Below are positions 1 to 40,987 of a DNA stretch of 40,987 nucleotides, piece after piece. The notes under the pieces were generated by a model. It saw only the letters and a program-made list of their open reading frames with translations. It was not told where the DNA came from and ran no database searches. The position numbers and the translations under genes are program-made. This DNA is from Deltaproteobacteria bacterium (GTDB taxonomy: Bacteria > Desulfobacterota > Syntrophia > Syntrophales > Smithellaceae): the NCBI GenBank assembly GCA_026388535.1, contig JAPLJP010000029.1, positions 1 through 40,987 on the forward strand, in the 5' to 3' direction. Position 1 is the stretch's first letter. Each line of letters opens with the position of its first letter.

Positions 1-83
1 GACGGACGGCCTTTAGCATTCTTCAAATTACCCGAAAGGGATTTGACTTTAGATGATCTCTTCTTTTTTTCAATCTTAATCAT
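1..83 (-). CDS. N-terminus of a possible TetR-family regulator (partial)
   Basis: An open frame starts at an ATG whose first base is 83 and runs off the left edge, giving 27 codons. The translation is Lys/Arg-rich and ends in KGRPS, a sequence often found just before the DNA-binding domain of TetR-type repressors. No helix-turn-helix is visible because the gene is cut. The TetR guess is inference; it is supported by the divergent orientation to the SCP2/acyl-CoA dehydrogenase genes and by the palindrome at 303-318 over the divergent promoter. It could equally be another small basic protein. Confidence 0.4.
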   Translation of the reverse strand, partial: MIKIEKKKRSSKVKSLSGNLKNAKGRP

Positions 84-277
84 GATGTTATATTATCACA
101 ATTTAAACCAAATGGTAAGCAAATTTTTTAAGTTTTTGACTCTGAGTCTATAAATTTTGAGATGTCTTTAAAAGTAAACTATGATCGCATAAGTTATTGT
201 TTATACGAATGTTATATTACTTACATTGCTTTATTACAATATTCAACAAGAAAATACAAATATTTCAAAAAAATATA

Positions 278-318
278 TTGACAGGCCTTATATTTTTTAG
301 TATTTACCAATCGGTAAA
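278..318 (+). promoter_or_regulatory. Promoter with overlapping palindromic operator
   Basis: A consensus -35 box TTGACA lies at 278-283. After a 17-base spacer, TATTTA at 301-306 can serve as a -10 box. The inverted repeat TTTACC-AATC-GGTAAA (303-318) covers the -10 box and the expected start of transcription, a position where a bound repressor would block initiation. TetR-type regulators of acyl-CoA genes commonly bind palindromes of this size. The regulator may be the gene cut off at the left edge. The downstream gene starts at 371 with a GGAGG ribosome site. Confidence 0.6.
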
Positions 319-370
319 CATAAATTTGGATATTTAAATATCCGTAAAATTAATTGGAGGTAAAGGTAAT

Positions 371-940
371 ATGGCAAAGTTTAGTGTTCCCAGTGATGTA
401 ACCGTTGATGAATTTTTCGAAAAACATGTGCCTGCCCAGTTTAAAGAAATTACCGCCGGCGCGAATCTTTCATCTTTGGTTGGCAAAGAAGTTAATCTTC
501 AGTTTAATGTAAATGATCAGAAATACTGCCTGAAGATTAAAGATGGTACAAATCTGAATATAGTTAAGGGCGGAGTTGACAAACCCTTACTGACTCTGGC
601 GTTGTCCGAACAAATCTTTCTTGATTCCGTAACCGGAAAGATCGAAGGAATGATTGATCGCTTCACCGATCCCGTAGAAATCGCGAATCCTAGCAGGCTC
701 AAAGCCCTGATGGAAACCAAAGGCACCTTAAAGCTGAATTTGAAGAATGGTGACAACAATATCCCTGTGACAATGATTTTCAACGGTGAAGAAAAACCAA
801 ACGTGGAAATCAACGTTGACCTCAAAGACTGGATAGCAATACAAAACAAGGAAACCACCGGACAGAATCTTTTCATGAATGGCAAGTTGAAATTCACGGG
901 CGATATGGTTCTCCTTATGAAATTGCAGACCCTTATATAG
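371..940 (+). CDS. SCP2-like sterol/lipid carrier protein
   Basis: A 189-residue cytoplasmic protein with no signal peptide or membrane segment. The C-terminus (about residues 170-189) reads GKLKFTGDMVLLMKLQ, the typical end of the SCP2 sterol-carrier fold, which binds acyl-CoA or other hydrophobic ligands in a tunnel. The first half (residues 20-95) also resembles the early part of an SCP2 domain (VNLQFNV, then LTLALSE and TGKIEG), so the protein may hold two diverged SCP2-like units; SCP2 domains alone are about 100 residues. The start has a strong GGAGG site. Its promoter carries a palindromic operator, and a terminator follows, so it is probably transcribed alone. A role in delivering acyl-CoA to the downstream dehydrogenases is inference. 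Confidence 0.75.
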   Translation: MAKFSVPSDVTVDEFFEKHVPAQFKEITAGANLSSLVGKEVNLQFNVNDQKYCLKIKDGTNLNIVKGGVDKPLLTLALSEQIFLDSVTGKIEGMIDRFTDPVEIANPSRLKALMETKGTLKLNLKNGDNNIPVTMIFNGEEKPNVEINVDLKDWIAIQNKETTGQNLFMNGKLKFTGDMVLLMKLQTLI

Positions 941-980
941 TAATTGGCAAATAATATAAATGCATCAACATTTTAATTAT

Positions 981-1048
981 AATTGCCGGGGGCATAAAGA
1001 GACCGGGGGGGCTCAGGGAAAACATTATTCCCTCCCCTGGCAATTTTT
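981..1048 (+). terminator. Rho-independent-like terminator after the SCP2 gene
   Basis: AATTGCCGGGGG (981-992) pairs with CCCCTGGCAATT (1034-1045) apart from one bulge, and the right arm runs into a T tract (TTTTT, 1044-1048). A second hairpin AGGGAA/TTCCCT sits inside the loop. Placed 40 bases after the SCP2 stop codon, this separates it from the acyl-CoA dehydrogenase pair. Confidence 0.7.
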
Positions 1049-1134
1049 ATCACCGGTTAATGAGCAAAACGTAATTGTTAGAAATAAATAACGTGTCAGT
1101 TTAAATTATATGACCCATATTCAAGGAGAATGTT

Positions 1135-2244
1135 ATGGAAGATAAAGAATTTGGTTTTAGTATGTCTGAAGAGCAAAGTAGCATGAAAGATACTGTTGCA
1201 AAACTGATTAAGAGTATGGTTGCAGGTAATCCTGCTCATGACATGGATGAGGAAAAAACCCTTCCCCGGGAAATTATTGATAAGGTTTGGGAACTGGGGG
1301 CCACGGTATCTATGGTACCAGAGGAATACGGCGGCTACGGTATGGAGTATTCCATGATCATGAACACGATTGTTCTGGAAGAGCTTGCTTCCGGCGATAT
1401 GGCGCTCGCAATTGCGGCAACGCTTCCCTCTATGTTTATTTTCACCATTCTGGAAATGGGCACTGAGGAGCAGAAGAAGAAATACTTATCATTATATTGC
1501 GATGCCGCCTATAAAGCGTGCTCTGTAGCGCTCAACGAACCGCGGTTCCAATTTGACGCGGTATCGTTGGAAACAAAAGCAGAGAAAAAAGGCGGAAAGT
1601 ATGTGCTCAACGGCAAGAAATGTTTTGTGCCGCTGGCAAAAGATTCCGGACACCTGCTGGTAGCGGCCAAGGCTGATGGGAAAATGGAACTATTTATTGT
1701 TGAAGGAAACAATCCGGGGCTGAAGATTGGCGAACGGGAGAAAAACCTCGGATTGTACGCGCTGGAGAGCTATCCGGTAGTTCTGGAGAACTGCGAAGTA
1801 TCCGCCGATAATCGTGTCGGAGGAGAAAAAGGATGCAATTACAGTAGATTCCTGCAAAAGACTCGCATAGCCATGTCCGCCATCGGTACGGGTGTGTCAC
1901 GCGCTTCTTTCGAGTACGCGCGGGATTACGCTAAAGAGCGGGTGCAGTTCGGGGAACCGATAGCTAGCCGTCAGGCGATAGCGTTCATGATCGCTGAAAT
2001 GGCTTACGAAGTTGACGCCATGAGACTTATGACGTGGAAAGCGGCGTCCGCGCTGGAAGCGGGCAGGGACGCGAAGCGGGAGTCCTATCTGGCAAAACTT
2101 TACGCCGGAGAAATGACTATGAAGACAACCGATTACGGGGTTCAGATTCTTGGTGGACACGGATATATCAGGGAAAATCCTGTAGAGCGGTATTATCGCA
2201 ATGGCAGAGCAATCGCCATTCTTGAAGCCATGGCAACGGTATAG
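1135..2244 (+). CDS. Acyl-CoA dehydrogenase family protein, alpha-type partner
   Basis: A 369-residue member of the acyl-CoA dehydrogenase (ACAD) family. The elements that bind the ADP half of FAD from the neighbouring subunit are intact: RVQFG at 269-273 and QILGGHG at 337-343. The flavin/substrate signature is degenerate: where active enzymes have TEPxxGSD this protein has NEPRFQFD (134-141), and the following W-[ST]-T-like strand reads FVPLAKD. A glutamate (E363) sits where the catalytic base is expected, but the protein stops six residues later, about 20 residues short of the family. It starts at an ATG behind AAGGAG and is 12 bases from the next ACAD gene. I infer it is the structural half of a heteromeric enzyme with its neighbour rather than an independent dehydrogenase. 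Confidence 0.85.
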   Translation: MEDKEFGFSMSEEQSSMKDTVAKLIKSMVAGNPAHDMDEEKTLPREIIDKVWELGATVSMVPEEYGGYGMEYSMIMNTIVLEELASGDMALAIAATLPSMFIFTILEMGTEEQKKKYLSLYCDAAYKACSVALNEPRFQFDAVSLETKAEKKGGKYVLNGKKCFVPLAKDSGHLLVAAKADGKMELFIVEGNNPGLKIGEREKNLGLYALESYPVVLENCEVSADNRVGGEKGCNYSRFLQKTRIAMSAIGTGVSRASFEYARDYAKERVQFGEPIASRQAIAFMIAEMAYEVDAMRLMTWKAASALEAGRDAKRESYLAKLYAGEMTMKTTDYGVQILGGHGYIRENPVERYYRNGRAIAILEAMATV

Positions 2245-2256
2245 GAGGAAGAAACT

Positions 2257-3453
2257 ATGATTAATCTTGAAATGACACAAAAGATGATTGATGTGAAAAA
2301 TGGCATGAATAACATGGCCACGAGCATGCTTCGGCCTATATCCAGATATTATGATGACAACGAGCATAAGTATCCTCAGGAGCTGGATATGTTTCGTTCG
2401 ATAAAGATAATGACCCGGCCGAAGAAGAAAAAGGAAGGCGAAGAGGCAAAGCCGGAAAAACAGGGATCGAAGAAACTGGGAACGAATCTGTCGACGGTTA
2501 TCGTCATTGAGGAGTTGTGCTGGGGAGACTTAGGAATGGTGCTATCGTTACCTAATGCGGGGTTGGGAAACGCCGCCATCGTGGCGGTGGCAACCGATGA
2601 ACAAATGGAACGATTTGGAGATAAATGGGCGTCCATGGCAATTACGGAACCCGGTTCCGGTTCTGATTCCGGATCCATCACAGCAAAGGCCACTTTGGAT
2701 GGCAATGAGTGGGTGCTCAACGGAGAAAAGATATTTGTAACATGCGCGGAGCGAGCCGACGTGGCGGTTATATGGGCCACTGTAGACAAAAGCGCCGGCA
2801 AGGCTGGAATAAAATCGTTTCTGGTGGAGAAGGACCGGCCTGGGTTCAAGCTAGAGAAACTGGAACACAAACTCGGTATCCGGGCCTCGGACACAGGAAC
2901 TTATGTTCTCGATGATTGTCGTATACCGAAAGATAATATTCTGGGAAGCGCTGAAGTTAAGCAATCAACCGAAGGATTCAGAGGCGCAATGAAGACCTTT
3001 GATAACACCCGGCCATTGGTAGCCTCAATGGCGTTGGGAGTAACCCGGGCGGCTCTAGATTTAACGCGCGAGAAACTTGAGGAAAGCGGCATCAAACTTG
3101 ATTACGAAAAAAATCCCAACAATGTGAGCGCGCTGGAAAAAGAATTTTACATGATGGAAGCAAATTTGGAAGCGATGCGGCTTCTGACCTGGCGGGCAGC
3201 GTGGATGATGGACAACGGAGATTTCAATAATCTTGAAGCGTCCATGTCCAAGGCAAAATCAGGACGTTGCGGAACATTGATCGTTCAGAAATGCTGCGAG
3301 CTTCTGGGACCCTTGGGTTTTTCTTGTGAAAATCTTGCCGAGAAGTGGATGCGGGATATCAAGATTACGGATATTTTCGAGGGAACGGGACAAATACAGC
3401 ATCTGATCGTTGCCCGCAATGTTCTCGGATATTCGAGTAAGCAACTCAAATAG
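2257..3453 (+). CDS. Acyl-CoA dehydrogenase, catalytic partner
   Basis: A 398-residue ACAD. The flavin/substrate signature is intact (ITEPGSGSD, 129-137, followed by FVTCAE), as is the catalytic base region (FEGTGQIQHLIVAR, with E375). By contrast, the arms that should contact the ADP part of FAD in the partner are lost: no RxxFG around 271-280 (REKLEESGIK), and the QxLGGxG loop reads ECLL-type sequence then GPLGF (351-355), with Gln replaced by Glu and the second Gly by Pro. Residues 54-75 form a Lys/Glu-rich insertion. The pattern is the mirror image of the upstream ACAD. The gene has a GGAGGAAG ribosome site 12 bases after the previous stop. The reaction expected is alpha,beta-desaturation of an acyl-CoA, with electrons passed to ETF; the substrate cannot be told from sequence. 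Confidence 0.88.
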   Translation: MINLEMTQKMIDVKNGMNNMATSMLRPISRYYDDNEHKYPQELDMFRSIKIMTRPKKKKEGEEAKPEKQGSKKLGTNLSTVIVIEELCWGDLGMVLSLPNAGLGNAAIVAVATDEQMERFGDKWASMAITEPGSGSDSGSITAKATLDGNEWVLNGEKIFVTCAERADVAVIWATVDKSAGKAGIKSFLVEKDRPGFKLEKLEHKLGIRASDTGTYVLDDCRIPKDNILGSAEVKQSTEGFRGAMKTFDNTRPLVASMALGVTRAALDLTREKLEESGIKLDYEKNPNNVSALEKEFYMMEANLEAMRLLTWRAAWMMDNGDFNNLEASMSKAKSGRCGTLIVQKCCELLGPLGFSCENLAEKWMRDIKITDIFEGTGQIQHLIVARNVLGYSSKQLK

Positions 3454-3500
3454 GAACAGAATTTAGTCAGTAAAAAATATTTTCTCTCAAGGAGCAAACC

Positions 3501-3530
3501 TTGCCTGCGCGCAAATATGCGCGCAGGCAA
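3501..3530 (+). terminator. Strong hairpin after the acyl-CoA dehydrogenase pair
   Basis: A perfect 13-bp stem, TTGCCTGCGCGCA (3501-3513) and TGCGCGCAGGCAA (3518-3530), encloses a 4-base AATA loop, 47 bases after the stop codon. It is probably a terminator, but the sequence after it (AAATTAAA) is not a good T tract, so termination may be Rho-assisted or weak. Confidence 0.55.
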
Positions 3531-3568
3531 AAATTAAACCCAAAGGCTCTTATATAAATAAGGCCTTA

Positions 3569-3687
3569 TACCAAGTCGTATTCTTTAGTTAACTCTTGGG
3601 TTGCATTGTTGATTTCCTCAATCTGCCGCGACGGATGTGAGGGTTCTTCTCCTTGCCGCCAAGTTATCCTTTAAATGCGACTTGGTA
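3569..3687 (-). repeat. Family A palindromic intergenic element, copy 1
   Basis: A 119-bp element bounded by a perfect 10-bp inverted repeat (TACCAAGTCG / CGACTTGGTA). Read on the minus strand it matches the copy at 20689-20810: both share the TACCAAGT end, a TTTAAAGGATAAC / TTCAAAGGATAAC block, and GGCGGCAAGGAG. It lies in the 497-base gap between the ACAD and MaoC genes. The rest of that gap (3688-3950) is AT-rich; I see no gene there, only an AT-rich region that should hold the promoter of the MaoC pair. Confidence 0.7.
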
Positions 3688-3950
3688 TTTTTATTTTCGT
3701 ACTGCTAAGAAAAACAACCATCGTTAACTTTCCACCGCCTTGTGCAAGAAAAGTGTTTTGTCAGCGATACAAGATTTAAAGTTTATATTCGTCTCTTGAA
3801 CGCAGGAGAAAATATTTTTATTATTTGATACATAATTTATTATAAAATGCTTTTTATAATAAAAACAAAATAATTAAATTCTTGTAATTAAATCGTGTTA
3901 TTCAAATATAAATATGCTATATTTAAAAGCAATTTTTATCGGAGGATGCT

Positions 3951-4415
3951 ATGGCGGACAAGTCAAAGTTAGGAATGGAATTTCCTGCTTACACTTATAC
4001 AGTTCAAAAAGATAAAATTGCTGAGTTTGCTGTTGCTGTTTCTCAAAAAGAGAATAAGGAAGAAATCAATCCTATTTACTATGATGAAGAAGCCGCGAAA
4101 AAAGCAGGTTATCAAGGGATACCTATTCCTCTGACCTTTCCCACCAATTCATTTTTTTGGACCGGCGGCGGCCTGATGGCTACAATTAAAACCCTGGGCA
4201 TTGATTTAAAGAAGCTTTTGCATAGAGAAGAAGAATATGAATATTTTGGCAGTATTTATGCGGGCGATGTCATTACACGCAAAATGAAAGTTATCGATAT
4301 TTTAAAAAAGGGGAACGGGGACAAGATTGTGGAGGTTACTATCCTGGAAACGAAACTGATAAATCAACGGGGCGAATTGGTGCTTAAGTCCCGCACAAGA
4401 TTGATGGAAAGATAG
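3951..4415 (+). CDS. MaoC/HotDog-fold dehydratase subunit, non-catalytic type
   Basis: A 154-residue HotDog-fold protein resembling the N-terminal MaoC dehydratase domain family (FAS1_DH / HadA type). Helix-loop residues are conserved (NPIYYDEEAAKKAGYQGI, about 41-58), but the hydratase-2 dyad is not: the G-D-x-N-P-L-H motif is replaced by E-I-N-P-I-Y, so the catalytic Asp and His are missing. Ten bases separate it from the next gene, which keeps the dyad. In known two-subunit members (for example mycobacterial HadAB) one subunit holds the acyl chain and the other supplies catalysis, and I infer the same here. The start has a GGAGGATG ribosome site. Confidence 0.8.
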   Translation: MADKSKLGMEFPAYTYTVQKDKIAEFAVAVSQKENKEEINPIYYDEEAAKKAGYQGIPIPLTFPTNSFFWTGGGLMATIKTLGIDLKKLLHREEEYEYFGSIYAGDVITRKMKVIDILKKGNGDKIVEVTILETKLINQRGELVLKSRTRLMER

Positions 4416-4425
4416 GAAGATCAAC

Positions 4426-4875
4426 ATGGCTTTAAAGTATGATGATATTGAAGTTGGAAACAAAATGCCCGTTTATACTTCCGCGCCCATTACCAGAACA
4501 CACCTGGTACGTTATGCTGGAGCCTCGGGTGATTTTAATCCACTTCATTATGATCAAACCTTCGTAAAAATGATTGGCAGGAAAAATGTTATTGCCCATG
4601 GTATGTTGATTATGGGTATCGCCGGCGAAGCCATAACTTCCTGGATCGAAAATAAATATTTAAGAAAATTTAATGCCCGTTTTTTGAGTATGACAGAACC
4701 GATAGATTGGGATGATATGGAAAACACAAAAGATAGAGCAACAATAATAGTCAGCGGCGAGATAGTCAAAAAGTTTGAAGAAAACGGCGAAAAAAGAATT
4801 CAGTGCGACATCATCGCTCAAGATGCATTAGGCAGCAAAAAACTATCAGGATTTTTTGTCGCGGCCCTGCCTTAA
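4426..4875 (+). CDS. MaoC-type enoyl-CoA hydratase/dehydratase, catalytic subunit
   Basis: A 149-residue HotDog-fold protein with the complete hydratase-2 motif YAGASGDFNPLHYD (30-43). D36 and H41 are the expected catalytic pair, and GMLIMG follows at the usual distance. It should hydrate a trans-2-enoyl-CoA to the 3-hydroxyacyl-CoA, the step after the acyl-CoA dehydrogenase. It is 10 bases downstream of its non-catalytic relative and probably pairs with it. No 3-hydroxyacyl-CoA dehydrogenase or thiolase is present here, so the rest of the cycle must be elsewhere. Confidence 0.85.
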   Translation: MALKYDDIEVGNKMPVYTSAPITRTHLVRYAGASGDFNPLHYDQTFVKMIGRKNVIAHGMLIMGIAGEAITSWIENKYLRKFNARFLSMTEPIDWDDMENTKDRATIIVSGEIVKKFEENGEKRIQCDIIAQDALGSKKLSGFFVAALP

Positions 4876-4932
4876 TAATTTTCTTTATCTTATATAATTG
4901 TTTTTTTCATCAATAAAAACACAGGTATTTTT

Positions 4933-6276
4933 ATGAAAAAACATATTTTAGTGATTGATGACGACGCAGTCGCCTGCGAATTTCTGCAGGAGGTTCTGCG
5001 TCTTGACGGCTATGATGTTGCAACCTTTACATCCGCTCTGGAAGCTCTGAAACAAGAACTTTCGCAGTTTGACCTGCTCATGTCCGATATTCGCATGCCG
5101 GAAATGGATGGTTTGCAGTTTCTTGATCAGGTGCATAAAAAATGGCCGGATTTACCGGTTATTCTTATGACTGCTTATGGTTCTCTGGAAACAACAATGG
5201 AGGCAATAAGTCTGGGGGCTTGGGATTATATCAGTAAACCATTTTCACCGGAAGATTGCCGGTCTATTGTAAAAAAAGTGTTGGAAGTTCGAGAGCTACG
5301 TGAAAGGCGCATGGAATTGCAATCGGAAACAACCGCGGGGCCGAAATTGATTGGCTCGTCAGCGATGATGGTTGATTTCTACAAACAGATTGCCCGCATT
5401 GCCGATGCGCAGGCCAGTGTTTTAATAGAAGGTGAAAGCGGAACAGGAAAAGAATTAACTGCCCGGTCTTTACATAATATGTCTTCCCGCTGTGATAGAC
5501 CTTTTGTCGTCGTCCATTGCGGAGCTATCCCCGATAATTTGTTGGAATCTGAACTATTCGGTTATGAAAAAGGTTCATTTACCGGCGCTGATCACAAACA
5601 CTTGGGTTTGCTGGAATCCGCGGAAGGCGGAACAGTATTTCTCGATGAAATAACAGAAATGTCAACAGCTCTGCAAGGCAAGTTTTTGCGGTTTATGCAA
5701 AATGGCGAAATAAGAAGAATTGGCGGTCACGAAGTGCGTCATGCCGCTGTTCGCGTAGTCGCTGCCGCTAATAAAAATGTTGATGACGAAGTAAGCAAGG
5801 GAAGCTTTCGCCTGGATCTCCTGTATCGATTTATTGTGCGTTTGCGCGTTCCGCCATTGAGAGAACACAAAGAAGATATTCCGTTGCTCATTGAATCATT
5901 ACTGAAAAAGTTTGGTTATCCTAATGTGCGCATTTCTTTAAAAGCAATGGAGCTGCTCATGGCCTATAGCTGGCCGGGCAATGTGAGGGAGATGGAAAAT
6001 GTTCTCCAACAAACTTTGTTGCTTTCACCTTTCGTGGTTGTCCTCCCCGAAAATTTGCCGGAACATTTTCAGCAGCAAAAAAAGAAATCACCGGATGTTG
6101 CCCTGTTGAATATATCTCCATTAGAGGCAGCAGAAAGAGAAAAGATAATACAAACCCTCAAAGAAACTTCCTGGAATCAATCCAGAGCCGCACAGCTTTT
6201 GGGTATTGATCGGAAAACATTGCGCCTGAAAATTCGCCGTTATGGTTTATTGGACGAAAAACTTTCCGCGGATTAA
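4933..6276 (+). CDS. NtrC-family sigma-54-dependent response regulator
   Basis: A 447-residue three-domain regulator. The receiver domain (1-120) has acidic residues D9-D11, phospho-acceptor D52 in LLMSDIRMP, T80 and K102. The AAA+ domain (about 140-375) has Walker A GESGTGKE, the sigma-54 contact loop as GSFTGA rather than the usual GAFTGA, and Walker B GGTVFLDEI. The C-terminal Fis-type helix-turn-helix (about 400-440) contains NQSRAAQLLGIDRKTLRLKI. It should activate sigma-54 promoters when phosphorylated. A membrane histidine kinase at 7956-9509 is the likely partner. No strong ribosome site is visible. A decayed copy of its last 45 codons lies at 7751-7907. Confidence 0.93.
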   Translation: MKKHILVIDDDAVACEFLQEVLRLDGYDVATFTSALEALKQELSQFDLLMSDIRMPEMDGLQFLDQVHKKWPDLPVILMTAYGSLETTMEAISLGAWDYISKPFSPEDCRSIVKKVLEVRELRERRMELQSETTAGPKLIGSSAMMVDFYKQIARIADAQASVLIEGESGTGKELTARSLHNMSSRCDRPFVVVHCGAIPDNLLESELFGYEKGSFTGADHKHLGLLESAEGGTVFLDEITEMSTALQGKFLRFMQNGEIRRIGGHEVRHAAVRVVAAANKNVDDEVSKGSFRLDLLYRFIVRLRVPPLREHKEDIPLLIESLLKKFGYPNVRISLKAMELLMAYSWPGNVREMENVLQQTLLLSPFVVVLPENLPEHFQQQKKKSPDVALLNISPLEAAEREKIIQTLKETSWNQSRAAQLLGIDRKTLRLKIRRYGLLDEKLSAD

Positions 6277-6296
6277 AAGTCTTCTGTTTTAAACCA

Positions 6297-6333
6297 TTTC
6301 TAAATCAAAGATGATATAAAGGCGGCAAGGAGG
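6297..6333 (+). repeat. Family A element, truncated copy 4
   Basis: The 37 bases from TTTCTAAATCAA through GGCGGCAAGGAGG closely match the left end of the copy at 25786-25915. No matching right end follows, so the copy is truncated. An 11-base direct repeat GGTCAAAGGCA occurs at its edge (6332-6342) and again at 6600-6610. The remainder of the 407-base gap up to 6683 has no gene that I can support. Confidence 0.5.
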
Positions 6334-6625
6334 TCAAAGGCAGCCCTGTAATTGTAGTTCAAGTTTAACATTTAAATTGACAACCGATTTTTAATGACTT
6401 ATAAAATCAACAACTATTTTAAATAATGCTCATCTCCATTTATTCATAACGCTCACTTGCGCATAAATGACACAATAATAACTAACGATACTTTTTTGGA
6501 GTGATAGCAGAATTGCCGAGGCTATTTACTGAACAGAACATGGATAAGGAATTGGGCGGACAGGCTATTATTGTGGTGTTCTTGATAACAATAACAAAAG
6601 GTCAAAGGCACCTCTTTGGTACTCG

Positions 6626-6653
6626 TTTACGAAATACTGAAGAGGAGTATAAT
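6626..6653 (+). promoter_or_regulatory. Possible sigma-70 promoter for the lipoprotein pair
   Basis: A perfect -10 hexamer TATAAT lies at 6648-6653. With a 16-base spacer, TTTACG at 6626-6631 is a partial -35 match. It is 31 bases upstream of the first lipoprotein start. Confidence 0.4.
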
Positions 6654-6683
6654 TATATTTAAACTAAGCAGAGGAGTCGTAAA

Positions 6684-7205
6684 ATGAAAAAATTTGTATT
6701 ACCAATTTTGTTGTTGTTTTCGTCGTTCTTCGTTCAGGGGTGTGTTCCAGGTTCGGTTAATCTGATTAAAAATTTATCAGAACCACTGACAAATTACAAG
6801 TCTGTAGCGGTTAAAGTGGAATGTTCCGAGGCTATACCTGCAGATACGAAGGCGGAAGCTGTCGCGATGGTAAAAAATATGTTTATCAGCAAGCTCACCG
6901 AAACAAAAAAATTCCAGGATATTTACAACTATGATGAAGCCAAAGATAAAGCACAGCTATGGATTGAGGTTAAAGTAACCGACTTTGCCAAGGATTGCCC
7001 TTGTAAATACAAACCTAGTCGCCCCTGTGCAAAGGTAAGTCTTGATGGCAGTTTCATTAACGCAAAAACAAATTTAATAATAGGCGAGATTGATGCCAAA
7101 AGCGACTACATAATTAGGGCAATAAAACCATATAATACAAAGATTGAAGTGGCCGCATCTTTTGCTATTTCGCATATAATTGATTTTATCGCACAAAGCA
7201 AATAA
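6684..7205 (+). CDS. Predicted lipoprotein, first of a tandem pair
   Basis: A 173-residue exported protein. Residues 1-20 are a lipoprotein signal peptide (MKK, a Leu/Phe-rich core, lipobox VQGC) with the acylated cysteine at C20. The mature part contains NYKSVAVKVECS, a helix-rich middle and a Cys pair (CPCKY), and ends in an alpha-helical segment; the layout resembles DUF4410-like outer-membrane lipoproteins, but I do not recognise a specific function. An AGAGGAG ribosome site precedes it. Its signal peptide and ribosome site are nearly the same as those of the following gene, while the mature proteins are unrelated at first sight. Confidence 0.75.
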   Translation: MKKFVLPILLLFSSFFVQGCVPGSVNLIKNLSEPLTNYKSVAVKVECSEAIPADTKAEAVAMVKNMFISKLTETKKFQDIYNYDEAKDKAQLWIEVKVTDFAKDCPCKYKPSRPCAKVSLDGSFINAKTNLIIGEIDAKSDYIIRAIKPYNTKIEVAASFAISHIIDFIAQSK

Positions 7206-7227
7206 ACTTAAAGTGAGGAGGCGTAAA

Positions 7228-7704
7228 ATGAAAAAAATTATATTACCAATTTTGTTATTGTTTTCGTTGTTCTTCATTTCGGGGTGTGTACCGGGTTCTG
7301 TTAATGGATCTCAGCCGCAGTTCAAGACCATTGAAGTGAAGCATTTCACGCAGGCGGACGGCTTAGTTATTTCTCAGGATTTTTTCAACGGCTTCTACGA
7401 TCGTTTCCGCAAATATCTGAAAGAATTGCAAGTGGCAGGTCAGATTATCGAAGAAGGAGCCACGATGCCTGACGCCGACGCCGCAAACGCTGTTGTTGTC
7501 GAAGGCAAATTCACTGATTACAAGAATGCGGGATGGTTTGAACGTGCAGTGGTAAGCTTGGAGGTTAATTTGTATCGTAAGAGCGATCATACGCTGATCA
7601 AAACTATCCCAGTGATGCTTCATGATAATACACCTTTTGACAAAGTTAAAGGGGAGAAAATGGGGCGCTATACCGCCAACGAAATTTATAAAGCCTTGAA
7701 GTAA
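7228..7704 (+). CDS. Predicted lipoprotein, DUF4410-like, second of the pair
   Basis: The best start is the ATG at 7228, directly behind GTGAGGAGGCG; an upstream ATG at 7180 lacks a ribosome site and would bury the signal peptide. The 158-residue product has a lipoprotein signal ending ISGC (Cys20). The mature part contains IEVKHFTQADGL, a helical stretch and VVVEGKFTDYKNAG followed by a beta-strand-rich end, a pattern seen in DUF4410-type lipoproteins of proteobacteria. The function is unknown. It is 22 bases downstream of the first lipoprotein and probably co-transcribed. Confidence 0.75.
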   Translation: MKKIILPILLLFSLFFISGCVPGSVNGSQPQFKTIEVKHFTQADGLVISQDFFNGFYDRFRKYLKELQVAGQIIEEGATMPDADAANAVVVEGKFTDYKNAGWFERAVVSLEVNLYRKSDHTLIKTIPVMLHDNTPFDKVKGEKMGRYTANEIYKALK

Positions 7705-7750
7705 AACGTGGACGTGTCCTGCTGTGTGACAATTCACGAAGAGCACGGGA

Positions 7751-7907
7751 ATCTTCGCTGAGGACAAGCGGAAATAGACAAGATATTATAAATGCTGAAG
7801 GAGACTTCATGGAATCATCCAAAGCGGCTCTGATTCTGGATATTGACCGCAAAACATTACGCTTAAAAATTCGCCGTTATGGTTTAATCAGCGGGAAAAA
7901 TCCATAA
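7751..7907 (+). pseudogene. Decayed C-terminal remnant of an NtrC-type regulator
   Basis: Read with one frameshift, this stretch encodes the Fis-type helix-turn-helix of the regulator at 4933-6276: LKETSWN, then (after one missing base near 7816) SKAALILDIDRKTLRLKI and RRYGL. An in-frame TAA at 7789-7791 stands where the intact gene has CAA. Weaker similarity runs back to about 7751. The rest of the gene is absent. It is most easily explained as the relic of a duplicated response regulator, left between the lipoproteins and the convergent kinase. Confidence 0.8.
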
Positions 7908-7955
7908 GAATAATGACCTTGCCACTTATTGTTTAACAAATAAGCGACAGTTTCT

Positions 7956-9509
7956 TTATGTACGAGAAGTATTATCCTGTTGGGCTATTGGCAGATTAAG
8001 AATAACTGAAGTTCCTTCTCCCGGTGAGCTTTTTATTTCCATTGTACCGCCATGTACTTTAATTATATCGCGGACAATAGCCAATCCCAGTCCCCGCAAT
8101 CCTTCATCCTGTCTTGTGCTGAAAAACGGTTCACACACTTTTTCAATCATATCCGACAGCATTCCCGTGCCAGTATCACTTATGGTTATCGCCACAAAAT
8201 CATTAGGCGAAATGGCTTGAGCAGATACAGTTATTTTTCCTCCCTGCGGCATTGCCTCCAGAGCGTTTTGAATTATATTCATAAAGGCAGTTTGAATACG
8301 GTAACGATCGACATACAAAGGTTTGATTGCACCTTCAATATTCACACTCATTTCAACATTATTTTTTTGCACAAATGATTCCATAAGCGGCAGTGTTTCG
8401 CTTAATATTTGCTTGATAGTTAATACTTCAAAATGAGGTTCAGGAAGGCGTGTGGCCTTGCGTACATTCTGAATAACGTTATCCAGCCTCTGAGTTTGCT
8501 GAACAATCAAATCAAGTTTATGTCTCACGTCAGGAGACCAACCCCCTTTTTCTAAAAGAAGTTTCGCCAAGCCACCAATGGAATGAAGCGGCGTACCCAA
8601 ATCATGAGCCAGGTTAGCCGTTAACTGCCCCAAAGCAGTTAATTGTTTCAAATCTGTAACCTGTTTTTGCAATTGAACTACTTTTATCGTTTCTTCGCGG
8701 ACACGGTCTTCTAAATGTTTATTCAGTTCCAGATTTCTATCCATTACATCCTGAATTTCATTGGCCATTATATTGAAGTGTTTGGATATCTGCCCCCATT
8801 CATCAAGATGAACGATAGGAATTCTGGTTACATATTGTCCTTTTTGAAATTCATCAATTGTCTGAATGATCTGCTTCAACGGCCGGCCGATTATCCATCC
8901 ATAACTTAATCCTAATACCAGAAGAATGAACAGTAGCAACCCTATACTGCTAAAAATCAGTAATCGCTGGGCTCTATTCATAATTTCGGCGTTCGCGCGC
9001 GAAAAACCAATGATGCCCACGACGATGTGCGAACCTTTTGTATCTCCCGAAACAGGATAAAGCAAACCCAGCGCGGGACCGCTTTCCGTTTCTATTTTAA
9101 CATAATGCACCTTGTCTTTTGCATTGGCGGTAGCAACAATATTATCCGGCCATTCATATTGAACCCGGCTGGCACCGGTTACGTAATCAACGTTGCCATG
9201 ACTGGTATCAAAAATATCAATTCTTGCCAGACGCACATCAGTTTGCACGTAGTCTTTTAGTGCTGAATCAAGAGCCAGGAGCCCCCGTTTTGTAGGGAAA
9301 AATTGATAAAAGGTGCTGATTGTATCAGCCGCGTCTTCAAGTCTCTTTACCTGTTGATCGACCAATATCCTATCCAGAGCGGTAAGCTGGATAAAGCCCC
9401 AAATGGCCATAGTTAAAGCAAGACCGCTGACAGTAAGCATGATCAACCTTACACGCACCGTTAGATTATCATTGTAAGCAATTATCTTGTCGAAGATATT
9501 TTTAAACAT
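7956..9509 (-). CDS. Membrane-bound two-component sensor histidine kinase
   Basis: A 517-residue sensor kinase. Transmembrane helices lie at about 22-44 and 183-205 and enclose a periplasmic sensor of about 140 residues. A HAMP linker follows (206-258), then a coiled coil and a HisKA domain with phospho-acceptor H302 in NLAHDLGTPLHSIGG. The HATPase domain has N-box NIIQNALEAMPQGG, G1 DTGTGM, F-box EPFFSTR and G2 GLGLAIV. This is the NtrB/AtoS-like class that pairs with NtrC-type regulators; the regulator at 4933 is the obvious partner, although the genes are convergent and separated by the lipoproteins. The ligand is unknown. Confidence 0.92.
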   Translation of the reverse strand: MFKNIFDKIIAYNDNLTVRVRLIMLTVSGLALTMAIWGFIQLTALDRILVDQQVKRLEDAADTISTFYQFFPTKRGLLALDSALKDYVQTDVRLARIDIFDTSHGNVDYVTGASRVQYEWPDNIVATANAKDKVHYVKIETESGPALGLLYPVSGDTKGSHIVVGIIGFSRANAEIMNRAQRLLIFSSIGLLLFILLVLGLSYGWIIGRPLKQIIQTIDEFQKGQYVTRIPIVHLDEWGQISKHFNIMANEIQDVMDRNLELNKHLEDRVREETIKVVQLQKQVTDLKQLTALGQLTANLAHDLGTPLHSIGGLAKLLLEKGGWSPDVRHKLDLIVQQTQRLDNVIQNVRKATRLPEPHFEVLTIKQILSETLPLMESFVQKNNVEMSVNIEGAIKPLYVDRYRIQTAFMNIIQNALEAMPQGGKITVSAQAISPNDFVAITISDTGTGMLSDMIEKVCEPFFSTRQDEGLRGLGLAIVRDIIKVHGGTMEIKSSPGEGTSVILNLPIAQQDNTSRT

Positions 9510-9591
9510 GAGATTTCATATATCAAAAACAAAAAGATTTAACTAGCAGTAAACCACGGTATTCAACCCTCCGCTGTGGCGAGATAATTTC

Positions 9592-9931
9592 CAATCCCGA
9601 TATATCGGGATTGGATAATTCGACTTACAAACTTTAATGCGTTACGCTTTTAAAGTTTGAGTCTCATTACGTCCAGCAAACTTCAATGCGCCTATAGTGC
9701 CCTTTAGGGTATTTAGGTTATACGCTATGCTTCTGAAACTTGGGACTCATTACAACTCACACTTCAAATCCCCATTAGCTTTGCTCAGGGGATAATTCGA
9801 CTTACGCTTCAAACTTCACTCCATTCGTTTTCAGCGAGTCTCAAATCCCGCTACGCTTTGCTTCGGGGATAGTTCGCCTTACGCTTCAAACTTCATCCCG
9901 ACTTGTCGGGATTCGTTTTCAGCTTGGCTCA
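9592..9931. repeat. Cluster of family C palindromic modules
   Basis: This 340-base stretch in the 484-base gap consists of repeated hairpin modules and no gene. The linker ATAATTCGACTTAC or a close variant occurs at 9615-9628, 9792-9805 and 9869-9882. Each copy follows a CCCGA..CGGGG-type hairpin and precedes a stem made from AAACTTCA...TGAAGTTT-like arms that ends in GAGTCTCATTA or GGCTCAC. Related copies are at about 19660-19850, 20465-20547, 24776-24858 and 35855-35941. Confidence 0.6.
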
Positions 9932-9936
9932 CTAAA

Positions 9937-9969
9937 AAAGAAGGGACAGGTAAAACCTGTCCCTTCTTT
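9937..9969 (-). terminator. Rho-independent terminator of the Lys/Ala-rich gene
   Basis: A perfect 15-bp stem (9937-9951 with 9955-9969) around a 3-base loop. On the minus strand it is followed by further T residues. It lies 25 bases beyond the stop codon of the gene at 9994-10356. Confidence 0.85.
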
Positions 9970-9993
9970 AAATCCAAATAAATTTTTACAAAC

Positions 9994-10356
9994 TTATTTT
10001 ACAGCGGGAGCTGCTTCTTCAGCTTTCTTTTCGGCGGCTGCTTTTTTAGCGGCTTTCTTTTCGGCTTTAGCTTTCTTAGCGGCTGCTTTCTTTTCAGCGG
10101 CTGCTTTCTTAGCGGCTGCTTTCTTCTCAGCTTTGGCTTTCTTTGCATCAGCCTTTACAGCGGCTTCATCCTTTACATCGGCAGCCTTTACAGCGGCATC
10201 AGCCTTTACATCAGCAGCCTTTACCTTCGCATCAGCCTTTACATCAGCAGCTTTTACGGCTGCTTTATCAGCCTTTACGGCTGCTTTATCAGCCGCCATT
10301 ACGGTCATGGAAAATGCGAAAACCAATGCAACAACAAACAATACTAAACGCTTCAT
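9994..10356 (-). CDS. Exported low-complexity Lys/Ala-rich repeat protein
   Basis: A 120-residue protein with a clear signal peptide (MKRLVLFVVALVFAFSMTVMA) and predicted cleavage after AMA-type residues near 22. The mature part has two repeat zones: units like AAVKAADVKAD (about 25-70), then KKAAAEKKAAAKKAKAEKK units (72-115). It should be a long, highly charged helix, resembling histone-H1-like or TolA-like Ala/Lys tails. I cannot assign a function. A GGAGG site precedes the start and a strong terminator follows. The opposite-strand frames here are by-products of the repeat. Confidence 0.8.
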   Translation of the reverse strand: MKRLVLFVVALVFAFSMTVMAADKAAVKADKAAVKAADVKADAKVKAADVKADAAVKAADVKDEAAVKADAKKAKAEKKAAAKKAAAEKKAAAKKAKAEKKAAKKAAAEKKAEEAAPAVK

Positions 10357-10423
10357 CTTTAAATCCTCCTTCTAAATTTTGTTTTATTTAATAATACCCT
10401 TTAAATTAAGGGACCCTAACTAA

Positions 10424-10804
10424 TTATTTTTTAGCTGGAACAGGTTTTGCCTCAACTGGCTTAATTTCTTTTTTCTTTAAAATGACTTTCGCTACTCTTG
10501 AGGTAACTAATTTACCATCCTTTTCCATGTACTCTATTTTTACGGAATCATTTACGCCGATATTTGCAGCAGGTTTATCAAGAGCAAACTCCATGGTTTC
10601 CACATCACCTTTTACGGTACGTTCAATCTTAATGGATTCATCGTAAATCTCGATAACTTTTCCGGTAGCATGCATTTTAGCGGCTTTAACAATATTCGTC
10701 TTTACCGGGTCGGCTTTAACAGTAGGAGATGGTTTATCAGCGGCAAAAGCCAGAGCTGATAAAAGAAAAACCAAGCAGATTACATGCAATAAAGCTTTTT
10801 TCAT
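10424..10804 (-). CDS. Small exported protein of unknown function
   Basis: I place the start at the ATG at 10804 (signal peptide MKKALLHVICLVFLLSALAFA); the frame stays open 22 codons further upstream, but that part is not signal-like. The 126-residue product has a mature domain from about residue 43 with ATGKVIEIYDESIKIER and DSVKIEYMEKDGKLVTSRVAKV, which suggests a small beta-barrel of the OB-fold or DUF5666-like type, and a Lys/Pro-rich tail. GGAG lies about 12 bases before the start. It shares orientation and an Ala/Lys-rich character with the gene at 9994-10356, 67 bases away. Confidence 0.7.
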   Translation of the reverse strand: MKKALLHVICLVFLLSALAFAADKPSPTVKADPVKTNIVKAAKMHATGKVIEIYDESIKIERTVKGDVETMEFALDKPAANIGVNDSVKIEYMEKDGKLVTSRVAKVILKKKEIKPVEAKPVPAKK

Positions 10805-11049
10805 AAAAAACCGTCTCCACAGCATTTCGAACACGCATAACAGCAACTTATATGCCAAAAATAAACACAAATCAGCAATTTATATGTTATTGAAATAATT
10901 AGTAAATATTATTGCTATAAATGTTTGTTATTTTAAAAAAACAATAAGTGAGGAATAACTCCCCCGGCTATGGGGGATAATTCATCAGCCATTTTTCATG
11001 AGCGCAATCCTTCGCCGTGAAAAGTTGCAGGCTCCAAATAACGTGACCT

Positions 11050-11107
11050 CCCGCGAATTGCGGTGCATTCTTCCTCCGGTTGAAACCGAACAACTTCAAT
11101 TCGCGGG
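11050..11107. promoter_or_regulatory. Inverted repeat in the leader of the flavoprotein gene
   Basis: CCCGCGAATTG (11050-11060) and CAATTCGCGGG (11097-11107) are perfect 11-bp complements, with CGGTTGAAACCG inside the loop. The structure ends 58 bases before the flavoprotein start codon, so it may act in the mRNA leader or be another dispersed palindrome. The gap 10805-11164 otherwise contains only AT-rich sequence and a small CCCCCGGCTATGGGGG hairpin near 10962. Confidence 0.4.
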
Positions 11108-11164
11108 ATTGACCGGCCATATCCTTTCATGTTACTTCCACACGGGACACGGAGACGTAAATAC

Positions 11165-12541
11165 ATGGATGCAGAAGAAAAAATAGATAGCGATATTATT
11201 GTTATTGGCGGCGGTGCCGCAGGCCTGATGGCCGCAGGCAAAGCGGCAGAAAGCGGCGCTAAAGTTCTGCTTCTGGAAAAAACGGATGGATGCGGGAAAA
11301 AAATTCTGGTCAGCGGCAAGACACGCTGCAATCTTACCAATTCGGCGGAATTGAAAAATTTCATTTCCATGTACGGAAATAACGGCCGTTTTCTTTTCAG
11401 TGCTTTTCATAATTATTTCCGTCCGGAATTGCTCGACTTCTTAAACAATCATGGCTTGGCCACCAAGGTGGAACGAGGCGGCAGAATATTCCCTGTTTCC
11501 GATGACGCGCATGATGTTGTGCGTGTCTTTAAAAAATATCTTTCCGAAAATAATGTTCAGATAAAACTTAACACTAAAGTTAATAGCATCATGATAAAAG
11601 ACAATGCCGTTTGCGGTGTTAAGACCGAACACGGAAACTATCATTGCAAAGCAGTTATTCTGGCAACAGGCGGCGCCACATGGCCTGCCACAGGTTCCAC
11701 CGGTGACGGCTGCAAAATAAGCGCCTCTCTGGGACACAACATAGTAAAACTTAAACCGGCATTGGTGCCTTTGATTGCGCGCGAGCAGAAACTCGCTCAA
11801 TCTATGCAGGGAGTTAGTCTGCGCAATGTCCGTGCTACAGCGTTTCAAGGCGAAGCGGCTTCCATTGATTCCACGCTGACACCTGATTGCGTTTATGGCC
11901 GCGGAGAAAAGAAATCGCCCCGATCACCGGTAATTGAAAGCCGCTTCGGAGAAATGCTTTTCACTCATTTCGGCTTAGGCGGCCCGATAATTTTGTTGAT
12001 GAGCCTTGCAGTGGTTGAGGCTCTGGAAAAAGGCCCTGTATCCGTATTGATTGATTTAAAACCGGCATTAACCAGAGAACAATTGCATAGGCGACTGCAG
12101 AGCGATCTGGATAAATTCAGCAAAAGAAAAATCAGCGGCATCATGAAAGAATATCTGCCCGCTAAGATGATTGAACCATTTATCGAACTAACCGGAATTG
12201 ACAAAGAAAAGCTGGCGCATCAGATCACGGCCGCTGAAAGAGGAAAAATTGTAGAGCTCTTCAAAGCGCTGCGCTTTAATATCAAATCACCTTTAGCGCT
12301 GGAAAAGGCGATAGTCACAGCAGGCGGCGTTGCGCTTACGGAAATAGATCCGCGCACAATGGCTTCCAGATTAATTACCGGACTGTACTTTTGCGGCGAG
12401 GTTATGGATATCGACGCCGATACCGGCGGCTATAATCTGCAGGCCGCCTTTTCCACCGGATACGTAGCCGGCGAAAAAGCAGCCGAGTATGTAATACCCT
12501 CTTTTAAAAAAACAGGAAGCCTACGACACAAACAAAGGTAG
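11165..12541 (+). CDS. BaiN/HI0933-family NAD(P)/FAD-dependent oxidoreductase
   Basis: A 458-residue flavoprotein. The chosen ATG at 11165 has a GGAG site and places the Rossmann motif DIIVIGGGAAGLMAAGKAA at residues 8-26; an ATG 12 codons upstream is possible but has no ribosome site. Family signatures are present: KKILVSGKTRCNLTNS near residue 50, GGATWPATGSTGDG in the middle, TAGGV and GLYFCGEVMDIDADTGGYN with LQAAFSTGYVAG at the C-terminus. Relatives include the gut bile-acid enzyme BaiN and many uncharacterised proteins; the substrate here is unknown. It is convergent with lpdA. Confidence 0.85.
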   Translation: MDAEEKIDSDIIVIGGGAAGLMAAGKAAESGAKVLLLEKTDGCGKKILVSGKTRCNLTNSAELKNFISMYGNNGRFLFSAFHNYFRPELLDFLNNHGLATKVERGGRIFPVSDDAHDVVRVFKKYLSENNVQIKLNTKVNSIMIKDNAVCGVKTEHGNYHCKAVILATGGATWPATGSTGDGCKISASLGHNIVKLKPALVPLIAREQKLAQSMQGVSLRNVRATAFQGEAASIDSTLTPDCVYGRGEKKSPRSPVIESRFGEMLFTHFGLGGPIILLMSLAVVEALEKGPVSVLIDLKPALTREQLHRRLQSDLDKFSKRKISGIMKEYLPAKMIEPFIELTGIDKEKLAHQITAAERGKIVELFKALRFNIKSPLALEKAIVTAGGVALTEIDPRTMASRLITGLYFCGEVMDIDADTGGYNLQAAFSTGYVAGEKAAEYVIPSFKKTGSLRHKQR

Positions 12542-12563
12542 CCTATTGAATACTGCTTAGTTC

Positions 12564-13922
12564 TCAACCAAGCAGTGGTGCAAATATTTCACTCAGCGTG
12601 GGATGGGGAAGCACCCAATTACGCAATTGCTTTCTGGTCAGTTCATTGGAAACGGCCAGAGCCAGCGACGCAATCAATTCCGCGGCATCATCGCCGACAA
12701 TCGTTGCTCCGATAAGTTTATCCTGATGAAAGATCGCTTTAACAAATCCCTGCCCCATTAATTCGGCACGGGCAATAATGTTGGCGCCGTACTGAGATTT
12801 AACAATTTCTATGGAGAGACTTTCATCTTCAGCACGCTTTTGCGTATAGCCCACGCGTGCGATTTGCGGATGGCTGTATACAACAGACGGTATGAAGTTT
12901 TCGTTATAGCTAAAGTCTATATCTCCACAGATATGTCCGGCCGCGACTTTCGCCTGATGTACTGCCCGGTGCGCCAGCATCATACCGCCGGTAACGTCGC
13001 CCACAGCGTAAATACCGGCAACATTTGTCATCATATTTTTATCTATCTTGATTCCGGTTTTTGTATATTCAATGCCCAGCTTGTCTAGCTCTTCTGAATT
13101 TAACAAAGGTTTTCTGCCCGTGCAAAGAAGGGCATGGTCGGCACCAACTTCCAATTGCTTGCCATCTTTTTGGGCAAGCATTGCGACTGAATTGCCCGTA
13201 TCTTTCAGGTTCTCTAATTTTGTCGAAGTATTAATGGCGACACTCAGACGGGTTAATTCCTGCCGCAGTAAATCAGCACACTCCTGATCTTCAAGAGGTA
13301 TAATCCGATCTAATATTTCAACTATGGTTACCTTTGAACCCAGTTCGGCAAAGAAAGTGGCGAATTCCACGCCAATCACACTGCCGCCGACAATGATGAT
13401 GCTCGAGGGAAGTGAATTCAAATTCAAAATGCCATCGGATGTTAAAATCCTTTCGGAGAGATTTATTCCCGGAAGAACCTGCGGGACAGATCCCCAGGCA
13501 ATCATGATATTTTGAGCGGACAAGATTTCGCTTTTCCCTGATACATCGGTAAAACGCACTTCACCGGAAGAAACAATCTCGCCCACACCCTGTTTAACTT
13601 CCACACCGGCTTCGGCAAGAACTTTTTGAGCGCCGAGAGCAGACACCTTCACAATCTGCTGCTGATGCTTTTTGATGGCGGAGAAATCAATTGATGCTTC
13701 CGCGATATTGATTCCCATCCTCTTTAGTTTTTTCAAATCCGCAAAATATTTGCTGCAAGCTAAGAGAGCTTTCGTCGGAATACAGCCTCTGTGCGTGCAG
13801 GTGCCGCCCCAGCCTTCTTTTTCAATAATGAGGACTCGTTTTTTCTTTCCCGCGGCAATCTCCGCCGCAGTCAAGCCCCCCGGGCCCCCGCCAATTACAA
13901 TCAAATCATATTTTTCAGACAT
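12564..13922 (-). CDS. lpdA: Dihydrolipoyl dehydrogenase (glycine cleavage L-protein)
   Basis: A 452-residue flavin disulfide reductase. The ATG at 13922 follows AGAGAGGTG and gives MSEKYDLIVIGGGPGG at the N-terminus; a start 8 codons upstream is less likely. The redox-active pair is in GGTCTHRGCIPTK (about 41-53), the NAD domain has IIIVGGSVIGVEFA, the FAD motif GIYAVGDVTGG is present, and the C-terminal H-P-T-L-S-E catalytic motif is in LPHPTLSEIFAP. It reoxidises the dihydrolipoyl arm of GcvH. It is the last gene of the gcv-lipA group, 76 bases after lipA with a palindrome in between. Confidence 0.93.
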   Translation of the reverse strand: MSEKYDLIVIGGGPGGLTAAEIAAGKKKRVLIIEKEGWGGTCTHRGCIPTKALLACSKYFADLKKLKRMGINIAEASIDFSAIKKHQQQIVKVSALGAQKVLAEAGVEVKQGVGEIVSSGEVRFTDVSGKSEILSAQNIMIAWGSVPQVLPGINLSERILTSDGILNLNSLPSSIIIVGGSVIGVEFATFFAELGSKVTIVEILDRIIPLEDQECADLLRQELTRLSVAINTSTKLENLKDTGNSVAMLAQKDGKQLEVGADHALLCTGRKPLLNSEELDKLGIEYTKTGIKIDKNMMTNVAGIYAVGDVTGGMMLAHRAVHQAKVAAGHICGDIDFSYNENFIPSVVYSHPQIARVGYTQKRAEDESLSIEIVKSQYGANIIARAELMGQGFVKAIFHQDKLIGATIVGDDAAELIASLALAVSNELTRKQLRNWVLPHPTLSEIFAPLLG

Positions 13923-13956
13923 TAATACACCTCTCTCTTCCTGCAACCGCTATTAA

Positions 13957-13992
13957 GATTGCCGCTTCGCGCAAAGCGCTCCTCGCAATGAC
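13957..13992. repeat. Family D palindrome between lipA and lpdA
   Basis: AGATTGCC...GCAATGAC ends with a GCTTCGCGCAAAGCGC hairpin in the centre. This is the widespread bacterial palindrome seen as GTCATTGCGAG...GCAATCT on the other strand. Similar units occur at 14898-14941, 31999-32096 and 35761-35797. Confidence 0.6.
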
Positions 13993-13998
13993 ATCTTC

Positions 13999-14862
13999 TT
14001 ATACTGCTTTTGCCGCGTGATAGGAACTGCGCACGAGCGGCCCGGACTCCACATACTGAAAACCTTTCTGATAAGCGATTTCCTTGAACCCGGCAAATTC
14101 ATCCGGGTGATAGTATTTGGCTACCGGCCAGTGCTTCAGCGTCGGCTGCTGATATTGCCCGATAGTCAGGTGCGCGCAGGTGACTTCCGCCAGATCATCA
14201 ATCAGCCGTATAATATCTTCGCGGCTTTCTCCGAATCCTATCATGAAACCGCTTTTGGAAATAATGGAAGAAGAACCTGTTTTTTTGAGCAGTTCAAGAG
14301 AAACATCGTAGTTTCCCTGCGGCCGCAGTTTCGCGAACATCGGTTTCACAACTTCCATGTTGTGATTGATGACATCGGGGCTGGCGGAAATCACTTTTTC
14401 CAGTGCCGCCTGATTTCCCTGAAAATCGGGAATCAACACTTCTACCTTGCAGGCAGGAAATTCTTTCCGCAATCTGTTGATACAATCTGCAAAAACTTGT
14501 GCTCCGCCATCGGGCAAATCATCGCGTGTAACTGACGTAATCACAACATATTCCAGTTTCATCTTACGTACGGCATCTACCAGATGATTTATTTCATTTT
14601 CATCAATTGCCGCGGGCTGGCCGTGTTCAACGTTACAATACAGGCAATCATGCGTGCAAATATTTCCCATAATCAAAAATGTCGCCGTACCGCAGGCAAA
14701 GCATTCGGCCATATTGGGACAGGCCGCCTCCTGACAAACGGTGTGCAGTTGCAGTCCGTCAAGAGTTGATTTTATACTGCGGCATTCATTGGAGTAAGGA
14801 GGACGAACTTTTAACCAGGAGGGCTTGCGGAGGATTTGTGATTTTTCTTTTAATTGATTCAT
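13999..14862 (-). CDS. lipA: Lipoyl synthase
   Basis: A 287-residue radical SAM enzyme that inserts two sulfurs into octanoyl groups on lipoyl domains, here presumably on GcvH. Both iron-sulfur motifs are visible: the auxiliary cluster CQEAACPNMAEC (about 38-49) and the SAM-binding CTHDCLYC (about 68-75). The conserved R-S-S-Y end is present (GPLVRSSYHA). It lies between gcvPB and lpdA in the same orientation, which makes functional sense. No octanoyltransferase (lipB) or lipoate ligase is in the window. Confidence 0.95.
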   Translation of the reverse strand: MNQLKEKSQILRKPSWLKVRPPYSNECRSIKSTLDGLQLHTVCQEAACPNMAECFACGTATFLIMGNICTHDCLYCNVEHGQPAAIDENEINHLVDAVRKMKLEYVVITSVTRDDLPDGGAQVFADCINRLRKEFPACKVEVLIPDFQGNQAALEKVISASPDVINHNMEVVKPMFAKLRPQGNYDVSLELLKKTGSSSIISKSGFMIGFGESREDIIRLIDDLAEVTCAHLTIGQYQQPTLKHWPVAKYYHPDEFAGFKEIAYQKGFQYVESGPLVRSSYHAAKAV

Positions 14863-14897
14863 AGATTATTCTTCATGACCTATTATCGTATATTAAA

Positions 14898-14941
14898 AGA
14901 TTGCCGCGTCGTCCCGAAGTACCGGGACTCCTCGCAATGAC
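14898..14941. repeat. Family D palindrome between gcvPB and lipA
   Basis: AGATTGCC at the left and GCAATGAC at the right flank a GTCCCGAAGTACCGGGAC hairpin. It fills most of the 84-base gcvPB-lipA gap and belongs to the same class as 13957-13992. Confidence 0.6.
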
Positions 14942-14946
14942 AATTA

Positions 14947-16386
14947 TTATTTTTTCCAGCAGACATCGGGTTTGCGCGCGGCCAGCACTTCATCGAGCCG
15001 GCAAACAGGCGTCGTAACCGGAGCGCATTTCACGCCGTCAGGATTTTCTTTGGCCTCTTTAGCGATGGCAATCATGGCCTCACAGAAAGTATCCAGAGTT
15101 TCCTTGCTTTCCGTCTCGGTGGGTTCAATCATGATGGCTTCATGCACAATGAGCGGGAAATAAATAGTCGGCGGATGATAACCGTAATCAATCAGCTTCT
15201 TGGCAATATCGCTGGTATGCACTCCGCTTTCGGCAACCTGTCTATTGCCCGAAAAAACACATTCGTGCATGCAGATTCGGTCATAAGGCAAATCAAAATA
15301 TGGTTTTAATCTTTCTTTGATGTAGTTTGCGTTTAGCACAGCCATTTCGGTCGCTCGTTTCAAGCCTTCCGCGCCCAATGAACGAATATATGTATAGGCT
15401 TTCACAATCACATTGAAATTGCCGTAAAAAGAACGGACACGGCCGATGGTATCGGGAAATTTCTCCGACCATTTATATTTATCATCTTTTTTTACAATAC
15501 GGGGCACGGGTAGAAAATCAAAAAGCGCCTTACTCACACCGACCGGACCGCTGCCGGGACCGCCGCCGCCGTGCGGTGTGGAAAAAGTTTTATGCAGATT
15601 GAGCTGAATAACATCGAAGCCCATGTCGCCCGGTCTGGCTTTACCCAAAAATGCGTTGGCATTGGCGCCGTCGCCATAGAGCAGGCCGCCCTTGCCATGG
15701 ACGATTTGCGCCACCTTTTCGATATTGCGTTCAAACAGTCCCAGCGTGTTGGGATTGGTAAGCATCAATGCGGCCACCTCTTCAGTCATCAGGGACTGCA
15801 GGTGTTCGATATCAACTCCTCCTTCACTGTTGGAACGAAGTTCCTCTACATCAAATCCGCAAAGCGCGCTGGATGCCGGATTGGTTCCGTGAGCGGCGTC
15901 GGGTATCAGAATAATACGGCGCTGCTGGCCCTTCTTTTCAAAATATTTTTTAATCATCATCACGCCGGTAAGCTCGCCATGCGCGCCCGCCGCCGGCTGA
16001 AGGGTGAATTCCGCCATCCCGAAAATGCCGCACAGATATTTTTGCATTTCATAAATCAGTTGCAGATTGCCCTGCGCGAATTCATCCGCGGCATAAGGGT
16101 GCAGACCGGTAAAGCCGGGGAATACTGCAACATTCTCGTTAACTTTAGGATTGTATTTCATAGTGCAAGAGCCAAGGGGGTAAAAACCCAGATCAACGCC
16201 GAAATTGCGCCGCGACAAATTAGTATAATGCCGGATTAAATCAATCTCGGCGACTTCCGGCAAATCAAGCTCATTGCGCAGATATTTCTTGCCGATTGCA
16301 TCTTCAACATTGACAACGGGCACATCACTTGCGGGTATATCTGCGGCACTGCGTCCCGGTTTGCTTATTTCAAAAATTAATTCCAT
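14947..16386 (-). CDS. gcvPB: Glycine dehydrogenase (decarboxylating), subunit 2
   Basis: A 479-residue PLP enzyme subunit, the C-terminal half of the split P-protein. The start at 16386 follows GAGGCGAG; 15 further upstream codons lack typical sequence. The PLP lysine is in [21 protein letters not shown] (just after DVI), and the N-terminal [21 protein letters not shown] is diagnostic. With gcvPA it decarboxylates glycine and passes the aminomethyl group to GcvH. It is 87 bases downstream of gcvPA. Split P-proteins are usual in this bacterial group. Confidence 0.95.
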
Positions 16387-16473
16387 ATAAAATCTCGCCT
16401 CTATTAGAATACATTTACTATGCCTCCTCACCTAACCTCTTCCACCAGGGGAGAGGGATTAAAAGGCAGAGCG

Positions 16474-17799
16474 CTACTTGAGGATTGTCACAACTTTATC
16501 TATATCATCTTTCGAAATCATCTCTGTAGCGCAAAAGAGTAATGTATTTTCTAATTCCGGATAATCTTTTTGCAGTTCATAGCCGCCGATAATTCCCTCA
16601 TTTTTAAGTTTTTCGTTTATCATTTTGGAATCGGGACAGCACAGAACAAATTCGTTATAAACAGGTGCCGGAAAAACTTCTTTCCAACCTTTAAGCCGTA
16701 AGAGTTCATTTTTTAAATATTGGGTTTTATAAATATTGAGCACAGCAAGCCGCTTAAGATTTTTTCCCAGAGCGGCAAGGTACACACCGGCTGCCAGAGC
16801 GCAAAGCGCTTCGTTGGAACAAATGTTGGAAGTCGCCTTTTCCCGGCGGATATGCTGTTCACGTGTTTGCAGTGTCAGCACAAATCCGCGCTTGCCGTTT
16901 TTGTCTACAGTCGCGCCGACAAGTCTTCCGGGTATCCGGCGCATAAATTTTTCGCGGGCGGCAAAAATTCCCAGATAAGGTCCGCCGTAATTAAGAGAGT
17001 TGCCAAAGCTCTGGCCTTCGCCCACGACAAAATCAGCGCCTGCCGCTCCCGCCGGTTGCAGAATTCCCAAGCTTGTGCCGTCGGTAAAACCGGCAACAAG
17101 CAATGCTCCTTTTTTATGTGCGTAATCGGCAACAGAAGCAATATCTTCAATAGCGCCGAAAAAATTTGGGCTTTGCACTAAAACGGCGGCAACCTGATCA
17201 TCGAGTTCATTTTGCAAAGTATTCAAATCAATTTGACCGGATGCTGCGTAACGTATTTCCGCAACTGTATAGCCGTTTGCCCATGAATATGTTCTCAATA
17301 CCTGCCGGTATTCGGGATGCACAGAACGGGCAACCATAATTTTATTTCTGTTGGACATTTTCGCGCAAAGTACAGCGGCCTCGGCCATCGCGGAAGCGCC
17401 ATCATACATCGAAGCATTGGCTATTTCTGTTCCGGTGAGATGGGCAATCATGGTCTGGTATTCGTAGATCGCCTGAAGAATTCCCTGGCTGATTTCCGCC
17501 TGATAAGGAGTATAGGCTGTATAAAATTCCGCGCGCCCCACGATGTGTCCGACAACCGCGGGAATGAAGTGATGATAAGCCCCCGCGCCTGTTAAAGTAA
17601 ATCGCGGCAGTATATTTTTCCGGGCAAGATTACTCATGACAGACATGGTCTGCTGCTCGGATAACGCGGCAGGAATATCCGGTATCTGCTTTAATCTGAA
17701 TTTTTGTGGAATATCGGCAAAAAGTTCGTCGAGATTGGCAACTCCTATAGCCGCCTGCATTTTAGCTATATCATCTGAAGTATGGGGGCAGTAATCCAT
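16474..17799 (-). CDS. gcvPA: Glycine dehydrogenase (decarboxylating), subunit 1
   Basis: A 441-residue subunit, the N-terminal half of the split P-protein. It begins MDYCPHTSDDIAKMQAAIG, followed by FTLTGAGAYHHFIPAVVGHI and YTAYTPYQAEISQGILQAIYEYQ, all characteristic of GcvPA. It lacks the PLP-binding lysine, which is carried by GcvPB. Only two bases separate its start from the gcvH stop, implying coupled translation. Confidence 0.95.
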   Translation of the reverse strand: MDYCPHTSDDIAKMQAAIGVANLDELFADIPQKFRLKQIPDIPAALSEQQTMSVMSNLARKNILPRFTLTGAGAYHHFIPAVVGHIVGRAEFYTAYTPYQAEISQGILQAIYEYQTMIAHLTGTEIANASMYDGASAMAEAAVLCAKMSNRNKIMVARSVHPEYRQVLRTYSWANGYTVAEIRYAASGQIDLNTLQNELDDQVAAVLVQSPNFFGAIEDIASVADYAHKKGALLVAGFTDGTSLGILQPAGAAGADFVVGEGQSFGNSLNYGGPYLGIFAAREKFMRRIPGRLVGATVDKNGKRGFVLTLQTREQHIRREKATSNICSNEALCALAAGVYLAALGKNLKRLAVLNIYKTQYLKNELLRLKGWKEVFPAPVYNEFVLCCPDSKMINEKLKNEGIIGGYELQKDYPELENTLLFCATEMISKDDIDKVVTILK

Positions 17800-17801
17800 T
17801 T

Positions 17802-18200
17802 TTAATGTTTTTCCTCTTTCAACATTTGTTCATAATCAGCCGCGCTAAGCAGTGTCTTTAGTTCATTCGCATTGGAGAGGCGCATTTTTGCAATCCAGCC
17901 TTCATCAAAAGCATCCTGATTAACCAGTTCGGGTGTTTCTTCCAGCTTTTTATTTACATCAATTACTTCTCCTCCAACCGGAGAATAAACATCGGATACC
18001 GATTTTACGGATTCTACAACCGCCACGGCTTCACCTTGAGAAACTTTTTTCCCGATTTCCGGCAACTCAACAAAAACAATGTCCGTCAGCATTTCCTGAG
18101 CGTAATCGGTAATGCCGACAATTGCCGTCCCGTCGCCGTTATCCTTTACCCATTCATGGTCGCGGGAATATAATCTGTCTTTCGGATTTTGCTTGGACAT
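17802..18200 (-). CDS. gcvH: Glycine cleavage system H protein
   Basis: A 132-residue lipoyl carrier protein. The lipoylation site lies in AVVESVKSVSDVYSPVGGEV (about 60-79), with the modified lysine in ESVKS. The N-terminal HEWVKDNGDGTAIVGITDYAQ matches the family. It shuttles the aminomethyl group from the P-protein to GcvT and its thiols to LpdA. It starts behind GGAGGG, 17 bases after gcvT. Confidence 0.96.
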   Translation of the reverse strand: MSKQNPKDRLYSRDHEWVKDNGDGTAIVGITDYAQEMLTDIVFVELPEIGKKVSQGEAVAVVESVKSVSDVYSPVGGEVIDVNKKLEETPELVNQDAFDEGWIAKMRLSNANELKTLLSAADYEQMLKEEKH

Positions 18201-18217
18201 GGTGTCCCTCCTAAATA

Positions 18218-19309
18218 TTATTTTGACCTTTTGTAAAAAGGAAGCTTAACAATTTTTGCCGCAGTCATTGTATCACGAATAGCAATTTCTATTTGAGTAT
18301 CAGGCGCGATGAAACTAATATCAATAAACGCCAGACCGATTGCTTTATTTAATGTTGGTGAAAATGTGCCGGAAGTTACAATACCGATTTCTTTTCCGCA
18401 GTGAAAAACTTTATAGCCGTGGCGGGCAATGCCGCGTCCGGTCATCTCCAATCCTACCAGCTTTTTTTTGATTCCGGAATCTTGTTTTGCTCTGAGCGCC
18501 CCAGACCCCACAAAATTTTTCTTCAAATCAACAATCCAGCTATAAGGCACTTCCAGCGGGCTTACCGACTCGTCCATATCCTGACCGTTGAGCATCATGC
18601 CCGCTTCCAGGCGCAATGTGTCGCGCGCACCCAATCCCACAGGTTTCAAGCCAAAATCGGAGCCCGCCTTCATTAACTTATCCCAGATTTGGTTAATTAC
18701 AGTACTCAAGGCGTAAATTTCAAATCCGTCTTCTCCCGTGTAACCACTGCGGGAGATGATTGCTTCATATCCCGCGACACGAGATTTGCAGAAATGATAG
18801 AAACGCAGGTTTTTCAGGTGAGCCGCTGACAGTTTCTGTAAAATTTCTTCAGAGCGCGGCCCCTGTAAATCCAGTTTACCCGTTTCATCGCTTACATCTT
18901 TTAAATCGCAATCAAATTTTCTGTCCTCTTGAATCTTTTTAATCCATTCCCAGTCTCTATCCTTGGGCGTGGCGTTAGTCACCAGCATGTAAAATTTTTC
19001 ATCCATTTTATATACGGTTAAGTCATCAATAACACCGCCTTCTTCATTGAGTAGAGCGGATAGTTTAACCTGCCCTATGGTTTGATCAGCCAAATTTCTG
19101 GTTAAGACCAACTGTAAAAGATCGAGCGCCTGCGGGCCTTTAACTTCAATTTCTCCCATGTGGCAGATATCAAAAAGACCGGCGGCGCTTCTGGTTGTTT
19201 TGTGTTCATCAATAACATTCGTGTACTGCACAGGCATAGCCCAGCCGCCAAAATCAATTATTTTGGCATTTAAGGCGGCGTGCTTTTCATATAACGGTGT
19301 CTTTTTCAA
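18218..19309 (-). CDS. gcvT: Aminomethyltransferase (glycine cleavage T protein)
   Basis: A 363-residue folate enzyme that releases ammonia from aminomethyl-GcvH and makes 5,10-methylene-THF. Typical blocks: DFGGWAMPVQYTNVIDEH (about 18-35), GLFDICHMGEIEVKGP, SRSGYTGEDGFEIY (about 195-208) and GLGARDTLRLEAGMMLNGQD. The start is a TTG at 19309, two bases past the stop of the zinc-ribbon gene, so its translation is probably coupled to that gene. It is the first glycine cleavage gene of the operon. I looked for a glycine riboswitch upstream and did not see one. Confidence 0.95.
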   Translation of the reverse strand: MKKTPLYEKHAALNAKIIDFGGWAMPVQYTNVIDEHKTTRSAAGLFDICHMGEIEVKGPQALDLLQLVLTRNLADQTIGQVKLSALLNEEGGVIDDLTVYKMDEKFYMLVTNATPKDRDWEWIKKIQEDRKFDCDLKDVSDETGKLDLQGPRSEEILQKLSAAHLKNLRFYHFCKSRVAGYEAIISRSGYTGEDGFEIYALSTVINQIWDKLMKAGSDFGLKPVGLGARDTLRLEAGMMLNGQDMDESVSPLEVPYSWIVDLKKNFVGSGALRAKQDSGIKKKLVGLEMTGRGIARHGYKVFHCGKEIGIVTSGTFSPTLNKAIGLAFIDISFIAPDTQIEIAIRDTMTAAKIVKLPFYKRSK

Positions 19310-19311
19310 TT

Positions 19312-19644
19312 TTATTTCACCCAGTATTTAAAAATAAGCGATAAGAAAAAAAGTAGAAGGCATACTGCCAAAAAAAAATAACTTTTCCGGAAAGCGTTAT
19401 TCCCCAGCACAACACGACTGCAATGCGGACAGATGGTGAATTTAGAAGAAATTTCCTCCTGACAAAACGGGCAGCATTGCGTTTTTGATTCCGGTTTTGT
19501 TTCGCGATTGGAAATGTTTTTACCCAGCTCTTTGTGAATATTATAACTCCAGTCGCAACTCGGGTTCAGGCATTTGCCCTGCGTGGGCATCTCGTCTGTC
19601 CAGAGAAAAGATTTATTACATTTCGGGCATTGGATTTTAAACAT
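19312..19644 (-). CDS. Zinc-ribbon protein with a C-terminal membrane anchor
   Basis: The start ATG at 19644 has CCGGAGAA upstream; 31 codons before it are open but overlap family C repeats, so I exclude them. The 110-residue product begins MFKIQCPKCNKSF, an MJ0042-type zinc-ribbon start, with further Cys pairs CLNPSC, CCPFC and CPHC, giving two zinc sites. Residues 88-107 are a hydrophobic helix near the C-terminus, placing the ribbons in the cytoplasm. The function is unknown. Its stop is two bases from the TTG start of gcvT. Confidence 0.7.
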   Translation of the reverse strand: MFKIQCPKCNKSFLWTDEMPTQGKCLNPSCDWSYNIHKELGKNISNRETKPESKTQCCPFCQEEISSKFTICPHCSRVVLGNNAFRKSYFFLAVCLLLFFLSLIFKYWVK

Positions 19645-19659
19645 GAACCATGATTCTCC

Positions 19660-19837
19660 GGTGTCATTAATCCCGCTTCTCTCTGCTTCGCGGGATATCC
19701 CTATATACTTCACACAAGGGACAATTCGACTTACCAATTTCCCTAAACTTCGTTCGTTTTACCACGGCGCTTCGCGCCTGGTATAGTTCGCCTTACGCTT
19801 AAAACTTCACTTCGCTCGTTTTCAGCTTGGCTCACTA
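19660..19837. repeat. Family C modules between def and the zinc-ribbon gene
   Basis: At least two linker copies are recognisable, CAATTCGACTTAC (19722-19734) and ATAGTTCGCCTTAC (about 19783-19796), each joined to C/G-rich hairpins such as GGCGCTTCGCGCC. The block ends in CAGCTTGGCTCACT, the same end as the copy at 9931. It fills the whole gap to the end of def. Confidence 0.55.
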
Positions 19838-20404
19838 TCAGCGAGTGTCATTAAAAAGTTTTTCAAAGAATTGTTGTTTGCTTTTTGGATAATATATATT
19901 GCCTCCGTAATCAACAATCAATTTGCCATCCAGATGATCATTCTCATGTTGGATAACCCGGGCGACATAATCCAAATATCTTTTGTTAATTTTTTCCCCC
20001 TTGGCATTTAAAGCGCGCACTTTAATTTCAGGAAAGCGGCTGATCTCAACCTGAATTTCCGGGCAGGAAAGACACCCTTCAGGCATCGTTACCATTTCGC
20101 CACGCGCCTGAGTAATCCGTGGATTAACCAACACTTCGAAATCATCGGAATTCTTTATCTTGCCTTTTCCCTCAAAGCCTTTGTTGCGGAAAACAATAAT
20201 TCGTTTGTTAATGCCGATTTGGGGAGCGGCCAATCCTGAAGCATCACCTCTTTCCAAGAAAGAATCTATTAATGTTTGAATTATTTCCCGCGACTCCTTA
20301 TCCAAAGGCACGGGTAATTCAACGGATTTTTTCCTTAAGATAGAAGTATCCTTCTTGTCTTCTCCTTCATCATTCCATAGCGCTAAAACTCTTTTGGGGG
20401 ACAT
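19838..20404 (-). CDS. def: Peptide deformylase
   Basis: A 188-residue metal hydrolase that removes the N-formyl group from new proteins. The three family motifs are present: GLAAPQIG (about 57-64), EGCLS with the metal-binding cysteine (about 109-113) and QHENDH with the two metal-binding histidines (about 151-156). The N-terminus (MSPKRVLALWNDE) differs from the usual start but leads into the normal SILRKKSVELP block. It may head the minus-strand group with the gcv genes, although 193 bases of repeats follow it. Confidence 0.92.
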   Translation of the reverse strand: MSPKRVLALWNDEGEDKKDTSILRKKSVELPVPLDKESREIIQTLIDSFLERGDASGLAAPQIGINKRIIVFRNKGFEGKGKIKNSDDFEVLVNPRITQARGEMVTMPEGCLSCPEIQVEISRFPEIKVRALNAKGEKINKRYLDYVARVIQHENDHLDGKLIVDYGGNIYYPKSKQQFFEKLFNDTR

Positions 20405-20464
20405 AAAACTTCACCGGAAATGTATTTTTGAGCCATTTATCACCTATTCTTCATTATTTCAAGT

Positions 20465-20547
20465 AATGAGTCCCAAATTTCAGAAGCAAAGCGCGCTGAA
20501 ATTTGATGGACGAATTATCCCCGAAGCGGAGCGTAGCGGGATAAGGC
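20465..20547. repeat. Family C element, opposite orientation
   Basis: ATGAGTCCCAAATTTCAGAAGC pairs with GCTGAAATTTG and is followed by GGACGAATTATCCCCG, the reverse complement of the CGGGGATAATTCG linker seen in the other copies, then a CGGAGCGTAGCGGG arm. The gap 20405-20822 holds this copy and the family A element; no gene is visible. Confidence 0.55.
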
Positions 20548-20688
20548 GTGAAATGCCATAGTATAATGTGCGAAGCTACATGTGATTACATTATTAATAT
20601 CTGACGGATAATTTGGTATAATTGTAGCTTGCAATTACCATACGTCTTTTGCTAAACAACAAAAAGGAAAAAAATTATAAAAATGAAA

Positions 20689-20810
20689 TACCAAGTTGAA
20701 TTCAAAGGATAACGAGGCGGCAAGGAGGAGGCTCCGCAGGCGTATATGATAATACGTTGAGGAAGCCGACGACGATGCCAACAAAGTTAGCCGAAGAAGG
20801 CAGCTTGGTA
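20689..20810 (+). repeat. Family A palindromic element, copy 2
   Basis: A 122-bp element with ends TACCAAGTTG and CAGCTTGGTA (9 of 10 complementary). The centre has GGCGTATATGATAATACGTTGAGG, a short hairpin also found in family B, and the right half contains GAAGCCGACGACGATGCC and ACAAAGTTAGC, shared with the copy at 25786-25915. It ends 12 bases before the TTG start of the next gene. Confidence 0.75.
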
Positions 20811-20822
20811 TAAGGTGTTATC

Positions 20823-22073
20823 TTGATTAATCAAATAGTTACCACAATAGCGAAACGGGAATTTGCCCGCTCCTTAAAGTTTGAAGAAGGGATTTTGACG
20901 GAATTGCCTTCCTGCAAAGACGAAATAAAGCGCCTCCTCTATATGCATATTCCCTTTTGTGAAGAACTCTGCCCTTACTGCTCCTTTCATCGGATAACTT
21001 TTACCGAACCGTTTACACGAAAATATTTTAAAGCTCTGCGCCGGGAAATTAAAATTTATCAAGAAAAAGGTTATAAATTCGAAGGGATTTATGTGGGCGG
21101 CGGCACTCCGACCGTGCTTATTGATGAACTAGCGGAAACGCTGAATCTGGCGCGGGAAATTTTTTCTATCCAAGACATATCCGTGGAAACAAATCCCAAT
21201 CATTTAAATTCCAAGAATATTGAAATCCTGCAGCAAAGCGGAGTCAAAAGACTTTCCGTGGGAGTGCAGACATTCAACGATGATATTCTCAAAAAAATCG
21301 GGCGTTATGAAAAGTACGGTTCGGGTGAAGTTATTGCCGAGCGGCTAAAAAATACTCAAAGCTGTTTCGATACTTTAAACGCTGATATGATTTTTAATTT
21401 CCCCGGACAAACTTCCGAGATGCTTGATGAAGATTTAGCAATTCTGCTCAATTTAAACATGGAACAAATCACCTTTTATCCTTTGATGATTTCCTCTTTA
21501 ACACAGGAGATAATGGAAAAAACAGTGGGAGAAGTTGATTTCAGAGGCGAACAAAAATTATACGAACTGATAGTAAGACGCCTGGAAAAATATTATGATT
21601 TTTCTTCGGCCTGGTGTTTTTCCCGCAAAAAAGCTCTGATTGATGAATACGTTGTTGACTTCGAAGAATACGCGGGCTTAGGCAGCGGCGCCATCGGCTA
21701 TCTGCGCGGAACCTGTTACTCCAACACTTTTGACATAGAGGGATATATCGCTTCTCTGGAGGGGGGCAGACTACCTCTGCAGGCTTCCCGTAAGTTTGAT
21801 CTACATGATCAAATGAGTTATGATTTTTTAATGAAATTGTTCAGCACAAAACTGGACATCACGGCCATGCAGAAAAAATATGAAGGCAGATTTTTAAAAA
21901 CTCTATGGAAAGAAATTGCCGCCTTTGAAATCGTCAGAGCTTTCCGTTATTTCCCTCCTTATCTGCACTTAACGCCGCGCGGCCGCTATCTCTGGGTAAT
22001 AATGATGAGAGAATTTTTTATCGCTGTAAATAATTTCCGTGATTATTGCCGTAAACAGGCGAATATTCTATGA
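20823..22073 (+). CDS. HemN/HemW-like radical SAM protein
   Basis: A 416-residue radical SAM protein of the coproporphyrinogen III oxidase-like family. It has YMHIPFCEELCPYC near residue 40 with the CxxxCxxC cluster motif, then YVGGGTPT and VETNPNHLN, and a C-terminal HemN-type domain with YAGLGSGAIGYLRG. Members act in anaerobic haem synthesis (HemN), haem trafficking (HemW) or haem breakdown (ChuW/HutW); this one cannot be assigned, though loss of the extended N-terminal part of true HemN argues against coproporphyrinogen oxidase. It starts at a TTG behind AAGGTG, 12 bases after the family A element. Confidence 0.8.
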   Translation: MINQIVTTIAKREFARSLKFEEGILTELPSCKDEIKRLLYMHIPFCEELCPYCSFHRITFTEPFTRKYFKALRREIKIYQEKGYKFEGIYVGGGTPTVLIDELAETLNLAREIFSIQDISVETNPNHLNSKNIEILQQSGVKRLSVGVQTFNDDILKKIGRYEKYGSGEVIAERLKNTQSCFDTLNADMIFNFPGQTSEMLDEDLAILLNLNMEQITFYPLMISSLTQEIMEKTVGEVDFRGEQKLYELIVRRLEKYYDFSSAWCFSRKKALIDEYVVDFEEYAGLGSGAIGYLRGTCYSNTFDIEGYIASLEGGRLPLQASRKFDLHDQMSYDFLMKLFSTKLDITAMQKKYEGRFLKTLWKEIAAFEIVRAFRYFPPYLHLTPRGRYLWVIMMREFFIAVNNFRDYCRKQANIL

Positions 22074-22092
22074 AATATTTATACTATGCCTC

Positions 22093-22155
22093 TGTCATGC
22101 CGTTGAAGAACGGCATCCAGAAAATAACTGGATTCCCGCCTGCGCGGGAATGACA
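22093..22155. repeat. Family D palindrome upstream of selA
   Basis: TGTCATGCCGTT...AACGGCAT and ATTCCCGC...GCGGGAATGACA form two joined hairpins with TGTCAT/ATGACA at the outer ends. Translation of this repeat makes the false N-terminal extension of selA. Confidence 0.75.
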
Positions 22156-22167
22156 ATAAGGAGAATT

Positions 22168-23580
22168 ATGGATGATTTAAGAAAAGAAATGTTAAAGACA
22201 TTGCCAAAAATTGACGAAGTTCTTTTGATTCTGGAAAAGCAGAATATCTATGATCTGGCGCCGCGCGACATCGTCAAAGAAACCTGCCGCAAGGTTGTGC
22301 AGGATCTAAGAGATAAAATTGTCAATGCCAAGAAAAAGATTTCTGTGGAATCTTGTCCCGATGCGGCATCAGTCGCCAGCGAGGTAGAAAAGTCAATTAA
22401 AGGATTATACCGCTACAGTCTGCGCCGTGTGGTTAACGCCACTGGTGTTATCCTGCACACAAACCTGGGCCGTGCGCCTCTCTGCCCTGAAGCTCTGCAA
22501 AGAATTGTGGAAGTGGGCAGCAGCTATTCCAATCTGGAATTTGATTTAGCCAAAGGGGAACGGGGACAGCGCTACGATCATGTCAGTTCGCTGATCTGCG
22601 CACTCACCGGAGCCGAAGACGCGTTAATCGTCAACAACAATGCCGCGGCCGTTTTGCTGGTTCTCAATACTCTGGCCGAGAAAAAAGAAGCAATCGTATC
22701 GCGGGGTGAACTCATCGAAATCGGCGGCGAATTCCGCATCCCGGAAATAATGAAAAAAAGCGCTTCCAAACTTCGCGAAGTGGGAACCACCAACCGTACG
22801 CGCCTCGGCGACTACGAAAAAGCCGTCAATGACAAAACGGGCCTGATTATGAAAGTACACACCAGCAACTTTCGTATCGTCGGCTTTACCGAAGAAGCGG
22901 ATATCGAATCTCTGGTGGCCTTGGGAAAAAGCCGCGGCGTTCCGGTCATGGACGATCTGGGCAGCGGCTGTTTGATTGATCTCGATCAATACGGCCTTCA
23001 GCATGAGCCCACTGTTCGCGAAGCTCTGGCTACAGGGATTGATGTTGTCACCTTCAGCGGCGATAAATTGCTGGGCGGTCCGCAGGCGGGAATTATTGTC
23101 GGCAAAAAAGATGTGTTGGAGAAAATCAAAAAGAATCCTCTAAACCGCGCTCTCCGCATTGATAAATTCACACTGGCCGCGCTGGAAGCCACATTAATGC
23201 ATTATCTAAATCCCGTTTCCGCGGTAAATAAATTGAGGTCGTTGAAGGCTTTGACCGAACCTGTCGCCGCGGTTAAAAAACGCGCCGAAAAACTAATCAC
23301 GAAATTGCAGAAGGAAAATTTCGACTCGCTGAAATTCTCTCTGCGGGAAGATTTTGCGGCGGCCGGAGGCGGGTCATTACCTACTCAACAAATTCCAACC
23401 ATTTTAGTCGGCGTTAAAAACAAAAAAATGACAGCCAGTAAAATGGAAGAAAAACTGCGCAAAATCGATGTGCCCGTAATCGTCCGGGTGGATAAGGATG
23501 AAATCCTGTTTGATTTGCGGACTGTGGCTGAAGATGACTTTGATTTCATCATCGAAGGGTTGAAACAAATAAGCATCTAA
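22168..23580 (+). CDS. selA: L-seryl-tRNA(Sec) selenium transferase
   Basis: A 470-residue PLP enzyme that turns Ser-tRNA(Sec) into Sec-tRNA(Sec). The true start is the ATG at 22168 behind AAGGAG; 43 further codons are open upstream but are the translation of a palindromic repeat. Family features are visible: VVNATGVILHTNLGRAPL (about 96-113), NNNAAAVLL, and the PLP lysine in TFSGDKLLGGPQAGIIVG. Its presence shows the organism makes selenoproteins. The usual partner selB, selD and the tRNA(Sec) gene are not in this window. Confidence 0.95.
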   Translation: MDDLRKEMLKTLPKIDEVLLILEKQNIYDLAPRDIVKETCRKVVQDLRDKIVNAKKKISVESCPDAASVASEVEKSIKGLYRYSLRRVVNATGVILHTNLGRAPLCPEALQRIVEVGSSYSNLEFDLAKGERGQRYDHVSSLICALTGAEDALIVNNNAAAVLLVLNTLAEKKEAIVSRGELIEIGGEFRIPEIMKKSASKLREVGTTNRTRLGDYEKAVNDKTGLIMKVHTSNFRIVGFTEEADIESLVALGKSRGVPVMDDLGSGCLIDLDQYGLQHEPTVREALATGIDVVTFSGDKLLGGPQAGIIVGKKDVLEKIKKNPLNRALRIDKFTLAALEATLMHYLNPVSAVNKLRSLKALTEPVAAVKKRAEKLITKLQKENFDSLKFSLREDFAAAGGGSLPTQQIPTILVGVKNKKMTASKMEEKLRKIDVPVIVRVDKDEILFDLRTVAEDDFDFIIEGLKQISI

Positions 23581-23584
23581 ACAC

Positions 23585-23660
23585 TGTCATTCCCGCCTCT
23601 GAGCGGGAATCCAAAATTATTTTCCCGCCCCTGGCGGGCGGGAATTAAAGGGCGGGGGAT
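23585..23660. repeat. GC-rich hairpins after selA
   Basis: TGTCATTCCCGC...GCGGGAAT (23585-23610) is a family D half, and TTCCCGCC...GGGCGGGAA follows at about 23622-23643. They may act as a transcription end for selA, although there is no clean T tract. A GGGCACTATAGCCC hairpin lies just before the AGGGAGGG ribosome site of the next gene. Confidence 0.5.
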
Positions 23661-23736
23661 TTAAACAATTATTTTTCACCCTCCCTCTATCCCTCTACCC
23701 TAAAGGGCACTATAGCCCTCAAGGGAGGGAAGATTT

Positions 23737-24774
23737 ATGGAGAGTAATAATTTGTCCACCGAAACTCAGCAATCAACAGAAATACAGTTTACAATAGATA
23801 AAAGCCAAATCGGGCAGAGGCTTGATATTTTTCTGGCACAAGTCGAACCAACCATTTCCCGCTCGCATGTCAAACATGTGATTGAAGAAGGCGATGTGCT
23901 GGTTAACGGTAAAACACCTAAAGTGAGTCAGAAACTAAAAGAAGGCGATGTCATTATCCTGACTCAAAGGCCGCCGCAAGAGGCAACGGCAGTCGCGCAG
24001 GAAATGCCCCTTAATATTGTTTATGAAGACGAAGCGATTATTGTGATCAATAAACCGGCGGGATTGGTGGTGCATCCGGCGCCGGGCAACGCTGATAAAA
24101 CGCTCGTCAACGCTCTGCTCTTTCATTGCCATGATTTGTCGGGAATCGGCGGTGTTCTGCGTCCGGGCATAGTGCACAGGCTGGATAAAGATACCTCCGG
24201 GCTGATTGTGGCGGCAAAATCAGATGACGCGCATCGTCAACTGTCGGCGCAGTTTGAAAAACATGATGTGCACAAAAAATATCTGGCGCTGGTCTGGGGC
24301 GATGTGAAAGGCAATCATGGAGAAATTGTTCTGCCTGTCGGCAGGCATACTACCAATCGTAAAAAGATGTCCACGAAAAGTAAGCGGGGCAAAGATGCCC
24401 TCACTCTTTGGAAAGTGCGCGAACGCTTCGGTGTTGTTACCTTGCTGGAAGTGGAAATTAAAACCGGGCGCACGCATCAGATTCGCGTGCATTTGTCCGA
24501 TCGCGGATATCCGGTTATCGGCGACGCAGTCTACGGCAACTCCGCCAAAATCAAAACAGTTAAAGATCCCCTGCTGAAGGCAAAGATCAAAGAGTTTAAC
24601 CGGCAGGCCCTGCACGCGGCACAGCTTTCTTTCATCCATCCGCAAAAGAACGAGCGGATGTTATTTACCGCGGATATGCCGCAGGACTTGGCTGATTTGT
24701 GCGCGCAACTGCGCTTAAGCGTTAAGTCGGTTGACTCAAAAACCGATCTGTGGAAACATAAATTACAGATATGA
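23737..24774 (+). CDS. rluD: RluD-type 23S rRNA pseudouridine synthase
   Basis: A 345-residue RluA-family pseudouridine synthase. The N-terminal S4 RNA-binding domain (about 26-85: RLDIFLAQ, SRSHVKHVI, VLVNG) is followed by the catalytic domain with INKPAGLVVHPAPGN, the catalytic Asp in HRLDKDTSGLIVAAK (about 145-159), GRTHQIRVH and LHAAQLSF. It is the size of RluD, which modifies helix 69 of 23S rRNA; other RluA members are possible. Ribosome site AGGGAGGG precedes the ATG. Confidence 0.9.
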   Translation: MESNNLSTETQQSTEIQFTIDKSQIGQRLDIFLAQVEPTISRSHVKHVIEEGDVLVNGKTPKVSQKLKEGDVIILTQRPPQEATAVAQEMPLNIVYEDEAIIVINKPAGLVVHPAPGNADKTLVNALLFHCHDLSGIGGVLRPGIVHRLDKDTSGLIVAAKSDDAHRQLSAQFEKHDVHKKYLALVWGDVKGNHGEIVLPVGRHTTNRKKMSTKSKRGKDALTLWKVRERFGVVTLLEVEIKTGRTHQIRVHLSDRGYPVIGDAVYGNSAKIKTVKDPLLKAKIKEFNRQALHAAQLSFIHPQKNERMLFTADMPQDLADLCAQLRLSVKSVDSKTDLWKHKLQI

Positions 24775-24775
24775 T

Positions 24776-24858
24776 CACATCCCGCTGCGCTTCGCTTCGG
24801 GGATAATTCGACCAGCAAGCTTCAGCGCACTTTGTTTCTGAAGCTTGGGTCTCATTAG
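24776..24858. repeat. Family C element between rluD and pgeF
   Basis: CCCGCTGCGCTTCGCTTCGGGG hairpin, the linker GATAATTCGAC (24802-24812) and a second hairpin AGCTTCAGCGC...TCTGAAGCTT, ending in GGGTCTCATTA. The order is the same as in the copies at 9592-9931. Confidence 0.65.
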
Positions 24859-24865
24859 GTAAAAA

Positions 24866-25720
24866 ATGCTTAGCCTGACTAAAATACATTCCATAGAATA
24901 TCTGAAATCTTCACTTTTGAATGAGTGCGATTTTTTAACTCACGCCTTTTGTACAAGACTTGGCGGCGTCTCGGAAGACGAATACGCTTCTCTCAACATA
25001 AGTTTCAAGGAAGGCGATCTAGAAAGCATGGTTTTGCAGAATTGGAACCGTCTGGCCATGGCATTTGCCATACCGATGGAGAATTTTCTCACCTTAAACC
25101 AGGTTCACGGCGATGATATTTTTGTCATAAAGCCGTTTGGCGAATATTTTCCTTCGGATGGATCTCTGAATTACGACGCCATTGTCACCAGCCGTGACAA
25201 TCTGGCTATCTGCATCAAGACGGCGGATTGTGTGCCGGTTTTTTTTGTCGATCGGATGAAAAAAATCATCGCCGTTGTTCATGCCGGCTGGAAAAGCACC
25301 GCGCTGGAAATCACCACCAAGGTTATCCGCCTGCTCCAGAAAAAATATGATTCGTCTCCGCGGGACATTCTAGCGGCTATCGGCCCGGCCATAGGCAAAT
25401 GCTGTCTTGAACTTGACGCCACATCGGCAAATACTTTTTTCAATCAGGAAGATCATGAAGCGTTTTTATTCTCCGGCTCCAGACCGAATAAATGGATGCT
25501 CGATTTAGCCGAATGCAACCGCAGACAAATTCTGAATTGCGGCATTCCCGAAGCAAACATAGATGTCTCTGATTTGTGCACTTCCTGCCGCCAGGATTTA
25601 TTTTTTTCACACCGGGGCTCGGGCGGAATCACGGGCAGACAGGTTAATTTTATGATAATCAAGGGAGATGCCCCCTGCCGCGTTCTGACTGTTGGCAGCG
25701 AAGACCCGCGGATGCAATAA
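24866..25720 (+). CDS. pgeF: PgeF/YfiH (multicopper-type) family protein
   Basis: A 284-residue member of the YfiH family, long called polyphenol oxidase or laccase-domain protein and now linked to purine nucleoside phosphorylase activity and peptidoglycan editing. Conserved blocks: LNQVHGDDIFVI (about 75-86), ICIKTADCVPVFF with the metal-binding Cys (about 112-124), VVHAGWKSTA, AIGPAIGKCCLEL and FSHRGSGGITGRQ near the end. It starts 8 bases after a family C repeat with only a weak AGGT ribosome site. Confidence 0.88.
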   Translation: MLSLTKIHSIEYLKSSLLNECDFLTHAFCTRLGGVSEDEYASLNISFKEGDLESMVLQNWNRLAMAFAIPMENFLTLNQVHGDDIFVIKPFGEYFPSDGSLNYDAIVTSRDNLAICIKTADCVPVFFVDRMKKIIAVVHAGWKSTALEITTKVIRLLQKKYDSSPRDILAAIGPAIGKCCLELDATSANTFFNQEDHEAFLFSGSRPNKWMLDLAECNRRQILNCGIPEANIDVSDLCTSCRQDLFFSHRGSGGITGRQVNFMIIKGDAPCRVLTVGSEDPRMQ

Positions 25721-25785
25721 AACAAGGTATTGACAGTATCACTTTTCAGCGTTAATTAAGACCATCGCCTTAAAAAACGATTACG

Positions 25786-25915
25786 TTTCTAAATCAATGA
25801 TGATATCGCGGCGGCTAGGAGGAGGCGACGAGGCGTATTGTACACGCGTGACCTTCAGGTTATACGTTGAGGAAGCCGACGACGACGCCAACAAAGATAG
25901 CGCTTGATTTAGAAA
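25786..25915 (+). repeat. Family A palindromic element, copy 3
   Basis: A 130-bp element with perfect 12-bp ends TTTCTAAATCAA and TTGATTTAGAAA. Inside are GGCGGCTAGGAGGAGGC, a central hairpin ending in ATACGTTGAGG and GAAGCCGACGACGACGCC, ACAAAGATAGC. The ends differ fully from those of copies 1 and 2 but are complementary to each other. It ends 20 bases before the hldD start. Confidence 0.8.
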
Positions 25916-25935
25916 TGGAACAAAGGAGCAAGCAA

Positions 25936-26913
25936 ATGATTATCGTTACGGGTGGCGCCGGATTTATCGGCAGCGCTTTTGTCTGGAAGCTCAATCAGGA
26001 AGGCTTCGATGATATTGTCATAGTTGATCAACTGGGAACGGACGATAAATGGAAAAATCTGGTTAACCTGCGTTTTGCTGATTACATCCATAAAGACGAT
26101 TTTTTACAGATGATTTGCAGTGATAACGTCCCTTCTAAAATCAGCGCCATTGTGCACATGGGAGCCTGCTCATCCACTACCGAACGCAACGCTGATTATC
26201 TCTGGAATAACAATTACCTTTACACAAAAGCGCTGACAGAATGGTCTTTAAAGCGCGGCATCCGGTTTGTTTATGCCAGTTCGGCAGCGACTTACGGCGA
26301 CGGGAAGCAGGGCTTCTCCGATGACCACAGCAAAATAAGTCGACTCAGACCGATTAATATGTACGGCTACTCCAAACAGGTATTCGATCTTTGGTTGTTG
26401 CGTCGGAAGCTTGAAAACAAAATGGCGGGAATAAAATTTTTCAACGTCTTCGGGCCCAACGAATATCATAAGGGTGACATGACCAGTGTAATTTTCAAAG
26501 CGTTCCATCAAATAAAAGAAACCGGCAAGGTTAAACTTTTCAAATCTTATAAAAAAGAATACAAAGACGGCGGACAGATGCGCGATTTTGTTTATGTCAA
26601 AGATTGTGTAGATGCTCTGTGGTGGCTTTTGAATAATCCGAAGGTAAACGGTATTTTTAATCTGGGAACGGGAAAGGCCAGAACATGGAACGACTTAATC
26701 AAGGCCGTTTTCGCGGCAATGAAGAAAAAAACAAACATAGAATATATCGCCATGCCTGAAGCTTTGCGCAATCAATACCAATATTTTACGCAGGCGGAAA
26801 TGAAAAAACTCAAAGCCGCGGGTTGTCCGGTGAAATTTTCTTCGCTGGAAGATTCCGTCCTAGATTACGTGGTAAACTATTTACAAAAAGATGATCAACA
26901 TTTAGGGAAGTAA
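25936..26913 (+). CDS. hldD: ADP-L-glycero-D-manno-heptose 6-epimerase
   Basis: A 325-residue short-chain dehydrogenase. The ATG at 25936 has AAGGAGCAAGCAA upstream and puts MIIVTGGAGFIGSAF at the N-terminus; 23 upstream codons lie inside the family A repeat. NADP motif GGAGFIGS, catalytic Y and K in MYGYSKQ, and FFNVFGPNEYHKGDMTSVIF, GGQMRDFVYVKD are typical of HldD. It makes the ADP-heptose used in the LPS inner core, consistent with the kdsB relic and pldA nearby. Confidence 0.93.
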   Translation: MIIVTGGAGFIGSAFVWKLNQEGFDDIVIVDQLGTDDKWKNLVNLRFADYIHKDDFLQMICSDNVPSKISAIVHMGACSSTTERNADYLWNNNYLYTKALTEWSLKRGIRFVYASSAATYGDGKQGFSDDHSKISRLRPINMYGYSKQVFDLWLLRRKLENKMAGIKFFNVFGPNEYHKGDMTSVIFKAFHQIKETGKVKLFKSYKKEYKDGGQMRDFVYVKDCVDALWWLLNNPKVNGIFNLGTGKARTWNDLIKAVFAAMKKKTNIEYIAMPEALRNQYQYFTQAEMKKLKAAGCPVKFSSLEDSVLDYVVNYLQKDDQHLGK

Positions 26914-26949
26914 ATAATATGCATTTCATTCAATTATACTGTTTAAAAC

Positions 26950-27072
26950 GACTTCGTAAAAAGCTCCAGAGACAAGGCGCACAAATCCAGAGGAGTGAGG
27001 CCTACCTTTTCGTAGGCCGCAATGACGAAGGATGCAGTGCAACGCAGTATATGGATTTTTTACGGAGCCGTC
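26950..27072 (+). repeat. Family B palindromic element, copy 1
   Basis: A 123-bp element with outer arms GACTTCGTAAAAAGCTCC and GGATTTTTTACGGAGCCGTC, and core GACAAGGCGCAC plus the tip hairpin GGCCTAC...GTAGGCC. In the other copies the tip reads GGCGTAT...ATACGCC/T, a compensating change. It ends one base before the ATG of the kdsB relic, and its right arm supplies the GGAG ribosome site of that gene. Confidence 0.8.
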
Positions 27073-27073
27073 T

Positions 27074-27674
27074 ATGAAAAGAGATGTTGTTTGCATAATC
27101 CCATCGCGATATGAATCGAGCCGGTTTCCGGGCAAGCCTCTGGCCGATCTTTGCGGCAAACCGATGATTCAGCATGTTTACGAACGTGTGGCAAAAGCCA
27201 AGGCTGTCCCTTATGTAGCGGTGGCCACCGACGATAAGCGGATATTCGACTCAGTAAAAAATTTCGGCGGCAATGCCGTGATGACGGCAACAACGCATCG
27301 CTCCGGAACGGACAGAATTGCCGAAGCTGTCAGAACCCTGAATCTTTCCGCCGACGCAATTATTGTCAACATTCAGGGTGATCAGCCGATTTTCGAACCG
27401 GCGCAGGTTGACGAAGTTATTCAGCCGCTCCTTGATGATCCTTCCATCAATATGTCCACACTGATTTATAAAATTATTCTTGATGAAGAAATAACTCATC
27501 CGCACGCGGTCAAGGTTGTTCTCGATCACAATAATTTCGCCTTGTATTTTTCGCGCGCGACTATTCCCTATGTGCGCGACAAATCTCTGAAAGCCGATTA
27601 CCCATGATTCCGTGGAAGTGGACAACAAGCAGGAATTGGAAAAAGTCCGCCGGATACTTACGGCAAAAAAATAG
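27074..27674 (+). pseudogene. kdsB: kdsB with an internal deletion and frameshift
   Basis: The first 177 codons are a good 3-deoxy-manno-octulosonate cytidylyltransferase (IIPSRYESSRFPGKPLAD, VATDD, HRSGTDRIAEA, NIQGDQP, YFSRATIPYVRD), the CTP:Kdo enzyme of LPS synthesis. The frame stops at a TGA at 27605-27607. The +1 frame immediately continues with the true C-terminus, HDSVEVDNKQELEKVRRIL then a TAG at 27672-27674. About 50 codons between IPYVRD and the C-terminal HDS block (the KHxGLYxYR and SPLExxExLEQLR region) are missing. It is either a real pseudogene, implying another kdsB elsewhere, or an assembly collapse. Confidence 0.85.
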
Positions 27675-27683
27675 AGCCAAAAT

Positions 27684-28898
27684 ATGAAATACCCAAAAAT
27701 CAAGCTGGCATTTAAAGCAACGCTGGCGTGTGTATTCTTTCTGCTTATCGCCGCATTGCCCGGCAACGCCGCCGAAATTGACGACAGTCTGGCAAAATGC
27801 GCGGCAATCAAAAATGACAATGCCGCGAGATTGAAATGTTTCGATGATCTGGCAAATAAACAACCTGCCGCAAAAGAAGCTGTTACCGCGATCCCTGATA
27901 AAAAAGTGACGATAAAAGATCCTGCAGCAAAATATTCTATTATAAATATCCCTGCTGAAAAGAAAGATGTCGCCCCTATTCCCGCTGAAAAAGCGGGAAT
28001 AAAAGAGCCTGCCGCGGAGAAAAAGGTTGTTTCTGTTATGGAAAAATATTGGGACATGAGCCTTGATCCCAAAAAGGAAAGAAATATTTTTGCGCTTTGG
28101 CCATACCGTCCCAATTATTTCTTGCCGCTTGCCTATAATTCATCACCCAATGATGACACGGATCTGGATTTTGATCCTGACGCCAAAGCACAGCGCAACG
28201 AGGTAAAATTTCAATTGAGTTTTAAATTTAAAATCTGGAGAGATATTATAAGAAGTCCAGCAATAAAAGACATTATCGAAAAAAGTACCGGAATCAGAGG
28301 AATTGATATCTGGATAGCCTACACACAGCAATCGTTCTGGCAGCTTTACAATTCGGCATTTTCCGCGCCCTTCAGAGACACCAACTACGAACCGGAACTG
28401 CTTTTTAATTTCCGTGTGCAACGTGAAATTCCCGGTCTTATGGGAACGAAACTGCAATTTATAAATTTCGGATTTAATCATCAATCCAACGGCCGTTCTG
28501 AGCCGCTTTCCCGCAGTTGGAACCGTATTGTCGCCAATGTTGGTTTGGAAAAGGATAATTTCGGCCTGATGTTAAAAACATGGTACCGGATTCCTGAAAA
28601 CGAAACAAACGATGACAATCCCGATATCACCCGATATACCGGATATGGCGAACTATGGGGAACGCTATACTGGAGAAATCAGCGGTTTGCCGTGATGCTG
28701 CGCAATAATTTACGGTCGGAAAATTTGGGGGCGATTCAACTGGAGTGGAGCATCCCGCTATCCTCAATTAACGAAAATCTGGCAAGGAAGATCAGCCTCT
28801 ATGTGCAGTATTTCAATGGTTACGGAGAAAGCTTGCTTGACTATAACAAAAGCACCAATCGTATTAGTGCTGGTTTGATGCTGGCAGACTGGAACTGA
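27684..28898 (+). CDS. pldA: Outer membrane phospholipase A
   Basis: A 404-residue protein with a signal peptide (residues 1-30, ending PGNAA). Residues 31-115 are a Lys/Ala/Pro-rich linker with repeated PAEKK motifs. The rest is a PldA beta-barrel: YNSAFSAPFRDTNYEPELLF, the active-site GFNHQSNGRSEPLSRSWNR (His and Ser dyad), and strands to the C-terminal aromatic-type end LADWN. The expected role is hydrolysis of misplaced phospholipids in the outer membrane. It starts 10 bases after the kdsB relic. The long N-terminal linker is unusual for the family. Confidence 0.92.
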   Translation: MKYPKIKLAFKATLACVFFLLIAALPGNAAEIDDSLAKCAAIKNDNAARLKCFDDLANKQPAAKEAVTAIPDKKVTIKDPAAKYSIINIPAEKKDVAPIPAEKAGIKEPAAEKKVVSVMEKYWDMSLDPKKERNIFALWPYRPNYFLPLAYNSSPNDDTDLDFDPDAKAQRNEVKFQLSFKFKIWRDIIRSPAIKDIIEKSTGIRGIDIWIAYTQQSFWQLYNSAFSAPFRDTNYEPELLFNFRVQREIPGLMGTKLQFINFGFNHQSNGRSEPLSRSWNRIVANVGLEKDNFGLMLKTWYRIPENETNDDNPDITRYTGYGELWGTLYWRNQRFAVMLRNNLRSENLGAIQLEWSIPLSSINENLARKISLYVQYFNGYGESLLDYNKSTNRISAGLMLADWN

Positions 28899-28904
28899 TG
28901 CTGG

Positions 28905-28960
28905 CTCCAAATCAAAGCGCTATAAGTGTTGTCAGCGTCATCGTTTCCTCAACGTGCGGA
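28905..28960 (-). repeat. Degenerate family A element, copy 5
   Basis: Read on the minus strand, ACGTTGAGGAA...GACAACACTTATAGCGCTTTGATTTGGAG matches, with changes, the right half of the copy at 25786-25915 (ACGTTGAGGAAGCC, AACAAAGATAGCGC, TTGATTTAGA). The left half is not recognisable. The gap 28899-29104 otherwise shows nothing I can name. Confidence 0.4.
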
Positions 28961-29104
28961 ATGTTTCCAAAGCTTTCTTTGGGGTTCATACCCGTGATTT
29001 CTATGGACTACCGACTACGGCAAAAATATCTCTGTTGCGTAATCTAACCAATTAATGTAAATTGTTACCACAACGTTGGGAACTTGTTTAAAGGGAGGAC
29101 CTAT

Positions 29105-29485
29105 ATGAGCGCAGATTTCTCTCTGAAGTTTAATGGCAAGTACATCCATATTGTACATCCGCCGGACTATGTAATCTCACCGGAAAGCAATGAAAAGTTA
29201 TGGACGGAATTAGCCCTGGCATGTCGAAAGTACAACTGCCTGAAAGTTCTCGCTGAGGGCACTAAACAAAAAAGAAGAATTAATTCAATGGAAGCGTTCC
29301 AATCCGGCTCCCAGGCATCGGAATCTATACCGGGTCTGACCATGGCGATCTGCATTGACAAATACGTTACTGACGAAACAACAAAATTTTTCACTAATGT
29401 TGCCTATAACAGAGGTGCCCGCATCGAATTTTTCAACGACAAGAAAAAAGCCCTCAAATGGCTCGGCTTCAAAGACACCGACTAA
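29105..29485 (+). CDS. SpoIIAA/STAS-like small protein
   Basis: A 126-residue cytoplasmic protein. The ATG at 29105 follows AGGGAGGACC. The layout, an N-terminal beta strand (FSLKFNGKYIHIVHP), a central LKVLAEG strand, a helix and the C-terminal RIEFFNDKKKALKWLGF helix, resembles SpoIIAA-like/STAS proteins, which often end in (A/L)-x-x-W-L. No catalytic residue is evident. There is no clear functional link to neighbours. Confidence 0.5.
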   Translation: MSADFSLKFNGKYIHIVHPPDYVISPESNEKLWTELALACRKYNCLKVLAEGTKQKRRINSMEAFQSGSQASESIPGLTMAICIDKYVTDETTKFFTNVAYNRGARIEFFNDKKKALKWLGFKDTD

Positions 29486-29543
29486 ATCCATTACCAACTG
29501 CATAAAAAAATCAAAGTTCTGATATTTATTGTTAAGTGTTAAG

Positions 29544-30134
29544 ATGGACAATGAAGAAGAAAAGGGATTGATAGCTCAGATTAAAAAGGCTATTGCTCTT
29601 AGCAGAGGGTATGCTGACCATTTTTGCTGGCCTCTAGATCGTAATCTGGAGGAGTATGGTATTGCAAAGATATTCTCTGAATCTCTTGAAGATAAGGGGC
29701 AGTTGTTTTTTGATCGCAACAGTCTAAGGGAACGCGGTCGAGGTAATGACCCTCCGGATTGTGAGGCTACAGATCTGCTTGGGAAACATATTGGAATTGA
29801 AGTAACAGAACTAGTTGATCCTGTTGCCATACAGAGATTGAAAATCTCCGGCTTATATGAATGGGCTGAATGGGACAGGCCCAAGATAATCCGCGCCATC
29901 GATGAAAGGCTCAAGGCCAAAGACATACCTGCCAAGATCAAAGGCGGACCTTATGCAAACTACATCATCATTATACATACGGATGAACCATACTTGAATG
30001 AGACTTATGTTAATAGTCTATTAAGAAACATTAATTTTGAGAAAAGGAAGTTAATTAACAGAGCATTCTTGCTTCTTTCGTATGATCCAAAAGTCAAAAA
30101 ATACCCATATGTAGAACTAACATTTAGCACTTAA
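29544..30134 (+). CDS. Hypothetical protein with a nuclease-like PD...ExT motif
   Basis: A 196-residue protein with no signal peptide or membrane segment; I chose the ATG at 29544, five codons after an earlier possible start, although neither has a good ribosome site. Residues 73-95 read NDPPDCEATDLLGKHIGIEVTEL, reminiscent of the PD-(D/E)XK nuclease fold in which PD is followed by a strand with (E/D)-x-(K/T). A KIIRAIDERLKAK helix and an IIIIHTDEPYLN strand follow. The nuclease idea is weak. Codon use looks more AT-rich than the surrounding genes, and the gene may be a recent acquisition. Confidence 0.55.
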   Translation: MDNEEEKGLIAQIKKAIALSRGYADHFCWPLDRNLEEYGIAKIFSESLEDKGQLFFDRNSLRERGRGNDPPDCEATDLLGKHIGIEVTELVDPVAIQRLKISGLYEWAEWDRPKIIRAIDERLKAKDIPAKIKGGPYANYIIIIHTDEPYLNETYVNSLLRNINFEKRKLINRAFLLLSYDPKVKKYPYVELTFST

Positions 30135-30173
30135 CATGACTATATAGTCGACCGCCGAAGGATTATATCATTA

Positions 30174-30295
30174 GGGCTGTTCAAAAATGTTCAGATGCAA
30201 GGCGCGCAAAAAGCGCACTGCGAGGCGTATATTTTAATACGTTGAGCGGTGCGGTTTGCAGCGCAACAACGCAGGTGAGCGTTTTTCAACAGCCC
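30174..30295 (+). repeat. Family B palindromic element, copy 2
   Basis: A 122-bp element with arms GGGCTGTT...AACAGCCC, TTCAGATGCAAGGCGCGC, GCAC.GC/GC.GTGC in mid-stem and a tip CGTATATTTTAATACG. It ends two bases from the ilvD stop codon. The gap 30135-30297 is otherwise empty. Confidence 0.85.
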
Positions 30296-30297
30296 AA

Positions 30298-31959
30298 TCA
30301 GTCTTTGAAGATTGCGCCGGTTGAGGCGGAAGTAACCAATTTCGCATACCTCGCCAGATAGCCTGTAGTTATCCTCGGTTTGAACGGTTTCAAAGCTTTT
30401 CTTCGTCTGGCTAATTCCTGCTCGCTTACTTTCAGGTTCAGCTTCTTGGCCGGAATATCAATGGCGATGATGTCGACTTCCTTAACGAGCGCGATCGGAC
30501 CGCCTTCCGCAGCTTCGGGCGAAATATGGCCTATTGCCGCGCCCTGTGTGCCTCCGCTGAAACGTCCGTCCGTCAAAAGCGCCACTGTCTTATCCAGCCC
30601 CATACCCACGATAGCAGAAGTGGGAGAGAGCATTTCTCTCATGCCCGGCCCGCCTTTGGGACCTTCATAACGGATAACCACAATGTCGCCGCCTTTAATT
30701 TTGCCGCCCAGGATGGCCGCAATGGCGTTATCTTCACAATCAAACACGCGGGCTCTGCTTTCATTTTTCTGCATAGCCGGCGCGACCGCCGATTGCTTGA
30801 CCACGGCTCCGTCCGGCGCGAGATTGCCGCGCAAAATCGCGATGCCGCCCTGCTGTGAATAGGCATTTTTCAAGGTTCTGATGACATCCGTATTCAAAAC
30901 ACGGGCGCGCTTTATATTGTCGCCGACCGTTTTGCCGGTTACCGTCATTGCCTTTTCATCAATAACGCCAACAGCGCTGATTACTTTCATCACCGCCTGG
31001 ATGCCTCCCGCCGTATCCAAATCTTCAATATGGTGATGTCCCGCGGGGCTCAGCTTGCAGAGATTAGGAGTCTTCTCGCTTATTTTATTAAAGAGGTTCA
31101 AATCAAGCTTGATTCCCGCTTCATGGGCGATGGCGGGAATATGCAACACTGTATTGGTGGAACATCCCAGCGCCATATCCACAGCGATGGCGTTTTTAAA
31201 AGCGGCCAGCGTGGCAATGTCGCGCGGTCTGACGTTGCGCTTGAGCAAATCCATGATTTTCATTCCGGCATGTTTGGCCAGCCGGTGACGTGAAGCCAGC
31301 ACCGCGGGAATTGTTCCGTGGCCGGGCAACCCCAGACCCAATGCTTCCGTGACACAGTTCATGGAATTGGCCGTGTACATGCCGGAGCAGGAACCGCATC
31401 CCGGGCAGGCGCAATCTTCGAGTTGCTTGAGCGCGGCGGCTGTCATTTTCTTGACTTTGACGGCGCCCACGCCTTCAAAAACAGTGATGAGATCAACGGC
31501 TTTGCCCTTAAGTTTTCCCGCCATCATCGGGCCGCCGCTGATGAAAATCGCGGGAATGTTCAGGCGCAATGCGGCCATGAGCATACCGGGAATGATTTTA
31601 TCGCAATTGGGAATGAAAACAAGCGCGTCAAACGGATGAGCCATCGCCATGATTTCGATGGAATCGGCAATCAGCTCGCGGCTGGCCAGTGAATATTTCA
31701 TGCCGGCATGTCCCATCGCTATGCCGTCGCAAACGCCGATGACCGGAAATTCCACGGGTGTTCCGCCGGCCATACGGATTCCCGCTTTGACATCCTGAGT
31801 GATTAAATCCAGATGGATGTGTCCGGGAATGATTTCATTGGCCGAATTGACCACGCCGATCAACGGTCGCGCAATTTCTTCATCCGTGTAGCCCATCGCC
31901 TTAAAAAGTGAACGATGCGGCGCCCGCTCAAAACCTTTTTTCATGAGATCGCTTCTCAT
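30298..31959 (-). CDS. ilvD: Dihydroxy-acid dehydratase
   Basis: A 553-residue iron-sulfur dehydratase that makes the 2-keto acids for valine and isoleucine. Motifs: [16 protein letters not shown] (about 75-90), CDKIIPGM (about 118-125), [18 protein letters not shown] (about 183-200) with cluster-ligand cysteines, and [19 protein letters not shown] near the C-terminus. It is the last gene of ilvB-ilvN-ilvC-ilvD. 278 bases of repeats separate it from ilvC, so it may also have its own expression signals, but none is obvious. Confidence 0.96.
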
Positions 31960-31998
31960 TGTTTTCTCTCCCCCTTGATTTTAAAAATAATTATTCAT

Positions 31999-32096
31999 GT
32001 CATTCCGAGGAATCCCGACTTGTCGGGGTGACGAGGAATCTTGCTTTCTCAATAAACACAAGATTGCCACGTTCACTGTCGTGAACTCGCAATGAC
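31999..32096. repeat. Family D palindromes between ilvC and ilvD
   Basis: TGTCATTCCGAGGAATCCCGA, a GACTTGTCGGGGTGACGAGGAATC hairpin and then AAGATTGCCACG...GTGAACTCGCAATGAC. These are two neighbouring GTCATTGCGAG/GCAATCT-type units, lying next to the family B copy at 32114-32233. Confidence 0.55.
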
Positions 32097-32113
32097 AAAA
32101 TTGAACTTTGAAA

Positions 32114-32233
32114 GGGTTTGTAAAAAGCTCCAGATGCAAGGCGCGCAAAAAGCCGAACCGCGAGGCGTATATTTTCATACGTTGAGCGGTGCGGTTTGCA
32201 GCGCAACACAGCAGATGGACTTTTTACGAGCCC
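32114..32233 (+). repeat. Family B palindromic element, copy 3
   Basis: A 120-bp element with arms GGGTTTGTAAAAAG and CTTTTTACGAGCCC. Further in, GCGCGCAAA pairs with TTTGCAGCGC, CCGaACCGC with GCGGTgCGG, and CGTAT with ATACG at the tip. The stem is therefore nearly continuous over the whole length. It ends four bases from the ilvC stop codon. Confidence 0.85.
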
Positions 32234-32237
32234 GCTA

Positions 32238-33293
32238 TTACTTTTTCCTTTTTTCCGGCCGTAACTCTCTGACGGCGGATCCCGCTTTCCACATTTCCGA
32301 ATCATGTATTGCTTTGAGTTCTTTTTCCAGTTTAACCTTGTAATCCGGAGCGCTGTTGACTCTCAATACGATTTCCGTTTCCTTGCCGGTCGCGACGGAC
32401 TTATAAAGTTCGGCAAACACCGGCGCTACCGCTTTACGGAATTTATGTCGCCAATCCAGGGCACCGCGCTGAGCCGTGGCGGAGCAATTAGCATACATCC
32501 AATCCATGCCGTTTTCCGCGACCAGTCGAATAAGGCTCTGCGTCAGCTCTTCCACCGTTTCGTTGAAGGATTCGCTGGGACTGTGGCCGTGTTTGCGCAA
32601 TTCATTGTACTGCGCTTCCATTACTCCCGCCAGGCAGCCCATGAGCACTCCGCGTTCTCCGGTCAAATCACTGTAGACTTCCATCTGAAAGGTTGTCGGG
32701 AACAAGAACCCTGAACCGATGGCTATACCCAGAGCAATTGTCCGCTCCATCGCGCGGCCCGTGGCATCCTGATGCACTGCAAAGCTGGAGTTTATACCAC
32801 TGCCGTCCAGAAAATTTCTGCGGACACTGGTTCCCGATCCTTTGGGCGCGACCATAATAACATCAACAAAAGCAGGCGGAATAACGCCGGTCTGTTTTTT
32901 ATACACAACGGAGAAACCGTGCGAGAAGTAAAGAGCGTCACCCTTCTTCAGATTAGCCTTAACTTTGGGCCAGAGAATCTTTTGGGCAGCATCGGAAACA
33001 AGATATTGAATAATCGTGCCGCGCTGGACTGCTTCTTCAATGGGGAAAAGTGTTTTGCCCGGCACCCAGCCGTCCGCGATGGCCTTCTTCCAGTATCGCT
33101 TATCTTCTTTTGCCTGACCGATAATTACATTGATGCCGTTATCTCTCATATTAAAAGCCTGTGCCGGCCCCTGAACTCCGTAACCCAGCACCGCTACTAC
33201 TTCTTTTTTTAAAACTTTCTGAGCTTTTTTCAGAGAAAATTCTTTCGCTGTTATGACATCCTCAAGGACGCCGCCAAAATTAATTTTTGCCAT
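32238..33293 (-). CDS. ilvC: Ketol-acid reductoisomerase
   Basis: A 351-residue NADPH-dependent enzyme that converts acetolactate to 2,3-dihydroxyisovalerate. The nucleotide-binding loop is GYGVQGPAQAFNMRDNG (about 37-53), the catalytic His lies in ALYFSHGFSVVYK, and metal-binding acids are in EVYSDLTGERGVLMG and VEELTQ. Length matches the shorter class I form. It is 51 bases downstream of ilvN. Confidence 0.96.
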   Translation of the reverse strand: MAKINFGGVLEDVITAKEFSLKKAQKVLKKEVVAVLGYGVQGPAQAFNMRDNGINVIIGQAKEDKRYWKKAIADGWVPGKTLFPIEEAVQRGTIIQYLVSDAAQKILWPKVKANLKKGDALYFSHGFSVVYKKQTGVIPPAFVDVIMVAPKGSGTSVRRNFLDGSGINSSFAVHQDATGRAMERTIALGIAIGSGFLFPTTFQMEVYSDLTGERGVLMGCLAGVMEAQYNELRKHGHSPSESFNETVEELTQSLIRLVAENGMDWMYANCSATAQRGALDWRHKFRKAVAPVFAELYKSVATGKETEIVLRVNSAPDYKVKLEKELKAIHDSEMWKAGSAVRELRPEKRKK

Positions 33294-33344
33294 GATAACC
33301 CCCTATAATATTGATAAAGTTTAATTGCTTGTTCATACCCATAA

Positions 33345-33830
33345 TTAATTTTCCAGATTCAACGCTATAATTCCTGTTCTCGTTATATCGGCAATGCCCA
33401 GAGGCGTAAGCCGCGCAAGAGCGAAATCAATCTGTGACTGATCGCCGGTTATTTCCAAAATTATATATGTATCAGCGGACACTATTATTTTCCATTTATT
33501 TGTGTCAACCGCTTTCTTTATCTGTTCTTTTTTGTCCGCTGTTACATTCAGGCGGACGAGAATCAGTTCGCGGTGAATTGATTCCACATTGGTTAAATCA
33601 TCAACCTGAATAACATCAACAAGTCTTTGCAATTGATTTTCAATACGAGTGACCGTTTCCTGACTGCCCACGGTGGTCATGACTATCTTTGAAATTTCGT
33701 ATTGCATTGTCGTATTCACACTCAGGCTTTCAATGTTATAACCTTTACCGCCCAAAGTCCCGGCAATTCTGGCCAGCACGTCCGGCTTGTTGTGAACAAG
33801 TATTGAAATTATGTGCTCTTTTTTTTCCAT
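33345..33830 (-). CDS. ilvN: Acetolactate synthase small (regulatory) subunit
   Basis: A 161-residue protein of the IlvN/IlvH type. The start at 33830 follows GTGAGGGAAAAG; an ATG 5 codons upstream is a less favoured alternative. The ACT domain (about 1-80) begins HIISILVHNKPDVLARIAGTLGGKGYNIESLSVN and confers valine feedback inhibition; the C-terminal domain is present. It binds and activates IlvB. It is separated from ilvB by a family B element that overlaps the ilvB stop codon. Confidence 0.95.
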   Translation of the reverse strand: MEKKEHIISILVHNKPDVLARIAGTLGGKGYNIESLSVNTTMQYEISKIVMTTVGSQETVTRIENQLQRLVDVIQVDDLTNVESIHRELILVRLNVTADKKEQIKKAVDTNKWKIIVSADTYIILEITGDQSQIDFALARLTPLGIADITRTGIIALNLEN

Positions 33831-33873
33831 CTTTTCCCTCACCATTTATTTATTATTTTAACACCTCTTATTT

Positions 33874-34018
33874 AAAGACTTTGTCAAATAACCTAAAGGT
33901 CACGCGAGTTCCAGAGGCAAGGCGCGCGAAGCCTGAGAAGTGAGGCGTATTTTTCGCATACGCCGCAACGCCGAAGGATGAAGCGCAACGCAGCATCTGG
34001 GCTTTTCACGAAGTCTTT
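33874..34018 (+). repeat. Family B palindromic element, copy 4
   Basis: A 145-bp element with arms AAAGACTTTGT and ACGAAGTCTTT (10 of 11 complementary), CCAGAGGCAAGGCGCGC and a tip GGCGTATTTTTCGCATACGCC. The right arm overlaps the TAA stop codon of ilvB (34017-34019), so the palindrome uses coding sequence as part of its stem. Confidence 0.85.
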
Positions 34019-35720
34019 AGTTTATCATTTCTCTGCTCCCTAATGACATGTTGCTAATCGAATCACCCGGATGCACCATGGGGTAAACGCATTCTTCGCG
34101 CGACACCCGGAAATCCATCAGCACCGGCTTGTCGAGGGATAGCCCCTGCTTTAGGACAGCTTCCACCTCTTCCGGTTTAGTGGCGCGCAGTCCCACAACG
34201 CCGAACGCCTCCGCCAATTTCACAAAGTCGGGGGCGTAAGTCATATCCGTGTGCGAATAGCGCTTTTCGTAGAACAATTCCTGCCACTGGCGCACCATTC
34301 CCAGATAGCCATTGTTCAACAAAACTATTTTCACATTGATTTTATATTGCGCGGCGGTGGCCAATTCCTGAATATTCATCTGAATACTGCCGTCGCCGGC
34401 TATATCAACGACATGTTTATCAGGGAAAGCGCATTTGACTCCAATTGCCGCGGGCAGGCCAAAGCCCATCGTTCCCAATCCGCCCGAGGAAACAAAAGTA
34501 TTGGGATTATCAAAAGGAAAGAACTGCGCTGTCCACATCTGATTCTGACCGACTTCCGTTGTGATAATCGCGTCGCCTTTAGTCAATTTGTGCAGAGTTT
34601 CAATTACAAACTGCGGCTTGATTACTTTGCCGTTCTGGCAATACGTCAGCGGTACCTTTTCCTTCCATTCGGCAATTTGCCCCAGCCATTCCTGCCGCGG
34701 GGATGCTTCATATGTGTAATTGTGCTCATCCATGAATTTAATCACATCTTTCAGTACCGCTCCTGTATCGCCGATTATCGGCATATCAACAGTAACATTT
34801 TTGTTAATGGATGATGGGTCAATATCAATCTGGACGATTTTGGCGTTGGCGGCGAATGTTTCAATAGTGCCGGTAACCCTGTCGTCAAATCTAACACCCA
34901 CGGCAATGAGCAGATCGCAGTGGCTGACAGCCATATTCGCGTAATAAGTACCATGCATTCCCAGCATCCCCAGCCAGAGCGGATCGGTCCCCGGAAAAGA
35001 ACCAAGCCCCATCAAAGTGCCTGTAACGGGAATCTGATATTTTCTGGCAAGCTGGGTCAGTTGCGCGGAAGCCTTTCCCAGAATAACACCGCCTCCAGTC
35101 ATTACCAGAGGTCTTTTAGCCACAGTCAGCATTTCAAATAAATTGGCCATTTTCTTGGGAGCCGGTTTATATGCCGCCTCGTAATTTCTAATTTTTATAT
35201 TGGCGGGGTCGTATTCCGTTTCCGCCACCATTACATTTTTGGGCAAATCAATTAAAACAGGACCTGGCCTGCCCGAGCGGGCTATATGAAAAGCTTCTTT
35301 AATCGTTGGACCAAGATCTTCAATATTGCGCACCAGAAAATTATGTTTGGTGCAGGGACGTGTTATCCCCGTGATATCGCATTCCTGAAAAGCGTCATTG
35401 CCGATAAGCCCCGTGGGTACCTGCCCCGTGAAAACGACAAGAGGAATGGAATCCATATTAGCAGTGGCAATTCCGGTAACAGTATTGGTTGCGCCGGGAC
35501 CGGACGTAACCAGACACACGCCTACTTTTCCGGTAGAGCGGGCGTAGCCGTCAGCGGCATGCACGGCGCCCTGCTCATGCCGGACTAAAATATGTTTCAT
35601 ATTACTTTTATAAAGCTGATCGTAGATATCAAGAACGGCTCCTCCGGGATACCCGAAGATAATCTCAACCTTTTCTTCTTCGAGAGCCTTCAGCAGTATT
35701 TGTGTTCCCTTCAGTTTCAT
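34017..35720 (-). CDS. ilvB: Acetolactate synthase large (catalytic) subunit
   Basis: A 567-residue thiamine-diphosphate enzyme. [15 protein letters not shown] (about 22-36) and [15 protein letters not shown] carry the catalytic glutamate, and [18 protein letters not shown] plus the following [12 protein letters not shown] form the ThDP-Mg site. It makes acetolactate (valine, leucine) and acetohydroxybutyrate (isoleucine). It is the first structural gene of the operon, 222 bases beyond the attenuator U tract, and that space is filled by repeats at 35761-35941. Confidence 0.96.
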
Positions 35721-35760
35721 TCTATGTCCCCCTATTTTAAATATTCAAATAAATTTTTTT

Positions 35761-35941
35761 GTCATTGCGAGGCGGCTCTCAGACGCCGTGGCAATCTTAA
35801 AAAAAGATTTCTCGCTTCGCTTCGAAATGACACAAAAAGCAATTTTTCAAAGTTCAAATCCCCGATCCCACTACGCTGCGCTCCGGGGATTGTTCGTTCT
35901 GCAAATTTCAGCGTGCTTCGCTTCTGAAATTTGGAACTCAC
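35761..35941. repeat. Family D and C palindromes ahead of ilvB
   Basis: GTCATTGCGAGGCGGC...GCCGTGGCAATCT (35761-35797) is a family D unit. CCCGATCCCACTACGCTGCGCTCCGGGG, a diverged linker ATTGTTCGTTCTGC and TTTCAGCGTGC...CTTCTGAAATTTGGAACTCA (35855-35941) is a family C unit. Both lie within the ilv leader transcript, between the attenuator and ilvB. Confidence 0.6.
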
Positions 35942-36024
35942 AAAAAAAAGCCGCCAGTTTCTTTAGGAAAAAGCGGCTTTTTGCCTGAAACAACAAAGCC
36001 GCGGGCTTCAGGAGCCTGCGGCTT
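35942..36024 (-). terminator. Transcription attenuator of the ilv operon
   Basis: On the minus strand four segments with mutually complementary sequence follow the leader peptide. Segment 1 is AAGCCGC (36024-36018), segment 2 GCGGCTTT (36002-35995), segment 3 AAAAAGCCGC (35982-35973) and segment 4 GCGGCTTTTTTTT (35954-35942). 1:2 makes the pause hairpin, strengthened by GGCT/AGCC. 3:4 makes a 10-bp stem running into eight T residues, a Rho-independent terminator. 2:3 pairs AAAGCCGC with GCGGCTTT and would preclude the terminator. This is the classical arrangement of amino-acid-sensing attenuation, with ribosome stalling in the leader expected to favour 2:3. Confidence 0.88.
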
Positions 36025-36044
36025 GTATCTTCTGTTTTTATTTC

Positions 36045-36146
36045 TTAAAGATACAGAGCGGCAGACCCCGTAAGTACGATTACTACGAGTACCAATACTT
36101 TGTTAAGTATCCGGATGATGCCGCTTTCTAAAACTTTAAGAAACAT
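36045..36146 (-). CDS. ilvL: ilv operon leader peptide, 33 residues
   Basis: A short open frame, ATG at 36146 to TAA at 36045, starting 33 bases from the predicted -10 box. The peptide has 18 Leu/Val/Ile out of 33 residues, including VLVLVVIVL at residues 17-25: nine branched-chain codons in a row, which would be the control codons. The stop is 21 bases before attenuator segment 1. The ribosome site (GGAATGAAG) is moderate. It senses Leu/Val/Ile supply rather than acting as a protein. The gene symbol is by analogy. Confidence 0.85.
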   Translation of the reverse strand: MFLKVLESGIIRILNKVLVLVVIVLTGSAALYL

Positions 36147-36178
36147 AAAACTTCATTCCGTTAAATTGATTTGTGCAT

Positions 36179-36207
36179 TCAATAGCGAAAAATAAAAAGT
36201 TTGTCAA
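36179..36207 (-). promoter_or_regulatory. Promoter of the ilv leader
   Basis: On the minus strand a consensus -35 TTGACA (36207-36202), a 17-base spacer and TATTGA (36184-36179) lie between the end of the penicillin-binding protein gene and the leader peptide start. It is the only good match upstream of the leader. Confidence 0.6.
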
Positions 36208-36253
36208 CCATATTTTTTAGTTTATGTAATAACTATCTCTCCGGCAGCCTATT

Positions 36254-38284
36254 TTACCGGAATAAATCTTCCTTTTCGTCGTTCATGGCGCCGACACTTT
36301 CTTTGGGCGTTGCGCCTTCGAGAAATGCTTCGAAAATAGTTCCCGGTCCGCTAGACGGTTTTCCGGTCTGGGAATCAACTTTGATAAATACAATACCTTC
36401 CGGCGTGGGAAATGATTCCGCAGGTATCTTTTGCAAAGCTTTTTCCATGAAATAAAGCCAGATGGGAGCAGCCGCTCTTCCGCCTACTTCCTGCTTTCCC
36501 AAAGAAGCTTCCTGATCGAAACCAACCCAGACTCCGGCAATCAGGGAAGGAGTCGCGCCGATAAACCAGGCGTCGCGAGTGTCATTCGTCGTTCCGGTTT
36601 TCGCGGCAACCGGTCTGCCTATGCTTCTAGCCCGCGTACCGGTGCCTCTGACCACAACGTCCTGCATAACGTAAGTAGTGATGAAAGCTATCCGGGGATC
36701 AATCACCTGTTCGGACTGAATCTTCGTCTCTTCAAAAACATTGCCGGTGCGGTCAACAATTTTTTTAATGAAATAAGGTGTTACTTTTTTGCCCTGATTC
36801 GCCAGAACACCGTAAGCCTGAACGAGTTCCTGCAAAGTTACTCCGGATACGCCCAACGCCAACGACAGCGTCCGGACAAGAGGCGAGGTAATTCCCATGT
36901 TCATGGCGTATGAAACCGCGTAATCCACCCCTATTTCCTGCAAAATTTTAACTGTCACAACATTGCGTGATAGAACAAGCGCGGTCCTCATGGTAATCGG
37001 ACCCATGAATTTATCATCAAAATTTTTCGGCTTCCAGAGTCCGCCTTCCTGAGACACATCCTCCAGAGCTATAGGAGAATCAACAAATCGCGTCGAAGGA
37101 CCCAAACCCTTGTCAAAAGCCGCCGTGTAGATAAGGGGTTTAAAAGCGGAGCCGGGCTGTCTGCGTGATTGTGTCGCGCGGTTAAATTCGCTTTTACTGA
37201 AATCACGCCCCCCGACCATCGCCCGAACAGCGCCGGTTTTCACGTCCATGCAAAATAGCGCGCCCTGAACAAGCTTGGGTTGATATTTTTCCCTTTCTTC
37301 CAATTCCGTCAGGCCTTTTTCCACGGCGTCACGCGCGTATTTCTGCGCGTTTAGATCCAAAGTCGTGTAGATGGAAAGACCTTCCTTGTAAAGCACGTCC
37401 GCGCCGTATTTTTCCTGCACGTAGCGCCGGACATTTTCTACAAAATAAGCGGCAACCTTGTCTTTTGGTTTTATTGAACGCAATTTAAGAGGAGCTTCCG
37501 ACGCCTTTTTCATTTCGTCCTGCGATATGTAACCGTCTTCCATCATGCGCGTGAGAACGTAAATTTGTCTTTGCTTGGCTTTGTCATAATGAAGAAACGG
37601 GGAATAATTACTGGGAGCTTTAGGCAGACCGGCCAGCATGGCCGCCTCATGCAGTTTCAGATCCTTGGCGTTTTTACCGAAGTAACCTAATGCTGCCGAT
37701 TCTATTCCGTAAGTGCCGTGTCCCAGATAAATCTGGTTTAAATATAAATTCAGGATTTCATCTTTATTCAGATATTTATCAATTTTATAAGCAAGAATCG
37801 CTTCCTTAATTTTACGCGTGTATTTCTTTTCCGGCGAAAGATACATCATCTTGGCCACCTGCTGCGTGATGGTGCTGCCGCCCTGAATGATATGCCCCGC
37901 TTCAATATTTTTAAATACCGCGCGAAAGATGCTTTGTATATCCAGCCCCTGATGTTCATAAAAACGGGAATCTTCCGAGGCGACAAAAGCGTAGCGGACT
38001 ATCTTCGGAACTTCAGCGATCCGGACAAGCTTTCTGTCTTCCAGAAAAAATTCGTCAATGAGTTCGTTGTTATCATCATAAACACGGGAGGCAATGCTGG
38101 GACGATAATCTTTGAGTGTGTCAATGCCCGGCAAATCCATGGTAAAAGAATAGTAGCCGATAGCTCCGCCAATTGTAACCAGTAACGTAACAACGATCAC
38201 GCCAAGAAAAATATTAAGAAGTTTGGAAAGTTTTATAACTTCCCCTTCATTTCTATTATTTGATTTTTTACGGCGCAGCGGCAT
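36254..38284 (-). CDS. mrcA: Class A penicillin-binding protein (PBP1A-type)
   Basis: A 676-residue bifunctional peptidoglycan synthase. A membrane anchor (about 25-50) is followed by the GT51 glycosyltransferase domain with EDSRFYEHQGLD, GGSTITQQVAK and NLYLNQIYLGHGTYGIE, and the transpeptidase domain with SxxK in GSAFK (about residue 380), SRN in LSRNVVTVKI and KTGTT near 555. The expected location is the periplasmic face of the inner membrane. It starts 15 bases after tatC. Confidence 0.93.
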   Translation of the reverse strand: MPLRRKKSNNRNEGEVIKLSKLLNIFLGVIVVTLLVTIGGAIGYYSFTMDLPGIDTLKDYRPSIASRVYDDNNELIDEFFLEDRKLVRIAEVPKIVRYAFVASEDSRFYEHQGLDIQSIFRAVFKNIEAGHIIQGGSTITQQVAKMMYLSPEKKYTRKIKEAILAYKIDKYLNKDEILNLYLNQIYLGHGTYGIESAALGYFGKNAKDLKLHEAAMLAGLPKAPSNYSPFLHYDKAKQRQIYVLTRMMEDGYISQDEMKKASEAPLKLRSIKPKDKVAAYFVENVRRYVQEKYGADVLYKEGLSIYTTLDLNAQKYARDAVEKGLTELEEREKYQPKLVQGALFCMDVKTGAVRAMVGGRDFSKSEFNRATQSRRQPGSAFKPLIYTAAFDKGLGPSTRFVDSPIALEDVSQEGGLWKPKNFDDKFMGPITMRTALVLSRNVVTVKILQEIGVDYAVSYAMNMGITSPLVRTLSLALGVSGVTLQELVQAYGVLANQGKKVTPYFIKKIVDRTGNVFEETKIQSEQVIDPRIAFITTYVMQDVVVRGTGTRARSIGRPVAAKTGTTNDTRDAWFIGATPSLIAGVWVGFDQEASLGKQEVGGRAAAPIWLYFMEKALQKIPAESFPTPEGIVFIKVDSQTGKPSSGPGTIFEAFLEGATPKESVGAMNDEKEDLFR

Positions 38285-38299
38285 ATTTTTTACCTGTTA

Positions 38300-39103
38300 T
38301 CATTCATTATTTTCTTCATTATTTTCAGGAGTTGCTTTTTTCTTTTCAGCAAATCTCACCACAAATATACTTATTTCATACAAAAACATCAAGGGGATTG
38401 CCATTAATATCTGGCTCAAAGCATCCGGTGAAGGCGTTAAGATGGCGGCAACTATAAAAATAACTAAAATAGCGTACCTTCGTTGTTTGGAAAGCATTTT
38501 GGCATTTACTATACCCAGTTTGGCCAGGAAGAACATAAATATCGGTAATTCAAAAGACACGCCGAATCCCAGCAAAAATGTCACAAAAAGTGACAGATAA
38601 TCTTTAAAAGAAAGCATCGCCTGTAAATATTTATTATTAAAACTGACAAAAAATTCAAAGGCGGGAGGCAGGGCAATGAAATATCCGAATAAAACACCGC
38701 TTATAAAAAGAAAGGATGAGGAAATCACAAAAGGAACCACATATTTTTTTTCCTTAGGCAATAACCCCGGCGAAATAAATTTCCATATCTGATAAAGGAT
38801 AAACGGACTCGTGATTATCAGGGAAGCAAAAAAAGCTACCTTCATATAAGTAAAGAAAGCTTCCGTTAAGCCCGTATAAATCAGATAACTGCTCTTGGGC
38901 AAAACCTTGGTTAGGGGTCTGGTAACGATATCAAAAATCAAATCTTTATAATAATAACAGACGCCGAAACCGATGCCGACAGCGGCTAAAGAACGGGTGA
39001 GTCTTTTGCGCAGTTCCACCAAATGTTCGGTCAGGGACATTTTGTGATCTTCGTTCGTTTCCGAAGTTTCTGTAGTTTCCGCTGTTTCCATAATCTGAAG
39101 CAT
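38300..39103 (-). CDS. tatC: Sec-independent protein translocase TatC
   Basis: A 267-residue membrane protein of the twin-arginine export system. After a Glu/Thr-rich N-terminal 20 residues comes MSLTEHLVELRKRL, a TatC signature, then six hydrophobic helices. FVSPxLxxxEKKY-like loop (FISPGLLPKEKKYVVPF) and LPIFMFFLAKLGIV are typical. TatC recognises the twin-arginine signal. The C-terminal tail is Lys/Glu-rich. It is 43 bases downstream of tatA. Confidence 0.94.
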   Translation of the reverse strand: MLQIMETAETTETSETNEDHKMSLTEHLVELRKRLTRSLAAVGIGFGVCYYYKDLIFDIVTRPLTKVLPKSSYLIYTGLTEAFFTYMKVAFFASLIITSPFILYQIWKFISPGLLPKEKKYVVPFVISSSFLFISGVLFGYFIALPPAFEFFVSFNNKYLQAMLSFKDYLSLFVTFLLGFGVSFELPIFMFFLAKLGIVNAKMLSKQRRYAILVIFIVAAILTPSPDALSQILMAIPLMFLYEISIFVVRFAEKKKATPENNEENNE

Positions 39104-39146
39104 TGCCTGTTTTCTGCTTTAAAATGTAGGGGGAATTATTTTAAAA

Positions 39147-39422
39147 TTATTGTTTTGGGGAAATTTTATCAGATGAATCGATTTTTGTTTCTTCAGCATC
39201 CGGCTTCTTCATTAAAAGAGAATCCTTCCAGCCGTCGTCATCTTGTTTTTTATCTTCTTTCAGTGTTTCTTTGAGGTCATCGGTTATTCCCTCCGTTGCC
39301 TTTTTGAATTCGCTGAAGCCTTTGCCCAGAGTTTTAGCCAGGTCCGGCAGTTTTTTGGGCCCCACAATGATCAGGGCAATAATTGCAATTATAATAAGCT
39401 CCTGCATCCCTATGCCAAACAT
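39147..39422 (-). CDS. tatA: Twin-arginine translocase TatA/TatB-type subunit
   Basis: A 91-residue protein with a short N-terminal membrane helix ([20 protein letters not shown]), the family motif [22 protein letters not shown] and an acidic tail. The single gene before tatC suggests a minimal TatA-TatC system, with this protein serving as TatA and perhaps TatB. The hydrophobic helix and amphipathic helix are in the usual positions. Confidence 0.92.
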
Positions 39423-39462
39423 TGATCGTTAACTCCTCAAAAAATTTACACATTACCCTATA

Positions 39463-39484
39463 TATTGATTGCTGTTTTTGTCAA
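39463..39484 (-). promoter_or_regulatory. Possible promoter of tatA-tatC-mrcA
   Basis: On the minus strand TTGACA (39484-39479) precedes TATAGG or a nearby AT-rich hexamer about 16 bases downstream. GAGGAG then precedes the tatA start. The -10 match is partial. Confidence 0.4.
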
Positions 39485-39603
39485 TATCTTTTACGATTGA
39501 TCTTGGTAAGAAGTAAAGCTGAGGGGAAATGTTTTGCTCTTTAAAGCCATTTATGATAAATGACCCACAGTTTTTATGTGGAAACAACAAAACAAGGTAA
39601 AAA

Positions 39604-40659
39604 ATGTCCAAAAAAACAGGCGTTGTCAAAGATAACAGGTATTTACAGCATTCGGCCGGATTTGCCCATCCGGAAAGCCCGGAAAGGCTGGCCGCGATTT
39701 ATGAGATGCTGGATAATCCCCTTATGTCCTGGAAATTTACGCAAATAGAACCGCGTGAAGCCACCCACAAAGAAATCGAAACAATTCATGCCCCTTCCTA
39801 TGTGGAATTTATCGCGAGCACCGCGGGCAAGCGTAGTGTTTATCTCGATCCCGACACGGCCACCTCTCCGGAAACCTACGAAATAGCAAAACTAGCGGTT
39901 GGCGGAGTCTGCAACGCCATTGACAGCGTTATGGAAGGAGAAGTTGATAACGCTTTTGCTTTTGTGCGGCCTCCGGGACACCACGCGGAAAGAGATACTG
40001 CCGCCGGTTTCTGTGTTTTTAATAATATCGCCATCGGGGCAATGCACGCCATTTCCAAATATAATCTAAAAAGAATCCTGATAGTTGATTGGGATTTGCA
40101 TCACGGCAACGGCACCCAGCACAGTTTTTACGGCGATCAGCGCGTTTTATATTTTTCCACGCACCAGTATCCCTATTATCCGGGAACTGGAAGTATGCAA
40201 GAAATCGGCCGCGGCCATGGAGAATATTACACGATTAATGTTCCATTAAGCGCCGGCGCGGGAGACGCGTCCTTCGTCAAAATATTCCGTAAAATTTTAC
40301 AACCCGCGGCGCTGGAGTTTAAACCGGACCTTATTTTATTATCCGCCGGTTTCGATACCTATTTTCAAGACCCGCTGGGCGGAATGCGCGTGACACCTGA
40401 AGGATTTGCCGCCATGACACGTGTATTGCTCAATATTGCCGAGGCTTGTTGTCATGGACGTTTTGTGGCCGTTCTGGAGGGCGGCTACCATATTTCCGGA
40501 TTAACAAGATCGGTAAAGGCTGTTTTAGAAGAGATGCTGGATGAAACACATATTTCGGATGAAAGACTCTCCCTCATTGAAAAAGAGGCTGATGAAGAAA
40601 CCTGTCACTTAATGAATAAAGTTATTTCCATAATTCGTCACTATTGGAAAGTGTTTTAA
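39604..40659 (+). CDS. Histone deacetylase-family hydrolase
   Basis: A 351-residue member of the arginase/deacetylase superfamily (HDAC-like, acetoin utilisation or acetylpolyamine amidohydrolase type). HPESPERL lies near residue 22; the active site is RPPGHHAERDTAAGFCVFNN (His-His dyad), zinc-binding D and H in VDWDLHHGNGTQ, the second zinc Asp in SAGFDTYFQDPLGG, and the catalytic Tyr in EGGYHISG. The likely reaction is hydrolysis of an N-acetyl group on a lysine or polyamine; the substrate is not evident. It is 12 bases upstream of gatC. Confidence 0.88.
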   Translation: MSKKTGVVKDNRYLQHSAGFAHPESPERLAAIYEMLDNPLMSWKFTQIEPREATHKEIETIHAPSYVEFIASTAGKRSVYLDPDTATSPETYEIAKLAVGGVCNAIDSVMEGEVDNAFAFVRPPGHHAERDTAAGFCVFNNIAIGAMHAISKYNLKRILIVDWDLHHGNGTQHSFYGDQRVLYFSTHQYPYYPGTGSMQEIGRGHGEYYTINVPLSAGAGDASFVKIFRKILQPAALEFKPDLILLSAGFDTYFQDPLGGMRVTPEGFAAMTRVLLNIAEACCHGRFVAVLEGGYHISGLTRSVKAVLEEMLDETHISDERLSLIEKEADEETCHLMNKVISIIRHYWKVF

Positions 40660-40671
40660 GGAGTATGTGTT

Positions 40672-40959
40672 TTGAAAATAAGTTCTAGGGAAGTTGAATA
40701 TGTGGCAAATTTAGCGCGCCTGGAAGTTACGGATAAGGAAAAGGAAAAATTTACCGCTCAGCTCAACGATATCCTGCTCTACATAGATAAGCTAAACGAA
40801 CTGGATACCAAAGGTGTGGAGCCGATGAGCCACGCTATTTCCGTAACCAACGCGTTTCGCGAAGATAAAATATTGGATTCGATCGGCACGGAAAATTCTT
40901 TGGCCAACGCGCCGGATGCACGGGGAGAGTTCTTTCGAGTACCGAAAGTCATCGATTAA
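40672..40959 (+). CDS. gatC: Aspartyl/glutamyl-tRNA amidotransferase subunit C
   Basis: A 95-residue subunit of the GatCAB amidotransferase that converts Asp/Glu-tRNA to Asn/Gln-tRNA. VEYVANLARLEVTDKE at 8-23, the DILLYIDKLNELDT helix and VEPMSHAISVTNAFREDK are conserved. The start is a TTG with AAGGAGT upstream. gatA follows after seven bases. Confidence 0.93.
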   Translation: MKISSREVEYVANLARLEVTDKEKEKFTAQLNDILLYIDKLNELDTKGVEPMSHAISVTNAFREDKILDSIGTENSLANAPDARGEFFRVPKVID

Positions 40960-40966
40960 GGAGATT

Positions 40967-40987
40967 ATGGAGTTACATCAATTAACC
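40967..40987 (+). CDS. gatA: Start of glutamyl-tRNA amidotransferase subunit A (partial)
   Basis: The ATG at 40967 follows AAGGAGATT and reads MELHQLT to the edge of the window. Subunit A commonly begins MELH-L-T, and gatC is directly upstream. Only seven codons are visible, so the assignment rests on synteny and this short match. Confidence 0.75.

Follow-up and report, generated by a model that had tools for sequence, protein, structure and literature searches.

Homo-oligomeric acyl-CoA dehydrogenases (ACADs) such as MCAD hold each FAD at the interface of two chains, one contributing its flavin side and the other its ADP side. Because each FAD spans both chains, an ordinary homodimer has two equal sites, and every chain of SCAD, butyryl-CoA dehydrogenase or MCAD carries both halves of a FAD site, whereas the two proteins described here, A and B, carry one half each. 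Among two-chain ACADs, ChsE4-ChsE5 and ChsE1-ChsE2 (FadE26-FadE27, FadE28-FadE29) are alpha2beta2 dehydrogenases of steroid side chains. For ChsE4-ChsE5, passages of PMC11153573 assign the isoalloxazine, the catalytic Glu and the substrate to the alpha chain and the ADP part to the beta chain. IpdE1-IpdE2 (6wy8/6wy9) is, by its title, also a two-chain ACAD, from steroid-degrading bacteria. As far as the relevant passages of PMC12502768 and PMC11153573 go, the discussion of heteromeric ACADs is mostly about steroid catabolism. The genes of a further pair, FadE24-FadE23 of M. tuberculosis (Rv3139-Rv3140), come after impC (Rv3137) and pflA, according to an excerpt of PMC2834668. Statements in PMC11980559 term FadE23-FadE24 a complex, give it an activity other than acyl-CoA dehydrogenation and describe its repression by cholesterol, and a passage of PMC12323669 indicates that both FadE23 and FadE24 may bind ATP.

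The locus and its two half-sites

The window, the whole stretch of DNA analysed, is 40,987 nt long. The open reading frames of A and B were confirmed at 1135-2244 and 2257-3453, in one reading frame and with 12 nt from the stop of A to the ATG of B. Both proteins match Pfam ACAD domains, the N-domain match of B being barely above its cut-off. The top NCBIfam match of each is the acryloyl-CoA reductase AcrC, below threshold, and A matches the IpdE2 profile weakly (53.6 of 450 bits). Annotated records label each gene simply as acyl-CoA dehydrogenase family protein. In the open-access literature searched, as judged from listings, no description of an A-B pair in anaerobes was found. The genes at this end of the window are:

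371..940, + strand: stand-alone SCP2-domain protein, 189 aa (Pfam SCP2, 61.5 bits), the neighbour upstream of A
1135..2244, + strand: protein A, putative beta-type (ADP-side) ACAD subunit, 369 aa (Pfam ACAD domains, motifs, alignment)
2257..3453, + strand: protein B, putative alpha-type (catalytic, flavin-side) ACAD subunit, 398 aa (Pfam ACAD domains, motifs, alignment)
3951..4415, + strand: HadA-like hot-dog (MaoC-type) hydratase partner, 154 aa (Pfam FAS1_DH_region, 94.9 bits; NCBIfam HadA 66 bits, below the cut-off of 180 bits)
4426..4875, + strand: HadB-like MaoC hydratase, 149 aa (Pfam MaoC_dehydratas, 61.1 bits; NCBIfam HadB 85 bits, below the cut-off of 203 bits)
4933..6276, + strand: NtrC-type response regulator, named from its translation without a family search

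The translation of the HadB-like gene contains ASGDFNPLH, which we take to be a segment with catalytic meaning. The SCP2 gene precedes A in the Smithella loci that carry the window-type pair, and an SCP2 protein also adjoins the B genes of L154 and L161. The NtrC-type regulator is found downstream of the pair in most Smithella loci, and any functional link between the two would be hypothetical. The FAD-site motifs of the two window proteins, read from translation and alignment, are:

1534..1557, + strand: A, NEPRFQFD instead of TEPxxGSD, flavin side lost
1618..1632, + strand: A, KCFVP instead of KxFI/VT (Pro in 52/58 A)
1939..1953, + strand: A, RVQFG (residues 269-273), ADP-side FAD motif retained
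2143..2163, + strand: A, QILGGHG (residues 337-343), ADP-side FAD loop retained
2224..2241, + strand: A, Glu364 at the catalytic column, the chain ending after five more residues, a conserved truncation (58/58 A)
2644..2667, + strand: B, TEPGSGSD (residues 130-137), flavin-side motif retained
2728..2742, + strand: B, KIFVT, flavin-side motif retained
3094..3108, + strand: B, KLDYE instead of RxxFG, ADP side lost (alignment counts)
3298..3318, + strand: B, ELLGPLG instead of QxxGGxG, ADP side lost (alignment counts)
3376..3399, + strand: B, FEGTGQIQ with the catalytic Glu375 (Glu in 59/60 B, the remaining one cut)

That the two proteins have complementary losses in the FAD site was first proposed in a sequence-only reading of the window, and it is borne out both in the window and in a single alignment that sets 58 A and 60 B sequences against 49 ordinary ACADs as controls, the counted rows containing near-identical Smithella copies. 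A remote pair (L075, 28/37%) and the paralogues L154-L157 are omitted from the motif and locus counts. On the flavin side, the Thr of TEP, the Ser or Thr of GSD and the Thr or Ser of KxFVT each occur in 0/58 A, 60/60 B and 49/49 controls, and the Thr of EGT in 1/58, 59/60 and 41/49, respectively. On the ADP side, A and the controls agree: the Arg and Phe of RxxFG are present in 58/58 A and 49/49 controls, as against 3/60 and 0/60 B (Tyr replacing Phe in 58 B), these B columns being less certain because the alignment has an insertion in that stretch. The Gln of QxxGGxG is found in 53/58 A, 0/60 B and 49/49 controls and the second Gly of GGxG in 58/58, 1/60 and 49/49. Five residues follow the catalytic column in every A (58/58), 23 in B (59/60, the other being cut) and 15-30 in the controls. 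Parts of each lost side are retained. A keeps the Glu of TEP (57/58), the Asp of GSD (44/58) and, at the catalytic column, Glu (40/58) or Asp (12/58; together 52/58), while in B the RxxFG Gly persists in 22/60 and the first and third loop Gly in 59/60 each. Neither A nor B possesses both half-sites in a single chain, as all 49 controls do. The complementary losses are real, and the split is nearly fixed across the family.

Co-occurrence and joint evolution of A and B

A phylum sample of 198 genomes was searched by profile, with cut-offs of E<=1e-100 for the B family and E<=1e-124 for the A family. The B family was found in 23 genomes and the A family in those identical 23, and the next-best A-profile score, 1e-104, came from a genome without B. 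By coordinates A lies immediately upstream of B in 23/23, the A ORF of one genome (G080) lacking roughly its first 100 residues. Paralogue numbers are lower bounds because the best 8-9 candidates were scored per genome. Occurrence of each gene without the other had been named as evidence against an obligate pair. The A family stands by this measure, since it was found without the B family in 0/198 genomes; B does so less strictly, as three additional paralogues (L154-L156) have no adjoining A, their genomes carrying a full pair elsewhere. At 59 pair loci, which do not include L154-L156 and of which 20 were fetched because the pair was already known there, A adjoins B in 57, and both exceptions are contigs beginning inside B. 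With ten near copies removed (L129-L134, repeats of L044-L050, were not used), A is beside B at 47 of 49 dereplicated loci versus 5/48 ordinary ACAD loci.

The distances within A and within B correlate with r=0.83 over 37 taxa (without L052 and L075; 0/5000 permutations equally high) and the two trees, which are largely congruent, have 15 of 24 splits in common, against a maximum of 3 among 2000 random trees; correlation and split sharing are also expected from shared descent of the locus. The dN/dS ratio is 0.037-0.056 for A, compared with five relatives, and 0.022-0.042 for B, with synonymous sites near saturation. Both genes are under purifying selection, and A is the faster-evolving of the two (mean distance ratio 1.46). 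At the loci of G010 and G011 the HadA, HadB and regulator proteins encoded downstream are 76-91% identical to those of the window, yet A is 45% and B 54% identical, and the B of these loci shares 77% identity with a B from a genome of another family. This comparison suggests that A and B have been exchanged together, as one unit.

Relationship to described pairs and the likely substrate

Rows from two actinobacterial loci (L142 and L144) sit within the A (99) and B (100) clades of the tree, and in L142-L144 B is 54-55% and A 36-37% identical to the window proteins. The gene hisN adjoins the pair in L144 and lies near it in L143, L142 being unannotated. In Tsukamurella the orthologous pair is immediately behind hisN and in Rhodococcus DN22 it is 1.4 kb behind, with two opposite-strand genes in between. 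We take impC to be hisN, and its proximity in Rhodococcus and Tsukamurella points to the mycobacterial FadE24-FadE23 line. A would then belong to the FadE24 line and B to the FadE23 line, an assignment by orthologue synteny in which the link to Rv3139/Rv3140 is indirect. The A-B gene order is common to FadE24-FadE23 and the window pair, but the Smithella A (369 aa) is without the N-terminal extension of actinobacterial A (455-468 aa), the neighbours are SCP2 and a MaoC pair, and the host is anaerobic. Placing the pair in an anaerobic group, as first suggested, understates its range. Either the pair or relatives of B turn up in records labelled Nocardia, Rhodococcus, Tsukamurella, Acinetobacter, Turneriella and Salinisphaeraceae; by record names, the family extends over syntrophs, sulfate reducers, spirochaetes, Dehalococcoidia, actinobacteria and gammaproteobacteria, some members lying in beta-oxidation settings. 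The A-B pair appears to belong to an ancient and broadly distributed family of two-subunit enzymes that is known from mycobacteria and is found here in an anaerobe.

The sequence-only reading had instead likened the pair to the ChsE enzymes. A ChsE-type heteromer acting on a steroid side chain or a ring-bearing acyl-CoA is unlikely. The alpha/beta division of ChsE4-ChsE5 and ChsE1-ChsE2 does match that of B and A, and a Nocardia ChsE4/ChsE5-type pair is split on identical columns; however, both Nocardia ChsE-type alpha chains that were inspected carry Gly in the column that normally has Glu, whereas B retains Glu there. In a quick free tree A and B form clades of their own (SH-aLRT 99 and 100), separate from the rows of the Nocardia ChsE-type alpha and beta chains, but AU tests leave a common origin unrejected (p 0.163 for A with ChsE-type beta, p 0.213 for B with ChsE-type alpha). 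Structures 4x28 and 6wy8 top the PDB lists for two Nocardia ChsE-type proteins searched, but neither these nor any other ChsE/IpdE chain is within the best 60 PDB matches listed for the A or the B profile. Tree, AU test and PDB profiles together leave ChsE membership unsupported, though a remote origin in common may still exist. The adjacent MaoC pair and SCP2 gene are reminiscent of ChsH1-ChsH2 and Ltp2 in the igr operon, as described in a passage of PMC12502768. Against this, the window has SCP2, the MaoC pair and a response regulator rather than a steroid catabolic neighbourhood, and a Pfam scan of 30 neighbour proteins from other loci showed no steroid-specific family, these proteins belonging to general beta-oxidation or being unrelated. 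The cholesterol repression stated for FadE23-FadE24 in part of PMC11980559 also tells against it.

Neighbours within 4.5 kb on the same strand were compared at the 49 dereplicated pair loci and 48 control loci, using single-sequence searches, by which remote members may be missed. SCP2 is beside the pair in 2/49 versus 0/48 controls and MaoC in 7/49 versus 1/48 (p=0.059), and on the neighbour counts the reading of a steroid substrate from these two genes was rejected. A crotonase-type hydratase is near the pair in 2/49 versus 16/48 and a thiolase in 6/49 versus 15/48. Apart from A, no neighbour of B is a family trait. Neighbours differ between lineages, the informative ones being beta-oxidation genes, and in L055 ETF genes lie downstream of the pair. 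Because neighbours vary, the substrate is weakly constrained, and a fatty acyl-CoA is a modestly favoured class. The steroid, bulky or cyclic substrate proposed earlier finds no support in relatives of the FadE24-FadE23 line and neighbours that change by lineage.

Three further split pairs are encoded in the window's own genome. In the free tree alpha adjoins its own beta group in the ChsE/IpdE line and in a third line (support 93 and 87). One 40-row set (support 95) contains both A and B together with two ordinary ACADs. AU tests of the groupings required by a single origin of the split reject none of them (p 0.163, 0.213). The split may have arisen independently several times, in FadE24/FadE23, in ChsE/IpdE and in the third line in the window's genome, each time by duplication followed by reciprocal loss; we hold this tentatively, as falling a little short of an even balance.

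A predicted heteromeric dehydrogenase and its alternatives

A heteromer of A and B with a composite FAD site is very probable, and the whole reading, in which A (beta) and B (alpha) form one heteromeric acyl-CoA dehydrogenase, is likely. It draws on the conserved, reciprocal loss of motifs, the co-occurrence, the congruent trees and the purifying selection. B would provide isoalloxazine binding, the substrate pocket and the catalytic Glu375, and the ADP half of FAD would be bound by the Arg/Phe and Gln/Gly-Gly residues of A. The second would-be site would be missing both halves, so each A-B dimer would hold one working FAD. The original proposal of one complete site per heterodimer is supported by motifs, co-occurrence, adjacency, trees, selection, the fused model described below and the analogy with ChsE4-ChsE5. 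We infer that the oligomer is most likely alpha2beta2. The reaction would be the alpha,beta-dehydrogenation of a fatty acyl-CoA, with the enoyl product passed to the adjacent HadA/HadB-like MaoC hydratase and the electrons leaving via ETF. Counting against a heteromer are the B genes without A (L154-L156), the flavin-side residues kept in A and the Arg in 3/60 B.

A model of A fused to B through an artificial five-residue linker reached pTM 0.90 and mean pLDDT 87.3, a pTM that is no proof of heteromer preference because any two ACADs may dock as the usual family dimer; the docking is compatible with an alpha2beta2 hetero-oligomer. A fold search with this model matched ordinary ACADs, one half per match, and single ordinary chains cover TM 0.41-0.44 of it. 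By sequence, the nearest solved structures for both families are of the SCAD, butyryl-CoA dehydrogenase and MCAD types; the best PDB matches of both being ordinary ACADs, no solved structure was found for the A-B clade.

It is improbable that the pair catalyzes some other flavin- or nucleotide-dependent acyl-CoA reaction, such as one in the reductase direction or an ATP-linked step. A non-dehydrogenase activity is stated for FadE23/FadE24 in a passage of PMC11980559 and suggested in one of PMC12323669, and AcrC is the sub-threshold top match of A and B. However, the catalytic Glu and the Thr of EGT are kept in 59/60 B, the other being cut, ETF genes lie downstream in L055, and beta-oxidation genes are present in several lineages. 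Quite doubtful, too, is the idea that B binds FAD without the usual ADP contacts, A having an accessory, regulatory or assembly role and no part in completing the FAD site. The B paralogues L154-L156 and the faster evolution of A would suit such a role, but the Arg/Phe of RxxFG and the GGxG glycines persist in 58/58 A, where the flavin-side Thr/Ser are gone, and A is never found alone in the 198 genomes. Decay of duplicates with accidental complementarity, or an artefact, was rejected as barely credible, for although both proteins are without motifs of ordinary ACADs, the losses are conserved and identical over several phyla and dN/dS is <0.06 in both.

If a heteromeric dehydrogenase is the right reading, either subunit would be flavin-poor or inactive when expressed without the other. 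The environmental orthologues, which are harmless, may be useful for finding the role of the FadE23-FadE24 complex. The half-site design reaches beyond steroid catabolism, with some members in beta-oxidation settings. If the splits were indeed independent, two-chain ACADs with half the FAD would be a design that bacterial lipid oxidation has arrived at repeatedly, well beyond steroids and actinobacteria.

Reciprocal loss of FAD half-sites

The window opens a contig from a 2.86 Mb draft genome; the relatives that carry names are Smithella MAGs and further Deltaproteobacteria. Two genes near its beginning encode acyl-CoA dehydrogenases (ACADs) by Pfam, and neither reached the NCBIfam cut-off in an NCBIfam search.

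1135-2244, 369 aa: protein A, ADP-side (beta-type) ACAD
2257-3453, 398 aa: protein B, flavin-side (alpha-type) ACAD

Upstream of the A/B pair is a gene with an SCP2 domain, and downstream are HadA-like and HadB-like MaoC genes and an NtrC-like regulator. Elsewhere in the window, two adjoining small lipoprotein-like genes (6684-7704) have very similar N-termini, and a small secreted-type protein (9994-10356, minus strand) is built almost entirely from repeats of Ala, Lys, Glu, Asp and Val.

From work on MCAD, the RxxFG and QxxGGxG motifs contact the ADP part of FAD from the partner chain. The sequence-only reading had held that A and B have lost complementary parts of the FAD site, and this is borne out by a single alignment in which 58 A and 60 B sequences are set against 49 ordinary ACADs as controls. 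The Thr of TEP, the Ser/Thr of GSD and the Thr/Ser of KxFVT are each found in 0/58 A, 60/60 B and 49/49 controls. All 49 controls likewise have the Arg (58/58 A, 3/60 B) and Phe (58/58 A, 0/60 B) of RxxFG and the Gln (53/58 A, 0/60 B) and second Gly (58/58 A, 1/60 B) of QxxGGxG. The C-terminus of A lies five residues beyond the catalytic column, the alignment position of the catalytic Glu, in 58/58 sequences, and the controls run 15-30 residues more. Some residues of the lost halves are still in place: A has the Glu of TEP in 57/58, the Asp of GSD in 44/58 and an acidic residue (Glu or Asp) in the catalytic column in 52/58, and B has the Gly of RxxFG in 22/60.

Three additional tandem pairs of ACADs encoded in this genome are split in the same way. 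They make up a group of their own in the tree, and in their ADP-side chain the Phe of RxxFG is replaced by Gly.

281-2784, minus strand, contig C12: split ACAD pair (L135)
5964-8609, minus strand, contig C91: split ACAD pair (L136)
5574-8216, plus strand, contig C157: split ACAD pair (L137)

Both chains of another tandem pair (L141) are essentially complete, with one Gln to Glu change in the second chain. A tandem pair on contig C182 (L138, 5984-8611, minus strand) has a complete FAD site in neither chain and shows no clear division of the site between the two.

The idea of an A-B heteromer is well supported. A model of an artificial fused A-B chain gave a pTM of 0.90 and a mean pLDDT of 87.3. 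Single ordinary ACAD chains cover only TM 0.41-0.44 of this model, and the high pTM therefore means confident relative placement of the A and B halves; the model is compatible with a heteromer and is no proof of it. In the most likely mechanism, B would carry catalysis, A would complete the FAD site and the A-B dimer would hold one FAD. A presumed fatty acyl-CoA substrate would be converted to the enoyl-CoA, and the MaoC pair would take the next step in the window's genome.

Co-occurrence and exchange of the pair

Of 51 genomes in the window's family, 11 had a B match and 13 an A match (E<=1e-60). One of the two extra A matches is a gene cut off by its contig after residue 211 (G018); the other, in a genome that does not have the pair, is only 34% identical (G024). 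In 198 genomes across the phylum, the two families do not occur apart at the level of genomes, A being in the same 23 as B with a wide score gap below; at the level of loci they do. A lies directly upstream of B by coordinates in 23/23 (in G080 the A ORF is without about 100 N-terminal residues), and these genomes have at least four extra B genes, of which one (L157) has an A-like gene alongside and three (L154, L155, L156) have no adjoining A, the full pair being elsewhere in their genomes. At L154 (2650-5775), the B-type gene is preceded by an SCP2 gene and by a gene that its sequence marks as thiolase-like. At L157 (4182-6406), the adjoining A-like and B-like genes are remote, and the B family score is below the rest. 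A is beside B in 57 of 59 pair loci, 20 of them fetched because the pair was already found there, and the remaining two contigs begin inside B. The A and B trees have 15/24 splits in common (random maximum 3 in 2000 trees); of splits with support of at least 95 in one tree only, none is in the A tree and two are in the B tree. Both genes are under purifying selection, with synonymous sites close to saturation.

Across loci, A and B are exchanged together. In two genomes of the window's genus (G010, G011), the downstream HadA, HadB and regulator are 76-91% identical to those of the window and A and B only 45% and 54%; their B type is 77% identical to B of another family's genome (L161). In G014 these three genes are farther away, behind an inserted gene clustering with a radical SAM/B12 protein; of the three, G013 yielded the regulator alone. 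At L127 (11017-12612), the gene inserted between B and HadA falls in one cluster with a radical SAM/B12-binding protein that L071 and L073 have near their pair. Two loci titled Spirochaetes (L049, L051) have pairs 77-84% identical to the window's. B has no constant neighbour across loci except A; neighbours include MaoC, SDR, thiolase and CoA-transferase (L056, L058, L059), 3-hydroxyacyl-CoA dehydrogenase (L049, L051, L054), ETF (L055) and acyl-CoA ligase (L063, L065, L066). The window's genome has another MaoC pair of the HadA/HadB-like kind (L140, 6846-7789, minus strand; 55% and 66% identical), flanked by two ACAD genes.

Relation to ChsE-type and FadE24-FadE23 enzymes

Nocardia pairs served as the ChsE yardstick: the beta chain of L146 scores 297 bits against 4x28_D, its alpha chain is assigned as ChsE-type by adjacency, and the best match of the L148 alpha chain is 4x28_A. 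An excerpt of PMC11153573 places the isoalloxazine and catalytic Glu of ChsE4-ChsE5 in the alpha chain and the ADP-ribose in the beta chain. The Nocardia chains have the same alpha/beta division, on the same columns as A and B. In a quick tree, the alpha and beta groups of five Nocardia pairs are separate from A and B. AU tests are compatible with one common origin, and our claim is therefore limited to the chains apparently being different clades; convergence is not claimed as proven.

A plasmid-collection search found relatives of B in records of Nocardia, Rhodococcus, Tsukamurella and Acinetobacter, all 49-54% identical, and A is upstream of B in all four that were fetched. The hisN gene, which we take to be the impC of M. 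tuberculosis, is directly before the pair in Tsukamurella and 1.4 kb before it in Rhodococcus. A passage of PMC2834668 gives the M. tuberculosis order as impC (Rv3137), then pflA, fadE24, fadE23 and fadB4. From this linkage and order, A is therefore assigned to the FadE24 line and B to the FadE23 line, by synteny and without sequence comparison to the M. tuberculosis proteins. The proposed ChsE membership and steroid substrate are not supported. The A/B pair is a further example of an already known enzyme kind; its interest lies in its spread and in what it offers for testing the activity of FadE23-FadE24 type enzymes.
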